From: Haemophilus massiliensis | GTDB taxonomy: Bacteria > Pseudomonadota > Gammaproteobacteria > Enterobacterales > Pasteurellaceae | Direction: 5' to 3' | Assembly: GCA_000752995.2 (NCBI GenBank) | Contig: LM994632.1 | Location: 1-45,152 of the forward strand | DNA: 45,152 nucleotides | Part shown: one piece after another, positions 1 through 45,152 of the stretch | How the letters are laid out: the number at the start of each line of letters is the position of its first letter | Position numbering within the stretch: position 1 is the stretch's first letter | The notes under the pieces: model-generated | The model's input: only the letters and a program-made list of their open reading frames with translations | The model's database searches: none | What the model was told of the DNA's origin: nothing | Made by a program: the position numbers and the translations under genes

Positions 1-74
1 CAAAATTTAAATAATTTCAACAAAGTCAATCAACAAGTGCCCACACAGATTGTCTGATAGATTGTTAAAGAACA
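1..74 (-). other. rRNA operon leader with boxA antitermination element
   Basis: The complement of 60-74 reads TGTTCTTTAACAATC, a close match to the boxA region of the Escherichia coli rrn leader. It continues with ATCAGACAATCTGTGTGGG, which is nearly identical to the E. coli leader before 16S. BoxA recruits the NusB/NusE antitermination complex. This shows that a 16S rRNA gene starts within a few hundred bases left of position 1 on the minus strand. Confidence 0.85.
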
Positions 75-96
75 GTTGCATTAAGCAAGGCGTGCA

Positions 97-125
97 AGTA
101 TATACAGAATCTTACTTTACGTCAA
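97..125 (-). promoter_or_regulatory. rRNA operon promoter P2
   Basis: On the minus strand TTGACG (120-125), a 17-base spacer and TATACT (97-102) form a strong sigma-70 promoter about 105 bases downstream of P1. An uptake signal copy lies between the two at 159-167. In rrn operons P2 is usually the constitutive promoter and P1 the growth-regulated one. Assigning those roles here is by family knowledge only. Confidence 0.8.
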
Positions 126-202
126 GCAGTTGTTTTTTCATTTTTGTCTCAAAAAACTACCGCACTTTCGCCTGCCCGCCGTCATTACGGCTGCGGAGGC
201 GT

Positions 203-230
203 ATTATAGAGATTTGGGTTGCGGGATCAA
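203..230 (-). promoter_or_regulatory. rRNA operon promoter P1
   Basis: Read on the minus strand this is TTGATC (225-230), a 16-base spacer and a perfect TATAAT (203-208), followed by a GC-rich discriminator. It is the upstream member of a tandem pair that drives an rRNA operon lying left of the window. The tandem layout, the GC-rich start region and the boxA downstream are those of gammaproteobacterial rrn promoters. The 16S gene itself is not in the window. Confidence 0.8.
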
Positions 231-271
231 GCATTTTTTATAGAAATTTTATTAACCGTTATTTTTTTGAC

Positions 272-652
272 CTATTCGATTATTCCTAATGCTTTTTCTG
301 CATATTCCCGCAGCATATATAACTCTCGCTGACCTTTGTCAGATAACACTTTATTATCCGTCAGAATCTGTGTTGAGCGTGCAACAATAAACTTCAAATA
401 ATCCCGATTATGGGTTTCCTCATACTGCTTTCTTGCAAAATACATATCAGCAATGTCTTTATTGAACTGTGAAATCAATAGTTTCTGTCCGAATAACACA
501 ATGAACGCCGCAACTAATGCGATAACCGTACCATAACCCTCGGTCGGATAATACAGTATTCCGCCAATCACAAAAAGTGCGGTCACTAAAAGCGAACTAT
601 TTTTAATATAGCCCTCTGCCGGCGGGGCTTTAATTAATTCTTTTAATTTCAT
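272..652 (-). CDS. hypothetical two-helix membrane protein
   Basis: A 126-residue protein that I do not recognise. Two adjacent hydrophobic segments lie at about residues 20-37 and 43-60, separated by a short YPTEGYG turn. They are followed by a charged, mostly helical tail of about 60 residues that includes RKQYEETHNRDY. I chose the ATG at 652. An upstream TTG at 667 is possible but lies against the T-tract of the terminator that ends the PTS operon. An uptake signal at 575-583 lies in the coding sequence. The gene follows manZ in the same direction after that terminator, and is the last gene before the rRNA promoters. Its position says nothing certain about function. Confidence 0.6.
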   Translation of the reverse strand: MKLKELIKAPPAEGYIKNSSLLVTALFVIGGILYYPTEGYGTVIALVAAFIVLFGQKLLISQFNKDIADMYFARKQYEETHNRDYLKFIVARSTQILTDNKVLSDKGQRELYMLREYAEKALGIIE

Positions 653-674
653 ATCCGTTTCTCGCAAACAAAAT

Positions 675-694
675 CGGGCAGCCTAAGCCACCCG
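675..694 (-). terminator. Terminator of the manXYZ operon
   Basis: On the minus strand an 8-bp stem with a TTAG loop, including two G-U pairs, begins CGGGTGGC and ends GCTGCCCG. It is followed by ATTTTGTTT. It lies 19 bases after the manZ stop, as expected of a Rho-independent terminator. Confidence 0.65.
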
Positions 695-712
695 AAATAA
701 TATCATTAAAGG

Positions 713-1543
713 CTATGCTAATATACCGAAGTAATAGCCAACAATTCCCAGCCCGAATAAGGCGAAAATAATATACATTGCGTTAATTTTCTTACGTAAT
801 AAATACATACATAAAAACGTCAATCCCAGTGCGGCCAGCCCTGGCAACAACTCATTCAATACGCTTTGTACCGTAGTGACGACTTCTTCGCCGGACTGAT
901 TAGTATAGCGAGAAAGTTCCAACGGAATATTAATGCTCGTCCATTTTGAGACTAATGCTCCCATCACAAAAAGACCGAGAATAGATGCACCCTGTGTCAG
1001 TTTCTGCAAACGGCCACCGCCCATATCCTGCACAATTTCTGTTCCTTTGGCATAGCCGTATTTAAAACCGTACCAACGGGTCAATGCACGAAAAATGTTA
1101 ATCCCGATAAAAAAGAGTAATGGTCCCAATAAGCTACCGCTGATTGCCAAACCTGCACCCAATGCAGCCAATACCGGACGCAAGGTTCCCCAGAAGATCG
1201 GATCGCCTACCCCGGCTAACGGCCCCATCAAACCGACTTTCACCCCGCTGATTGCGGCATCATTAATATCCGTTGCACCATTGGCGCGCTCTTGTTCCAT
1301 GGCTGCCGTCACGCCGATAATTGATGAGGCAACCCAAGGCTGAGTATTGAAAAACTCAAGGTGGCGCTTCAACGCTGCCGCCTGATCATCTTTATTGCTG
1401 TATAAGCGTTTAATCGCAGGAATCATCGACACACAAAACCCCATTGCCTGCATACGCTCAAAATTAAACGATCCTAACAGGAATGTCGAGCGCCAATATG
1501 TACTGCGAATATCACCCGAAGTTAACAGTTTTTTCTCTGACAT
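713..1543 (-). CDS. manZ: Mannose-family PTS transporter, IID component
   Basis: This 276-residue protein is the IID subunit of a mannose-type phosphotransferase permease. With IIC it forms the inner-membrane sugar channel. The start region (SGDIRSTYWRSTFLLGSFNFERMQAMGF) matches the IID family in position and wording, and the length is usual. Hydrophobic helices occupy the C-terminal half, ending in YYFGILA. It is the third gene of manX-manY-manZ, 14 bases after manY, and the hairpin at 675-694 closes the operon. The family takes up mannose, glucose, glucosamine, fructose or N-acetylated amino sugars. The substrate cannot be decided from the sequence. Confidence 0.9.
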   Translation of the reverse strand: MSEKKLLTSGDIRSTYWRSTFLLGSFNFERMQAMGFCVSMIPAIKRLYSNKDDQAAALKRHLEFFNTQPWVASSIIGVTAAMEQERANGATDINDAAISGVKVGLMGPLAGVGDPIFWGTLRPVLAALGAGLAISGSLLGPLLFFIGINIFRALTRWYGFKYGYAKGTEIVQDMGGGRLQKLTQGASILGLFVMGALVSKWTSINIPLELSRYTNQSGEEVVTTVQSVLNELLPGLAALGLTFLCMYLLRKKINAMYIIFALFGLGIVGYYFGILA

Positions 1544-1557
1544 AATAAAATTCCTTC

Positions 1558-2358
1558 TTATAGACCTTCAAGTTCGTCATCGGCGAGGGTTTTGCTTGAT
1601 GTGCTCTGCGGCAATGTCGCCTGATTGAAACGTGGATTTAATTGAATATAAACTAAAGCCAGACAGGCACCCAATAGACCTAAACCGACCAGATTATAAT
1701 TAGAGAATGAAGCGATCACAAAGCCGATAAAGAAAAACGGCATCAGCGCACCAGCACGCATCATATTAATGACCATGGCATAACCAACCACAACGATAAA
1801 TCCGCCGGCAATCTGTAAACCGCGAGTCACCACTTCCGGAATAGCATTCAATGCATGCGTTACCGTATCTGTTCCCGCCACTAAAGCGACAAAAAACGCC
1901 GGCACGGCAACGCGCAATGCTTGCAAAGAAAGACCGGCGAAATGGCAGAATTCAATTCCTCGAAAATTGGCACGCGTGGCAAAATCATCCGCTTTATGTT
2001 GAAGAAAAATAGTCAGCGTACGCACAAAGATCGTCAACACCTGGCCTGCTGCCGCAACCGGAATGGCAATCGCAATTGCGGTGCCTTTATCTTGCCCACC
2101 TTTAATCACCAGAATTGCTGCAATAACGGAAGCCAATGCGGCATCCGGCGCCATTGCCGCACCGACATTCATCCAGCCCAGCGCTAGCATTTCCAGCATA
2201 CCGCCGATAATAATACCGGTCGTCAAATCACCTAAAACCAGACCAATTAAGGTACAAGCCACCAAAGGACGATGAGTCTGACGCTCATCAAGCACGCTGC
2301 CCATACCACAAATTGCCGCGACCAATGTCACCAGCACAATTTCCATAGGAGTCATCAT
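1558..2358 (-). CDS. manY: Mannose-family PTS transporter, IIC component
   Basis: A 266-residue very hydrophobic protein, the IIC subunit of the mannose-type PTS permease. The opening EIVLVTLVAAICGMGSVLDE and the GGMLEMLALGWMNVGAAMAPDAAL loop are characteristic of ManY/AgaC-type IIC proteins. Length agrees with the family. It lies 15 bases after manX and 14 before manZ, so all three subunits are made from one mRNA. It works in the inner membrane with IID, receiving no phosphate itself. Substrate range is unresolved. No defect is visible. Confidence 0.9.
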   Translation of the reverse strand: MMTPMEIVLVTLVAAICGMGSVLDERQTHRPLVACTLIGLVLGDLTTGIIIGGMLEMLALGWMNVGAAMAPDAALASVIAAILVIKGGQDKGTAIAIAIPVAAAGQVLTIFVRTLTIFLQHKADDFATRANFRGIEFCHFAGLSLQALRVAVPAFFVALVAGTDTVTHALNAIPEVVTRGLQIAGGFIVVVGYAMVINMMRAGALMPFFFIGFVIASFSNYNLVGLGLLGACLALVYIQLNPRFNQATLPQSTSSKTLADDELEGL

Positions 2359-2373
2359 AGTATCCTCTATAAA

Positions 2374-3336
2374 TTAAAATTTAAGCGCATTCAGTTTCTG
2401 TTTAGTCAACACATCTAGCGGACTGCTAGCAACTTGTTGCAGACTCAAATCAACGCCCAAGTCCAACAATTTATTAAACGCCGCCACATCAGCTCTGCTC
2501 ACGGTTACCGCCTGTGAAAGCTGTTGGTTGCCTTCTTTATAGGTCATCCCGCCCACATTGACCTTGTCCACTTTCACGCCGCCATCAATCAAGCGCAAAA
2601 TATCCGCCGGATTGGTCACAAGCCATAAAATATTCTTACCCGCATATTTCGGGTTATGATAAACCTTAATCGCTTTTTCTACCGGAATCACATAGGATTT
2701 TAAATTTTCCGGTGCGACCTGTAACAACAAATCACGGCGTAATGCGTCATTCGCCACTTCATCGCTCACCGCAAAAATCGCCTCGCACTTCACCGCCTTC
2801 GCCCAAGAAGTTACTACCTGACCATGAATTAAACGGCTATCAATGCGCAATAAGGAAATGTTCATCTTGTCGCCAAGTGCGGTCGGTTTTTTCACAATTT
2901 CTGCCGTTACGGCAGGTGACGCTACAGATTTAACCACCACTTTCGGCTGACGAAAAGACTTCACCGCCGCAACACCAACCTCTTTGGCTGTTTCAACTAA
3001 AGCAGGCAGCGTCATATCCGCTTTTGCATCCAACACTTCCAGCAACATTGGCAAACTGACACCGGTTACAATATCCGTATTTTCACCTCGCGCTGTCGCT
3101 ACTCGACTTGCCGCGTTATAAGGACTACCGCCAAATAAATCCACCAAAAACAGCACCGGTTCATTTTCCGGCAGCGTTGCAATAATCGCATTATATTTTT
3201 CCACTAAATGCTCCCCGCCCTCACCGGGCAAGAAAGTCACTATATGAGTATGTTCATCCTCGCCGTACACCATTGCAGCGGAATTAACTAATTCCTGTGA
3301 AAATTTACCATGTGTCGCAACGATAATATGGGTCAT
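2374..3336 (-). CDS. manX: Mannose-family PTS, fused IIAB component
   Basis: This 320-residue cytoplasmic protein carries phosphate from HPr to the sugar. An N-terminal IIA domain (about 1-130) holds the active histidine in VATHGKFSQ (His9). A flexible linker of about 25 residues follows. The C-terminal IIB domain (from about 158) holds the second phosphorylated histidine in RIDSRLIHGQV (His171). A DNA uptake signal (2875-2883) falls in the linker. The ATG at 3336 has a good AACCTCC-complement Shine-Dalgarno just upstream. It heads the manXYZ operon, with CRP and LacI-type sites upstream, so it is probably glucose-repressed and inducible. Confidence 0.93.
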   Translation of the reverse strand: MTHIIVATHGKFSQELVNSAAMVYGEDEHTHIVTFLPGEGGEHLVEKYNAIIATLPENEPVLFLVDLFGGSPYNAASRVATARGENTDIVTGVSLPMLLEVLDAKADMTLPALVETAKEVGVAAVKSFRQPKVVVKSVASPAVTAEIVKKPTALGDKMNISLLRIDSRLIHGQVVTSWAKAVKCEAIFAVSDEVANDALRRDLLLQVAPENLKSYVIPVEKAIKVYHNPKYAGKNILWLVTNPADILRLIDGGVKVDKVNVGGMTYKEGNQQLSQAVTVSRADVAAFNKLLDLGVDLSLQQVASSPLDVLTKQKLNALKF

Positions 3337-3398
3337 TAATAACCTCCATTTAGATTAAAATATCTGAAAAATCGTTTCAGCTAATTAAGCAGATACAT

Positions 3399-3412
3399 AG
3401 CAAACGTTTGCT
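3399..3412. promoter_or_regulatory. LacI-family operator palindrome before manX
   Basis: AGCAAACGTTTGCT is a perfect 14-base palindrome with the central CG typical of LacI/GalR/PurR operators. It lies just downstream of the predicted manX start point, a position suited to repression. PurR boxes share the core GCAAACGTTTGC, so PurR and a sugar-specific LacI repressor are both possible. Confidence 0.6.
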
Positions 3413-3424
3413 TAATCAGCGCAA

Positions 3425-3487
3425 AGTTTAATCCGTAGAGCATTCGCGTCAAATATATTTTTTAAAATCCGTGATCCCGATCAAATA
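3425..3487 (-). promoter_or_regulatory. manX promoter with class I CRP site
   Basis: On the minus strand TTGACG (3447-3452), 16 bases and TAAACT (3425-3430) form a moderate promoter. A CRP-like site with the core GTGA-N6-TCA (3470-3485) is centred near 3477.5. That is about 60 bases upstream of the predicted start, the classic class I distance. This predicts activation by cAMP-CRP. The remaining 3488-3648 stretch holds no gene apart from a possible manZ-like remnant near 3548-3575. Confidence 0.55.
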
Positions 3488-3648
3488 AAAAACATAATTT
3501 ATTTAATCATTACCTGCAGAAATAACCCCTAATAAAACGCTAATACAAATAAGGCGAAAATAAAGTACAGCATGTTTTATCAAACTATTAATCCGCACTC
3601 ATCTATTATTAAGAAAATAGATATTTCGCCGGCTGACGGCTTACAGCG

Positions 3649-4311
3649 CTACCGGATAGCGCCGACGCCGGACTTCACCGGACGCAGCCCTGCACTGCTC
3701 AACTTATTATTTAAGTCAAATAATGCCCGCTCTTTTTCCGCAACGGTTAATAAATTGACATTTTTATTCAGCAACGCCGCCGTCAAGTTCCAAAACAGAA
3801 TCATATTTATTGAAAATCCATTCTGTTTTAAACGAACATAACAATTCGCCGCACCAACCGCCTTAAACGCAACAATGCTGCCAATCCCGATTTTCGCAAG
3901 CAATCTTTCATGTTTAATGGATAAATTAGGCAATTCTTTAATGCGATTTTTCTTAGCTAACGCCTCAGCCAAACGCTGTGCTTTAATTTGTTCGATAGAA
4001 AGTAAAAGCAGTTCGCGACAATAGTCTTTATTTTGCATAATCGCTTTCGGCAAGCGATAATAATTACCGATATTCAAACCGATATTCTGAATTAAGGAAG
4101 AATAAGATACCGCGCCCTGACTTTCCAGATGAACTGCCAATTCGTCTTCGGCACGTAAATAAAAATTGCCGTTTTGATATATGCCGAACATCAGGTCGTC
4201 CTTAAATAATCCGTAACCGGTAAATAAATTTCTGGCGGTGACATTACCGATAAGCTCGCTCAGCATCTGTCTGATTTCCAGTGTGTTTGCTTGTGTAACA
4301 GTCATCGTCAT
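3649..4311 (-). CDS. sxy: Competence regulator Sxy/TfoX
   Basis: This 220-residue protein is the Sxy (TfoX) coactivator. In Pasteurellaceae it works with CRP at CRP-S sites to switch on DNA uptake genes. The N-terminal TfoX domain includes GNVTARNLFTGYGLFKDDLM and FGIYQNGNFYLRA, and the C-terminal domain has LPNLSIKHERLLAKIGI, which resembles helix-hairpin-helix TfoX_C. Length equals that of Haemophilus influenzae Sxy to within a few residues. The ATG at 4311 follows AAGGAGG by eight bases. Its presence fits the dense uptake signals of this genome. It is divergent from recA. A CRP-S-like site at 4406-4427 could give autoregulation. In H. influenzae an mRNA stem also controls translation; I did not resolve one here. 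Confidence 0.9.
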   Translation of the reverse strand: MTMTVTQANTLEIRQMLSELIGNVTARNLFTGYGLFKDDLMFGIYQNGNFYLRAEDELAVHLESQGAVSYSSLIQNIGLNIGNYYRLPKAIMQNKDYCRELLLLSIEQIKAQRLAEALAKKNRIKELPNLSIKHERLLAKIGIGSIVAFKAVGAANCYVRLKQNGFSINMILFWNLTAALLNKNVNLLTVAEKERALFDLNNKLSSAGLRPVKSGVGAIR

Positions 4312-4405
4312 GGCACATTCCTCCTTGATTAAAAAAGCGACGAAATAATCTCTTATAGCATATAATTATTTTTCACACGGCACTTATTAACAAACAAATT
4401 ATGAA

Positions 4406-4427
4406 TTTGTGATACGGATCGTGAAAA
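4406..4427 (-). promoter_or_regulatory. Possible CRP or CRP-S site upstream of sxy
   Basis: On the minus strand the sequence reads TTTTCACGATCCGTATCACA. One half (TCACA) is perfect and the other is degenerate, with six bases between. It is about 70 bases upstream of a TATAAG-like -10 (4352-4357) for sxy. Sxy-dependent CRP sites are known to be non-canonical, but they usually carry TGCGA cores, which this lacks. Weak call. The rest of the 366-base sxy-recA gap (4440-4600) shows nothing clear. Confidence 0.3.
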
Positions 4428-4606
4428 TAATATTTTTAGACTGAAAAACCACAACAAATTTGGCATAACGACTTGCTAATACGCTCGACAGTGCTTAAAA
4501 ATATGCAGCGAACGGATGCACAGCGAAACAATGATGCCCCATCACTCAGATGTATTAAAGAATCACGAATTATTGGATATCAACATAAAAAAGATCAAAA
4601 TTTCAC

Positions 4607-4635
4607 TTGATACTGTATATCAATACAGCTAATAT
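4607..4635 (+). promoter_or_regulatory. recA promoter with LexA (SOS) box
   Basis: TTGATA (4607-4612), 17 bases and TAATAT (4630-4635) form the promoter. The SOS box TACTGTATATCAATACAGCT at 4611-4630 fills the spacer and overlaps both elements. It matches the gammaproteobacterial LexA consensus CTGT-N8-ACAG exactly. LexA repression of recA and induction by DNA damage are expected. Confidence 0.92.
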
Positions 4636-4677
4636 TATGCACAATTTAGGACAACCGATTTTGGCAGAGGTACAATA

Positions 4678-5751
4678 ATGGCGATGACTACGGAAGAAGA
4701 AAAAGCAAAAGCACTGGCGGCAGCATTAGGTCAGATTGAAAAACAATTCGGTAAAGGCTCAGTTATGAAACTGGGCGAAACCCAAACTTTGGATGTAGAA
4801 GCCGTATCTACCGGTTCCCTCAGTCTGGATGTTGCATTAGGTATCGGCGGTTTACCGATGGGGCGTATTGTGGAGATTTTCGGACCGGAATCTTCCGGTA
4901 AAACCACGCTGACTCTTTCAATCATTGCGCAGGCACAGAAAGAAGGAAAAACCTGTGCATTTATTGATGCCGAACATGCGCTGGACCCAATTTATGCGGC
5001 AAAACTCGGTGTAGATGTCAAGGAATTGTTGGTTTCACAGCCTGATAACGGCGAGCAGGCGCTAGAAATCTGCGATGCGTTAGTCCGTTCCGGTGCAGTT
5101 GATGTGGTCATTGTGGACTCGGTGGCGGCATTAACGCCAAAAGCGGAAATCGAGGGCGATATGGGCGATTCCCATATGGGCTTGCAGGCGCGTTTAATGT
5201 CACAGGCATTACGTAAATTAACCGCGCAGATTAAAACCTCAAACTGTCTGGTCGTCTTTATTAACCAAATCCGCATGAAAATCGGTGTAATGTTCGGTAA
5301 TCCGGAGACCACGACCGGCGGTAACGCACTGAAATTCTATGCTTCCGTACGTCTGGATATTCGCCGTACCGGTTCAATTAAAGACGGTGATCAGGTTATC
5401 GGTAACGAAACCCGGGTAAAAGTGGTAAAAAATAAAGTGGCGCCGCCATTCCGTCAGGCGGATTTCCAGATTCTGTACGGCGAAGGCATTTCAAAGAACG
5501 GCGAGCTGATTGAACTCGGCGTTAAACACAAACTGGTTGAGAAATCAGGAGCATGGTATTCCTATAACGGTGAAAAAATTGGTCAAGGAAAAGCCAATGC
5601 GATGAAATGGTTGAACGAACATCCGGAACAAACCGCAGCGCTGGAAACCAAACTGCGCGCCGAATTATTGGCAAATCCGGATAAAACCTTAATGGCAGAT
5701 ATTGAACAGGCCGAACAGGAAACCATTGCCGATACCGACAGCGATTTCTAA
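4678..5751 (+). CDS. recA: Recombinase RecA
   Basis: This 357-residue protein forms the DNA-strand-exchange filament and triggers LexA cleavage in the SOS response. Walker A is GPESSGKTT (residues 69-77), Walker B lies in [12 protein letters not shown], and the L2 loop contains [17 protein letters not shown]. Length and the acidic C-terminus ([15 protein letters not shown]) are typical. The start is the first of two nearby ATGs and follows AGAGG by about eight bases. A LexA box controls it. An inverted pair of uptake signals and recX follow, the common recA-recX order. Confidence 0.98.
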
Positions 5752-5760
5752 TACAAACTG

Positions 5761-5787
5761 AAAGTGCGGTTATTTTGACCGCACTTT
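5761..5787. terminator. Inverted uptake-signal pair between recA and recX
   Basis: AAAGTGCGGT (5761-5770) and its complement ACCGCACTTT (5778-5787) form a 10-bp stem with a seven-base loop, followed by a short T run. Paired uptake signals often act as terminators in Haemophilus. Here it would only partly separate recA from recX, keeping RecX low. Confidence 0.7.
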
Positions 5788-5820
5788 TGCTTGATATGAT
5801 TAATCTCACAGGAAAATAAG

Positions 5821-6279
5821 GTGTCCTCTTTAGCACTCGGTTATGTGGTCGGTTTACTCGCACGACGTGAATACAGCGAATTTGAACTGCGCGGTAAAAT
5901 GCAGGAAAAAGGCTTTTCCGAGCAGGAAATTACGCAAACATTAGCTTATTGTCAACAAAAACGCTGGCAGAACGATAAACGCTTCTGTGAAAACTATGTG
6001 CATGCCCGTTCACAACGCGGCTACGGCATAAATCGAATCAAACAGGAATTGTGCCAGCTTAAAGGCATTCAAAACGATACTATCAATGATGTATTGTCAG
6101 AAAGCAAAATCGACTGGCAGGCGCTGGCACTATCGGTATTGCGTAAAAAATTTCCTGACCATGCCGCCATGCAGGATTATAAATCCAAACAAAAAATCTG
6201 GCGCTATATGTTATCGCACGGATTTAGCGCAGAAGAATTTACCCCGTTTGTTGGACACTATGAAGAAGACCCATTCTAA
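5821..6279 (+). CDS. recX: Regulatory protein RecX
   Basis: A 152-residue all-helical RecX protein that limits RecA filament growth. The family pattern is seen in YVVGLLARREYSEFELRGKM and in YCQQKRWQNDKRFCENYVHA, followed by SRGYGINRIKQEL-like residues. The start is a GTG at 5821 with AGGA ten bases ahead; there is no better ATG. It lies 69 bases after recA, behind a terminator-like uptake-signal dyad, so read-through probably sets its level. Length is within the normal range. Confidence 0.9.
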   Translation: MSSLALGYVVGLLARREYSEFELRGKMQEKGFSEQEITQTLAYCQQKRWQNDKRFCENYVHARSQRGYGINRIKQELCQLKGIQNDTINDVLSESKIDWQALALSVLRKKFPDHAAMQDYKSKQKIWRYMLSHGFSAEEFTPFVGHYEEDPF

Positions 6280-6392
6280 GCGACCTTTGTAGTCAAACAG
6301 TCTTGCGGGAAATCAATCAGCATTATTTTCACAGAAAAATCACACCGCACTTTGAACCGATAAATATTCCGCCCAAATTCCGCTATTCTACT

Positions 6393-6420
6393 TTGTACAA
6401 ACCCCTCGCGGTGATACACT
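6393..6420 (+). promoter_or_regulatory. Likely proS promoter
   Basis: TTGTAC (6393-6398), 16 bases and TACACT (6415-6420) make a plausible sigma-70 promoter 43 bases before proS. An uptake signal lies just upstream at 6344-6352. Confidence 0.45.
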
Positions 6421-6463
6421 ATCGCCAATTTTTTAACTCAAATCAGATGAAACAGGAATAATA

Positions 6464-8179
6464 ATGCGCGCGAGTAACTATTTGTTTTCGACCTTAAAAG
6501 AAACCCCGAACGACGCTCAAGTGGTCAGCCATCAATTAATGCTGCGAGCCGGCATGGTGCGACCTCTGGCATCGGGGCTGTATAACTGGCTACCGACCGG
6601 GTTACGGGTGTTGAAAAAAGTGGAAAACATTATCCGTGAAGAAATGAACAAGAGCGGAGCCATTGAAGTGGAAATGCCGGTGGTGCAACCGGGTGAGTTG
6701 TGGCAGGAATCGGGCCGTTGGGAGCAATACGGACCGGAGCTGCTGCGTTTTTCCGATCGCGGAAACCGTGATTTCGTGTTAGGACCGACACACGAAGAAG
6801 TGATTACCGATTTAGTCCGCCGCGAAGTGAGTTCTTATAAACAGCTGCCGTTAAATTTATACCAGTTCCAGACTAAATTCCGTGATGAAGTCCGTCCGCG
6901 TTTCGGCGTGATGCGCAGCCGCGAGTTTCTGATGAAAGATGCCTATTCTTTCCATACCAACCGTGAAAGCCTACAGCAAACCTATGCGGTGATGTATCAA
7001 ACTTACAGTAATATTTTCAGCCGGCTGGGGCTGGATTTCCGTGCGGTTCAGGCAGATACCGGTTCTATCGGCGGCAGCGCGTCGCACGAATTTCAGGTTT
7101 TGGCGCAAAGCGGCGAAGACGATATCGTTTTCTCGACTCAGTCCGATTTTGCCGCCAATATTGAACTGGCGGAAGCCATAGCAAGCGGTGAACGCCAAAC
7201 GGCAACGGCAACCATGGAATTAGTGGACACACCGAATGCAAAAACCATCGCCACCTTAGTGGAACAGTTCAATCTGCCGATTGAAAAAACGGTCAAAACC
7301 CTGATTGTCAAAGGCGCAACAGAAGAACATCCGCTGGTTGCGCTGATTATTCGCGGTGATCACGAATTAAATGAAGTCAAAGCACAAAAACTCGCATTAG
7401 TCGCCGAACCGTTGGAATTTGCCGATGAGGCGGACATCAAACACAAAATCGGCGCCGGAGTCGGCTCTTTGGGGCCGGTAAATCTGCCGATTCCGGCGAT
7501 TATCGACCGCAGCGTCGCCATAATGAGCGATTTCGGTGCCGGCGCGAATATCGACGGCAAACATTATTTCAATATTAACTGGGAGCGTGACGTCGCTCTG
7601 CCGCAAATTGCGGACTTGCGCAATGTGGTGGAAGGCGACATCAGCCCAGACGGCAAAGGAACATTATTGATTAAACGCGGCATTGAAGTGGGTCATATTT
7701 TTCAGCTGGGTACGAAATATTCCGAAGCCATGAATGCCACGGTACAGGGCGAAGACGGCCACCTACAACCAATGATCATGGGATGTTACGGTATCGGTGT
7801 CAGCCGTGTGGTTGCCGCCGCTATTGAACAAAGCCACGATGAACGCGGAATTATCTGGCCGACGGATGCTATCGCGCCGTTTACCGTTGCGATTGTGCCG
7901 ATGAATATGTATAAATCGGAAAGTGTACGTCAATTCTGCGAAATCTTATACCAGACTTTAATCGCGCAGGGAATTGAAGTAATTTTTGATGATCGCAAAG
8001 AACGCCCGGGCGTTATGTTTGCGGATATGGAACTCATCGGCGTGCCTCACATGCTGGTGATCGGTGAAAAAAATCTGGCGAACGGCGAAATTGAGTATAA
8101 AAACCGCCGTAGTGGTGAAAAACAGCTGCTCAATAAAGATCAATTAGTTGATTTTATTCATAAACAGCTGAATGGCTAA
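6464..8179 (+). CDS. proS: Prolyl-tRNA synthetase
   Basis: This 571-residue class II aminoacyl-tRNA synthetase charges tRNA-Pro in the cytoplasm. It is the bacterial long form. The catalytic core includes [17 protein letters not shown] and [11 protein letters not shown], with motif 2 in [20 protein letters not shown]. The inserted YbaK-like editing domain spans roughly residues 230-380, motif 3 is [13 protein letters not shown], and the C-terminal anticodon-binding domain contains [20 protein letters not shown]. The start ATG is preceded by CAGGAATAAT. A clear terminator follows at once, so it is a single-gene unit. Confidence 0.97.
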
Positions 8180-8183
8180 ACGC

Positions 8184-8212
8184 AAAATCGCCTGCGAAGA
8201 AGGCGATTTTTT
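8184..8212 (+). terminator. proS terminator
   Basis: AAAATCGCCT (8184-8193) pairs with AGGCGATTTT (8201-8210) across a seven-base loop, ending in a T run. It starts five bases after the proS stop. Confidence 0.9.
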
Positions 8213-8284
8213 ATGCGCGCGAGACTCTTATTTAATACCAAACATGCCTCGGTTTGCCTTAGGTAAAGCAAGTTCTATCGGCTT

Positions 8285-8355
8285 AAAAGTGCGGTGTAAA
8301 ATTGCAACGTTTTCAGCGTTCGTTACAAAATGATGAAAATTTTTACCGCACTTTT
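8285..8355. repeat. Inverted uptake-signal pair downstream of potD
   Basis: AAAAGTGCGGT (8285-8295) and ACCGCACTTTT (8345-8355) are inverted copies 49 bases apart. They lie downstream of potD on the minus strand and may act as a weak terminator. The long loop makes that uncertain. Confidence 0.5.
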
Positions 8356-8373
8356 ACGAATATTCAAAGCCGA

Positions 8374-9423
8374 TTAATGGGTTTTCAGCTTATTCCAGTA
8401 TTTTTCGTAAATATCCACCGCCTCGCCCACATCGCTTTGCAAAACGCCTTTCTCGACTTCCGCTGCCGGCGGGAACAACACCGGATCATTAACCAGCGCC
8501 GGATCAAGCAATGACTTCACGCCCTCGTTCGGCATAGAAAAGCCCATGCGCTCAATCACCACTTTGGCGCTTTCCGGGCGGAGTAAGAAATCAATAAATT
8601 TATAGGCATTTTCCACATTCTTGGCGCTTTGCGGAATGGCATAATTGTCCATCCAGAAAATCGCCCCTTCCTGTGGATAAATAAAATGAATATTCGGATT
8701 TTCTTTATTTCCTAAATAAGCCGAACCGTTCCAGATCATGCCCAATGCCACTTCGCCCTGCACATAAGGCACTTCCGGCGAATCGGAATTAAACACCTGC
8801 ACGTTCGGCATTAATTTTAACAACCGTTCATAAGCGGATTTGATCTCATTTTCGTCGGTGCTGTTCGGCGATTTGCCGTCCAGCAGCTGCGCAATATGAA
8901 ACACTTCGCGCGCATCGCTGGTCAGCAGCACTTTGCCCTTATATTCCGGTTTCCATAAATCCGCCCAGCTGGTTATCTGCTGCGGATTGATGTCTTCCGC
9001 ATTTACACCGATGCCGGTCAACCCATAAACATAAGGCAGCGAATATTGATTGCCGGGATCAAATTCCTTATTCAATAAATGAGGCGGAATCTGCTTGAAA
9101 TTGCTCAGTTTATGGTGATCCAGCGGCTGTAGCATACCTTCTTTCGCCATTTTGCCCACATAATAGCTGGACGGAAACACCAAATCGTAGCCTGAGTTCT
9201 GTGAAATCAGCTTCAGCTTGGCATACATTTCCTCATTGCTTTCAAAGGTGGAATAAATCACCTCAATGCCGGTTTCTTGCGTAAATTCCGCGATCAGCGT
9301 GGACGGAATATAGTCAGTCCAGTTATACACATACAGTTTTTCTTTGGCAAAGCTCAGCGTAGAGAAAAGGGCGAAAGTCATCAGGAAAAGGGATTTAGAT
9401 AAGATTGCAAAGATTTTCTTCAA
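8374..9423 (-). CDS. potD: Spermidine/putrescine ABC transporter substrate-binding protein
   Basis: This is a 349-residue periplasmic polyamine-binding protein of the PotD/PotF family. A signal peptide of about 26 residues ends in STLSFA before [14 protein letters not shown], the usual mature start. [13 protein letters not shown] and [11 protein letters not shown] are also family features. The start is a TTG at 9423, decided by GGAGG eight bases upstream; a start at the in-frame TTG at 9438 would place that Shine-Dalgarno inside the gene. No permease or ATPase gene accompanies it. It may serve a PotABC system encoded elsewhere. It is divergent from a PuuB-like polyamine oxidase. Confidence 0.9.
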
Positions 9424-9492
9424 TTTATAGTCCTCCAAAGCCTTTGATAAGGCAAAGTGCGGTTAAAAATAAGGCAGTTTTTGTAAACGCCG

Positions 9493-9510
9493 ACCGAATC
9501 ACAATTCGGT
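9493..9510 (-). other. Small hairpin upstream of potD
   Basis: ACCGAAT-CACA-ATTCGGT is a 7-bp stem with a four-base loop, 70 bases before the potD start. It has no T run. It may be part of the potD leader or an operator. Function unknown. Confidence 0.3.
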
Positions 9511-9551
9511 GCTAAGTATAACAAATATTAGCCGATTTTATAGTGAAAGAT

Positions 9552-9579
9552 TTGACATCCGTTACAATCAGAGTAAGAT
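9552..9579 (+). promoter_or_regulatory. Probable promoter of the PuuB-like gene
   Basis: A perfect TTGACA (9552-9557), 16 bases and TAAGAT (9574-9579) point to the right, 105 bases before the oxidase start. The leader is GC-rich. No other transcription signal was evident. Confidence 0.5.
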
Positions 9580-9683
9580 TCGCTTGACTCCCGCACGCGG
9601 CGTGTTTTAGAGATTAACTGCGGCGGCTAAGCGAGAATGCAATTAACGCTGTAATCAATCGTCCGAATATATATCAAGGTTTT

Positions 9684-10982
9684 ATGCTGCTTACCTATTC
9701 ACATCAAGATCATGTCCGTTCTTATTATTCCGAAACCCGCAATCTGCATTTCCAACTTGCGCCGTTGACTCACCGCCAATCCGCCGATGTGTGCATTGTC
9801 GGCGCCGGCTTTTTCGGCTTATCCGCCGCGCTTGAGCTCGCCGAGCAAGGCAAAAGCGTGATTGTGCTGGAAGGCGCCAGAGTGGGATTCGGCGCCTCCG
9901 GTCGCAGCGGCGGTCAGGCGATTAACGGCTTTGAAGACGGAATCGACGAATATGTTAAACAGGTTGGCTTTGAAACCGCCGAAAAACTTTGGAAGATGTC
10001 ACTGGAAGCCATTGATATTATTGATGAACGCATCAAAAAGTACCACATTCAATGCGACTGGCGCAAAGGCTATGCCACACTGGCGTTAAATCACCGTCGG
10101 CTGGATGATCTGATCGCCGTGGAACAAACCAGCCGGGAACTGTTCGGTTACGCCAATATGCAGCTATGGGATAAGGCGAAGCTGGAGCAACATCTGGGCA
10201 GCCACATTTATCAAGGCGCACTGTTCGACAGCAATTCCGGTCATTTGCATCCGCTGAATTATTGCCTTGGCTTAGCCAAAGCCTGTCTGGATTTAGGCGT
10301 GCGTATTTATGAGCAATCGCCGGTTGTCGACCTGCGTATCGGTAAAACCAAAGTGAAAGTGAAAACCGAAACCGCCTCGGTGATCGCCAAAGACGTGGTA
10401 TTGGCCACCAACGCCTATATCACCGCGCTACCGAAAGGGATTCACCACGGTATCGCAAAAAAAATTCTGCCGGTAGAAAGTTTTATCATCGCCACCGAGC
10501 CGCTGGATCAGAAAACCGCAGACAGCGTAATCAATAACGGCATGTCCGTCTGTGACAATAATTATCTGCTGGATTATTACCGTTTAAGCGCGGACAACCG
10601 CCTGTTGTTCGGCAGCGATTCCAGTTCCGAACACCATATGATCGATATTATGCGGCAAAATATGCTGAAGGTTTTTCCGCAGCTGGAAAATGTCAAAATC
10701 GATTACGGCTGGGGCGGACCTATCGATATGACGATTAACGCCAATCCGCATTTCGGGCGCATCGCACCGAATATCTACTTCGCGCAAGGCTATTCCGGTC
10801 ACGGTGTCGCTCTGACCGGTCTGGCGGGCAGAATTATCGCAGAAGCAATCGTCGGTAATGACGAACGCCTGCGTACCTTTGAAGTGCTCAAAGTGCCGAC
10901 CGTACGCGGCGGACGTTTAAGCAAAAAAGCGGCGTTATTTATCGGCACCAATTATTATCGGTTCTTGGACAAATATCGCTGA
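9684..10982 (+). CDS. PuuB-like FAD-dependent amine oxidoreductase
   Basis: This 432-residue protein belongs to the DAO/glycine oxidase FAD family. It most resembles E. coli PuuB (gamma-glutamylputrescine oxidase). The N-terminal dinucleotide fold is CIVGAGFFGLSAALELAEQG, followed by the conserved GFGASGRSGGQ. CDNNYLLDYYRLSADNRLLFG and NIYFAQGYSGHGVALTGLAGR align with PuuB as I recall it. The cofactor should be non-covalent FAD, with oxygen as acceptor, giving an aldehyde, an amine product and H2O2. It is divergent from potD, which supports polyamine metabolism. No puuA, puuC or puuD partner is in the window, so the true substrate may be another amine or amino acid. Confidence 0.8.
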   Translation: MLLTYSHQDHVRSYYSETRNLHFQLAPLTHRQSADVCIVGAGFFGLSAALELAEQGKSVIVLEGARVGFGASGRSGGQAINGFEDGIDEYVKQVGFETAEKLWKMSLEAIDIIDERIKKYHIQCDWRKGYATLALNHRRLDDLIAVEQTSRELFGYANMQLWDKAKLEQHLGSHIYQGALFDSNSGHLHPLNYCLGLAKACLDLGVRIYEQSPVVDLRIGKTKVKVKTETASVIAKDVVLATNAYITALPKGIHHGIAKKILPVESFIIATEPLDQKTADSVINNGMSVCDNNYLLDYYRLSADNRLLFGSDSSSEHHMIDIMRQNMLKVFPQLENVKIDYGWGGPIDMTINANPHFGRIAPNIYFAQGYSGHGVALTGLAGRIIAEAIVGNDERLRTFEVLKVPTVRGGRLSKKAALFIGTNYYRFLDKYR

Positions 10983-11012
10983 TATCGCCACGGTAAAAAC
11001 CGACCATTTTTT

Positions 11013-11159
11013 TCACCGCACTTTTACGCGCCCGTGATAATAACGCCGCGGCGACAGTTTATCCCAAACGCTACAGCGTACATTCGCCCGTTCAGCATTC
11101 CCATAGCATAAATCACTATCATGCGGGCGCACGCGATGCAGCGCATTCCACGGTATCAT
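11013..11159 (-). CDS. Possible small or remnant ORF (48 codons)
   Basis: In the 392-base gap after the oxidase, the minus strand is open for 48 codons (MIPWNALHRVRPHDSDLCYG at its start), ending in an uptake signal that supplies the TGA. There is no Shine-Dalgarno. The composition is GC-rich and the residues (WDKLSPRRYYHG) look protein-like but match nothing I recognise. It may be a decayed gene end or chance. The rest of the gap, to 11374, holds the next operon's control region. Confidence 0.2.
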   Translation of the reverse strand: MIPWNALHRVRPHDSDLCYGNAERANVRCSVWDKLSPRRYYHGRVKVR

Positions 11160-11258
11160 TTTTAATATATCAACGAACTTGATTTAAGCCCACCCGAATA
11201 TTCCGTTTCTCCTATTTTCAACCTAATTACGTTATAGCCGAAATAAACCATCAAAAAT

Positions 11259-11282
11259 GATTACAAATAATCAAATAGATTA
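11259..11282. promoter_or_regulatory. Alternating GATTA/TAATC half-sites
   Basis: GATTA, TAATC and GATTA again lie within 24 bases, separated by four and five bases. They sit directly upstream of the CRP site of the acid-sugar operon. This arrangement suits a multimeric regulator, such as the DeoR-family protein encoded at the operon's end. Assignment is inference. Confidence 0.35.
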
Positions 11283-11296
11283 TCTTTGGTCATTAT

Positions 11297-11339
11297 TGTG
11301 ATCCATATCACTGTTTATTGCAAAAAATTTCTATATACT
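11297..11339 (+). promoter_or_regulatory. Class II CRP-dependent promoter of the acid-sugar operon
   Basis: TGTGA-TCCATA-TCACT (11297-11312) is a near-consensus CRP site centred at 11304.5. A -10 TATACT lies at 11334-11339 with no good -35. If transcription starts seven bases after the -10, the site is at -41.5, the standard class II position. Strong catabolite control is expected. Confidence 0.75.
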
Positions 11340-11374
11340 TTTTTCCAGTTTAAACCGAATGACAAAGTGTCTTT

Positions 11375-12643
11375 ATGGAAATGTTAGTAATTGCGGACGA
11401 TTTTACCGGTGCCAATGATACCGGGGTACAGTTTACTCATCAAGGCTTGATGACAGATGTCATACTGAATCCGGAAAACGCCTATTGCGGCGAAGCGGAT
11501 GTTGTGATCATCAATACCGATAGTCGAGCAATGACGATTGAAAACGCTCAAAAAACTATCGCAGCAGCCGTTAAATACCATACAGATGTAAATACCATTT
11601 ATAAAAAAATAGATTCTACCCTAAGAGGCAATATCGGCGCCGAGCTGGAAAGCTGTCTGAACGCAAGCCAGCGCAAGGTGGCTTTTATTTGCACAGCCCT
11701 GCCAGCGGCAAACCGACGCATCAAAAATGGTATATGCTACGTAGGTGATCGGCCGTTACTGGAAACCGAATTCGCCACCGATCCGAAAACACCGCTCATT
11801 TCCTCAACAGTAAAATCAATTATTGCGGCGCAAACCCGCATTCCGGTTGTGGAAATCAATCTGCATCAGTTGAAAAATACCGACTGTCGGCAGGTTATTG
11901 CGCAAAGCATTACCGAGCATTCATCCTGCATTATTGCTTTTGATGCGGAGCAGGAATCGGATTTGGCTCGCATTGCCGCATTGATTCAGCCGTATCATAC
12001 TTCTGCCATAATTGCCGGTTCGGCCGGGCTTGCCAAGTATATTCTGCCGAAAAAACAACCGCACTTTTTACAATCCGAAGACTTGCCCATGCTGTTTGTT
12101 GTGGCATCGATGAGTGAAGTCACGATGCGGCAGGTCGATCATGTTAAATCGCAAAACCACATTAGCGTAATTAATATTGACGTCAAAACGCTGCTGGAAG
12201 AACAGGATCATATTGCGTTTATCGCACAACAAGCGTTCGATCTTTTAAAACAAAAACAACATGTTATTCTAAAAACTGAAAGTTCGGCAGACGCCCGTCA
12301 TCATATTGCGGATTTATGCCGTCGGCTTCATCTTGACCGCGCTCAGTTAGGCGAGCGGATTTGTCGGCAACTATCGACACTGGTTAAGCAGATTTTAACC
12401 CAGCTCAACTTCCAACTCTCCGCCCTGTTTTTAACCGGCGGTGATATTGCGGTCGGGGCGGCAAAGGCGTTAGGACTGAAACATTATCGTATTCTCGGCG
12501 AAATCGAAAACGGCGTGCCATACGGTTATTTTCCGGCAAGTTCACTGGCACATATTCCCGTCATCACGAAAGCGGGCGGGCTGGGCTCAGTTTCAGTTTT
12601 GCAAAATACCCTAGATTTTATTCGGGATCTAAACAAGGAGTAA
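11375..12643 (+). CDS. DUF1537 four-carbon acid-sugar kinase
   Basis: This 422-residue cytoplasmic kinase belongs to the DUF1537 family (D-threonate, D-erythronate, L-threonate or 3-oxo-tetronate kinases), which phosphorylates the 4-hydroxyl of C4 sugar acids. The N-terminal substrate domain opens with VIADDFTGANDTGVQF and has YKKIDSTLRGNIGAEL, both hallmarks. The C-terminal ATP domain has LFLTGGDIAVGAAKALG and KAGGLGS. Adjacent pdxA points to the DtnK/DenK branch, in which the phosphorylated acid is oxidised and decarboxylated to dihydroxyacetone phosphate. First gene of the operon, three bases before pdxA2. An uptake signal lies inside at 12058-12066. The start could also be the ATG at 11381. 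Confidence 0.88.
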   Translation: MEMLVIADDFTGANDTGVQFTHQGLMTDVILNPENAYCGEADVVIINTDSRAMTIENAQKTIAAAVKYHTDVNTIYKKIDSTLRGNIGAELESCLNASQRKVAFICTALPAANRRIKNGICYVGDRPLLETEFATDPKTPLISSTVKSIIAAQTRIPVVEINLHQLKNTDCRQVIAQSITEHSSCIIAFDAEQESDLARIAALIQPYHTSAIIAGSAGLAKYILPKKQPHFLQSEDLPMLFVVASMSEVTMRQVDHVKSQNHISVINIDVKTLLEEQDHIAFIAQQAFDLLKQKQHVILKTESSADARHHIADLCRRLHLDRAQLGERICRQLSTLVKQILTQLNFQLSALFLTGGDIAVGAAKALGLKHYRILGEIENGVPYGYFPASSLAHIPVITKAGGLGSVSVLQNTLDFIRDLNKE

Positions 12644-12646
12644 AAA

Positions 12647-13648
12647 ATGAAACCAATATTAGGCATTACAATGGGCGACGCGGCGGGCATCGGTCCGGAA
12701 GTCATCATTAAGGCACTGGAAGATAAACGAATTTATGAATTGGCGCATCCTATTGTGATTGGCGATAAGAAAATCATGCAGCGCGCGCTGGCTATCGTTC
12801 ATTCGAGCTTGGTGTTAAGAACAGTGGCAGACGTCGAGCATTTTAACGCACAGTTCGGCTATATCGACATGCTGGATTTGGATAATCTACCGGCGGATTT
12901 GCCTTTTGCCAACGTCGACCCGCGCGCGGGCAGAGCCGCTTACGAGTATATTGAAAAAGCGGTGAATTTAACGCTGGATAACAAAATTCACGCCATTGTC
13001 ACCGCACCGTTAAACAAAGAAGCCTTACACGCCGGCGGTAAAAACTTTCCGGGACACACCGAAATTTTGGCACATTTAAGTCATACCTCCGACTATTCCA
13101 TGATGCTGACCAGCGAAAAATTAAACGTTATTCACGTCACCACCCACGTTCAGCTGCGCAAAGCCTGTGATCTGGTCAAGAAAAAACGAGTGCTGAAAGT
13201 GATTGAACTGGCAGATGAATATACCAAAATGCTCGGCATTACCGAACCGCGTATCGCCGTTGCTGGGCTAAATCCGCACGCTGGCGAAAACGGTATGTTC
13301 GGCGACGAAGACGCTGCCGAAATCCTACCGGCGGTACAACAGGCGCGCCAAAATGGTCTGAACGTAAGCGGACCGATTGCGCCGGATACGGTCTTTCACC
13401 GTGCGGCAAATTTAGACGAATTCGATATTGTGGTGGTGATGTATCACGACCAAGGTCATATCCCGATTAAAGTGCTCGGTTTTGATAGCGGCGTCAATGT
13501 CACCGTTGGACTACCGTTTATCCGAACCTCTGTCGATCACGGTACTGCATTCCCTATCGCCGGCAAAGGAATCGCCGACAGCCGCAGCATGACTGAAGCC
13601 CTATACCTCGGCGCCAAAATGGCAAATGTGAAATATGCAAATAAGTAA
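12647..13648 (+). CDS. pdxA2: PdxA2-like 4-phospho-threonate/erythronate dehydrogenase
   Basis: This 333-residue protein is of the PdxA family. PdxA proper acts on 4-phosphohydroxy-L-threonine in vitamin B6 synthesis. PdxA2 members next to DUF1537 kinases oxidise 4-phospho-D-threonate or 4-phospho-D-erythronate with NAD, releasing CO2 and dihydroxyacetone phosphate. Features are ITMGDAAGIGPEVIIKAL at the start and the three metal-binding histidines in THVQLRKA, LNPHAGENG and YHDQGHIPIK. GGAG precedes the ATG. The tight coupling to the kinase (three bases) favours the catabolic role over B6 synthesis. Confidence 0.88.
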   Translation: MKPILGITMGDAAGIGPEVIIKALEDKRIYELAHPIVIGDKKIMQRALAIVHSSLVLRTVADVEHFNAQFGYIDMLDLDNLPADLPFANVDPRAGRAAYEYIEKAVNLTLDNKIHAIVTAPLNKEALHAGGKNFPGHTEILAHLSHTSDYSMMLTSEKLNVIHVTTHVQLRKACDLVKKKRVLKVIELADEYTKMLGITEPRIAVAGLNPHAGENGMFGDEDAAEILPAVQQARQNGLNVSGPIAPDTVFHRAANLDEFDIVVVMYHDQGHIPIKVLGFDSGVNVTVGLPFIRTSVDHGTAFPIAGKGIADSRSMTEALYLGAKMANVKYANK

Positions 13649-13658
13649 GGAGAAAACC

Positions 13659-14534
13659 ATGTTTAAACCCCAAGGTATTGTCACGCCGGTTTTAACCGCA
13701 CTTGACGAAAATGAACAATTCAATCCGCAAGCCTATAAAGCATTTATCAATTATTTGATTGAGGCAGGTGTGCACGGTATTTTCCCGCTGGGTACAAACG
13801 GCGAATTCTATGCCTTTAACCAACAGGAAAAACTGGACATCATTAAAACAGCGGTTGACGCGGTGAACGGTCGCGTCCCCGTTTATGCCGGCGTCGGTTG
13901 CATTACGACCAAAGAAACCGTTGAATTTTCAAAACAAGTCTTGGATCTCGGTGTGGACGTGTTATCGGTAATCTCACCGTATTTCGTTGCCGTCAGTCAG
14001 GATGATCTTTACCGTCATTTCAGCACAATCGCCAAAAACGTCAACGCGCCGATTTTGATGTACAACATCCCGGCACGCACCGGCAACAATATTGATTATA
14101 AAACCCTAAAAAAACTGGCTGAATTCGACAATATCATCGGCATTAAAGACAGTAGCGGAAATTTTGATAATTCATTGAAATATATTGAAAACACCGACCC
14201 AAGATTAAGTGTTATGGCAGGTAGTGATTCCCTGATCTTGTGGACATTATTAGCCGGCGGTACAGGTGCTATCAGCGGCTGTTCCAACGTATTCCCGGAA
14301 CTGATGGTTTCAATCTATGACTATTGGAAGCAAGGGAATATTGAAAGAGCCAACGAAGCGCAGAAAAAAATCCGCCATTTCCGCAACGTCATGCAAATGG
14401 GCAATCCAAATTCTGTGGTAAAACGCGCCGCACTTTTACGCGGCCACAACGTCGGTCCGGCAAGAGAACCTTCCAACTGCGCCAATGCGGTAATCGATAA
14501 CGCATTGCGGGATGTTTTTAAATTGTATGACTAG
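13659..14534 (+). CDS. DapA/NanA-family class I aldolase
   Basis: This 291-residue TIM-barrel Schiff-base lyase belongs to the dihydrodipicolinate synthase/N-acetylneuraminate lyase superfamily. Its Schiff-base lysine is Lys163 in GIKDSSGNF. The catalytic tyrosine is Tyr135 in MYNIPARTG. The substrate carboxylate loop is GTNGEF (45-50). It is probably not the biosynthetic DapA: it sits in a catabolic operon, and family members there cleave or dehydrate 2-keto-3-deoxy sugar acids. The start at 13659 follows AAGGAG by seven bases; the ATG at 13635 overlaps pdxA2 and lacks a site. An uptake signal (13695-13703) and local-like composition mark it as resident DNA, unlike the next genes. Confidence 0.85.
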   Translation: MFKPQGIVTPVLTALDENEQFNPQAYKAFINYLIEAGVHGIFPLGTNGEFYAFNQQEKLDIIKTAVDAVNGRVPVYAGVGCITTKETVEFSKQVLDLGVDVLSVISPYFVAVSQDDLYRHFSTIAKNVNAPILMYNIPARTGNNIDYKTLKKLAEFDNIIGIKDSSGNFDNSLKYIENTDPRLSVMAGSDSLILWTLLAGGTGAISGCSNVFPELMVSIYDYWKQGNIERANEAQKKIRHFRNVMQMGNPNSVVKRAALLRGHNVGPAREPSNCANAVIDNALRDVFKLYD

Positions 14535-14544
14535 GAGCGGAATT

Positions 14545-15522
14545 ATGGCAAAAGTGGTTATCTCTCATCGCCTGCATAATGACGGAATGGCGGTACTAGA
14601 GAAAAACAATACAAACATCGTAATTACCAATAACGGCGATCCTCAAGTCATGTTACCGGAATTATTGGATGCAGACGGATTAATTATTCGTATCGGTTCT
14701 ATTGATCGGGACACAATGTTAAAAGCCAAAAATCTGAAAGCTATCGGAAGACCCGGTGTCGGAGTTGACGATGTAGATGTTAACACAGCAACGGAATTAG
14801 GCATTCCCGTAGTCATTGCACCGGGGGCAAATACTCGTTCCGTTGCAGAACATGCTTTTGCATTGATGTTTGCCTGCGCAAAAGATATCGTCCGCTCAGA
14901 CAAAGAACTGCGCAAAGGAAATTTTAATATTAGAAGTAGTTACAAGGCTTACGAACTGAATAATAAAACATTAGCATTAATCGGATACGGACGTATTGGT
15001 TCAATTTTAGCCCAAATGTCCAATGCCATCGGAATGCATATTAAAGTATATGATCCTTTTGTTTCGGCGGAGGTAGTTGAAAAAGAAGGCTATCAATATT
15101 GCGCTCAATTAAGTGATGCGATTGAAGATGCACACGTTATTTCTATTCACGTTCCTTTAACGAAAGAAACAAAAAACCTTATCGGTGAACGGGAAATCAA
15201 CTTAATGAATGCAAATACTATTCTAATCAATTGTGCGCGGGGCGAAGTTGTGGATGAAAACGCACTAACCCGAGCATTGGAACAAGGTGTTATTCATAGT
15301 ACGGGATTGGATGTTTTTGCTCATGAACCTGTCAATATCAACTCACCACTATTTAAATTAAATAATGTGACAGTATCGCCACATATGGCCGGACAAACCA
15401 AAGAGGCGGCTTCAGGTGTAGCCACAATGGCTGCCGAGGGTGTACTAGCTGTTATTAACGGTGAGCGCTGGCCTTATGTATGTAATCCTGAAGCCTATGA
15501 ACATCCTAGATGGAATAAATAA
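14545..15522 (+). CDS. D-isomer 2-hydroxyacid dehydrogenase (short SerA-like)
   Basis: A 325-residue NAD-dependent dehydrogenase of the D-3-phosphoglycerate dehydrogenase family, without the C-terminal ACT domain of housekeeping SerA. The nucleotide motif is GYGRIG (147-152). The catalytic triad is visible as Arg232 (NCARGEVVDE), Glu261 (FAHEP) and His280 (SPHMAG). It would interconvert a 2-keto acid and a D-2-hydroxy acid, possibly a tetronate or an aldolase product. The ATG at 14545 follows AGGAG by seven bases. Composition falls sharply here: 35 % GC in 14941-15000 against 47 % in 14041-14100 of the preceding gene. No uptake signals. This suggests transfer. Confidence 0.85.
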   Translation: MAKVVISHRLHNDGMAVLEKNNTNIVITNNGDPQVMLPELLDADGLIIRIGSIDRDTMLKAKNLKAIGRPGVGVDDVDVNTATELGIPVVIAPGANTRSVAEHAFALMFACAKDIVRSDKELRKGNFNIRSSYKAYELNNKTLALIGYGRIGSILAQMSNAIGMHIKVYDPFVSAEVVEKEGYQYCAQLSDAIEDAHVISIHVPLTKETKNLIGEREINLMNANTILINCARGEVVDENALTRALEQGVIHSTGLDVFAHEPVNINSPLFKLNNVTVSPHMAGQTKEAASGVATMAAEGVLAVINGERWPYVCNPEAYEHPRWNK

Positions 15523-15535
15523 CGGGGGAAAGACA

Positions 15536-16696
15536 ATGAACCATTTTTATTCATTATTTCATACAAATAAAGTAATTGGCGGAGCAAATAGCATTGAACA
15601 AATCGCTGACGTAGTAACAGAGCATAATGCCGATAAAGTCATTATTATCACTGATCCTGGCGTTTTTAATGCCGGATTGACAAATAAACCCAAAGCGCTG
15701 TTAGAACAAGCGAATATTACTGTACATATTATTAATGATACGCCACCAGAACCACCACTGGATAAAGTCAATCAGATTTATCAAGCAGCTAAACAGTTTA
15801 ATGCCGACATGGTGATCGGCATCGGCGGTGGCAGTGCAATGGATACCGCTAAATTAGTCGCGATCTTATTAAATAATAATGTGCAATTAGGCGATGTTGT
15901 AGATGGCAAAGCAAAATTCCAAAACAGGGGTATTCCGACGTTGATGATCCCGACAACAGCAGGAACAGGTTCAGAAGCTACACAAAATGCAATTGTACTA
16001 GTTCCGGAACGCGAGTTGAAAGTAGGAATTGTCGATGAAAAAATGATACCAAGCTGTGTGATTTTAGATCCGATAATGACTGTTGGTTTACCAAAACATA
16101 TAACGGCAAATACCGGTATCGACGCATTATGTCATGCGATTGAATGTTATATTTCAAAAAAATCAACTCCATTCAGTGAAACTTTTGCCTTAAAAGCCGT
16201 CGAATTAATCGTCCGCAGTATTCGTACCGCTTATTATGACGGAACGGATTTAAAGGCAAGAGAAGATATGATACTGGGGTCTTATTTCGGCGGTGCCTGT
16301 ATTGCCACGTCAAGTACCGTTGCTGTTCATGCTTTATCTTACCCGCTAGGGGGTAAATATCATATTCCTCATGGTCTATCAAATGCGATTTTACTGCCGG
16401 ATGTTATGAAATTTAATCTTGATGCCTGCGAGAAAAAATTTGCTAATGTTGCCAAAGCAATGGGATTAAATATACAAGATTGTTCTCAACGTGAAGCCGC
16501 TGAAAAAATGATTGATGAACTATACGTATTAATTCGTGATCTCGATATTAAATGCGATCTTAAATCCGTTGGTATTACACCAGAGGTGCTGGATGAATTA
16601 GTAGACTCAGCATTTACGGTTAGACGTTTACTTGATAATAATCCGAAAGAAATGACAAAGGCGGATATTCGCACAATTTATCAGAAGATTATTTAA
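15536..16696 (+). CDS. Iron-containing alcohol dehydrogenase (group III)
   Basis: A 386-residue Fe-dependent alcohol dehydrogenase of the FucO/DhaT type. GGGSAMDTAK (97-106) binds NAD(P). The metal ligands are Asp196, His200, His265 and His279, seen in GIDALCHAIE, AVHALSYP and HIPHGLSNAILLP. It reduces small aldehydes or oxidises short diols and hydroxyacids. In this operon a likely role is disposal of an aldehyde such as glycolaldehyde, or oxidation of a hydroxyl of the substrate. The ATG at 15536 has GGGGGAAAG before it. AT-rich like its neighbours. A 66-base gap with a weak hairpin separates it from tctB. Confidence 0.85.
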   Translation: MNHFYSLFHTNKVIGGANSIEQIADVVTEHNADKVIIITDPGVFNAGLTNKPKALLEQANITVHIINDTPPEPPLDKVNQIYQAAKQFNADMVIGIGGGSAMDTAKLVAILLNNNVQLGDVVDGKAKFQNRGIPTLMIPTTAGTGSEATQNAIVLVPERELKVGIVDEKMIPSCVILDPIMTVGLPKHITANTGIDALCHAIECYISKKSTPFSETFALKAVELIVRSIRTAYYDGTDLKAREDMILGSYFGGACIATSSTVAVHALSYPLGGKYHIPHGLSNAILLPDVMKFNLDACEKKFANVAKAMGLNIQDCSQREAAEKMIDELYVLIRDLDIKCDLKSVGITPEVLDELVDSAFTVRRLLDNNPKEMTKADIRTIYQKII

Positions 16697-16707
16697 CAAA
16701 ACGTATT

Positions 16708-16726
16708 AAATCAAATAGTTTGATTT
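16708..16726 (+). other. AT-rich hairpin between alcohol dehydrogenase and tctB
   Basis: AAATCAAA (16708-16715) and TTTGATTT (16719-16726) form an 8-bp stem with a three-base loop, followed by only a short T tract. It could be a weak terminator, an mRNA-end stabiliser or nothing. Confidence 0.3.
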
Positions 16727-16762
16727 TACCAGCTAAACTGCTATTGCATGGAGAATAGTCAT

Positions 16763-17239
16763 ATGAATAAGTATATCTCAGATAAAAATTTTTTGACCGG
16801 ACTCATTTTTTTCTTTGTCGCCTTACTTTATTTAGTCAATGCGTTTTTGATTGAAACAAAAGAGCTCGTTAGTGTTGAGGCAGATTTCATGCCCAAAATC
16901 TACGGATCACTGTTATTACTATCTGCAATAATTTTAATGATAACGTCATTTTTCAAAATTAAAATAAAACCATCTGAAAAATCAAATACTGAAAATGATT
17001 GGAAAAGAATATTCTCCGTTATCGGGTTAATTTTCGTTTATGTGCTATTAATGCAGTATCTTGGGTTTATTTTTACCTCAATACCGTTTTTGTTTCTTTT
17101 ATCTTTATTACTAACGCCCCAATATGTGAAAAAATCATATCGGATATATGCCATATTTTCAATTATACTGCCGATTATTGCATATTATATATTCAGCTAT
17201 TATCTAAACTTAACCATGCCTTCCGGTTTCTTATTTTAG
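16763..17239 (+). CDS. Tripartite tricarboxylate transporter small membrane subunit (TctB family)
   Basis: A 158-residue four-helix membrane protein of the TctB family, the small permease subunit. It is seen as LTGLIFFFVALLYLVNAFLI near the start, then ADFMPKIYGSLLLLSAIIL, and two further helices ending in YYIFSYYLNLTMPSGFLF. GGAGAA precedes the ATG at 16763 by seven bases, so the in-frame ATG at 16748 is not used. It partners the TctA gene 14 bases downstream. TctB proteins vary greatly in sequence, so the assignment rests on topology and neighbours. Confidence 0.82.
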   Translation: MNKYISDKNFLTGLIFFFVALLYLVNAFLIETKELVSVEADFMPKIYGSLLLLSAIILMITSFFKIKIKPSEKSNTENDWKRIFSVIGLIFVYVLLMQYLGFIFTSIPFLFLLSLLLTPQYVKKSYRIYAIFSIILPIIAYYIFSYYLNLTMPSGFLF

Positions 17240-17253
17240 AGAGGAAATAAATT

Positions 17254-18747
17254 ATGTTTGATTCGTTATTCCAAGCCACATCCTCTTTATTCACAATAAG
17301 TGGTTTAATTTGCTTACTGGGTGGCGTATTTATCGGAATTATATTTGGTTCTGTACCGGGACTATCGGCAACAATGGCGTTAGCACTATTTCTGCCTATC
17401 ACTTACGCATTGGATCCTAGTATTGCCGTTATTTTGTTGATAGCACTTTATATCGGCGGCATTTCAGGCGGGTTAATTACAGCTATCTTAACCGGTATCC
17501 CCGGAACACCCTCATCAATTGCCACATGTTTTGACGGATATCCGATGACAAAGAGAAACCAAGCCTTTAAAGCGTTAGGAGTTGGTGTAACCTTTTCTTT
17601 TCTGGGAACGGTATTCTCAACTTTAATTCTGATATTTCTATCTCCTGTATTGGCTAAAATAGCAATTAAATTTGGTGCCTATGAATATTTTGCAGTAGCA
17701 CTATTCTCTTTAAGTATGCTCGTAGGACTATCTGGCAATAATATCTGGAAGGGGTTAATCTCAGGACTGATGGGATGTATGTTTGCAACGGTAGGAATGG
17801 ACAGCATTGCCTCCGTAAACAGATTTACTTTCGGTTCTGAAGAAATTGCCTATGGCTTTGATGTACTTCCTGTGCTTATCGGATTATTTGCAATAAATGA
17901 AATCATCACTAAAGCAGATACAGTTAAATCCGAGCATCAAAATATGCAGGTTATTAACGCCATTAAAATAGAAAAAGGATTAGGTTTTTCTATCAAAGAA
18001 TTTTTTGGTCAAATTAAAAATTTTCTAATCTCTGCATCATTAGGAACAGGAATCGGTATTTTACCTGGTATTGGCGGGGGTGCAGCAAACGTTATGGCAT
18101 ATACCGTTTCTAAATCAACCTCTAAATACCCGGAAAGATACGGAACCGGAATTATTGATGGTGTTGTGGCATCTGAGGCATCAAATAATGCGGCAATCGG
18201 TGGAGCATTAGTACCATTATTGGCATTAGGTATTCCCGGTGATACCGTAACTGCAATCCTATTAGGCGGACTAACCTTGCACGGTATTATTCCCGGCCCA
18301 TTAATGTTTACCGAAAACATTAACATTGTATATGCAATTTTTTCAGCGATGTTTTTTGGTGCCATTATAATGTTTATAATGGAGTTTTATGGACTAAAAA
18401 TATTTACTAAAATTCTTTCTATACCGAAACATTTTTTATTACCAGCGATCTTTCTATTTTGTATTATCGGCGCATTTGGAGTCAGAAATAACTTTTTTGA
18501 TGTGTGGGCGACAGTATTATTCGGAATGATTGGATTTACGTTCTATAAATTATCTATTCCATCTGCACCATTTATATTAGGTTTTATTATAGGTCCCTTA
18601 GCTGAAATTAATTTAAGACGCGGATTGATGTTTTCGCAAGGAAACTTTACCGAATTTTTTAAAGCACCTATTGCAACAACATTTTTTATTCTTACAGCAT
18701 TAATTATTATTTTTGCTATCAAATCTAGAATGAAGAAACAAAATTAA
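17254..18747 (+). CDS. Tripartite tricarboxylate transporter large permease (TctA family)
   Basis: A 497-residue permease with about eleven or twelve membrane helices. The TctA signatures are GVFIGIIFGSVPGLSATMAL near the N-terminus and the repeated GTGIGILPGIGGGAANVMAY in the middle, with LALGIPGDTVTAILLGGLTL after it. It couples ion flow to import of a carboxylate captured by the TctC-type protein. The gene is strongly AT-rich (27 % GC in 18301-18360) and free of uptake signals. It lies 14 bases after tctB and 18 before tctC. Confidence 0.93.
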   Translation: MFDSLFQATSSLFTISGLICLLGGVFIGIIFGSVPGLSATMALALFLPITYALDPSIAVILLIALYIGGISGGLITAILTGIPGTPSSIATCFDGYPMTKRNQAFKALGVGVTFSFLGTVFSTLILIFLSPVLAKIAIKFGAYEYFAVALFSLSMLVGLSGNNIWKGLISGLMGCMFATVGMDSIASVNRFTFGSEEIAYGFDVLPVLIGLFAINEIITKADTVKSEHQNMQVINAIKIEKGLGFSIKEFFGQIKNFLISASLGTGIGILPGIGGGAANVMAYTVSKSTSKYPERYGTGIIDGVVASEASNNAAIGGALVPLLALGIPGDTVTAILLGGLTLHGIIPGPLMFTENINIVYAIFSAMFFGAIIMFIMEFYGLKIFTKILSIPKHFLLPAIFLFCIIGAFGVRNNFFDVWATVLFGMIGFTFYKLSIPSAPFILGFIIGPLAEINLRRGLMFSQGNFTEFFKAPIATTFFILTALIIIFAIKSRMKKQN

Positions 18748-18765
18748 CTTATAAAGGAGTTTTTT

Positions 18766-19746
18766 ATGAAAAAAGTATTTAATCTGATTTTAGTGGGAAT
18801 ATTAGGTTTAAGTATCACCGCTTGTGATAAAAAGACTGATAATGCTTCTTCTCAAGAAGAAAATAGTTGGCCACAAAAAACAATCACGGTGATTGTACCG
18901 TTCGGAGCCGGTGGAGACACTGATTTTCATGCACGTAATTTAGCTAATTATTTGGAAAAAGAGTTAAATACCAGAATCATCGTCAATAATGTTTCCGGTG
19001 CAAACGGCAACGCCGGTATGAAGCAGGCTGTCAGTGCCCAACCAGATGGCTATACCGCTTTATTTTTTCATGAGTCAATGTTGACGAATAAAGTTGTCGG
19101 TGTTTCGACTCAAGCCCATGAAGCCTTATCTCCTGTCGCCGCAACAATCGTAGATAATTCCTACGTTATTGCCGCAAATGCAAAAAGTGGTTATAAAAAT
19201 CTGAATGATCTTATTAATAAAGCGAAATCAGTACCCGGTAAATTGATCTATGCTTCATCTGTCGGAGGATATTCTTATTATTTAGGCCGGGTATTAGAAC
19301 GGGATGCTGGAATTGATTTCAATATTGTTGATGCAGGTGGTGGCAGCGATCGTAACGCGGCTTTATTAGCCGGAAAAATTGATGTAAATGTAAACCCTTA
19401 TGGCGTTATGAAATCTTATTTTGATTCAGGTGACTTTATTCCGCTTGCTGTAATTAGTGATAAACGTAATGACTTATTTCCCAATGTTCCTACAGCCAAA
19501 GAGCAAGGTATAGATTGGATTGCAAAACGATATTATTTTCTGAGTTTCCCTAAAGGAACCGACAGCAAAATTATAGAAAAAATGGAAAAAGCAATTAAAA
19601 CCGTCACTGAAAAACCGGAATTTCGTAAAAAGACAGAAGATGCATACAGTGTTTCACCAACATTTGTGGGAACTAAAGATTTAATTGAACATTTGGATAA
19701 AACCTTACAACTGTTCGAAAACAACAAAAATCTAGTAAATAACTAA
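18766..19746 (+). CDS. Tripartite tricarboxylate transporter binding lipoprotein (TctC/Bug family)
   Basis: A 326-residue solute-binding protein of the Bug/TctC family. It begins with a lipoprotein signal (LGLSITAC, Cys20), so it is likely membrane-anchored in the periplasm. The family region WPQKTITVIVPFGAGGDTDF is conserved, with NVSGANGNAGMKQAV and FPNVPTAKEQGID later. The ligand is probably the C4 or related sugar acid used by the operon, inferred from context alone. AAGGAG precedes the ATG. The order B-A-C differs from the classical C-B-A tricarboxylate operon. Confidence 0.9.
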   Translation: MKKVFNLILVGILGLSITACDKKTDNASSQEENSWPQKTITVIVPFGAGGDTDFHARNLANYLEKELNTRIIVNNVSGANGNAGMKQAVSAQPDGYTALFFHESMLTNKVVGVSTQAHEALSPVAATIVDNSYVIAANAKSGYKNLNDLINKAKSVPGKLIYASSVGGYSYYLGRVLERDAGIDFNIVDAGGGSDRNAALLAGKIDVNVNPYGVMKSYFDSGDFIPLAVISDKRNDLFPNVPTAKEQGIDWIAKRYYFLSFPKGTDSKIIEKMEKAIKTVTEKPEFRKKTEDAYSVSPTFVGTKDLIEHLDKTLQLFENNKNLVNN

Positions 19747-19759
19747 TTTAGTGTAAAAA

Positions 19760-19791
19760 ACTGGTCATTCATGCTAGAATGAGTGACCAGT
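19760..19791. other. 13-bp inverted repeat between tctC-like gene and deoR-family gene
   Basis: ACTGGTCATTCAT (19760-19772) faces ATGAGTGACCAGT (19779-19791) across six bases, with a single G-U position. On the plus strand no T run follows. On the minus strand TTTTTT follows, although no minus gene ends here. It could be an operator, an attenuator that lowers regulator synthesis, or a scar at the edge of the AT-rich block. Confidence 0.5.
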
Positions 19792-19809
19792 CAAAACGAA
19801 TAGTATGCT

Positions 19810-20565
19810 ATGTCCCAAAACCGTCTAGAACAAATAATGCTGTTCTTAAAAAGCCATAATATCGCTACGGTAGAACAGCTTGTTAAAGTCACGAATTCAT
19901 CGCCTGCCACAATTCGCCGCGATTTGATTAAACTGAATGAGGAAGGTGCGGTTATCCGTACCCATGGCGGGGTTAGTCTGAATCAGTTCATTCCGTTTCA
20001 GCCAACCACTAATGAAAAACAATTTCAGCAAATCGTCGAAAAAGATCATATCGCCGAATATGCGGTTTCGTTAATCTCACCGGGAGATTCCGTTGTTTTA
20101 GATGCGGGAACCACAACCTTATGTATTGCCAAAAAAATTGCCCATATACCGTTGCGGGTGATTACGACGGATTTACATATATCCCTGTTACTTTCCGACT
20201 ATAAACAAATCGAGCTGATTATTACCGGTGGTCGCGTGGATAACAGCAGCCAGTCCTGTATCGGACACCAGGGATTAACCTTTTTACAAAACCTTAATCC
20301 GGATATTGCGTTTATCAGCTGTAACTCTTGGAGTAAAGCCAAAGGCGTAACAGCACCGACGGAAGAAAAAGCCTGTTTAAAAAGATACTTACAGCAAAAT
20401 GCCGACAAACGGGTGTTGGTCGCAGACAGCAGCAAATACGGCAAATATTCGCTATATTGTGCCGCACCATTAAATCAGTTTACCGATATTATTACTGACA
20501 AGGGCTTGCCCGCCAAGGATAAAAAAGCACTGGAAGACGGCAATTTTAATCTCGCCTTAGTATAA
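19810..20565 (+). CDS. DeoR-family transcriptional regulator
   Basis: A 251-residue repressor of the DeoR/GlpR type. The N-terminal winged helix is LEQIMLFLKSHNIATVEQLV followed by the recognition helix SSPATIRRDLIKLNEEG and the wing VIRTHGGV. The C-terminal DeoRC sensor domain has SLISPGDSVVLDAGTTTL and DSSKYGKYS and normally binds a phosphorylated sugar. It is the last gene of the acid-sugar operon and probably its regulator, with a phosphorylated tetronate or triose phosphate as effector; that is inference. Composition returns to high GC here (34 of 60 bases in 20221-20280), unlike the block just before it. Confidence 0.85.
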   Translation: MSQNRLEQIMLFLKSHNIATVEQLVKVTNSSPATIRRDLIKLNEEGAVIRTHGGVSLNQFIPFQPTTNEKQFQQIVEKDHIAEYAVSLISPGDSVVLDAGTTTLCIAKKIAHIPLRVITTDLHISLLLSDYKQIELIITGGRVDNSSQSCIGHQGLTFLQNLNPDIAFISCNSWSKAKGVTAPTEEKACLKRYLQQNADKRVLVADSSKYGKYSLYCAAPLNQFTDIITDKGLPAKDKKALEDGNFNLALV

Positions 20566-20573
20566 AAATGAAA

Positions 20574-20608
20574 CGGCAATGTATTTTAGTTAATCATAAG
20601 CACATTGC
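20574..20608 (+). terminator. Possible terminator after the DeoR-family gene
   Basis: GGCAATGT and ACATTGCC form an 8-bp stem around a 19-base loop eight bases after the stop. The T run is distant and broken, so it is weak. Confidence 0.35.
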
Positions 20609-20715
20609 CATAATTATCGTTTTCGATTAATTTTTATCTTATTTCTCCGGTTGTGTTGTCATTTAAACCCGAATAATCAAACAGCAAACAAGTTGAACGA
20701 TATAAAAAGCAACGG

Positions 20716-21591
20716 TTATTGATGATGTTCTCTTCGCATCTTACAAACGCCATCTCCTATGATCAACACCATGGCGATAATCAGGCAAATAAACAGCGGA
20801 TAGGTTTCGGGACTGATTTTTTCGCCGATAAGCAGCGAGATAGTCAGCATCATGACCGGTTCAACATAACCGAGCAATCCAAGCAGATTAATCGGCAGGA
20901 TATTGCTGGCGGCGATATAGGAATTGAAAGCGATACCGCTGAGTAGCCCAAGCGCAAACAGCAGCCACATAATATGCGGGTTGATGGCGCTGATTTGAGC
21001 GATATCCACCTGCAAGGCAAAGTAAATACATACCGGTAACAACAGAATAATTTCAATGGCAAAACTGGCGATATCCGCCATATTCAGCCATTTTCTCAGC
21101 ATAAAATACAGCGCATAACCGAATACCGCCGTGCTTTCCCATGACAACCCACCTTTTATCGCAACATTAAACAGCACGCCGACGGCGGCAATGCAGATCG
21201 CCCATGCGCGCAAAGTGGAAATATTTTCTTTAAAAAATAAACGCCCGCAGGCAACCAATACCAGCGGCAGCAATAAATAACCAAGGGAAACGCTGAGTGC
21301 GCTGCCGTTATTCGGCGCCCACAGGAAAAGCCACATTTGAAAGCCCATCATCGCGCTGTTGAAGCAAAACACCAGCAATAACCAAGGTTGCCGTTTAATG
21401 CGTTTTAAGTGAGAAATCAGCACATATTTCTGTTTAAAGACAAAAATCGCAGCAATAATAAAAGGCACGGTGAACACCACGCGGTAGCCAAAAATATCTT
21501 CACCGTTTAACGGCAGCAGCAGGGTGGAAAAATAATAGATATAACCGAATAACACTGATGCGAAAAGCGAGAAAGCGATACCTTTTATCAT
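20716..21591 (-). CDS. rarD: RarD-like EamA/DMT permease
   Basis: A 291-residue protein with about ten membrane helices of the drug/metabolite transporter superfamily. The N-terminal KGIAFSLFASVLFGYIYYFS and the GYRVVFTVPFIIA segment fit RarD, as does WAPNNGSALSVSLGYLLLPL in the middle. It ends in a basic tail. Substrate unknown; the name comes from chloramphenicol-sensitivity work in other bacteria. It is 34 bases downstream of ilvY in the same direction and may share its transcript. Confidence 0.78.
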   Translation of the reverse strand: MIKGIAFSLFASVLFGYIYYFSTLLLPLNGEDIFGYRVVFTVPFIIAAIFVFKQKYVLISHLKRIKRQPWLLLVFCFNSAMMGFQMWLFLWAPNNGSALSVSLGYLLLPLVLVACGRLFFKENISTLRAWAICIAAVGVLFNVAIKGGLSWESTAVFGYALYFMLRKWLNMADIASFAIEIILLLPVCIYFALQVDIAQISAINPHIMWLLFALGLLSGIAFNSYIAASNILPINLLGLLGYVEPVMMLTISLLIGEKISPETYPLFICLIIAMVLIIGDGVCKMRREHHQ

Positions 21592-21625
21592 AGCTCACCA
21601 AAATATTGCAAAATCATACCGCACT

Positions 21626-22504
21626 TTACCCCAACATTTGCCAAAATGCACGGATTAACGGCAATTCCAGCGATTTCTTTTGTACGCACAGGCCCAAATC
21701 AAAGGGAGCGATCGGCGTATCAACGGCAAGTGTCGAAATTTGGCTGTTCAGCGGGCTGTTTTTGATCACCACATCGGGCAGCATCGCCAGACCGCAACCC
21801 AACGCAACCATAGACACAATGCCCTCATGCCCGGCGACAGTGGCATAAATGGTCGGGTGTTTGATTTTCTTTTGCCGAAACCATTGATCAATACGCTGGC
21901 GCGCCGGCCCTTCCACCGGCAGAATAAACGGAATCTTCTGCCAATCGGGCGGATTGTGCTGTAACAGTTGTGTTGCCGTACAGGCAATGCGCGGCGCCAC
22001 TAAAGACAGCGTAATATCATCAATATAATGAAACATCATATTCTGCGGCAGCGTCGCCGGTCTGCCCGCCAGTGCCAGATCAACCTGCTGCTGTTGTACC
22101 AATTGCAGCGCCAACGCCGGATCACCGGTGGTGAGCTGAATTTCCACTTTCGGATAGCGGGAACGGAATTTTTCCAGCATTTGCGGTAAATGGCTGTATG
22201 CCGCGGTTACCGAACAAAACAATTTTAGCTCGCCGCTTAACTCTTCCTGATTGACACGCAGCTGCTGTCGCAGTTGCTGCCATTGCAGTAGGCTCTGACG
22301 AGTAAATTGGAGAAAGATTTCGCCCGCCGGAGTAAGCGACACCTGACGGTTATCGCGCAGCAGCAACATCTGCCCCAATTCGTCTTCCATGCGCTGAATT
22401 CGACGGGATAAAGTGGAAGGCGAGGTATGATTTTGGGCCGCAGTTTTGCTGAAATTGCGGCTGTCAGCAAGATGCAGAAAAATATTAAGATCGTCAAAGT
22501 CCAT
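21626..22504 (-). CDS. ilvY: LysR-family regulator IlvY
   Basis: A 292-residue LysR activator of ilvC. The HTH region is MDFDDLNIFLHLADSRNFSK followed by HTSPSTLSRRIQRMEDELGQ, close to E. coli IlvY. The C-terminal effector domain would sense acetolactate or acetohydroxybutyrate. The ATG at 22504 gives the family's usual start and length; longer readings to 22594 run into the promoter. It is divergent from ilvC, the conserved arrangement, with an operator in the shared 237-base region. An uptake signal overlaps its stop codon (21618-21626). Confidence 0.93.
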   Translation of the reverse strand: MDFDDLNIFLHLADSRNFSKTAAQNHTSPSTLSRRIQRMEDELGQMLLLRDNRQVSLTPAGEIFLQFTRQSLLQWQQLRQQLRVNQEELSGELKLFCSVTAAYSHLPQMLEKFRSRYPKVEIQLTTGDPALALQLVQQQQVDLALAGRPATLPQNMMFHYIDDITLSLVAPRIACTATQLLQHNPPDWQKIPFILPVEGPARQRIDQWFRQKKIKHPTIYATVAGHEGIVSMVALGCGLAMLPDVVIKNSPLNSQISTLAVDTPIAPFDLGLCVQKKSLELPLIRAFWQMLG

Positions 22505-22613
22505 CGCTATCACACTGAATGAAAAGTAATCTTTACGGTTAAAAGTGCGGTCGATATTATGCGACTTTAAAAACGTAGGAAAAACCGACCGCACTTTGCT
22601 CCAGCATAATTTG

Positions 22614-22634
22614 ATATTGCAAAAAACGCAATAT
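22614..22634. promoter_or_regulatory. Probable IlvY operator
   Basis: ATATTGC and GCAATAT flank seven bases, an inverted repeat of the TTGC-N-GCAA type that IlvY binds between ilvY and ilvC in enterobacteria. A looser copy follows at about 22649-22664. Confidence 0.6.
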
Positions 22635-22653
22635 TAAATCCCGATAATATCAA

Positions 22654-22681
22654 TTTACGCAACGATCAAAAAGCGTATAAT
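22654..22681 (+). promoter_or_regulatory. ilvC promoter
   Basis: TTTACG (22654-22659), 16 bases and a perfect TATAAT (22676-22681) lie 60 bases before ilvC. The IlvY operator is immediately upstream, suitable for activation. Confidence 0.65.
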
Positions 22682-22741
22682 CATTCGCAGTAAAACTGAC
22701 AAACCCAACATCAGCACCGTAATTTATACAGAGGATAAAAA

Positions 22742-24223
22742 ATGGCTAACTATTTCAATACATTAAACTTACGCCAACAATTAGATCAATTAGGTCGCTG
22801 CCGTTTTATGGCGCGTGAAGAATTTGCCGACGAGGCAAATTTTCTGAAAGGCAAAAAAATTGTAATTATCGGCTGCGGCGCGCAAGGATTAAATCAAGGG
22901 CTCAATATGCGCGATTCCGGCTTGGATATCAGCTACGCTCTGCGTCCGCAGGCGATTACAGAAAAACGCGCCTCTTTCCAACGGGCAACCGAAAACGGAT
23001 TTAAAGTGGGCAGCTATGAAGAACTTATTCCCACAGCCGATTTAGTAATTAACCTCACCCCGGACAAACAGCACAGTAAAGTCGTGGCGGATGTACAGCC
23101 GTTAATCAAACAAGGCGCGGCACTGGGTTATTCCCACGGTTTAAATATCGTCGAAGTGGGCGAACAGATCCGCAAAGACATTACCGTCGTGATGGTAGCG
23201 CCGAAATGTCCGGGTACTGAAGTGCGCGAAGAATACAAACGCGGATTCGGCGTGCCAACCCTGATCGCCGTGCACCCGGAAAATGATCCGCAGGGTGAAG
23301 GCTTGGCCATTGCTAAAGCATGGGCGGCGGCAACCGGCGGTCATCGTGCCGGCGTGCTGGAATCGTCTTTCGTGGCAGAAGTAAAATCCGATTTAATGGG
23401 CGAGCAAACCATTTTATGCGGCATGCTGCAAGCCGGTTCTCTGGTGTGTTACGACAAACTGGTGGCGGACGGCAAAGACCCGGCCTACGCAGGCAAACTG
23501 ATCCAATACGGCTGGGAAACCATTACCGAGGCCTTAAAACAGGGCGGTATCACCCTGATGATGGATCGCCTGTCCAACAGCGCGAAATTACGCGCCTTTG
23601 CACTTGCCGAACAGATTAAAGAAAAACTGGACTTCCTGTTCAAAAAACACATGGATGATATTATCAGCGGTGAATTCTCCCGAGTGATGATGGAAGACTG
23701 GGCAAACGGCGATGTCAACTTACTGAAATGGCGCGAAGAAACCGGTAAAACCGCATTCGAAAACGCTCCGAAAGCGGACGGCATTAAGATCAACGAGCAG
23801 GAATATTTCGACAACGGCGTATTAATGATCGCAATGGTGAAAGCCGGTGTTGAGCTGGCGTTTGATACCATGGTTTCCGCCGGAATCTATGAAGAATCCG
23901 CCTATTATGAATCCCTGCATGAATTACCGTTAATCGCCAACACTATCGCACGTAAACGTCTGTACGAAATGAATGTGGTGATTTCCGACACCGCGGAATA
24001 CGGCAACTACCTGTTTGCCAATGTAGCGGCGCCGATTTTGGCAAAAGACATCATTCCGCAATTACAGCGCGGTGATTTGGGCGAACCGACACCGACGGGC
24101 GACATCGACAACATCACATTACGCGATGTTAACGATGCGATTCGCAACCACCCGGTTGAGCTCATTGGTCAGGAGCTGCGCGGTTATATGACCGACATGA
24201 AACGCCTTTCCTCACAAGGTTAA
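22742..24223 (+). CDS. ilvC: Ketol-acid reductoisomerase, class II
   Basis: This 493-residue enzyme converts acetolactate or acetohydroxybutyrate to the dihydroxy acids in valine and isoleucine synthesis, using NADPH and magnesium. The length marks the long class II form, with a duplicated knotted domain. The nucleotide fold is [18 protein letters not shown], and [14 protein letters not shown] lies where NADPH specificity is set. [11 protein letters not shown] and [14 protein letters not shown] follow. GAGGATAAAA precedes the ATG. IlvY is divergent. A terminator follows, so the gene stands alone. Confidence 0.97.
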
Positions 24224-24236
24224 GCCAATCTACAAA

Positions 24237-24262
24237 CCAGTCTACGGACTGGCTTTTCGTTT
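24237..24262 (+). terminator. ilvC terminator
   Basis: CCAGTC-TACG-GACTGG is a 6-bp stem with a TACG tetraloop, followed by a T-rich tract (CTTTTCGTTTTT). Confidence 0.8.
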
Positions 24263-24285
24263 TTCAGGCACACAAGGAGCGAAAA

Positions 24286-24912
24286 ATGAAACTCTGGTAT
24301 TCCACCACCAGCCCGTTTGTACGCAAAGTCCGTGCAGTGGCGCATTATCATCATCTACAGGATCGCATCGAATTACTTCTGGTTACCCGCCCGTTCCTGG
24401 CGCAATCTCCGCATAACCGAGACAACCCCTTAGGGCGCGTGCCGGCATTACAGTTGGATAACGGCGACTGGCTACTGAACAGCAGTGTGATCGCCGAATA
24501 TCTGGATGCTATCGGCACGGCACAAAGCCTGTTTCCGAAACATGCCGAGCGCTGGAAAGTCATGGAACTCTACGCCCTCGCGGAAGGCGTGCTGGAAAAT
24601 CTGACCGGCTTAATGCTGCCGGAGCGCATGTTTCGCCCGCAGCAGGAATGGTGGATTGAGCGTCATCAACAAATTCTGCACAGAAATGACCGCACTTTAA
24701 CGTTGATTGAACGGCAGCTGAAACCGTTTGGAACGCAACTGAACATCGGCACCCTTTATACCGTCTGCCTGATCGACTTTCTGCGCTTTCGCCATAGCGT
24801 AACCGGCGCTGATAATTACCGCGCGCTGCCACAGCTGGCGCAATGGGCGGACGGCATGAACGCGCAATATCCTTGTCTGGCGACAACCAAGCCGGTAATG
24901 CCGCCGCAATAA
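24286..24912 (+). CDS. Glutathione S-transferase family protein
   Basis: A 208-residue cytoplasmic GST-fold protein. The thioredoxin-like N-terminal half opens MKLWYSTTSPFVRKVRAVAH, with the serine or threonine cluster at the usual catalytic site. NPLGRVPALQLDNGDWLLNS holds the cis-proline, and SSVIAEYLD binds the glutathione carboxylate. The helical C-terminal domain starts near residue 90. It resembles YibF-type bacterial GSTs. An uptake signal lies within (24689-24697) and another directly follows the stop. It is alone between two terminators. Substrate unknown. Confidence 0.85.
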   Translation: MKLWYSTTSPFVRKVRAVAHYHHLQDRIELLLVTRPFLAQSPHNRDNPLGRVPALQLDNGDWLLNSSVIAEYLDAIGTAQSLFPKHAERWKVMELYALAEGVLENLTGLMLPERMFRPQQEWWIERHQQILHRNDRTLTLIERQLKPFGTQLNIGTLYTVCLIDFLRFRHSVTGADNYRALPQLAQWADGMNAQYPCLATTKPVMPPQ

Positions 24913-24944
24913 AGTGCGGTCGGAATTGCCGATGTTTTTCAAGT

Positions 24945-24968
24945 AAAGCCGGTTCGCCGGCTTTTTTT
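24945..24968 (+). terminator. Terminator after the GST gene
   Basis: AAAGCCGG-TTCG-CCGGCTTT, an 8-bp stem closed by a stable TTCG tetraloop and followed by a T run. Textbook Rho-independent form. Confidence 0.93.
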
Positions 24969-25045
24969 CATCAGTTGAATTAACTGTGCCGGAACAGCGC
25001 TTTTTCCCATCCGAATCTGGTCGGACCATTTTTATTTGCGTTCCC

Positions 25046-25066
25046 TTATTTTTTATTAAAAAATAA
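25046..25066. repeat. AT palindrome upstream of the autotransporter
   Basis: TTATTTTTTA and TAAAAAATAA flank a single T about 60 bases before the autotransporter start. Perfect arms of ten bases. Could be a binding site for a bending protein, or part of a terminator. No function shown. Confidence 0.4.
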
Positions 25067-25127
25067 CGCGCTTTTATCATTACACATTATAAAAAACGCT
25101 ATTGATATACTTTTAAGGAGCAATCTG

Positions 25128-27935
25128 ATGAAAACTCACGGATTTCGCAATACATTCATTTGTCTTTCCGTCGGTTGTTGCTTAGGCGTCGCGACGCATG
25201 CCGACGAAGGGGAAAACGAACCGCTCCAAAACCCCCATGAGCTTATCGGATTAACACCGCAGATCGCCGCACAATATTCAGGTCAGGGGGTCAATCTCGG
25301 CGTGGTGGACAGCGGGTTTATGCTGGAACATCCGCAATTCAACCAACATACAATACATCCGTTGATTCTGGAAGTGGAAGAAAAAGGCGAGAAAATTGTT
25401 ATTGATCCGCGTAAATACGATACCGACATGGAAACAGACGAGCAAGGCAAAAAACACAAGGTTTACGCCATGCACGGCGGGCAAGTCAGCGGGATTATCG
25501 GCGCCCAATCGCTGCCGCAAGTCGGTTATCACGGCGGGGTGGCGAAAGGCAGCAACCTTTATCTCGCCCAATACGAGCCGAACGGTGACCGAGATGATGA
25601 AGAAAATGACGATAACGATGAAAAACATCGCAACAACGTGCGCCGAGCCGGCGCACAAGATGATTCGTTGTTACAGGGCAAAGATGCCGAAGGACAACGT
25701 GTACTGCTGGCGGCGGCGCTGAAAAAAGTGGCGGAAAACAATGTACTTGCCATTAACAACAGCTGGAACGAAGATGCCATCGGCAACAGCGTACAGGCGC
25801 TGGATAACCGCTATCAACAGTACATTACCCGCCATAACAATGACAACCGCCTACTGCAAGGCATCAAACAAACCACCGAAAAAAACATTTTGCTGGTCTT
25901 TGCCGCCGGCAATGAAAGCAAACAACAGCCGGGAATTCTCGCCGCATTGCCGCGTTATCTGCCGGCGCTGGAATCCCATTATTTATCCGTGGTCGCAGTA
26001 GACAAAAATAAAACCCTGGCCAGCTATTCCAACCACTGCGGCGTCAGTAAAAACTGGTGTATCGCCGCGCCCGGCGATTTAACCGTACTGTCCACCGACG
26101 GTGCGGAACAAGGGAAGAAAATACCGAACTTACAGAATCAATCAGGTACCTCATTTGCTGCGCCGACCGTTACCGCTTCGCTCGCCATCCTCAAACAGCG
26201 GTTTTCTTACTTCACTCCGACTCAAGTGCGAGACACTCTGCTGACTACCGCCACGGATTTGGGTAAAAAAGGCGTGGATGAGCAATACGGCTGGGGGCTG
26301 GTAAACATTTCCAAGGCAACTGCCGGTCCTGCTGCACTGCTGCGTGATGAAACTTATCAGGTAACAAAAAATGATTTCTGGTCGAACACACTGACCACAG
26401 AATTTGCCCTGAACAAAGCGGGCAACGCTACATTAACCTTAAACGGTAACAACAACCGTATTCGCACGCTTAATATCAACGCGGGAAAATTGGTATTAAA
26501 CGGCGCCACCTCCGCCGATACGGTCAATAACCGCGCCACCTTAGGACTGACTTCGCTAAACATACGTCAGACTTACCACGCTGCTGCGGACAGTCGGCTG
26601 GAGATCTTGTCGTCGCAAGGCATTAGCGCACAGGGCAAACACGCACAAGTTACGCTAAACGGTACACTAAACGTTGCAGAATCCCTAAAACATCATCGCC
26701 GAGCCGGTGATACGATCAGCCGTATTCTCACCTTGAAAGACGGCGCGACGTATCGCGGCGGATTTCTGGAAGTCGTGAAAAGTGCGGTGCTTTTTCGGCA
26801 AGGATTGCGTCAGGATTTATATTTCAACGCTGACGGCATCACCTTAAAAGCCAATAAAAATCAGGCGATCACCGATCCTAACGCCACCGCTAACGGGCAA
26901 AGCGGTCTGCGCCTGCTTAACGCATTGCGCGATACCCAAATCGCATGGCGGCAAGGTCGCTATAACGACTGGCTGCAACAGGCAGTAGAAAAGCATGATC
27001 TACAGCATTTTCATTATGCCGTTAGCAACGGCATTTACGCCGACAACATGGAGTTTCTGCGACACAGCGCCAGCGCCCAGCTGAGCCAAAACACAAATCA
27101 GCTGTATCGCTACCGCGATTTGGCTTTGCAGCAAGTAACGGTATGGACACAGGCGCAGAGTGACAAATACCGCAGCGACAACATGCCGGCAGTGGAAAAA
27201 GCCACGTTCACCACCCACAGCAGCGAACTGGGGCTGGCATACAAAGCGGACGATAAAATTCTGCTTAGCGCCCGCCTCAATGCACTCAAAACCAGTATCA
27301 GTAAAGGACAGGCAAATTCAACCCTGAAACAACGCAGCGTCGATGCGGCGATACGTTATATACCCGCGCCAAGCGGCTGGTTTGCTGATGCCGCCGCCCA
27401 TCTCGCACAGATTCATTATCATCAACAGCGTACCTTTAACGGCACAACACTGGCATCGGGCAAAACCGAAGGGCATCTGAGTGGCAGCGAATTGCGCGGC
27501 GGTTACGGGTTACAGGTCGGTCGCTGGCAGGCCGAACCGAGCATCGGGTTACAATTGATACATGTAAGCATGAAAGCCTTGCGCGAAAACGGCGAATTTG
27601 CCCTGACGACACCACGTCTGCGCTACACCGACCTGAATCTGGTCGCCGGCGTACGGCTAAACACCCGCTTTATGTTGTCCGACTGGCAAATTAGTCCGCA
27701 TTTCGTCGTTGATTACGACTATCGCCTCAACGGCGGAAAAACCAAGCTGCACAGCCGCTTTGACACAATTGTGCTGAATAGCGAAACCACCGCCTTTGGG
27801 CGCGACGGAATGAACATCGGCACCGGCATACAGTTCACCTACGGCATCTGGTCTCTCGGCACGGAAATCAAACAACGGTTATTCCGACACGGCAGCGCAA
27901 CCGATATTACCGCCCGCCTCGGCGTGAGTTTCTAA
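25128..27935 (+). CDS. Subtilisin-like (S8) serine protease autotransporter
   Basis: A 935-residue type Va autotransporter related to Mannheimia Ssa1 and neisserial NalP. A signal peptide of about 25 residues ends in VATHA. The S8 protease domain (about 40-400) has the full catalytic set: Asp61 (GVVDSGF), His116 (YAMHGGQVSG), the oxyanion Asn in FAAGNES (Asn262) and Ser342 (QSGTSFAAP). Between His and Asn is an acidic insert (DRDDEENDDNDEKHRNN, 154-170). A beta-helical stem with TLTLNGNNNRI repeats follows. The C-terminal 270 residues form the outer-membrane barrel, ending in RLGVSF. GGAG precedes the ATG. It probably processes itself or other surface proteins. The CC in the signal (SVGCCLG) is not a clear lipobox. 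Confidence 0.93.
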   Translation: MKTHGFRNTFICLSVGCCLGVATHADEGENEPLQNPHELIGLTPQIAAQYSGQGVNLGVVDSGFMLEHPQFNQHTIHPLILEVEEKGEKIVIDPRKYDTDMETDEQGKKHKVYAMHGGQVSGIIGAQSLPQVGYHGGVAKGSNLYLAQYEPNGDRDDEENDDNDEKHRNNVRRAGAQDDSLLQGKDAEGQRVLLAAALKKVAENNVLAINNSWNEDAIGNSVQALDNRYQQYITRHNNDNRLLQGIKQTTEKNILLVFAAGNESKQQPGILAALPRYLPALESHYLSVVAVDKNKTLASYSNHCGVSKNWCIAAPGDLTVLSTDGAEQGKKIPNLQNQSGTSFAAPTVTASLAILKQRFSYFTPTQVRDTLLTTATDLGKKGVDEQYGWGLVNISKATAGPAALLRDETYQVTKNDFWSNTLTTEFALNKAGNATLTLNGNNNRIRTLNINAGKLVLNGATSADTVNNRATLGLTSLNIRQTYHAAADSRLEILSSQGISAQGKHAQVTLNGTLNVAESLKHHRRAGDTISRILTLKDGATYRGGFLEVVKSAVLFRQGLRQDLYFNADGITLKANKNQAITDPNATANGQSGLRLLNALRDTQIAWRQGRYNDWLQQAVEKHDLQHFHYAVSNGIYADNMEFLRHSASAQLSQNTNQLYRYRDLALQQVTVWTQAQSDKYRSDNMPAVEKATFTTHSSELGLAYKADDKILLSARLNALKTSISKGQANSTLKQRSVDAAIRYIPAPSGWFADAAAHLAQIHYHQQRTFNGTTLASGKTEGHLSGSELRGGYGLQVGRWQAEPSIGLQLIHVSMKALRENGEFALTTPRLRYTDLNLVAGVRLNTRFMLSDWQISPHFVVDYDYRLNGGKTKLHSRFDTIVLNSETTAFGRDGMNIGTGIQFTYGIWSLGTEIKQRLFRHGSATDITARLGVSF

Positions 27936-27952
27936 GCCATTCCTTTGTAATA

Positions 27953-27995
27953 CAAAAGTGCGGTGAAAAATTCGAAAATTTTCACCGCACTTTTG
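27953..27995 (+). terminator. Uptake-signal dyad terminator after the autotransporter
   Basis: Seventeen-base arms containing AAAAGTGCGGTGAAAA and its complement face each other, ending in TTTTG. Two uptake signals (27956 and 27984) build the stem. It is the strongest hairpin of this type in the window. Confidence 0.85.
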
Positions 27996-28087
27996 CAATG
28001 ATTCTTTTTGCCGCCGAATCTGAACTAATCGCGAAAAAAAGCGACAAAGTAACAGTCAATCAAGACGACAACATAAGGAACCAGACG

Positions 28088-28720
28088 ATGGATTTTAACA
28101 GCATTTTAAATCAAGTACTCACCGCCGCGAAAGAACAGGTCGGCAAAACCATGGAAAGTGATTCCACCGTGGACAAAATCACTAAAGCCGGTGGCGGTGC
28201 CGCCGCAATCGGTATTTTGTCAATGATTCTCGGACGCAACGGCGGTGCCGGTTTAACCAAATTAGGGTCGCTGGCGGCATTGGGCAGCCTTGCTTATCAG
28301 GCATATCAACAATACCAGCAAAGCCAGAGCCAAAGCACCGCACCGGTTGCGCAAGAAGCATTCACCGGCGCAGAACAAAATGCCGACAGCAGTAAACTTA
28401 TCCTGCAAGTAATGATTGCCGCTGCGGCAGCCGACGGTACAATTACCGACGCGGAAAAACAGGCGATTATCGCCGAAGCGGGCAATAACCCGGAATTATC
28501 TCAATGGCTGCAACAGCAAATCGACAACCCGATTTCCATTGCCGACATCGCCGCACAAACCGGCAACGACCCGGCACTGGCAGCCCAGGTTTATCTCGCC
28601 GCCCGCGTAGCCTGCGCCGATTTAGATCGCAAAGAAATCATCTTCCTGTCAAACCTTGCTGAAGCGCTAAACCTAGACGACGCACTGGTCGAACAATTGG
28701 AAAAACAGGCGGGGTTTTGA
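28088..28720 (+). CDS. DUF533 (YebE-like, TerB-like) protein
   Basis: A 210-residue protein of the DUF533 family, as in E. coli YebE. The N-terminal amphipathic part (MDFNSILNQVLTAAKEQVGK) is followed by a glycine/alanine-rich segment with GAAAIGILSMILGRNGGAG and LGSLAYQAYQQYQQS, probably membrane associated. The C-terminal TerB-like helical domain has VMIAAAAADGTITDAEKQAI and RVACADLDRKEIIFLSNLAE, with acidic residues that could bind metal. The ATG at 28088 follows AAGGA by eight bases; upstream in-frame codons belong to the leader. The function of the family is unknown. Confidence 0.8.
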   Translation: MDFNSILNQVLTAAKEQVGKTMESDSTVDKITKAGGGAAAIGILSMILGRNGGAGLTKLGSLAALGSLAYQAYQQYQQSQSQSTAPVAQEAFTGAEQNADSSKLILQVMIAAAAADGTITDAEKQAIIAEAGNNPELSQWLQQQIDNPISIADIAAQTGNDPALAAQVYLAARVACADLDRKEIIFLSNLAEALNLDDALVEQLEKQAGF

Positions 28721-28737
28721 GTTAACGTCGGATTAAA

Positions 28738-28768
28738 AAATAAGGTCGGTTTAAACCCGATCTTATTT
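28738..28768. terminator. Bidirectional terminator between DUF533 gene and lysA
   Basis: AAATAAGGTCGG and CCGATCTTATTT form a 12-bp stem with one G-U pair between two convergent genes. T tracts flank it on both strands. Confidence 0.75.
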
Positions 28769-28791
28769 ATAATTCATAGCAATACCGCCAA

Positions 28792-30042
28792 TTACGGCAA
28801 CAGGGATTCCAGTTGCCATAATTCTTCAAAACGTTCGCGGCGTTTGATTAAATGCGCTTGGTCGCCGTCCACCATGATTTCAACGGCGCGCGGGCGGGAG
28901 TTATAGGTGGATGCCATGCTGGCGCCGTACGCGCCGGCGGAGCGTTGAGCAATCAGATCGCCTTGGGCGATTGCCAGTTCGCGCTGTTTGCCGAGGAAAT
29001 CGGCGGTTTCGCAAATCGGACCAACGACGTCATAAACTCGACGCTCGCGGTCTAATGTGCGGTCAACTTCAATGATGTTCATATAAGCCTGATACAGCGC
29101 CGGGCGGATCATGTCGTTCATGCCGGTATCCACAATGGCAAAATGGCGGTTTTCGTTGCTTTTCAGGTACTCCACTTTGCTCACCAGAATGCCGGCATTG
29201 GCCGTAATGGCACGCCCCGGTTCGAAGATAATTTCAAGATTCGGATAATCTTTTAATTTATTCAGCAATGCGCCGACGTATTCCGTCGGATGCGGTGCGT
29301 TTTCATCGCGGTAAGTTACGCCCAAACCGCCACCCAAATCCAGATGTTGTAACATGATGCCGTCCTGTTTTAACTGACTCATCAGCACAATCAGGCGATC
29401 TGTGGCATCAAGAAACGGCTGCAATTCGGTCAGCTGCGAACCGATATGGCAATCCATGCCGCTGATGCTAATGTGCGGCAGACGGTTCGCTATGTGATAC
29501 ACCTCACGCGCTTCATGTACGCTGATGCCGAATTTATTTTCTTTCAGCCCGGTGGAAATATAAGGATGGGTATGAGCATCCACATCCGGATTAACGCGCA
29601 ATGAAATCGGCGCGATTTTACCGAGCTGTCCGGCAATATCGTTGATGCGCAGCAATTCTGCGCGGCTTTCCACATTGAAGCAGCGAATGCCTACTTGTAA
29701 GGCGCGACGGATTTCGGTTTCCGATTTCGCAACCCCGGAAAACACCACCTTACCGGGTTCACCGCCCGCTGCCAGCACGCGTTCCAGCTCGCCTTGAGAA
29801 ACAATATCAAAACCCGACCCAAGACGCGCCATAATATTTAAAACCGCGATATTAGGATTCGATTTCACCGCAAAACAGATTAAATGAGGATGTTCGCCCA
29901 GCGCATCATCAAAGGCATGCCAATGGCGCTCCAATGTGGCGCGTGAATAAATATACGCCGGCGTGCCGAATTGTTCGGCAATCTGTCGCACCGGCAACTG
30001 CTCCGCCATTAGCTGACCGTGTTGATATTGGAAAAAATCCAT
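28792..30042 (-). CDS. lysA: Diaminopimelate decarboxylase
   Basis: This 416-residue PLP enzyme makes L-lysine from meso-diaminopimelate, the last step of lysine synthesis. The PLP lysine is in CFAVKSNPN near residue 60. DLGGGLGVTY and EPGRAITANAG bind the cofactor phosphate, and PICETADFLG carries the active-site Cys-Glu of the partner subunit. GDLIAQRSAGAYGASMAS is near the end. The length is usual. It follows lptM by 13 bases with AAGGTAAGGT before the ATG, the conserved lptM-lysA pair of gammaproteobacteria. Confidence 0.96.
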   Translation of the reverse strand: MDFFQYQHGQLMAEQLPVRQIAEQFGTPAYIYSRATLERHWHAFDDALGEHPHLICFAVKSNPNIAVLNIMARLGSGFDIVSQGELERVLAAGGEPGKVVFSGVAKSETEIRRALQVGIRCFNVESRAELLRINDIAGQLGKIAPISLRVNPDVDAHTHPYISTGLKENKFGISVHEAREVYHIANRLPHISISGMDCHIGSQLTELQPFLDATDRLIVLMSQLKQDGIMLQHLDLGGGLGVTYRDENAPHPTEYVGALLNKLKDYPNLEIIFEPGRAITANAGILVSKVEYLKSNENRHFAIVDTGMNDMIRPALYQAYMNIIEVDRTLDRERRVYDVVGPICETADFLGKQRELAIAQGDLIAQRSAGAYGASMASTYNSRPRAVEIMVDGDQAHLIKRRERFEELWQLESLLP

Positions 30043-30055
30043 ACCTTACCTTCCG

Positions 30056-30175
30056 TTATTGCTTCTGTGTCTGCGTTTGTGCTTTTTCCGGGAAATAAAG
30101 CGGCCCTTTCACACCGCAGCCAGTCGCTAAAAAAACGAGCGAACCCAAAAGGCAAATCGAAATTAGTTTTTTCAT
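30056..30175 (-). CDS. lptM: LPS assembly lipoprotein LptM (YifL), short form
   Basis: A 39-residue lipoprotein. The signal MKKLISICLLGSLVFLATGC ends in a lipobox (LATGC, Cys20). The mature protein begins CGVKGPLYFPEKA, nearly the same as the E. coli LptM start CGLKGPLYFP, and then a short glutamine/threonine tail. LptM helps the LptDE outer-membrane translocon to mature. It is much shorter than E. coli LptM (about 67 residues) but keeps the functional N-terminal segment. AGGAAT precedes the ATG. It is cotranscribed with lysA. Too short for most gene callers. Confidence 0.9.
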   Translation of the reverse strand: MKKLISICLLGSLVFLATGCGVKGPLYFPEKAQTQTQKQ

Positions 30176-30286
30176 ATCATTATTCCTGTTAATAAGTTAT
30201 TCCTGATGAATAATAGCGGGATCTACGGAAATTTCTATTTCTTTTTTGCATTTTATCCGCAATAGCCGCCTTAACACGCCGCCCGC

Positions 30287-32203
30287 TTAATCTGCCGGGG
30301 TTAACATGCGTTCCAGCTCGTCCTGCAACGCAAACCATTGACCTTCCGCTTCCTCCAGCGATTTTTTACAGCTCACCTGTTCAGTCAAAAGTGCGGTCAG
30401 TTTTTCTTTATTTTCCGCCTGATATAATGCGCCGTCCGCCAGCTGCATTTCAATGTCGGCTAATCGCGCTGAAAGTTGTTCGAGGTTTTCTTCGGACTGC
30501 TGCAATTTTTTGCGTAACGGCGCGCTTTTCTGGCGCAACTCCGCTTCCCGACGTTTCTGTTCTTTGCGATTTACGCTTGAACTTTCAGAATGCGTTTGCG
30601 CCTCGGCGCTTGATAAGCCGGCATTGCTGTCATTCAGCCATTGCTGGTAATCCGTCAGATCACCTTTGAATTCTTCCACTTGCTTGTCATGCACCAAATA
30701 AAATTCTTCCACCGTGTTACGCAGCAAATGTCGGTCATGAGAAACTACCACCAATGATCCCTGATAATCCACCAGCGCTTCGGTTAACGCCTGACGCATG
30801 TCCAGATCCAGATGGTTGGTCGGTTCATCCAGCAGCAATAAATTGGGGCGTTGCCAGACAATCAGCGCCAGCACCAGGCGAGCTTTCTCGCCGCCGGAAA
30901 AGGAGGACACCGCCTGATTGACTTTTTCACCGTGAAAGGCGAAACTGCCCAGATAATCGCGCAGCTGTTGTTCCGTCTGCTGCGGTGCGATTTTCTGCAA
31001 ATGCCACAAGGCGCTTTCTTCCGCGCGCAGAGTGTCCAGCTGATGCTGAGCGAAATAGCCGAGCTGCACGCCCTTAGCCAGCTGTACATGACCGGAAAGT
31101 GCGGTCAGTTCGCCCGCCAATAATTTAATCAGGGTGGATTTTCCGGCGCCGTTTTTACCTAACAAACCGATGCGCGAACCCGGTACCAGATTGAGTTTGA
31201 TTTGCTGCAACACGATATGCGCATTTTCCCCTGCGCCGTAACCTGCCGCGGCTTTTTCCATCGTAACCAGCGGATTCGGCAAGAACAGCGGTTCGCGGAA
31301 GTGAAATCGAAAAGGATTATCTACATAAGCCGGCGCAATACGTTCCATTCGCTCCAGCGCTTTCACGCGGCTTTGCGCCTGTTTGGCTTTGCTGGCTTTC
31401 GCTTTGAAGCGGTCGATATATTGCTGTAAATGATTGATTTTCTGCTGCTGTTGACGGAAAAGTGCGGTCTGTTGCGCCAGCTTTTCCGCACGCTGAAGTT
31501 CAAAGGACGAATAATCGCCACTATATTCGTTCAGCTGATAATTTTCTATATGCAGGATTTTATTGACAATCGGATCAAGAAAATCGCGATCGTGGGAAAT
31601 CAGAATTAAGGTTCCCTGATATTGCACCAGCCAGCGTTCCAGCCAGATCACCGCGTCCAAATCCAGGTGGTTGGTAGGTTCGTCCAGCAACAATAAATCG
31701 GACGGACACAATAACGCCTGCGCCAGATTCAGCCGCATGCGCCAGCCGCCGGAAAAGGATTTGACCGGCTGTTGCAGCACTTGCGGCTCAAATCCCAAAC
31801 CGTGCAGCAATGCGCCGGCGCGAGCATGAATCGTCCAGGCATCGATAATCTCAAGCTGAGCATGAATCGCCGCGATAGCATTGCCGTCATTACGCGCATT
31901 GGCGTCGTGCAATTGGCGCTGTAAGCGGCAATATTCGCGGTCACCTTCAATCACATAATCCAGCGCGGAAATGTCTAAGGCGGGCGTTTCCTGATTGACC
32001 CAAGCTACTCGCCAGTCGGGAGGATAACTCACCGAACCACCTTCGGCGCTCATTTGGTGTTTTAATAAGGCGAATAGAGACGATTTACCACAGCCATTTT
32101 TGCCCACCAAGCCAACCTTTTGCCCGGGATTAATGGTCGCATCGGTATTTTCCAACAACACCGACTGACCGCGTTTTAAGGTAAGATTTGTAAAAAAAAT
32201 CAT
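30287..32203 (-). CDS. yheS: ABC-F family ATPase YheS
   Basis: A 638-residue cytoplasmic protein with two ABC domains and no membrane segments. The Walker A motifs are GLVGKNGCGKSS and GLLGKNGAGKST. The signatures are SFSGGWRMRL and SFSGGEKARL, and both Walker B motifs read LLLDEPTNHLDLD. The inter-domain linker (about 240-300) and the charged coiled-coil C-terminus (from about 525) fit YheS. ABC-F proteins act on ribosomes, adjusting stalled or initiating complexes. Three uptake signals lie in the gene (30389, 31097, 31460), one in the C-terminal coil. Confidence 0.93.
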   Translation of the reverse strand: MIFFTNLTLKRGQSVLLENTDATINPGQKVGLVGKNGCGKSSLFALLKHQMSAEGGSVSYPPDWRVAWVNQETPALDISALDYVIEGDREYCRLQRQLHDANARNDGNAIAAIHAQLEIIDAWTIHARAGALLHGLGFEPQVLQQPVKSFSGGWRMRLNLAQALLCPSDLLLLDEPTNHLDLDAVIWLERWLVQYQGTLILISHDRDFLDPIVNKILHIENYQLNEYSGDYSSFELQRAEKLAQQTALFRQQQQKINHLQQYIDRFKAKASKAKQAQSRVKALERMERIAPAYVDNPFRFHFREPLFLPNPLVTMEKAAAGYGAGENAHIVLQQIKLNLVPGSRIGLLGKNGAGKSTLIKLLAGELTALSGHVQLAKGVQLGYFAQHQLDTLRAEESALWHLQKIAPQQTEQQLRDYLGSFAFHGEKVNQAVSSFSGGEKARLVLALIVWQRPNLLLLDEPTNHLDLDMRQALTEALVDYQGSLVVVSHDRHLLRNTVEEFYLVHDKQVEEFKGDLTDYQQWLNDSNAGLSSAEAQTHSESSSVNRKEQKRREAELRQKSAPLRKKLQQSEENLEQLSARLADIEMQLADGALYQAENKEKLTALLTEQVSCKKSLEEAEGQWFALQDELERMLTPAD

Positions 32204-32285
32204 TATTTCGCTTAGAATTTGTTATAAGATATTCATTGTTAAATTTTTTTTATTATTATTTTCCACTTTTTTACCGGGGTTGCAA

Positions 32286-32903
32286 ATGTTTGATTCTCTT
32301 ATTGTTCAATTTGTGGTGTTATGGGCGGTGATTGATCCTATCGGTTCCATTCCGGTTTATTTAACCAAAACCGTCGGCTTATCCCTTGAAGACCGACGTA
32401 AAATCGCGTTAAAAGCGATTGTTATTTCCGCCGGCATTTTGATGTTTTTTCTGATTATCGGTCAAGCATTGTTGGAAGCGATGCAGATTCCGCTCACCGC
32501 CTTTCAGATCGCAGGCGGTCTGGTACTGCTGCTGTTCGCGCTGACCATGATTTTCGGCGAAGGCAAACCGGAGCAGGAAATGAAAATATCCTCCAGTATC
32601 AGCGAAATTGCCGTTTATCCGCTGGCGGTGCCGTCAATCGCCTCGCCCGGTGCGATGATGGCAATCGTACTGTTAACGGATAATCACCGTTTCAGTTTCT
32701 TTGATCAGGTGCTGACCACTTTTATTATGTTGGCGATACTGTTTATTACTTATCTGCTGTTTTTAGCCGCCAATAATATTCAGCGCTTAATCGGCAACAC
32801 CGGTGCCGCAATCATCAGCCGAGTGATGGGACTCATTCTCGCCGCGGTGGCCATTAATAATATGTTGGTCGGAATTCGCGATTTCTTTACTGTTGTGGGT
32901 TAA
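32286..32903 (+). CDS. MarC-family membrane protein (YhgN-like)
   Basis: A 205-residue protein with six membrane helices of the MarC family. The family start FDSLIVQFVVLWAVIDPIGS, FQIAGGLVLLLFALTMIFG and the AVPSIASPGAMMAIVLL loop are present. Despite the name, MarC is not shown to confer drug resistance, and its function is unknown. GGGG lies ahead of the ATG at 32286; a TTG two codons earlier is less likely. An inverted uptake-signal pair follows the gene. Confidence 0.88.
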   Translation: MFDSLIVQFVVLWAVIDPIGSIPVYLTKTVGLSLEDRRKIALKAIVISAGILMFFLIIGQALLEAMQIPLTAFQIAGGLVLLLFALTMIFGEGKPEQEMKISSSISEIAVYPLAVPSIASPGAMMAIVLLTDNHRFSFFDQVLTTFIMLAILFITYLLFLAANNIQRLIGNTGAAIISRVMGLILAAVAINNMLVGIRDFFTVVG

Positions 32904-32913
32904 CCGCGGCGTG

Positions 32914-32954
32914 AAAGTGCGGTATAAATTTAATCGATTTTTCGACCGCACTTT
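32914..32954 (+). terminator. Uptake-signal dyad after marC-family gene
   Basis: AAAGTGCGGT (32914-32923) and ACCGCACTTT (32945-32954) are inverted around 21 bases, with a T at the end. It probably separates the MarC gene from oadGAB. Confidence 0.65.
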
Positions 32955-32993
32955 TAAATCCGGCGTTCCCCCATACCCCTAACGCGTTAACAA

Positions 32994-33036
32994 TGTGATC
33001 AGGTTCAAATACTTTCTTGGTTAAAGAAGGTATGAT
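32994..33036 (+). promoter_or_regulatory. Class II CRP-dependent promoter of oadGAB
   Basis: TGTGA-TCAGGT-TCAAA (32994-33009) is a CRP site centred at 33001.5. The -10 TATGAT lies at 33031-33036, with no good -35. A start seven bases downstream puts CRP at -41.5. This is the same geometry as the acid-sugar operon promoter. Confidence 0.65.
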
Positions 33037-33068
33037 AGTAACGTTGTTTTTCATCAAGAGGTATAACA

Positions 33069-33326
33069 ATGACAAATGCAGAACTAATGCAGGAAGGTGT
33101 AAACCTTATGATTTCGGGAATGGGGTTCGTGTTGGTCTTTTTGTGGATTTTAATTCTCGCAATCGGGCTGATGTCAAAACTGGTTAACCGATTCTTTCCC
33201 GAACCCATCCCGGCTCCTCCGTCAGCCAAACCTGTTCAAAGTGCAGCAATCAGTGATTTAGAACGTTTACGTCCGGTTATTGTTGCTGCCGTCGCACACC
33301 ACCGCCGTCAACAAGGGCTTAAATAA
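33069..33326 (+). CDS. oadG: Oxaloacetate decarboxylase gamma subunit
   Basis: An 85-residue small membrane subunit of the sodium-pumping oxaloacetate decarboxylase. One helix ([20 protein letters not shown]) follows a short N-terminus. A proline-rich linker ([12 protein letters not shown]) leads to a C-terminus with histidines ([13 protein letters not shown]) that may bind zinc. It anchors OadA to OadB. AGAGGTATAACA precedes the ATG. First gene of oadGAB, 17 bases before oadA, under the CRP site above. Confidence 0.93.
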
Positions 33327-33343
33327 TTTAGTTGGAGAAAATA

Positions 33344-35152
33344 ATGACTACTGCACAAACAAAAAAAATTGCAATTACCGACGTTGTTTTACGCGATGCG
33401 CACCAATCACTTTTCGCAACGCGTTTACGCCTGGATGATATGTTACCGATTGCCGCGGAACTGGATAAAGTAGGTTATTGGTCATTAGAAGCTTGGGGCG
33501 GCGCCACTTTCGACGCCTGCATTCGGTTTTTAGGGGAAGACCCGTGGGTTCGTCTGCGCGAACTGAAAAAAGTGATTCCCAACACACCGTTGCAAATGCT
33601 GCTACGCGGTCAGAATCTGTTAGGCTACCGTCATTATGCCGATGATGTGGTCGATCGTTTTGTAGAGCGCGCCGTCACCAACGGCATGAGCGTATTCCGC
33701 GTGTTTGATGCGATGAACGACCCGCGCAACATGCAACAGGCGCTCAACGCCGTGCGCAAAAACGGCGCCCATGCACAGGGTACCTTAAGTTATACCACCA
33801 GCCCGGTACATACCCTGCAAACCTGGCTGGATACCACCGAACAATTGCTTGAAATCGGTATCGATTCTTTAGTGATTAAAGACATGTCCGGCATTCTAAC
33901 GCCGGTGGAAGCCTATAAGCTGGTCAGCGAAATTAAAAAACGTTTTGACGTGCAACTGCATTTACATTGTCACGCCACCACCGGCATGGCGGAAATGGCG
34001 TTGCTGAAAGCCGTGGAAGCCGGTATTGACGGTATTGATACGGCCATTTCCTCCATGAGCGGAACATACGGCCATCCGGCAACTGAAGCGCTTGTGGCAA
34101 CCTTAAAAGATACTCAATATGACAGCGGTCTGGATATTCCACAGCTTGAAAAAATCGCCGCTTATTTCCGTGATGTGCGCAAAAAATACCATAAATTCGA
34201 GGGTCAGTTAAAAGGTGTTGACAGCCGTATTTTAGTGGCGCAAGTGCCGGGCGGCATGTTGACCAATCTGGAAAGCCAGCTAAAACAGCAAAACGCTTCT
34301 GACAAACTGGATCTGGTTTTACAGGAAATTCCTCGCGTACGTCAGGATCTGGGCTATATTCCGCTGGTTACCCCGACTTCACAAATCGTCGGTACCCAAT
34401 CGGTAATCAACGTATTAATAGGCGAACGCTATAAAACTATCGCTAAAGAAACCGCCGGTATTCTGAAAGGCGAATATGGGCGCACACCGGCACCGGTTAA
34501 TGCCGAATTACAGGCAAAAGTACTGGACGGCGCGCAACCAATTACTGATCGTCCGGCCGATCATCTCACCCCGGAAATGGATAAACTGACCGCGGAAGTG
34601 GAACAACTGGCGCAGGAAAAAGGTATTAAATTGGCGGAAAACAAAGTGGACGATGTGTTGATCGTGGCGCTGTTCCCGCAAGTCGGTCTGAAATTCCTGC
34701 AAAATCGTGGCAATTCGGCAGCATTTGAGCCGGCACCAAGCGCAGAAAAAACAGTGGAAAAAACGACCGCACTTGCAGCCAAAGCCGCGCCGGCAAGCGG
34801 TCCGGCAGTATATACCGTCGAGCTGGAAGGCAAAGCCTTTGTGGTGAAAGTCAGCGAAGGCGGCGACATCAGCCATGTTGCACCGGTAGCGCCGACGCCA
34901 ACCGCTCCTGCACCAACCGCAGCAGCACCGTCCGGCAATGGTACAGCGGTGACCGCGCCGATGGCAGGCAATATCTGGAAAGTGGTTGCCGCTGAAGGGC
35001 AGCAAGTGGCTGAAGGGGATGTGTTGCTGATTCTGGAAGCGATGAAAATGGAAACCGAGATTCGCGCTTCACAAGCCGGTACAGTGCGCGGCATTACGGT
35101 AAAAGCCGGTGATGCGGTTGCGGTAGGCGATACCCTGATGACCTTGGCATAG
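33344..35152 (+). CDS. oadA: Oxaloacetate decarboxylase alpha subunit
   Basis: This 602-residue biotin protein carries out the carboxyltransferase step: it moves CO2 from oxaloacetate to biotin. The TIM-barrel domain opens [20 protein letters not shown], with the metal histidines in [14 protein letters not shown] middle domain and an alanine/proline-rich linker follow ([16 protein letters not shown]). The C-terminal carrier domain has EAMKMET with the biotinylated lysine at about 568. The ATG at 33344 follows TTGGAG; the TTG of that site is not the start. An uptake signal (34766-34774) lies in the interdomain linker. Confidence 0.96.
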
Positions 35153-35162
35153 GCGGTAACTC

Positions 35163-36467
35163 ATGGAAAGTATTTTAGCATTAATACGCGGTATGGGCAT
35201 TATGCACATGGAGTGGGGACAAGCGATCATGATTGTCGTCAGTCTGTTGTTGCTATGGCTTGCTATCGCACGTAAGTTTGAACCGTTACTGCTACTACCC
35301 ATCGGGTTCGGTGGATTATTGTCCAATATTCCCGAAGCCGGTATGGCGATGACCGCGTTGGATAACCTGCTGCACAGCGGCACGGCGGAACAGCTTGCAA
35401 TGGTTGCTGCCAAACTCAATTCGGCAGCTGATCCCGCTGCAATTAAGACCGCACTTAACAGCGCACTACCGTCAGTGGTTAATGAGCTGGAAGTGATGGC
35501 GGGCGATATGGGCTACAGCGCGGGCGTTTTGGCGCTATTTTATAAAGTGGCAATCGGCTATGGCGTCGCGCCGTTGGTGATCTTTATGGGCGTCGGAGCA
35601 ATGACTGATTTCGGCCCGCTACTCGCCAATCCGCGTACGCTGCTGCTCGGTGCGGCGGCACAGTTCGGTATTTTCGCTACCGTATTAGGTGCGCTGGGGC
35701 TGAACTGGCTGGGCGTTATCGACTTTACCTTACCGCAAGCGGCGGCAATCGGCATTATCGGCGGTGCCGACGGTCCGACCGCCATCTATCTGGCCAGTAA
35801 ACTGGCGCCTGAACTGCTCGGCGCTATTGCGGTTGCGGCGTATTCCTACATGGCGTTGGTGCCGTTGATCCAGCCGCCGATTATGAAAGCCCTCACCACG
35901 CAGCAGGAGCGCAAAATCCGCATGGTTCAATTACGCAATGTGGGTAAACATGAAAAAATTCTGTTCCCGATCGTATTGCTGGTGCTGGTTGCACTGTTGT
36001 TGCCGGATGCGGCGCCACTATTGGGGATGTTTTGTTTCGGTAATCTGATGCGCGTCAGCGGTGTGGTTGAGCGGCTAAATGATACCGCACAGAATGCGCT
36101 GATTAATATCGTGACTATCTTCCTCGGTTTATCCGTCGGTGCAAAACTGGTGGCGGACAAATTTTTACAGCCGCAGACATTGGGCATTCTTGTACTCGGC
36201 GTAATTGCCTTTGGTATCGGTACCGCCGGCGGAGTATTAATGGCAAAATTAATGAACCGCTTCAGCAAAAACAAAATTAACCCGCTGATTGGCGCCGCAG
36301 GCGTGTCGGCCGTGCCGATGGCGGCACGTGTTGCCAATAAAGTCGGGCTGGAAGCCGATCATCAGAACTTCCTGTTGATGCATGCCATGGGGCCGAATGT
36401 GGCGGGTGTTATCGGTTCCGCAATTGCCGCCGGGGTAATGCTGAAATACGTTTCAGTCGTCATGTAA
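35163..36467 (+). CDS. oadB: Oxaloacetate decarboxylase beta subunit (sodium pump)
   Basis: A 434-residue integral membrane protein with about nine to eleven helices. It decarboxylates carboxybiotin and exports two sodium ions. Conserved stretches are [24 protein letters not shown] (with the key aspartate), [20 protein letters not shown] and [16 protein letters not shown]. It is the last gene of the operon and ends at a strong terminator. Together the complex turns oxaloacetate from citrate or C4 metabolism into pyruvate and a sodium gradient. Confidence 0.96.
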
Positions 36468-36480
36468 TTGATAAAAACAG

Positions 36481-36517
36481 ATACCTTGTTATGAAAATTT
36501 CATAACAAGGTATTTTT
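36481..36517 (+). terminator. oadGAB terminator
   Basis: ATACCTTGTTATGAA pairs with TTCATAACAAGGTAT, a 15-bp stem with a T run (36513-36517). It ends exactly where the next gene's leader begins. Confidence 0.92.
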
Positions 36518-36529
36518 ATGGGAGAAACT

Positions 36530-37432
36530 ATGCAGCATATTCAACTTTATCACGATTTATCTTTCAGCCGCATGATTCAAGGATTCTGGCGGCTTAAACA
36601 CTGGCAGAAAACGCCGCAGCAACTGCTGACTTTGCTAAAACAAGGGCTGGAACTGGGAATAGATACCCTCGATCACGCCGCTTGCTACGACGGTTTTAAA
36701 ACCGAAGGCGAATTCGGGCGCGCATTAGCCTTGGATAAAAGCCTGCGCCACAAACTGACGTTAGTGACCAAGTGCGGTATTTTATATCCGAACAGCGAAC
36801 TGCCGGACATCCACAGTCATTATTATGATAACAGCTACCGGCATATTATTTGGTCGGCGGAACGTTCCATTGCAAAGCTGCAATGCGAATATCTTGATGT
36901 CTTGCTGATTCACCGTTTATCGCCCTGTGCCGATCCGGAACAGATCGCGCGCGTGTTCGAGGCACTGCATCAGGCGGGCAAAGTGCGCCATTTCGGTGTG
37001 TCCAATTACACCGCTGCCAAATTCTCCATGCTGCAATCTTATGTCCGTCAGCCCTTAATCACCAATCAAATTGAAATATCGCCGCTACAACTGGCGCCTT
37101 TCGATAACGGTATGCTGGATTTTTTACTGGAAAAACGTATTAAACCGATGGCGTGGTCGCCGCTTGCCGGCGGTAAATTATTCACGCATAACGATGCGGC
37201 AAGTCAACGCGTAACCAACGCCTTGCGGGAAATCGGCGAAACAAAAGGCGAAACGCGCTTAGATACCTTAATCTATGCTTGGCTGTTGGCTCATCCAGCA
37301 ACAATCATGCCAATTATCGGTTCCGGAAAAATCGAGCGGATAAAAAATGCGGTGGATGCGCTGGCTATTACGTTCAGCCAAGAAGAGTGGATCAAGGTGT
37401 ATATGGCAGCACAAGGGCATGATATTCCCTAA
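36530..37432 (+). CDS. Aldo/keto reductase (YdhF-like)
   Basis: A 300-residue NADPH-dependent TIM-barrel oxidoreductase. The catalytic residues are the Asp and Tyr in LGIDTLDHAACYDGF, Lys in LVTKCG and His in LLIHRLS. The cofactor site includes SNYTAAKFSML and IIGSGKIERIKNAV near the end. It resembles E. coli YdhF. Substrate unknown. GGGAG lies six bases before the ATG at 36530, so the ATG at 36518 is not preferred. An uptake signal (36770-36778) lies within. The leader is cut from oadB by the terminator above. Confidence 0.87.
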   Translation: MQHIQLYHDLSFSRMIQGFWRLKHWQKTPQQLLTLLKQGLELGIDTLDHAACYDGFKTEGEFGRALALDKSLRHKLTLVTKCGILYPNSELPDIHSHYYDNSYRHIIWSAERSIAKLQCEYLDVLLIHRLSPCADPEQIARVFEALHQAGKVRHFGVSNYTAAKFSMLQSYVRQPLITNQIEISPLQLAPFDNGMLDFLLEKRIKPMAWSPLAGGKLFTHNDAASQRVTNALREIGETKGETRLDTLIYAWLLAHPATIMPIIGSGKIERIKNAVDALAITFSQEEWIKVYMAAQGHDIP

Positions 37433-37528
37433 AATTACTGCTGCCGTTGGAATGATATATCGTATTATTACGGCATAACGGACAAAAACAATTAAAAATT
37501 TCACCGCACTTTATCGGAATCAAGCGCG

Positions 37529-37960
37529 ATGACAGCAAAAGAACGTTTATTTCATGCCATTTTGTTTGAATGTCTGGCGATTTTACTGTCTCTTCTGGCA
37601 CTCAAACTGGTAACCGCTCACCAAACCGCCGGCTTAACGTTGGTGGTAGTGCTGATTTCTGTGATCGCCGTGGTATGGAATTTCATATTCAACTGGGTAT
37701 TTGATTTATTCGCTACCGATGCACGAGAAAAACGCGGCATGCTGATTCGCGTTGTACATACTTTGCTGTTTGAGGGCGGATTGCTGATTTTTACCATTCC
37801 CATGGTAGCTTATGTGTTAAAAATAGACTGGTTCGCCGCCTTCACCATGGATATCGGATTAACCTTGCTGATTCTGGTTTACACCTTCCTGTTCAACTGG
37901 AGCTATGACAATATCAGAGTGGTGGTAATCAATAAATGCACTCAAAAACGGGAGCGTTAA
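37529..37960 (+). CDS. PACE-family efflux transporter (AceI-like)
   Basis: A 143-residue four-helix membrane protein of the proteobacterial antimicrobial compound efflux family. The two BTP repeats are visible. Repeat 1 starts RLFHAILFECLAIL, with the conserved glutamate at residue 14, and has FNWVFD. Repeat 2 starts RVVHTLLFEGGLLI and has FNWSYD. AceI exports chlorhexidine and short diamines such as putrescine in proton exchange; whether this one does is unknown. Its stop codon lies inside the terminator hairpin it shares with pepD. An uptake signal is just upstream (37503-37511). Confidence 0.88.
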   Translation: MTAKERLFHAILFECLAILLSLLALKLVTAHQTAGLTLVVVLISVIAVVWNFIFNWVFDLFATDAREKRGMLIRVVHTLLFEGGLLIFTIPMVAYVLKIDWFAAFTMDIGLTLLILVYTFLFNWSYDNIRVVVINKCTQKRER

Positions 37961-37970
37961 CGCTCCCGTT
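37947..37970. terminator. Bidirectional terminator of the PACE gene and pepD
   Basis: AACGGGAGCG-TTAA-CGCTCCCGTT is a 10-bp stem or a longer perfect palindrome. On the minus strand TTTTTG follows, suiting pepD. On the plus strand the PACE stop codon (TAA, 37958-37960) is the loop. Confidence 0.85.
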
Positions 37971-37974
37971 GCAA

Positions 37975-39435
37975 CTATTTCTCGGCAATATTGGCAAGCA
38001 CATCGGTGAGCAGGCGCCAATAGGTTTGCACCGCCGGAATATGCACCTTTTCATCCGGCGAATGGGCATTCTTAATGGTCGGACCGATAGACACCATATC
38101 CATATGCGGATAAATTTTCTTTAACAGCCCGCACTCTAAGCCGGCATGAATTACCTTAATCTCAGGTTCATGCCCCAAAATCTCGGCATAATGGCGGCGG
38201 GTCAGATTCAGAATTTCACTCTGGCTTTGCGGCTCCCAGCCCGGATAATCGCCGGAAAAAGCGACTGTCGCCCCGCTCAATACCGCCAGCGAACGCAACA
38301 ATGCCGCCACATAGGTTTTCCCGCTTTCAATCAGCGAACGGGTCAAAATCGTCACCTTCACTTTTTCCGCATCCGTTGCCAATACACCGGCACTGAGCGA
38401 CGTTTCCACTACGCCGGCAATCACATCGCTGTTGCGAATTACGCCGTTCGGCAACAGGTTGAGCAGATTAATCACGCGCTGCGAAAACGCCGGTGAAAAC
38501 ACTTGTTGCGGGTTCTCCGCTGGCGCTAGCGTGAAAGTCAGGTTCGGTTCCGCCAGTGCCAGCTCGCTTTTTATTAAAACGGCGAAATTTTCCACCGCAC
38601 TTTTCAGCATTTCCGCATCGCCGTTAAATGCCAAGGTGGCAAAAGCCTCGCGCGGAATGGCGTTGCGAATGGAACCACCGCGAATGCCGGCGAGAGTAAA
38701 GGCAAAGTGCGGTTGATTTTGACTGAATTGTGCTAAAAAGCGAGTCAACAGTTTAATCGCATTCGCCCGCCCGGTATGAATATCGCAACCGGAATGCCCG
38801 CCGCGCAGCCCTTTTAACGCGATTTGATAATGTTGAGCGTAGCGGTCGGTTTCCCATTCTATTGGCAATTCCAGATTGGCATTTTCACCGCCGGCACAGC
38901 CGATATAAATTTCGCCGTTTTCTTCGGTATCGGTATTAATTAAAATGTCGGACTGTAACCAGTTTGCACGCAATCCGAGCGCGCCTTCCATGCCACGTTC
39001 TTCGGTCATGGTCAGCAACACTTCCAGCGGTGGATGCGCTATATCGTCGCTGTCCAGCACCGCTAATGCCGACGCCATGCCAATGCCGTTATCCGCGCCT
39101 AATGTCGTACCTTGCGCGGTTACCCAATCGCCGTCGATATAAGGTTTGATCGGATCGACGGTAAAATCATGCCGGGTGCCTTCATTTGCCTGCGGCACCA
39201 TATCCAAATGCGCCTGTAGCGCCACCGGTTTACGCTTTTCCATTCCCGCACTTGCCGGTTTGCGAATTAACACATTGCCGACATCATCCCGTTCGGCGAA
39301 CAAACCTTTGCTTTTCGCCCAGTCCAGAATCATTGTGGCTAATTGCTCTTCATGATAAGAAGGATGCGGAATGGCGCAAATTCGATCGAACCATTGCCAT
39401 ACCGGTTGAGGTTGTAATTGTTGAATTTCTGACAT
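37975..39435 (-). CDS. pepD: Aminoacyl-histidine dipeptidase (peptidase D)
   Basis: A 486-residue M20 metallopeptidase that hydrolyses Xaa-His dipeptides in the cytoplasm. The metal ligands lie in [22 protein letters not shown] and [10 protein letters not shown], with GGHSGCDIH in the dimerisation domain and [24 protein letters not shown] at the C-terminal metal site. The ATG at 39435 has GAGGA eight bases upstream; the longer reading to 39471 lacks a site. Two uptake signals lie in the gene. Length matches E. coli PepD. Confidence 0.95.
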
Positions 39436-39567
39436 ATCTGATTTTCCTCTGAATCGAAAAAATTTATTCAAAATAATAGCATAAAAACGCTTTTCGGGTT
39501 ATGCTAACGCAATTTTATTTCTTGGGTAAGATAAGATATTGCCCTACACGATAAGTCAAGGTGAATT

Positions 39568-40032
39568 ATGAGCGAAAAATATGTTGTGACTTGGGATATG
39601 TTCCAAATGCACGCGCGCAAATTATCAGAACGTTTGCTGCCGGCGGCACAGTGGAAAGGCGTTATCGCCGTCAGTCGCGGTGGGCTGTTTCCGGCTGCCG
39701 TTATCGCCCGCGAACTCAATATTCGGCATGTGGAAACCGTCTGCATTTCAAGTTATGATCACAATAAACAGGGCGAATTGAACGTATTACATGCTGCCGA
39801 AGTCGAAAACGGCGGCGAAGGTTTTATTGTGGTGGACGACTTAGTTGATACCGGCAATACGGCTCGCGCCATTCGCGAACTATATCCGAACGCACGTTTC
39901 GTGACGGTTTTTGCCAAACCGGCCGGCGCAGCGTTGGTGGACGACTATGTGGTGGATATCCCGCAGAATACATGGATTGAACAGCCTTGGGATATGGGCA
40001 TTTGCTTCGTTCCGCCGTTAGCACGCAAATAA
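39568..40032 (+). CDS. gpt: Xanthine-guanine phosphoribosyltransferase
   Basis: A 154-residue purine salvage enzyme that joins xanthine, guanine or hypoxanthine to PRPP. The PRPP motif is [17 protein letters not shown], and [20 protein letters not shown] is the N-terminal phosphate site. It ends [14 protein letters not shown] like E. coli Gpt. AAGGTGAATT precedes the ATG. It is divergent from pepD and has its own strong terminator. Confidence 0.96.
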
Positions 40033-40070
40033 TTCTACGCTGTTTTCCAACAGACCAATGAGCATAAGCC

Positions 40071-40111
40071 GCACCTTAAATCGGACTAACGGATTTAAGG
40101 TGCAGTTTTTT
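40071..40111 (+). terminator. gpt terminator
   Basis: GCACCTTAAATC (40071-40082) pairs with GATTTAAGGTGC (40092-40103) across nine bases, followed by AGTTTTTT. Confidence 0.92.
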
Positions 40112-40240
40112 ATCGCACCACCGATTAATTTTCATCTTAATAATCAATAGTTTTTCTCTTAACAAAGCCATGGTCTCGATAACAGTGGCGTGGTGGTTTT
40201 CTTCAGATACCTTAAAACGGACTGTTTTCTCCATATCCAT
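40076..40240 (-). CDS. Possible small ORF or remnant (54 codons)
   Basis: The minus strand is open for 54 codons between nudJ and the gpt terminator. It begins MDMEKTVRFKVSEENHHATV, then EKLLIIKMKINRWCDKKLHL. The first ten residues faintly resemble ribbon-helix-helix or mobilisation proteins of plasmids. There is no Shine-Dalgarno, and its end runs through the gpt terminator hairpin, so it may be chance or a decayed fragment. Confidence 0.25.
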   Translation of the reverse strand: MDMEKTVRFKVSEENHHATVIETMALLREKLLIIKMKINRWCDKKLHLKSVSPI

Positions 40241-40276
40241 TTGAAACAATCAATGTATCTTCTGCCACACCGCGTT

Positions 40277-40732
40277 TCAGTTGAAATGGGCTAATATGTC
40301 TAACGGAAATTGCATACCGCTGAGATAATCATGAATCGCTTGGGTAACTAACGGATTGCGTTCCGCCTGTCCCGGCTGGCGGATATAATGTTCGAATTGC
40401 TCAACGCTCAACCAGCGCCCGCCGCAAATATCCGGATCGGAAGGATTGATTGCCGCCTGTTCTTCCAGTTCGACGGCAAACACAAAACGTAAATAATCGG
40501 TGTTGCTGCGCGGGGCGTGCCATTGATAGATTCTGATTAGTTTCTGCATATCGGCCTGAATACCGGTTTCTTCGAACAATTCGCGTTTCGCCCCGGCCAG
40601 AATGGTTTCCCCTTCTTCCAGATGCCCGGCCGGCTGGTTAAGCGTCATGTTGCCGTATTCAAATTCCTCCACAAAAAGAAATTTACCGCGGCAATGTACA
40701 ACACAGGCCATGGTTACGTTCGGTTTGTGCAT
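40277..40732 (-). CDS. nudJ: NUDIX hydrolase NudJ
   Basis: A 151-residue phosphatase of the NudJ (YmfB) type, which acts on thiamine pyrophosphates and nucleoside phosphates. The Nudix box is [20 protein letters not shown] followed by TGI (36-58), complete with both glutamate pairs. [20 protein letters not shown] follows, as in NudJ. Its first codons overlap the end of rluE by 19 bases, so the two are translationally coupled. The rluE-nudJ order is conserved in enterobacteria, where mnmA follows; it does not here. Confidence 0.92.
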
Positions 40733-41427
40733 ATTGACTTCCTTAATTTTAGTGAATCATAGAGTTGAATAAGTTCTGCGCGCGTTAATAGGCGGTAGCT
40801 TCCGCTCGGCAAATCGTGCAGTGTAAACCGTGACAGCCCGCAACGGATCAAGCGCAGGGTTGGGAAACCGATATGCGCGGTCATTCTACGCACCTGACGG
40901 TTTCTTCCTTCGCAGATTTTAATCTCCAGCCAGCTGGTCGGAATATGCTTGCGTTCCCGAATCGGCGGATGACGCATCCACACATTTTTCGGCTCGGAAA
41001 TCAACCGCACTTTAGCCGGTAAGGTCATTCCGTCTTTCAACATCACTCCTCGGCGCAGGCCGGCAAGCGCCTGTTCTGACGGAATGCCTTCCACCTGCAC
41101 CCAATAGGTTTTCTCCGTTTTATATTGCGGATCCGCCAATCGGTGCTGAATGCGCCCGTTATTGGTTAACAGCACAAGCCCTTCACTGTCGCGATCCAGC
41201 CGTCCGGCGGGATACACACCGGCAATCGGAATAAAATCTTTCAAACTGCGCCGTCCTTGCGCATCGGTAAACTGCGTCAGCACGTCAAAAGGTTTGTTAA
41301 ACAAGATAACATTGGTTTCGGCAAAATTCGGTACGATTGGCTTTTTGCTTAAATTTTGCACCGCACTTTTTTTGCGTGAATTGACCGATTTTGATTTATT
41401 GGCGCTTGAAACAATTTTAGGCTTCAT
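40714..41427 (-). CDS. rluE: 23S rRNA pseudouridine synthase RluE
   Basis: A 237-residue RsuA-family enzyme that makes pseudouridine 2457 in 23S rRNA. The catalytic aspartate is Asp78 in [31 protein letters not shown] and [20 protein letters not shown] are family motifs. There is no S4 domain, as is usual for RluE. A basic, serine-rich N-terminal tail of about 35 residues is longer than strictly needed and includes an uptake signal (41360-41368, encoding KSAV). The start has no clear ribosome site. It overlaps nudJ by 19 bases. Confidence 0.92.
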
Positions 41428-41507
41428 ATATGTTAGTGATTACCGTGTATTCGGAATTAAGACCAGTAATTATACTCACATACGGCAAAATGAGGAAGAA
41501 AGCAGCT

Positions 41508-42764
41508 ATGCAAACAACACAATCAAAAGTGATTATCCCCGCAGGTGAAAAAATCCGCTTAGACGACAACGGCGCCTTGCTTGTTCCCGATAATCCGATT
41601 ATTCCGTTTATCGAGGGCGACGGTATCGGTGTTGATGTGACGCCGGCAATGCGCACAGTGATCGATGCCGCCGTGCAGAAAGCCTATGACGGTCGGCGTA
41701 AAATCGCTTGGATGGAAATCTATGCCGGTGGTAAAGCCAATCAGCTCTATGGCGAAAATACTTGGTTGCCGGAGGAAACGCTGGCGTTTATCCGCGATTA
41801 TCATGTGGCAATCAAAGGTCCGCTGATGACTCCGGTCGGCGGCGGCATTCGTTCGCTTAACGTAGCGATGCGGCAGGGTTTGGATCTGTATAACTGCTTG
41901 CGTCCGATTCGTTACTACGAGGGAACACCAAGCCCGGTAAAACACCCAGAATTGGTGAATATGGTGATATTCCGTGAAAACTCCGAAGATATTTATGCCG
42001 GTGTGGAATGGAAAGCCGGTTCACCGGAAGCGGACAAGGTGATTAAATTTCTGCAACAGGAAATGGGCGTGACCAAAATCCGCTTTACACAGGATTGCGG
42101 CATCGGCATTAAACCGGTGTCCAAGCAAGGCACGCAGCGTCTGGTGCGCGCCGCACTGCAATATGTGATTGACAACGACCGCCGTTCTCTCACGCTGGTG
42201 CATAAAGGTAATATTATGAAATTTACCGAAGGCGCATTTAAAGAGTGGGGATATGAAGTTGCTCAAGAGTTCGGCGCTCAACTTATCGACGGCGGCCCTT
42301 GGATGCAATTAACCAACCCGAAATCCGGCCGACAAATCATCATTAAAGACAGCATTGCCGACGCATTTTTACAGGAAGTGCTGCTGCATCCGACAGAATA
42401 TGATGTCATCGCCACCTTGAATTTAAACGGCGACTACATTTCCGACGCCTTAGCCGCACAGGTCGGCGGTATCGGTATTTCTCCGGGCGCCAACATCGGC
42501 GCGCAAGCGGCTATCTTTGAAGCAACGCATGGCACTGCGCCGAAAATCGCCGGTCAAAACAAAGGCAATCCGGGTTCATTGATTCTCAGCGGCGAAATGA
42601 TGTTACGCCATTTAGGCTGGCAGGAAGCCGCGGATTTAGTGGTAAAAGCCGTATCAAAAACCATCGCCGATAAAACTGTCACCTTTGACTTCGCAGAAAT
42701 GCTCAACGACGCCAAATTACGTACCACCTCCGAATTCGCCCGGGATATTGTGGGGAATATGTAA
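41508..42764 (+). CDS. icd: NADP-dependent isocitrate dehydrogenase
   Basis: A 418-residue enzyme converting isocitrate to 2-oxoglutarate. [18 protein letters not shown] and [13 protein letters not shown] (with the regulatory serine) are present, as are [25 protein letters not shown] and [17 protein letters not shown]. Sequence is close to E. coli Icd throughout. The ATG at 41508 gives the family length; in-frame ATGs further up lack a site. Several Pasteurellaceae (such as H. influenzae) lack this enzyme, so its presence helps place the genome. It is divergent from rluE. Confidence 0.97.
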
Positions 42765-42790
42765 CCAATAATCTTATGTTATTTGAGAAA

Positions 42791-42822
42791 ATGATCTGCT
42801 CTTAGAATTTAGAGCAGATCAT
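42791..42822. terminator. Bidirectional terminator between icd and the amidohydrolase
   Basis: ATGATCTGCTCT and AGAGCAGATCAT form a 12-bp stem with an eight-base loop. T-rich sequence follows on the minus strand (TTTTCTC). It separates two convergent genes. Confidence 0.88.
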
Positions 42823-42826
42823 CGTG

Positions 42827-44071
42827 TTACTGGGCCTCGGAGATTTCAGCCTGCTCTAATATCACTTGTTGTAACACTTTGATACCTGCCTCAATATCCG
42901 TCCAGCTTGTAGATTCTAACGGATTATGACTGATTCCGCCTTTGGAAGGCACAAAAATCATACCAGTCGGGCATAACCTTGCCATATGCATCGCATCATG
43001 ACCTGCGCCGCTTGGCATAATTTCATAAGGATAACCTAATCGCTCCGTTACTCGGCGAATTTGTCGTATACTTTGTTCCGATAGCAGAATCGGTTGATCT
43101 TTAGAAATTAAGTGTAGTTCTATGGACAACCCACGAGTTACCGAAATCCGTTCTATTTGTTGCTGTAACGCAGTCAATACGGATTCTCTTGCTGCAATGT
43201 GCGTGCCACGAATATCTACCAGCATTTCGACTTCTCCGGGAACAACATTCATGACTCCCGGCCGAACCGTTAAATTCCCCACGGTCGCGACAGTGGACTG
43301 TCCGGCTTCTATTGCCGCTTTTTCTATTGTCAGAGCCAATTCGGCAGCGCCTAACAATGCATCATGACGGTAGTACATCGCTGTTGCGCCAGAATGATCC
43401 GCCTGTCCTTTGAGCTTTACTACACCGCGGATAGGTGCAGCGATACCGCTGACGATTCCGATTGTTTTCCCCTCATTTTCCAAACAAGGGCCTTGCTCAA
43501 TATGTAGCTCAAAAAAGCATTTAAATTCTTTTTTTGTATGTATAGCCCGGTTGATCCGATTGAAATCCAGCCCAATATCTGCCAGCACCTCTTGTAATCC
43601 TTTTCCTTGTTTATCCCGTAGGGAACTTAACCCAGCTTGATCCGTAATACCGCACATTATTTTGCTGCCTAACGTCGCATAATTAAAACGGCTGGATTCC
43701 TCGCAGGTGAAAATAATGAGTTCAAGCGGATAGCGGGTTTTTAATCCACATTCACATAACTGAAATAAAACTTCCAATCCGGCGACAACCCCCAGAGGAC
43801 CATCAAACTTTCCCGCATTGATCACCGTATCAATATGCGAACCGAATGCAACAGTGGGTAAATTATCCTCTAGACCGGATTTACGAATAAATACGTTTCC
43901 GATTTCGTCATTACTAATGCTGAGATCATATTTTTTACATAAACTAATAATATAATCATGCGCCATTACATCTTCCCGGCTAAAGGCTAATCGGGTTAAA
44001 CAGTCTTGCTCGGAAGAAATAGAGGCAAGTTTTTCAATGATGGACTTTACCCGAGATAAATTAATAGACAT
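42827..44071 (-). CDS. M20 family amidohydrolase (AllC/carbamoylase type)
   Basis: A 414-residue zinc or manganese hydrolase of the allantoate amidohydrolase/N-carbamoyl-L-amino-acid hydrolase group. The metal ligands lie in AFGSHIDTV, GKFDGPLGVVAG, FTCEESSRF and FFELHIEQGP, and the final one in GGISHNPLE. QADHSGATAMYYRHDALLGA is the lid-domain motif. The ATG at 44071 follows AGGGGG by seven bases. No allantoin, pyrimidine or hydantoin gene is nearby, so the substrate is open (N-carbamoyl amino acid, allantoate or ureidoglycine). Somewhat AT-richer than neighbours, with no uptake signal inside. Confidence 0.88.
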   Translation of the reverse strand: MSINLSRVKSIIEKLASISSEQDCLTRLAFSREDVMAHDYIISLCKKYDLSISNDEIGNVFIRKSGLEDNLPTVAFGSHIDTVINAGKFDGPLGVVAGLEVLFQLCECGLKTRYPLELIIFTCEESSRFNYATLGSKIMCGITDQAGLSSLRDKQGKGLQEVLADIGLDFNRINRAIHTKKEFKCFFELHIEQGPCLENEGKTIGIVSGIAAPIRGVVKLKGQADHSGATAMYYRHDALLGAAELALTIEKAAIEAGQSTVATVGNLTVRPGVMNVVPGEVEMLVDIRGTHIAARESVLTALQQQIERISVTRGLSIELHLISKDQPILLSEQSIRQIRRVTERLGYPYEIMPSGAGHDAMHMARLCPTGMIFVPSKGGISHNPLESTSWTDIEAGIKVLQQVILEQAEISEAQ

Positions 44072-44109
44072 ATGAATCCCCCTGCAATAATAAGAAAACA
44101 ACGGTACAA

Positions 44110-44115
44110 ATTATA
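44110..44115 (-). promoter_or_regulatory. -10 element of the amidohydrolase promoter
   Basis: A perfect TATAAT on the minus strand lies 39 bases before the start codon. The only -35-like sequence at the right distance (CACTTT, 18 bases away) belongs to an uptake signal at 44135-44143. Confidence 0.45.
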
Positions 44116-44237
44116 ATCCGATTCGGTTGCATAAAAGTGCGGTCGAAATTTATAAAATTTCTTTTGCTTTTGCATGACATTAAAAAACGAGCGGCATTGG
44201 CAAGTTACTTTCGAACCGCCATATTATTATCTTTCAG

Positions 44238-45152
44238 TTAAAATCTTGCCGCCAGCATGGCTTCCAATTTTTCCTGATCAGCGGCAAATTTGCGGATCCC
44301 TTCCGCCAGTTTTTCCACCGCCATGGCATCGCTGTTATGCTGCCAATAAAACTCGCTTTCCGTTAATGGTTGCGGTTTAGCCTGCACCTCGCCGCAAAAT
44401 GCCAGCTTACGCTCAAGTGCGGTCTGATTTTCCTGCAATTCTTTCAGTAACGGCGGCGCAATTGTCAGTCGGTCGCAGCCGGCAAGTTCGGTGATTTCGC
44501 CGACATTGCGGAAACTGGCCCCCATCACCACGGTTTGATAGCCGTGCTGTTTGTAGTAATTATAGATTTTAGTGACCGAAATCACGCCCGGATCTTCCGC
44601 CGGCGCATAGTCTTTTTTCTCACCGTTGGCTTTATACCAGTCTAAAATGCGCCCGACAAACGGTGAAATCAAATACACGCCCGCTTCGGCACAAGCGCGC
44701 GCTTGCGCTTCGGAGAATAATAAGGTTAGGTTGCAGTTAATCCCTTCTTTTTCCAGAATTTCCGCCGCGCGGATACCCTGCCACGTGGAGGCAATTTTGA
44801 TTAAAATACGGTCATTTGAGATGCCGGCTTCGTTATAAAGACGAATTAATTTGCGCGCTTTTGCCACCGTCGCCTCGGTGTCGTACGACAATCTGGCATC
44901 CACTTCGGTAGAAATCCGTCCCGGCACGATTTTCAGAATTTCCAGACCGATATTCACCGCCAGTTTGTCTTCCGCATCAATCAGCTGTTGGGCTTTATCT
45001 TGGCTCTGCGTTTTTGCATATTTAATTGCCTCATCGATTAGCGGGGCATATTGCGGCAGGGCGGATGCGCTTAAAATTAATGAAGGATTGGTGGTGGCAT
45101 CCTGCGGTCGGTATTGTTTGATAGCGTCGATATCACCGGTATCGGCAACTAC
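44238..45152 (-). CDS. tal: Transaldolase, N-terminus cut by the window end
   Basis: The 304 visible residues belong to transaldolase of the pentose phosphate pathway (TalB type). It moves a dihydroxyacetone unit between sugar phosphates through a lysine Schiff base. The reading frame is open from the window edge ([14 protein letters not shown]). Following the E. coli protein, about 13 residues are missing. The active lysine is in [42 protein letters not shown] and [16 protein letters not shown] follow. The ending LEAMLAARF fits. An uptake signal lies at 44415-44423. Confidence 0.95.

Follow-up and report, generated by a model that had tools for sequence, protein, structure and literature searches.

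Which compound is consumed by a bacterial operon that joins a sugar-acid kinase and its partner dehydrogenase to a lyase, two further dehydrogenases and a transporter? The window, a 45,152-nt stretch of Haemophilus massiliensis DNA, carries nine such genes, and all nine ORFs listed in the original prediction were found intact in an uninterrupted run on the + strand. The named families (SBD_N/NBD_C (DUF1537), PdxA, DHDPS, 2-hydroxyacid dehydrogenase, Fe-ADH, TctB, TctA, TctC and DeoR) and the intergenic gaps of 3–66 bases (3, 10, 10, 10, 66, 14, 18 and 63) were likewise recovered, and the catalytic motifs sought were present in the proteins, their catalytic meaning being presumed. Alternative upstream starts are possible for two of the nine genes (13635 and 16748). 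Comparative sequence evidence favours, at somewhat better than even confidence, a single pathway that would feed a C7 2-keto-3-deoxy diacid, likely Dha or its 2-hydroxy form, via D-threonate into glycolysis. This agrees with one option of the original prediction, a longer 2-keto-3-deoxy acid handled by the lyase, the iron enzyme and the SerA-like protein, and narrows it to a C7 diacid yielding D-threonate.

A single CRP promoter for all nine genes fits the sequence. A CRP-type site, likely class II (TGTGATCCATATCACT; 11297..11312, + strand; one mismatch to TGTGAN6TCACA), is kept in four of four aligned upstream regions, and its centre lies about 41.5 bases upstream of the start site expected from a -10-like hexamer, TATACT (11334..11339, + strand), which was read from the sequence and is absent from the list of a simple scan. 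Taken alone, the consensus match is weak evidence, as the window holds four one-mismatch sites versus 0.89 expected and 3 of 100 shuffles reach four. The terminator scan performed no better than chance (10 found versus 10.5 expected), with both + strand matches falling within genes, and Rfam and tRNA searches of the window found nothing.

The first two gene products are predicted to act on D-threonate and its 4-phosphate. The DUF1537 kinase (11375..12643), a predicted D-threonate kinase, narrowly passes the D-threonate kinase model NF047819 (460.2 bits; cut-off 450) and fails the oxo-tetronate kinase model of the L-threonate/erythronate (otn) pathway (127.6 versus 350); its nearest solved relative is PDB 4xfm (245 bits), which we take to be a characterised D-threonate kinase. 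An Enterobacterales kinase from a related locus (L156) is nearly identical to 4xfm (852 bits, full length). The kinases of Pelosinus, a Succinivibrionaceae MAG, Megasphaera and Lonepinella (222–423; all four of the four scanned) and of L160 (424.7) fall under the NF047819 cut-off, and those of rhizobia and Burkholderiales far under it (116–160). The next protein (12647..13648; PdxA family), predicted to convert D-threonate 4-phosphate to dihydroxyacetone phosphate and CO2, fails the D-threonate-4-phosphate dehydrogenase model NF002891 (357.9 versus 583) and is therefore called PdxA2-like only. It passes the general 4-hydroxythreonine-4-phosphate dehydrogenase (PdxA) model TIGR00557 (367.2 versus 290.35), which does not discriminate, because it also accepts the three proteins that reach the D-threonate cut-off. 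The NF002891 cut-off is reached by PdxA2 of L155, L156 and P. ananatis (Enterobacterales) and missed by the PdxA copies of L160, Comamonadaceae, S. meliloti, Caballeronia and Subdoligranulum; rhizobial and Burkholderiales PdxA fit the general model. Kinase–PdxA2 fusions occur in Succinatimonas and Caballeronia.

The DapA-family lyase (13659..14534), a predicted 3-deoxy-heptulosarate aldolase, belongs to the DHDPS/NAL superfamily (PF00701, 245.9 bits). It shares with DapA the fold family, the Schiff-base lysine and an arginine, and differs from it in narrowly missing the lysine-biosynthetic model TIGR00674 (201.7 versus 206.15) and in its catabolic operon setting. A plain lysine-pathway DapA was rejected as its identity, since a separate DapA in the genome lies far above the same cut-off (401 versus 206); the operon's lyase also fails the N-acetylneuraminate lyase model TIGR00683 (124.3 versus 382), and the genome's NanA is a separate gene. 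Lys163, presumably the Schiff-base lysine of DHDPS/NAL lyases, is present in 49 of 49 aligned relatives and Arg140 in 48 of 49. The arginine, common to the genome's own DapA and absent from its NanA, is assumed to be the residue that binds the aldehyde carboxylate in DapA, which takes a C4 aldehyde acid; it would thus count toward a diacid substrate, and its loss in three of eight distant lyases counts against that reading. The nearest solved relatives of the lyase include YagE, which is named a probable 2-keto-3-deoxy-galactonate aldolase. This would suit an alternative in which the lyase takes a hexonate or pentonate, shorter 2-keto-3-deoxy acids, glycerol or ethylene glycol is formed by the iron enzyme from glyceraldehyde or glycolaldehyde, and the kinase and PdxA2 handle D-threonate separately; YagE, however, carries Leu where the window lyase family has Arg. 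Plasmid searches with the lyase and with SerA returned relatives under 60% only, and a lyase relative on an Enterococcus gilvus plasmid, adjoining PTS and KDPG aldolase genes, looks unrelated.

The iron alcohol dehydrogenase (FeADH; 15533..16696; Fe-ADH family), a predicted D-threuronate reductase, has sulfoacetaldehyde reductase (SarD) and lactaldehyde reductase as its nearest NCBIfam models, all under cut-off (299.6 versus 700 and 298.8 versus 523, respectively); the latter is in keeping with the shorter-acid alternative. Family matches identify a complete tripartite tricarboxylate transporter, with TctB (16763..17239), TctA (17254..18747) and a TctC-type binding protein (18766..19746) encoded together, and PDB relatives of the last did not narrow its ligand. 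Tct, DASS-like and TRAP transporters at this operon and related loci were counted toward a diacid, a weak argument given that transporters of the SSS, MFS and ABC types are also present. At one scanned locus (L036) a KdgT-family permease gene lies between kinase and pdxA2 and adjoins dapA, which would point to a 2-keto-3-deoxy acid as substrate and would suit the shorter acids as well. The DeoR-family regulator (19810..20565; family match) has relatives at 58–60% that adjoin kinase-pdxA2 in five of six Enterobacterales loci.

The lyase, iron dehydrogenase, kinase and PdxA2 appear from their distribution to form one unit. Forty-eight of 50 loci matched at 61–98%, and a neighbourhood search for the kinase-pdxA2-dapA trio, as suggested with the original prediction, placed it together with FeADH within 9.5 kb in 38 of the 47 dapA-orthologue loci examined (L081 was left out of this count by an ORF filter). 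The shorter-acid alternative gives no reason for this linkage, there or in distant groups, and we consider it unlikely. With less similar lyases, the core set adjoins a gene for a sialidase-fold protein in Enterobacterales, rhizobia and Burkholderiales: all six Enterobacterales loci taken carry FeADH, DapA-like, PdxA2 and sialidase-like genes, and five carry the kinase. Among 15 hand-picked plasmid regions, 13 hold DapA-like, FeADH and PdxA genes; two are without PdxA, one of these also without DapA and FeADH.

The exceptions bear on the other option of the original prediction, two C4-acid pathways with one transporter, in which D-threonate and another acid, the latter via SerA, lyase and FeADH, would have independent routes under a common transporter and regulator. 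One genome (G029) retains the kinase and PdxA2 but has no orthologous lyase, Sporomusa has dapA-serA-FeADH and kinase-pdxA2 on separate contigs, and in Roseomonas mucosa neither PdxA nor the kinase is listed near FeADH-DapA-SerA, all of which suit independent routes. The Sporomusa genome, however, still contains the other half, and in the source genome L-threonate is already served by its own pair, an L-threonate dehydrogenase and a 3-oxo-tetronate kinase, located elsewhere. Moreover, one row of G024 combines serA-FeADH-Tct with the sialidase block and another holds dapA-kinase-KdgT-pdxA2, an arrangement that splits the set across, not along, the two supposed pathways. Because the core four travel together across phyla and the L-threonate pair sits elsewhere, this option is unsupported, and we regard it as decidedly improbable.

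Returning to a single pathway, the variable part of the operon suggests how its substrate is supplied. The sister species N. massiliensis matches the window at 96–100% DNA identity over 12284 to 14530, and the match resumes at 19741; DNA comparison shows that the intervening block (14531..19740, + strand), serA-FeADH-tctBAC here, is exchanged there, between dapA and deoR, for FeADH-DASS-like-sialidase-like-YhcH-Na/Ca exchanger, with FeADH at 77% and serA and tct unmatched. Furthermore, the feeder label, SerA versus sialidase-like, switches seven times or more across the DapA tree. In this tree L075–L077 carry a BNR label taken from their genomes rather than their loci, and L080 is represented by a distant paralogue with a very long branch. 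Because of this exchange and these label changes, SerA and the sialidase-like protein look like alternative feeders. They are not strictly exclusive, as both are present in G024, in Propionivibrio (G061), in Rhizobium (BG4/BG6) and in the genome of L086. The sialidase-like protein of the relatives, absent from the window, models as a sialidase fold (pLDDT 91.2; top Foldseek match 1eus, TMq 0.70), and such a GH33-type partner would be predicted to release the keto acid from a ketoside; YhcH in these loci is an anomerase relative. Like the KdgT-family permease, both would suit a 2-keto-3-deoxy acid as substrate. The proposed scheme offers no role for an SDR gene found next to the sialidase-like one, which counts against it. 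A second sialidase-like family adjoins TctABC and an L-fucose-isomerase-like gene, for which a Kdo route is our guess.

The SerA-like D-2-hydroxyacid dehydrogenase (14545..15522; Pfam match) likely makes the keto acid here from a 2-hydroxy form of the substrate, as judged from co-occurrence and the exchange in the sister species; we know of no natural 3-deoxy-heptarate. SerA might instead act downstream of or sideways to an unchanged core pathway, for example from pyruvate to D-lactate, given that D-lactate dehydrogenases belong to the 2-hydroxyacid dehydrogenase superfamily; VanH and D-lactate models were among its matches, all under cut-off. Such a role is quite unlikely in our estimation, since SerA swaps with a sialidase-like entry module and its neighbours fit entry of a 2-hydroxy acid or lactone: among 34 serA loci, a LarA-type isomerase (representatives scanned) lies nearby in three and an amidohydrolase (likewise) in seven, and at a distant SerA locus a neighbour is annotated SMP-30/gluconolactonase.

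In the pathway with SerA as the entry step, whose reactions, substrate and regulation are predicted from gene content, order, conservation, exchanges and family matches, the Tct system would import the C7 acid and SerA would oxidise its 2-hydroxyl to the 2-keto acid, yielding NADH. The lyase would cleave this acid to yield pyruvate and D-threuronate, which is a C4 aldehyde acid and shares its carbon skeleton with aspartate semialdehyde, and the iron enzyme would reduce the aldehyde to D-threonate, consuming NADH in turn. The kinase would then form D-threonate 4-phosphate and PdxA2 would convert it to dihydroxyacetone phosphate and CO2, with DeoR and CRP controlling the operon. In the relatives, the sialidase-fold protein, YhcH and a transporter of the DASS-like, SSS or TRAP type stand in for SerA and Tct and would free this keto acid from a ketoside. 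The order of hydrolase, lyase, reductase, D-threonate kinase and PdxA2 leads us to Dha (3-deoxy-D-lyxo-2-heptulosarate, a sugar of pectin RG-II), the sole natural substrate known to us that would fit it. When the stereochemistry was worked through, Dha, cleaved and then reduced, gave D-threonate. Against this reading, no RG-II-specific hydrolase was seen adjoining the operons that were read.

PdxA2 acts alongside DtnK in D-threonate catabolism. Use of D-threonate by DUF1537 kinases (DtnK) has been described (Zhang et al. 2016, as cited in PMC10971088). The operon resembles that system in its kinase and PdxA2 families and in its predicted last two steps; there, however, D-threonate is imported, whereas here it would be an internal intermediate from the lyase and iron dehydrogenase. 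The galactarate/glucarate pathway, GarD-GarL-GarR-GarK, follows a like logic, with a 2-keto-3-deoxy diacid, an aldolase producing pyruvate and an aldehyde acid, a reductase and a kinase; by comparison, the operon's route would be one carbon longer, its enzyme families are unrelated, it has no dehydratase, and a tetronate kinase and PdxA2 take the place of the glycerate kinase. Sialic acid catabolism, which uses a sialidase, the NanQ/YhcH anomerase and the NanA lyase, is echoed by the sialidase-type variant with its sialidase-fold protein, YhcH and NanA/DapA-superfamily lyase, but the regions read showed no amino-sugar enzyme, and the predicted D-threonate route follows the lyase. The original prediction knew of no described pathway for this gene set, and this holds for the literature searched, in which no matching route was found and which did not extend to a key PNAS paper on DUF1537; in the parts seen of PMC12904279 and PMC8809351, the kinase appears in lists only.

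To our knowledge, Dha in plants occurs in pectin RG-II only. RG-II is a conserved part of the plant cell wall (PMC12168206) that is degraded by a gut bacterium (PMC12282258), and Dha and Kdo are RG-II components related to sialic acid (PMC6353982, PMC12168206); in the literature searched, no account of a route for Dha was found. We hold it an evenly balanced proposition that this is the first recognised cytoplasmic Dha pathway, a modular equivalent for C7 acids of the galactarate pathway, whose entry module (ketosidase and anomerase, or 2-hydroxyacid dehydrogenase) can be exchanged and which spans Pasteurellaceae, Negativicutes, Succinivibrionaceae, Enterobacterales, rhizobia and Burkholderiales. 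If so, one gene set would name a route for the fate of Dha, and D-threonate would gain a physiological source, explaining why bacteria have a D-threonate pathway. Many rhizobial and enterobacterial proteins now labelled 'DapA', 'PdxA', 'alcohol dehydrogenase' or 'exo-alpha-sialidase' would also have their names corrected, and the gene set would provide markers for gut and plant bacteria that subsist on what is left of RG-II.

Analysis of the open reading frames (ORFs) and family matches confirmed the original prediction of nine genes on the plus strand (11375-20565), 3 to 66 bases apart, encoding a DUF1537 kinase, PdxA2-, DapA- and SerA-like proteins, an iron alcohol dehydrogenase (FeADH), TctB, TctA, TctC and, last, a DeoR-family regulator. 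A CRP-type site upstream of the operon (11297-11312, plus strand) is suitably spaced before a -10-like TATACT (11334-11339, plus strand); it is weak as a bare pattern match and kept in all four upstream regions aligned. Directly 5' of this site, AATCAAANAGATT (11269-11281), likewise kept in four of four aligned upstream regions, could be the DeoR operator. The dapA-like gene is nearest to that of Necropsobacter massiliensis (98%), then N. rosorum (90%), and the genome is of Pasteurellaceae type. Elsewhere in the window, a 935-aa ORF (25128-27935) resembles a subtilisin-type autotransporter, its translation being judged by eye.

Scanning the DapA-like protein against named genomes yielded 50 loci, 48 at 61-98% and two outliers at 31-32%, and the core was counted over the 47 loci whose dapA gene was retained in the ORF table. 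Kinase, PdxA2 and FeADH lay at most 9.5 kb from dapA in 38 of these 47, bearing out the kinase-pdxA2-dapA trio as a unit kept together, with FeADH. The nine loci without the full core were L040, L049, L069, L070, L073, L077, L078, L080 and L082; L049 and L073 are truncated where their contigs stop, and in L069 the ORF filter dropped a pdxA2 of 67%. PdxA2 was looked for in ten genomes, revealing a 62% copy on a different contig in Sporomusa, a 45% copy in a Gammaproteobacteria metagenome-assembled genome (MAG) and, in Propionivibrio, copies of no more than 37% and, at two contig ends, a 42-residue fragment with 60% identity; none was found in one Megasphaera MAG. Kinase and PdxA2 are fused into a single protein in Succinatimonas hippei and Caballeronia.

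The genes near dapA in the 47 loci comprised a SerA-like gene only (33), a sialidase-like (BNR) gene only (9), both (1) or neither (4). Searching 43 genomes for BNR gave some match in 18 and none in 24 of the 27 serA-type genomes; two serA-type genomes (G065 and G076) held a distant family member only, and Propionivibrio (G061, serA-type) a 65% relative on a separate contig. Of 16 genomes searched for SerA, two, the window's own and G024, have a close copy (at least 77%); the remaining 14, of which 13 are BNR-type, give 31-38% at best. G024 carries serA, FeADH, tctBAC, a DASS-like transporter, BNR and YhcH (an anomerase relative beside BNR) in one row, and dapA, the kinase, a KdgT-family permease and pdxA2 on another contig; Rhizobium BG4 and BG6 have BNR and a SerA relative within one row. 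A DapA tree of 51 rows requires a minimum of seven switches between the serA and BNR labels with 'both' rows excluded, and of nine with 'both' as a third state. Over the stretch from 12284 up to the last base of dapA (14530), the DNA of the window and that of N. massiliensis agree at 96-100%; beyond it N. massiliensis has no counterpart of serA or tct and an FeADH 77% alike, and similarity resumes at 19741, ahead of deoR. Because of these label switches and this block exchange, SerA with Tct and BNR with YhcH and another transporter look like two entries to the same lyase, combined in some genomes. Part of the kinase gene (11884-12283) falls to 74-76% DNA identity with N. massiliensis, flanked by stretches of 84-98%, which could reflect replacement or fast evolution of this segment.

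Of 5027 BNR hits the best 120 were considered, and the named relatives among them came chiefly from Gilliamella, Erwinia, Dickeya, Rahnella, Pantoea and Serratia. BNR was matched in 24 of 295 Enterobacterales genomes, and loci were taken from six of the seven with at least 66% BNR identity, the seventh (G025) being covered already. All six have FeADH, a DapA-like gene, an SSS transporter and BNR consecutively with PdxA2 nearby; in five the kinase adjoins PdxA2, and five carry a DeoR regulator that shares 58-60% identity with the one in the window. The kinase of one locus (L156) matched PDB 4xfm over its full length with 852 bits, and that of another (L155) with 361 bits. We take 4xfm to be the D-threonate kinase of Pectobacterium, an identity with which the score of the L156 kinase against the NCBIfam D-threonate kinase model agrees (613.5; cut-off 450); the PDB record itself lists the protein as uncharacterised. 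The D-threonate-4-phosphate dehydrogenase cut-off (583) was passed by PdxA2 of L155, L156 and Pantoea ananatis, and together these matches point to D-threonate as the product that the route leads to. In the opposite direction, a further Enterobacterales locus, L160, fails both models (kinase 424.7, PdxA2 543.9), and the kinases and PdxA of rhizobia and Burkholderiales fall far short of both.

Fifteen BNR-bearing plasmid regions, hand-picked among 312 records, were also read. DapA-like, FeADH and PdxA genes occur together in 13, the exceptions being P. piersonii and Roseomonas haemaphysalidis (PdxA missing in the region), and eight regions carry an annotated full-length kinase, with a fragment in one more. 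The eight lyases taken from these regions for alignment share just 26-39% identity with that of the window, so that what is conserved seems to be the function rather than a single gene lineage. A short-chain dehydrogenase gene lies 3' of BNR, and of YhcH if present, in plasmid regions L108 (10569-11249) and L111 (10191-10886) and in Enterobacterales loci L155-L159. On a Thioclava plasmid (L124, 1-2347), a BNR-FeADH-kinase-PdxA-DapA cluster adjoins L-rhamnose catabolism genes, a neighbourhood consistent with a substrate that comes from pectin.

The operon was ruled out as an L-threonate route, as the dehydrogenase and 3-oxo-tetronate kinase of that route are located elsewhere in the genome (470.8 and 606.2, respectively; cut-off 350 for each); the lyase was likewise rejected as canonical dapA or nanA, both of which are found elsewhere. 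A 2-keto-3-deoxy acid is indicated as substrate because the model of BNR, built from 23 sequences (pLDDT 91.2), folds as a sialidase, with sialidases or neuraminidases making up 48 of the 50 PDB matches listed, YhcH is related to N-acetylneuraminate anomerase (104.7 bits, below the cut-off of 160), the window's lyase belongs to the DapA/NanA superfamily and a KdgT-family permease (192.8 bits, below the cut-off of 453.8) occurs in one locus. No signal peptide was seen in BNR by eye.

In the proposed route, the DapA-like lyase would split the keto acid into pyruvate and an aldehyde, which FeADH would convert to D-threonate; from these two premises the aldehyde would be D-threuronate, a C4 aldehyde acid, and hence, by Fischer bookkeeping, the keto acid would be a 3-deoxy-heptulosarate in D-threo configuration at C5/C6. 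D-threuronate shares its four-carbon skeleton with aspartate semialdehyde, on which DapA naturally acts. The Arg of DapA is kept in the lyase of 48 of 49 aligned relatives, present in the genome's own DapA and absent from its NanA; its absence from three of the eight distant lyases counts against the C4 aldehyde-acid reading. The best fit, and our predicted substrate, is 3-deoxy-D-lyxo-2-heptulosarate (Dha), a C7 diacid sugar of pectin RG-II. Two papers describe Dha and Kdo as RG-II sugars, within plants confined to RG-II and structurally akin to sialic acid (PMC6353982, PMC12168206). Among the papers listed by the literature searches, which covered few subscription papers, none dealt with Dha catabolism.

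Since the search of 43 genomes found no sialidase-like relative in the window's genome, the acid is predicted to reach that organism in free form. SerA would oxidise its 2-hydroxy form to the 2-keto acid, and the NADH would be reused by FeADH; this tentative prediction for SerA is the weakest part of the scheme. Among 34 serA loci, a nickel-pincer isomerase (group 22) occurs in three, the single representative scanned passing its cut-off, and an amidohydrolase in seven; in Roseomonas mucosa, a distant SerA locus places FeADH and DapA next to a gene whose annotation, SMP-30/gluconolactonase, no NCBIfam model confirmed.

A second sialidase-like family, accompanied by Tct genes and a gene resembling L-fucose isomerase, was observed in eight genomes (L092, L096, L102-L107), its cluster in Lonepinella koalarum (L092, 467-10101) lying ~3 kb from the dapA operon. 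A DapA-family lyase is nearby in five of the eight (L092, L096, L103, L106 and L107), and an FGGY kinase at L092 and L107. Kdo is the other keto acid of RG-II besides Dha, and a Kdo route through pyruvate and D-arabinose, isomerase and kinase would fit this cluster.

Taken together, the operon is real, modular and widely conserved; one pathway is likely common to SerA- and BNR-type loci, and its most likely function is to break down a C7 keto-deoxy diacid by way of D-threonate.
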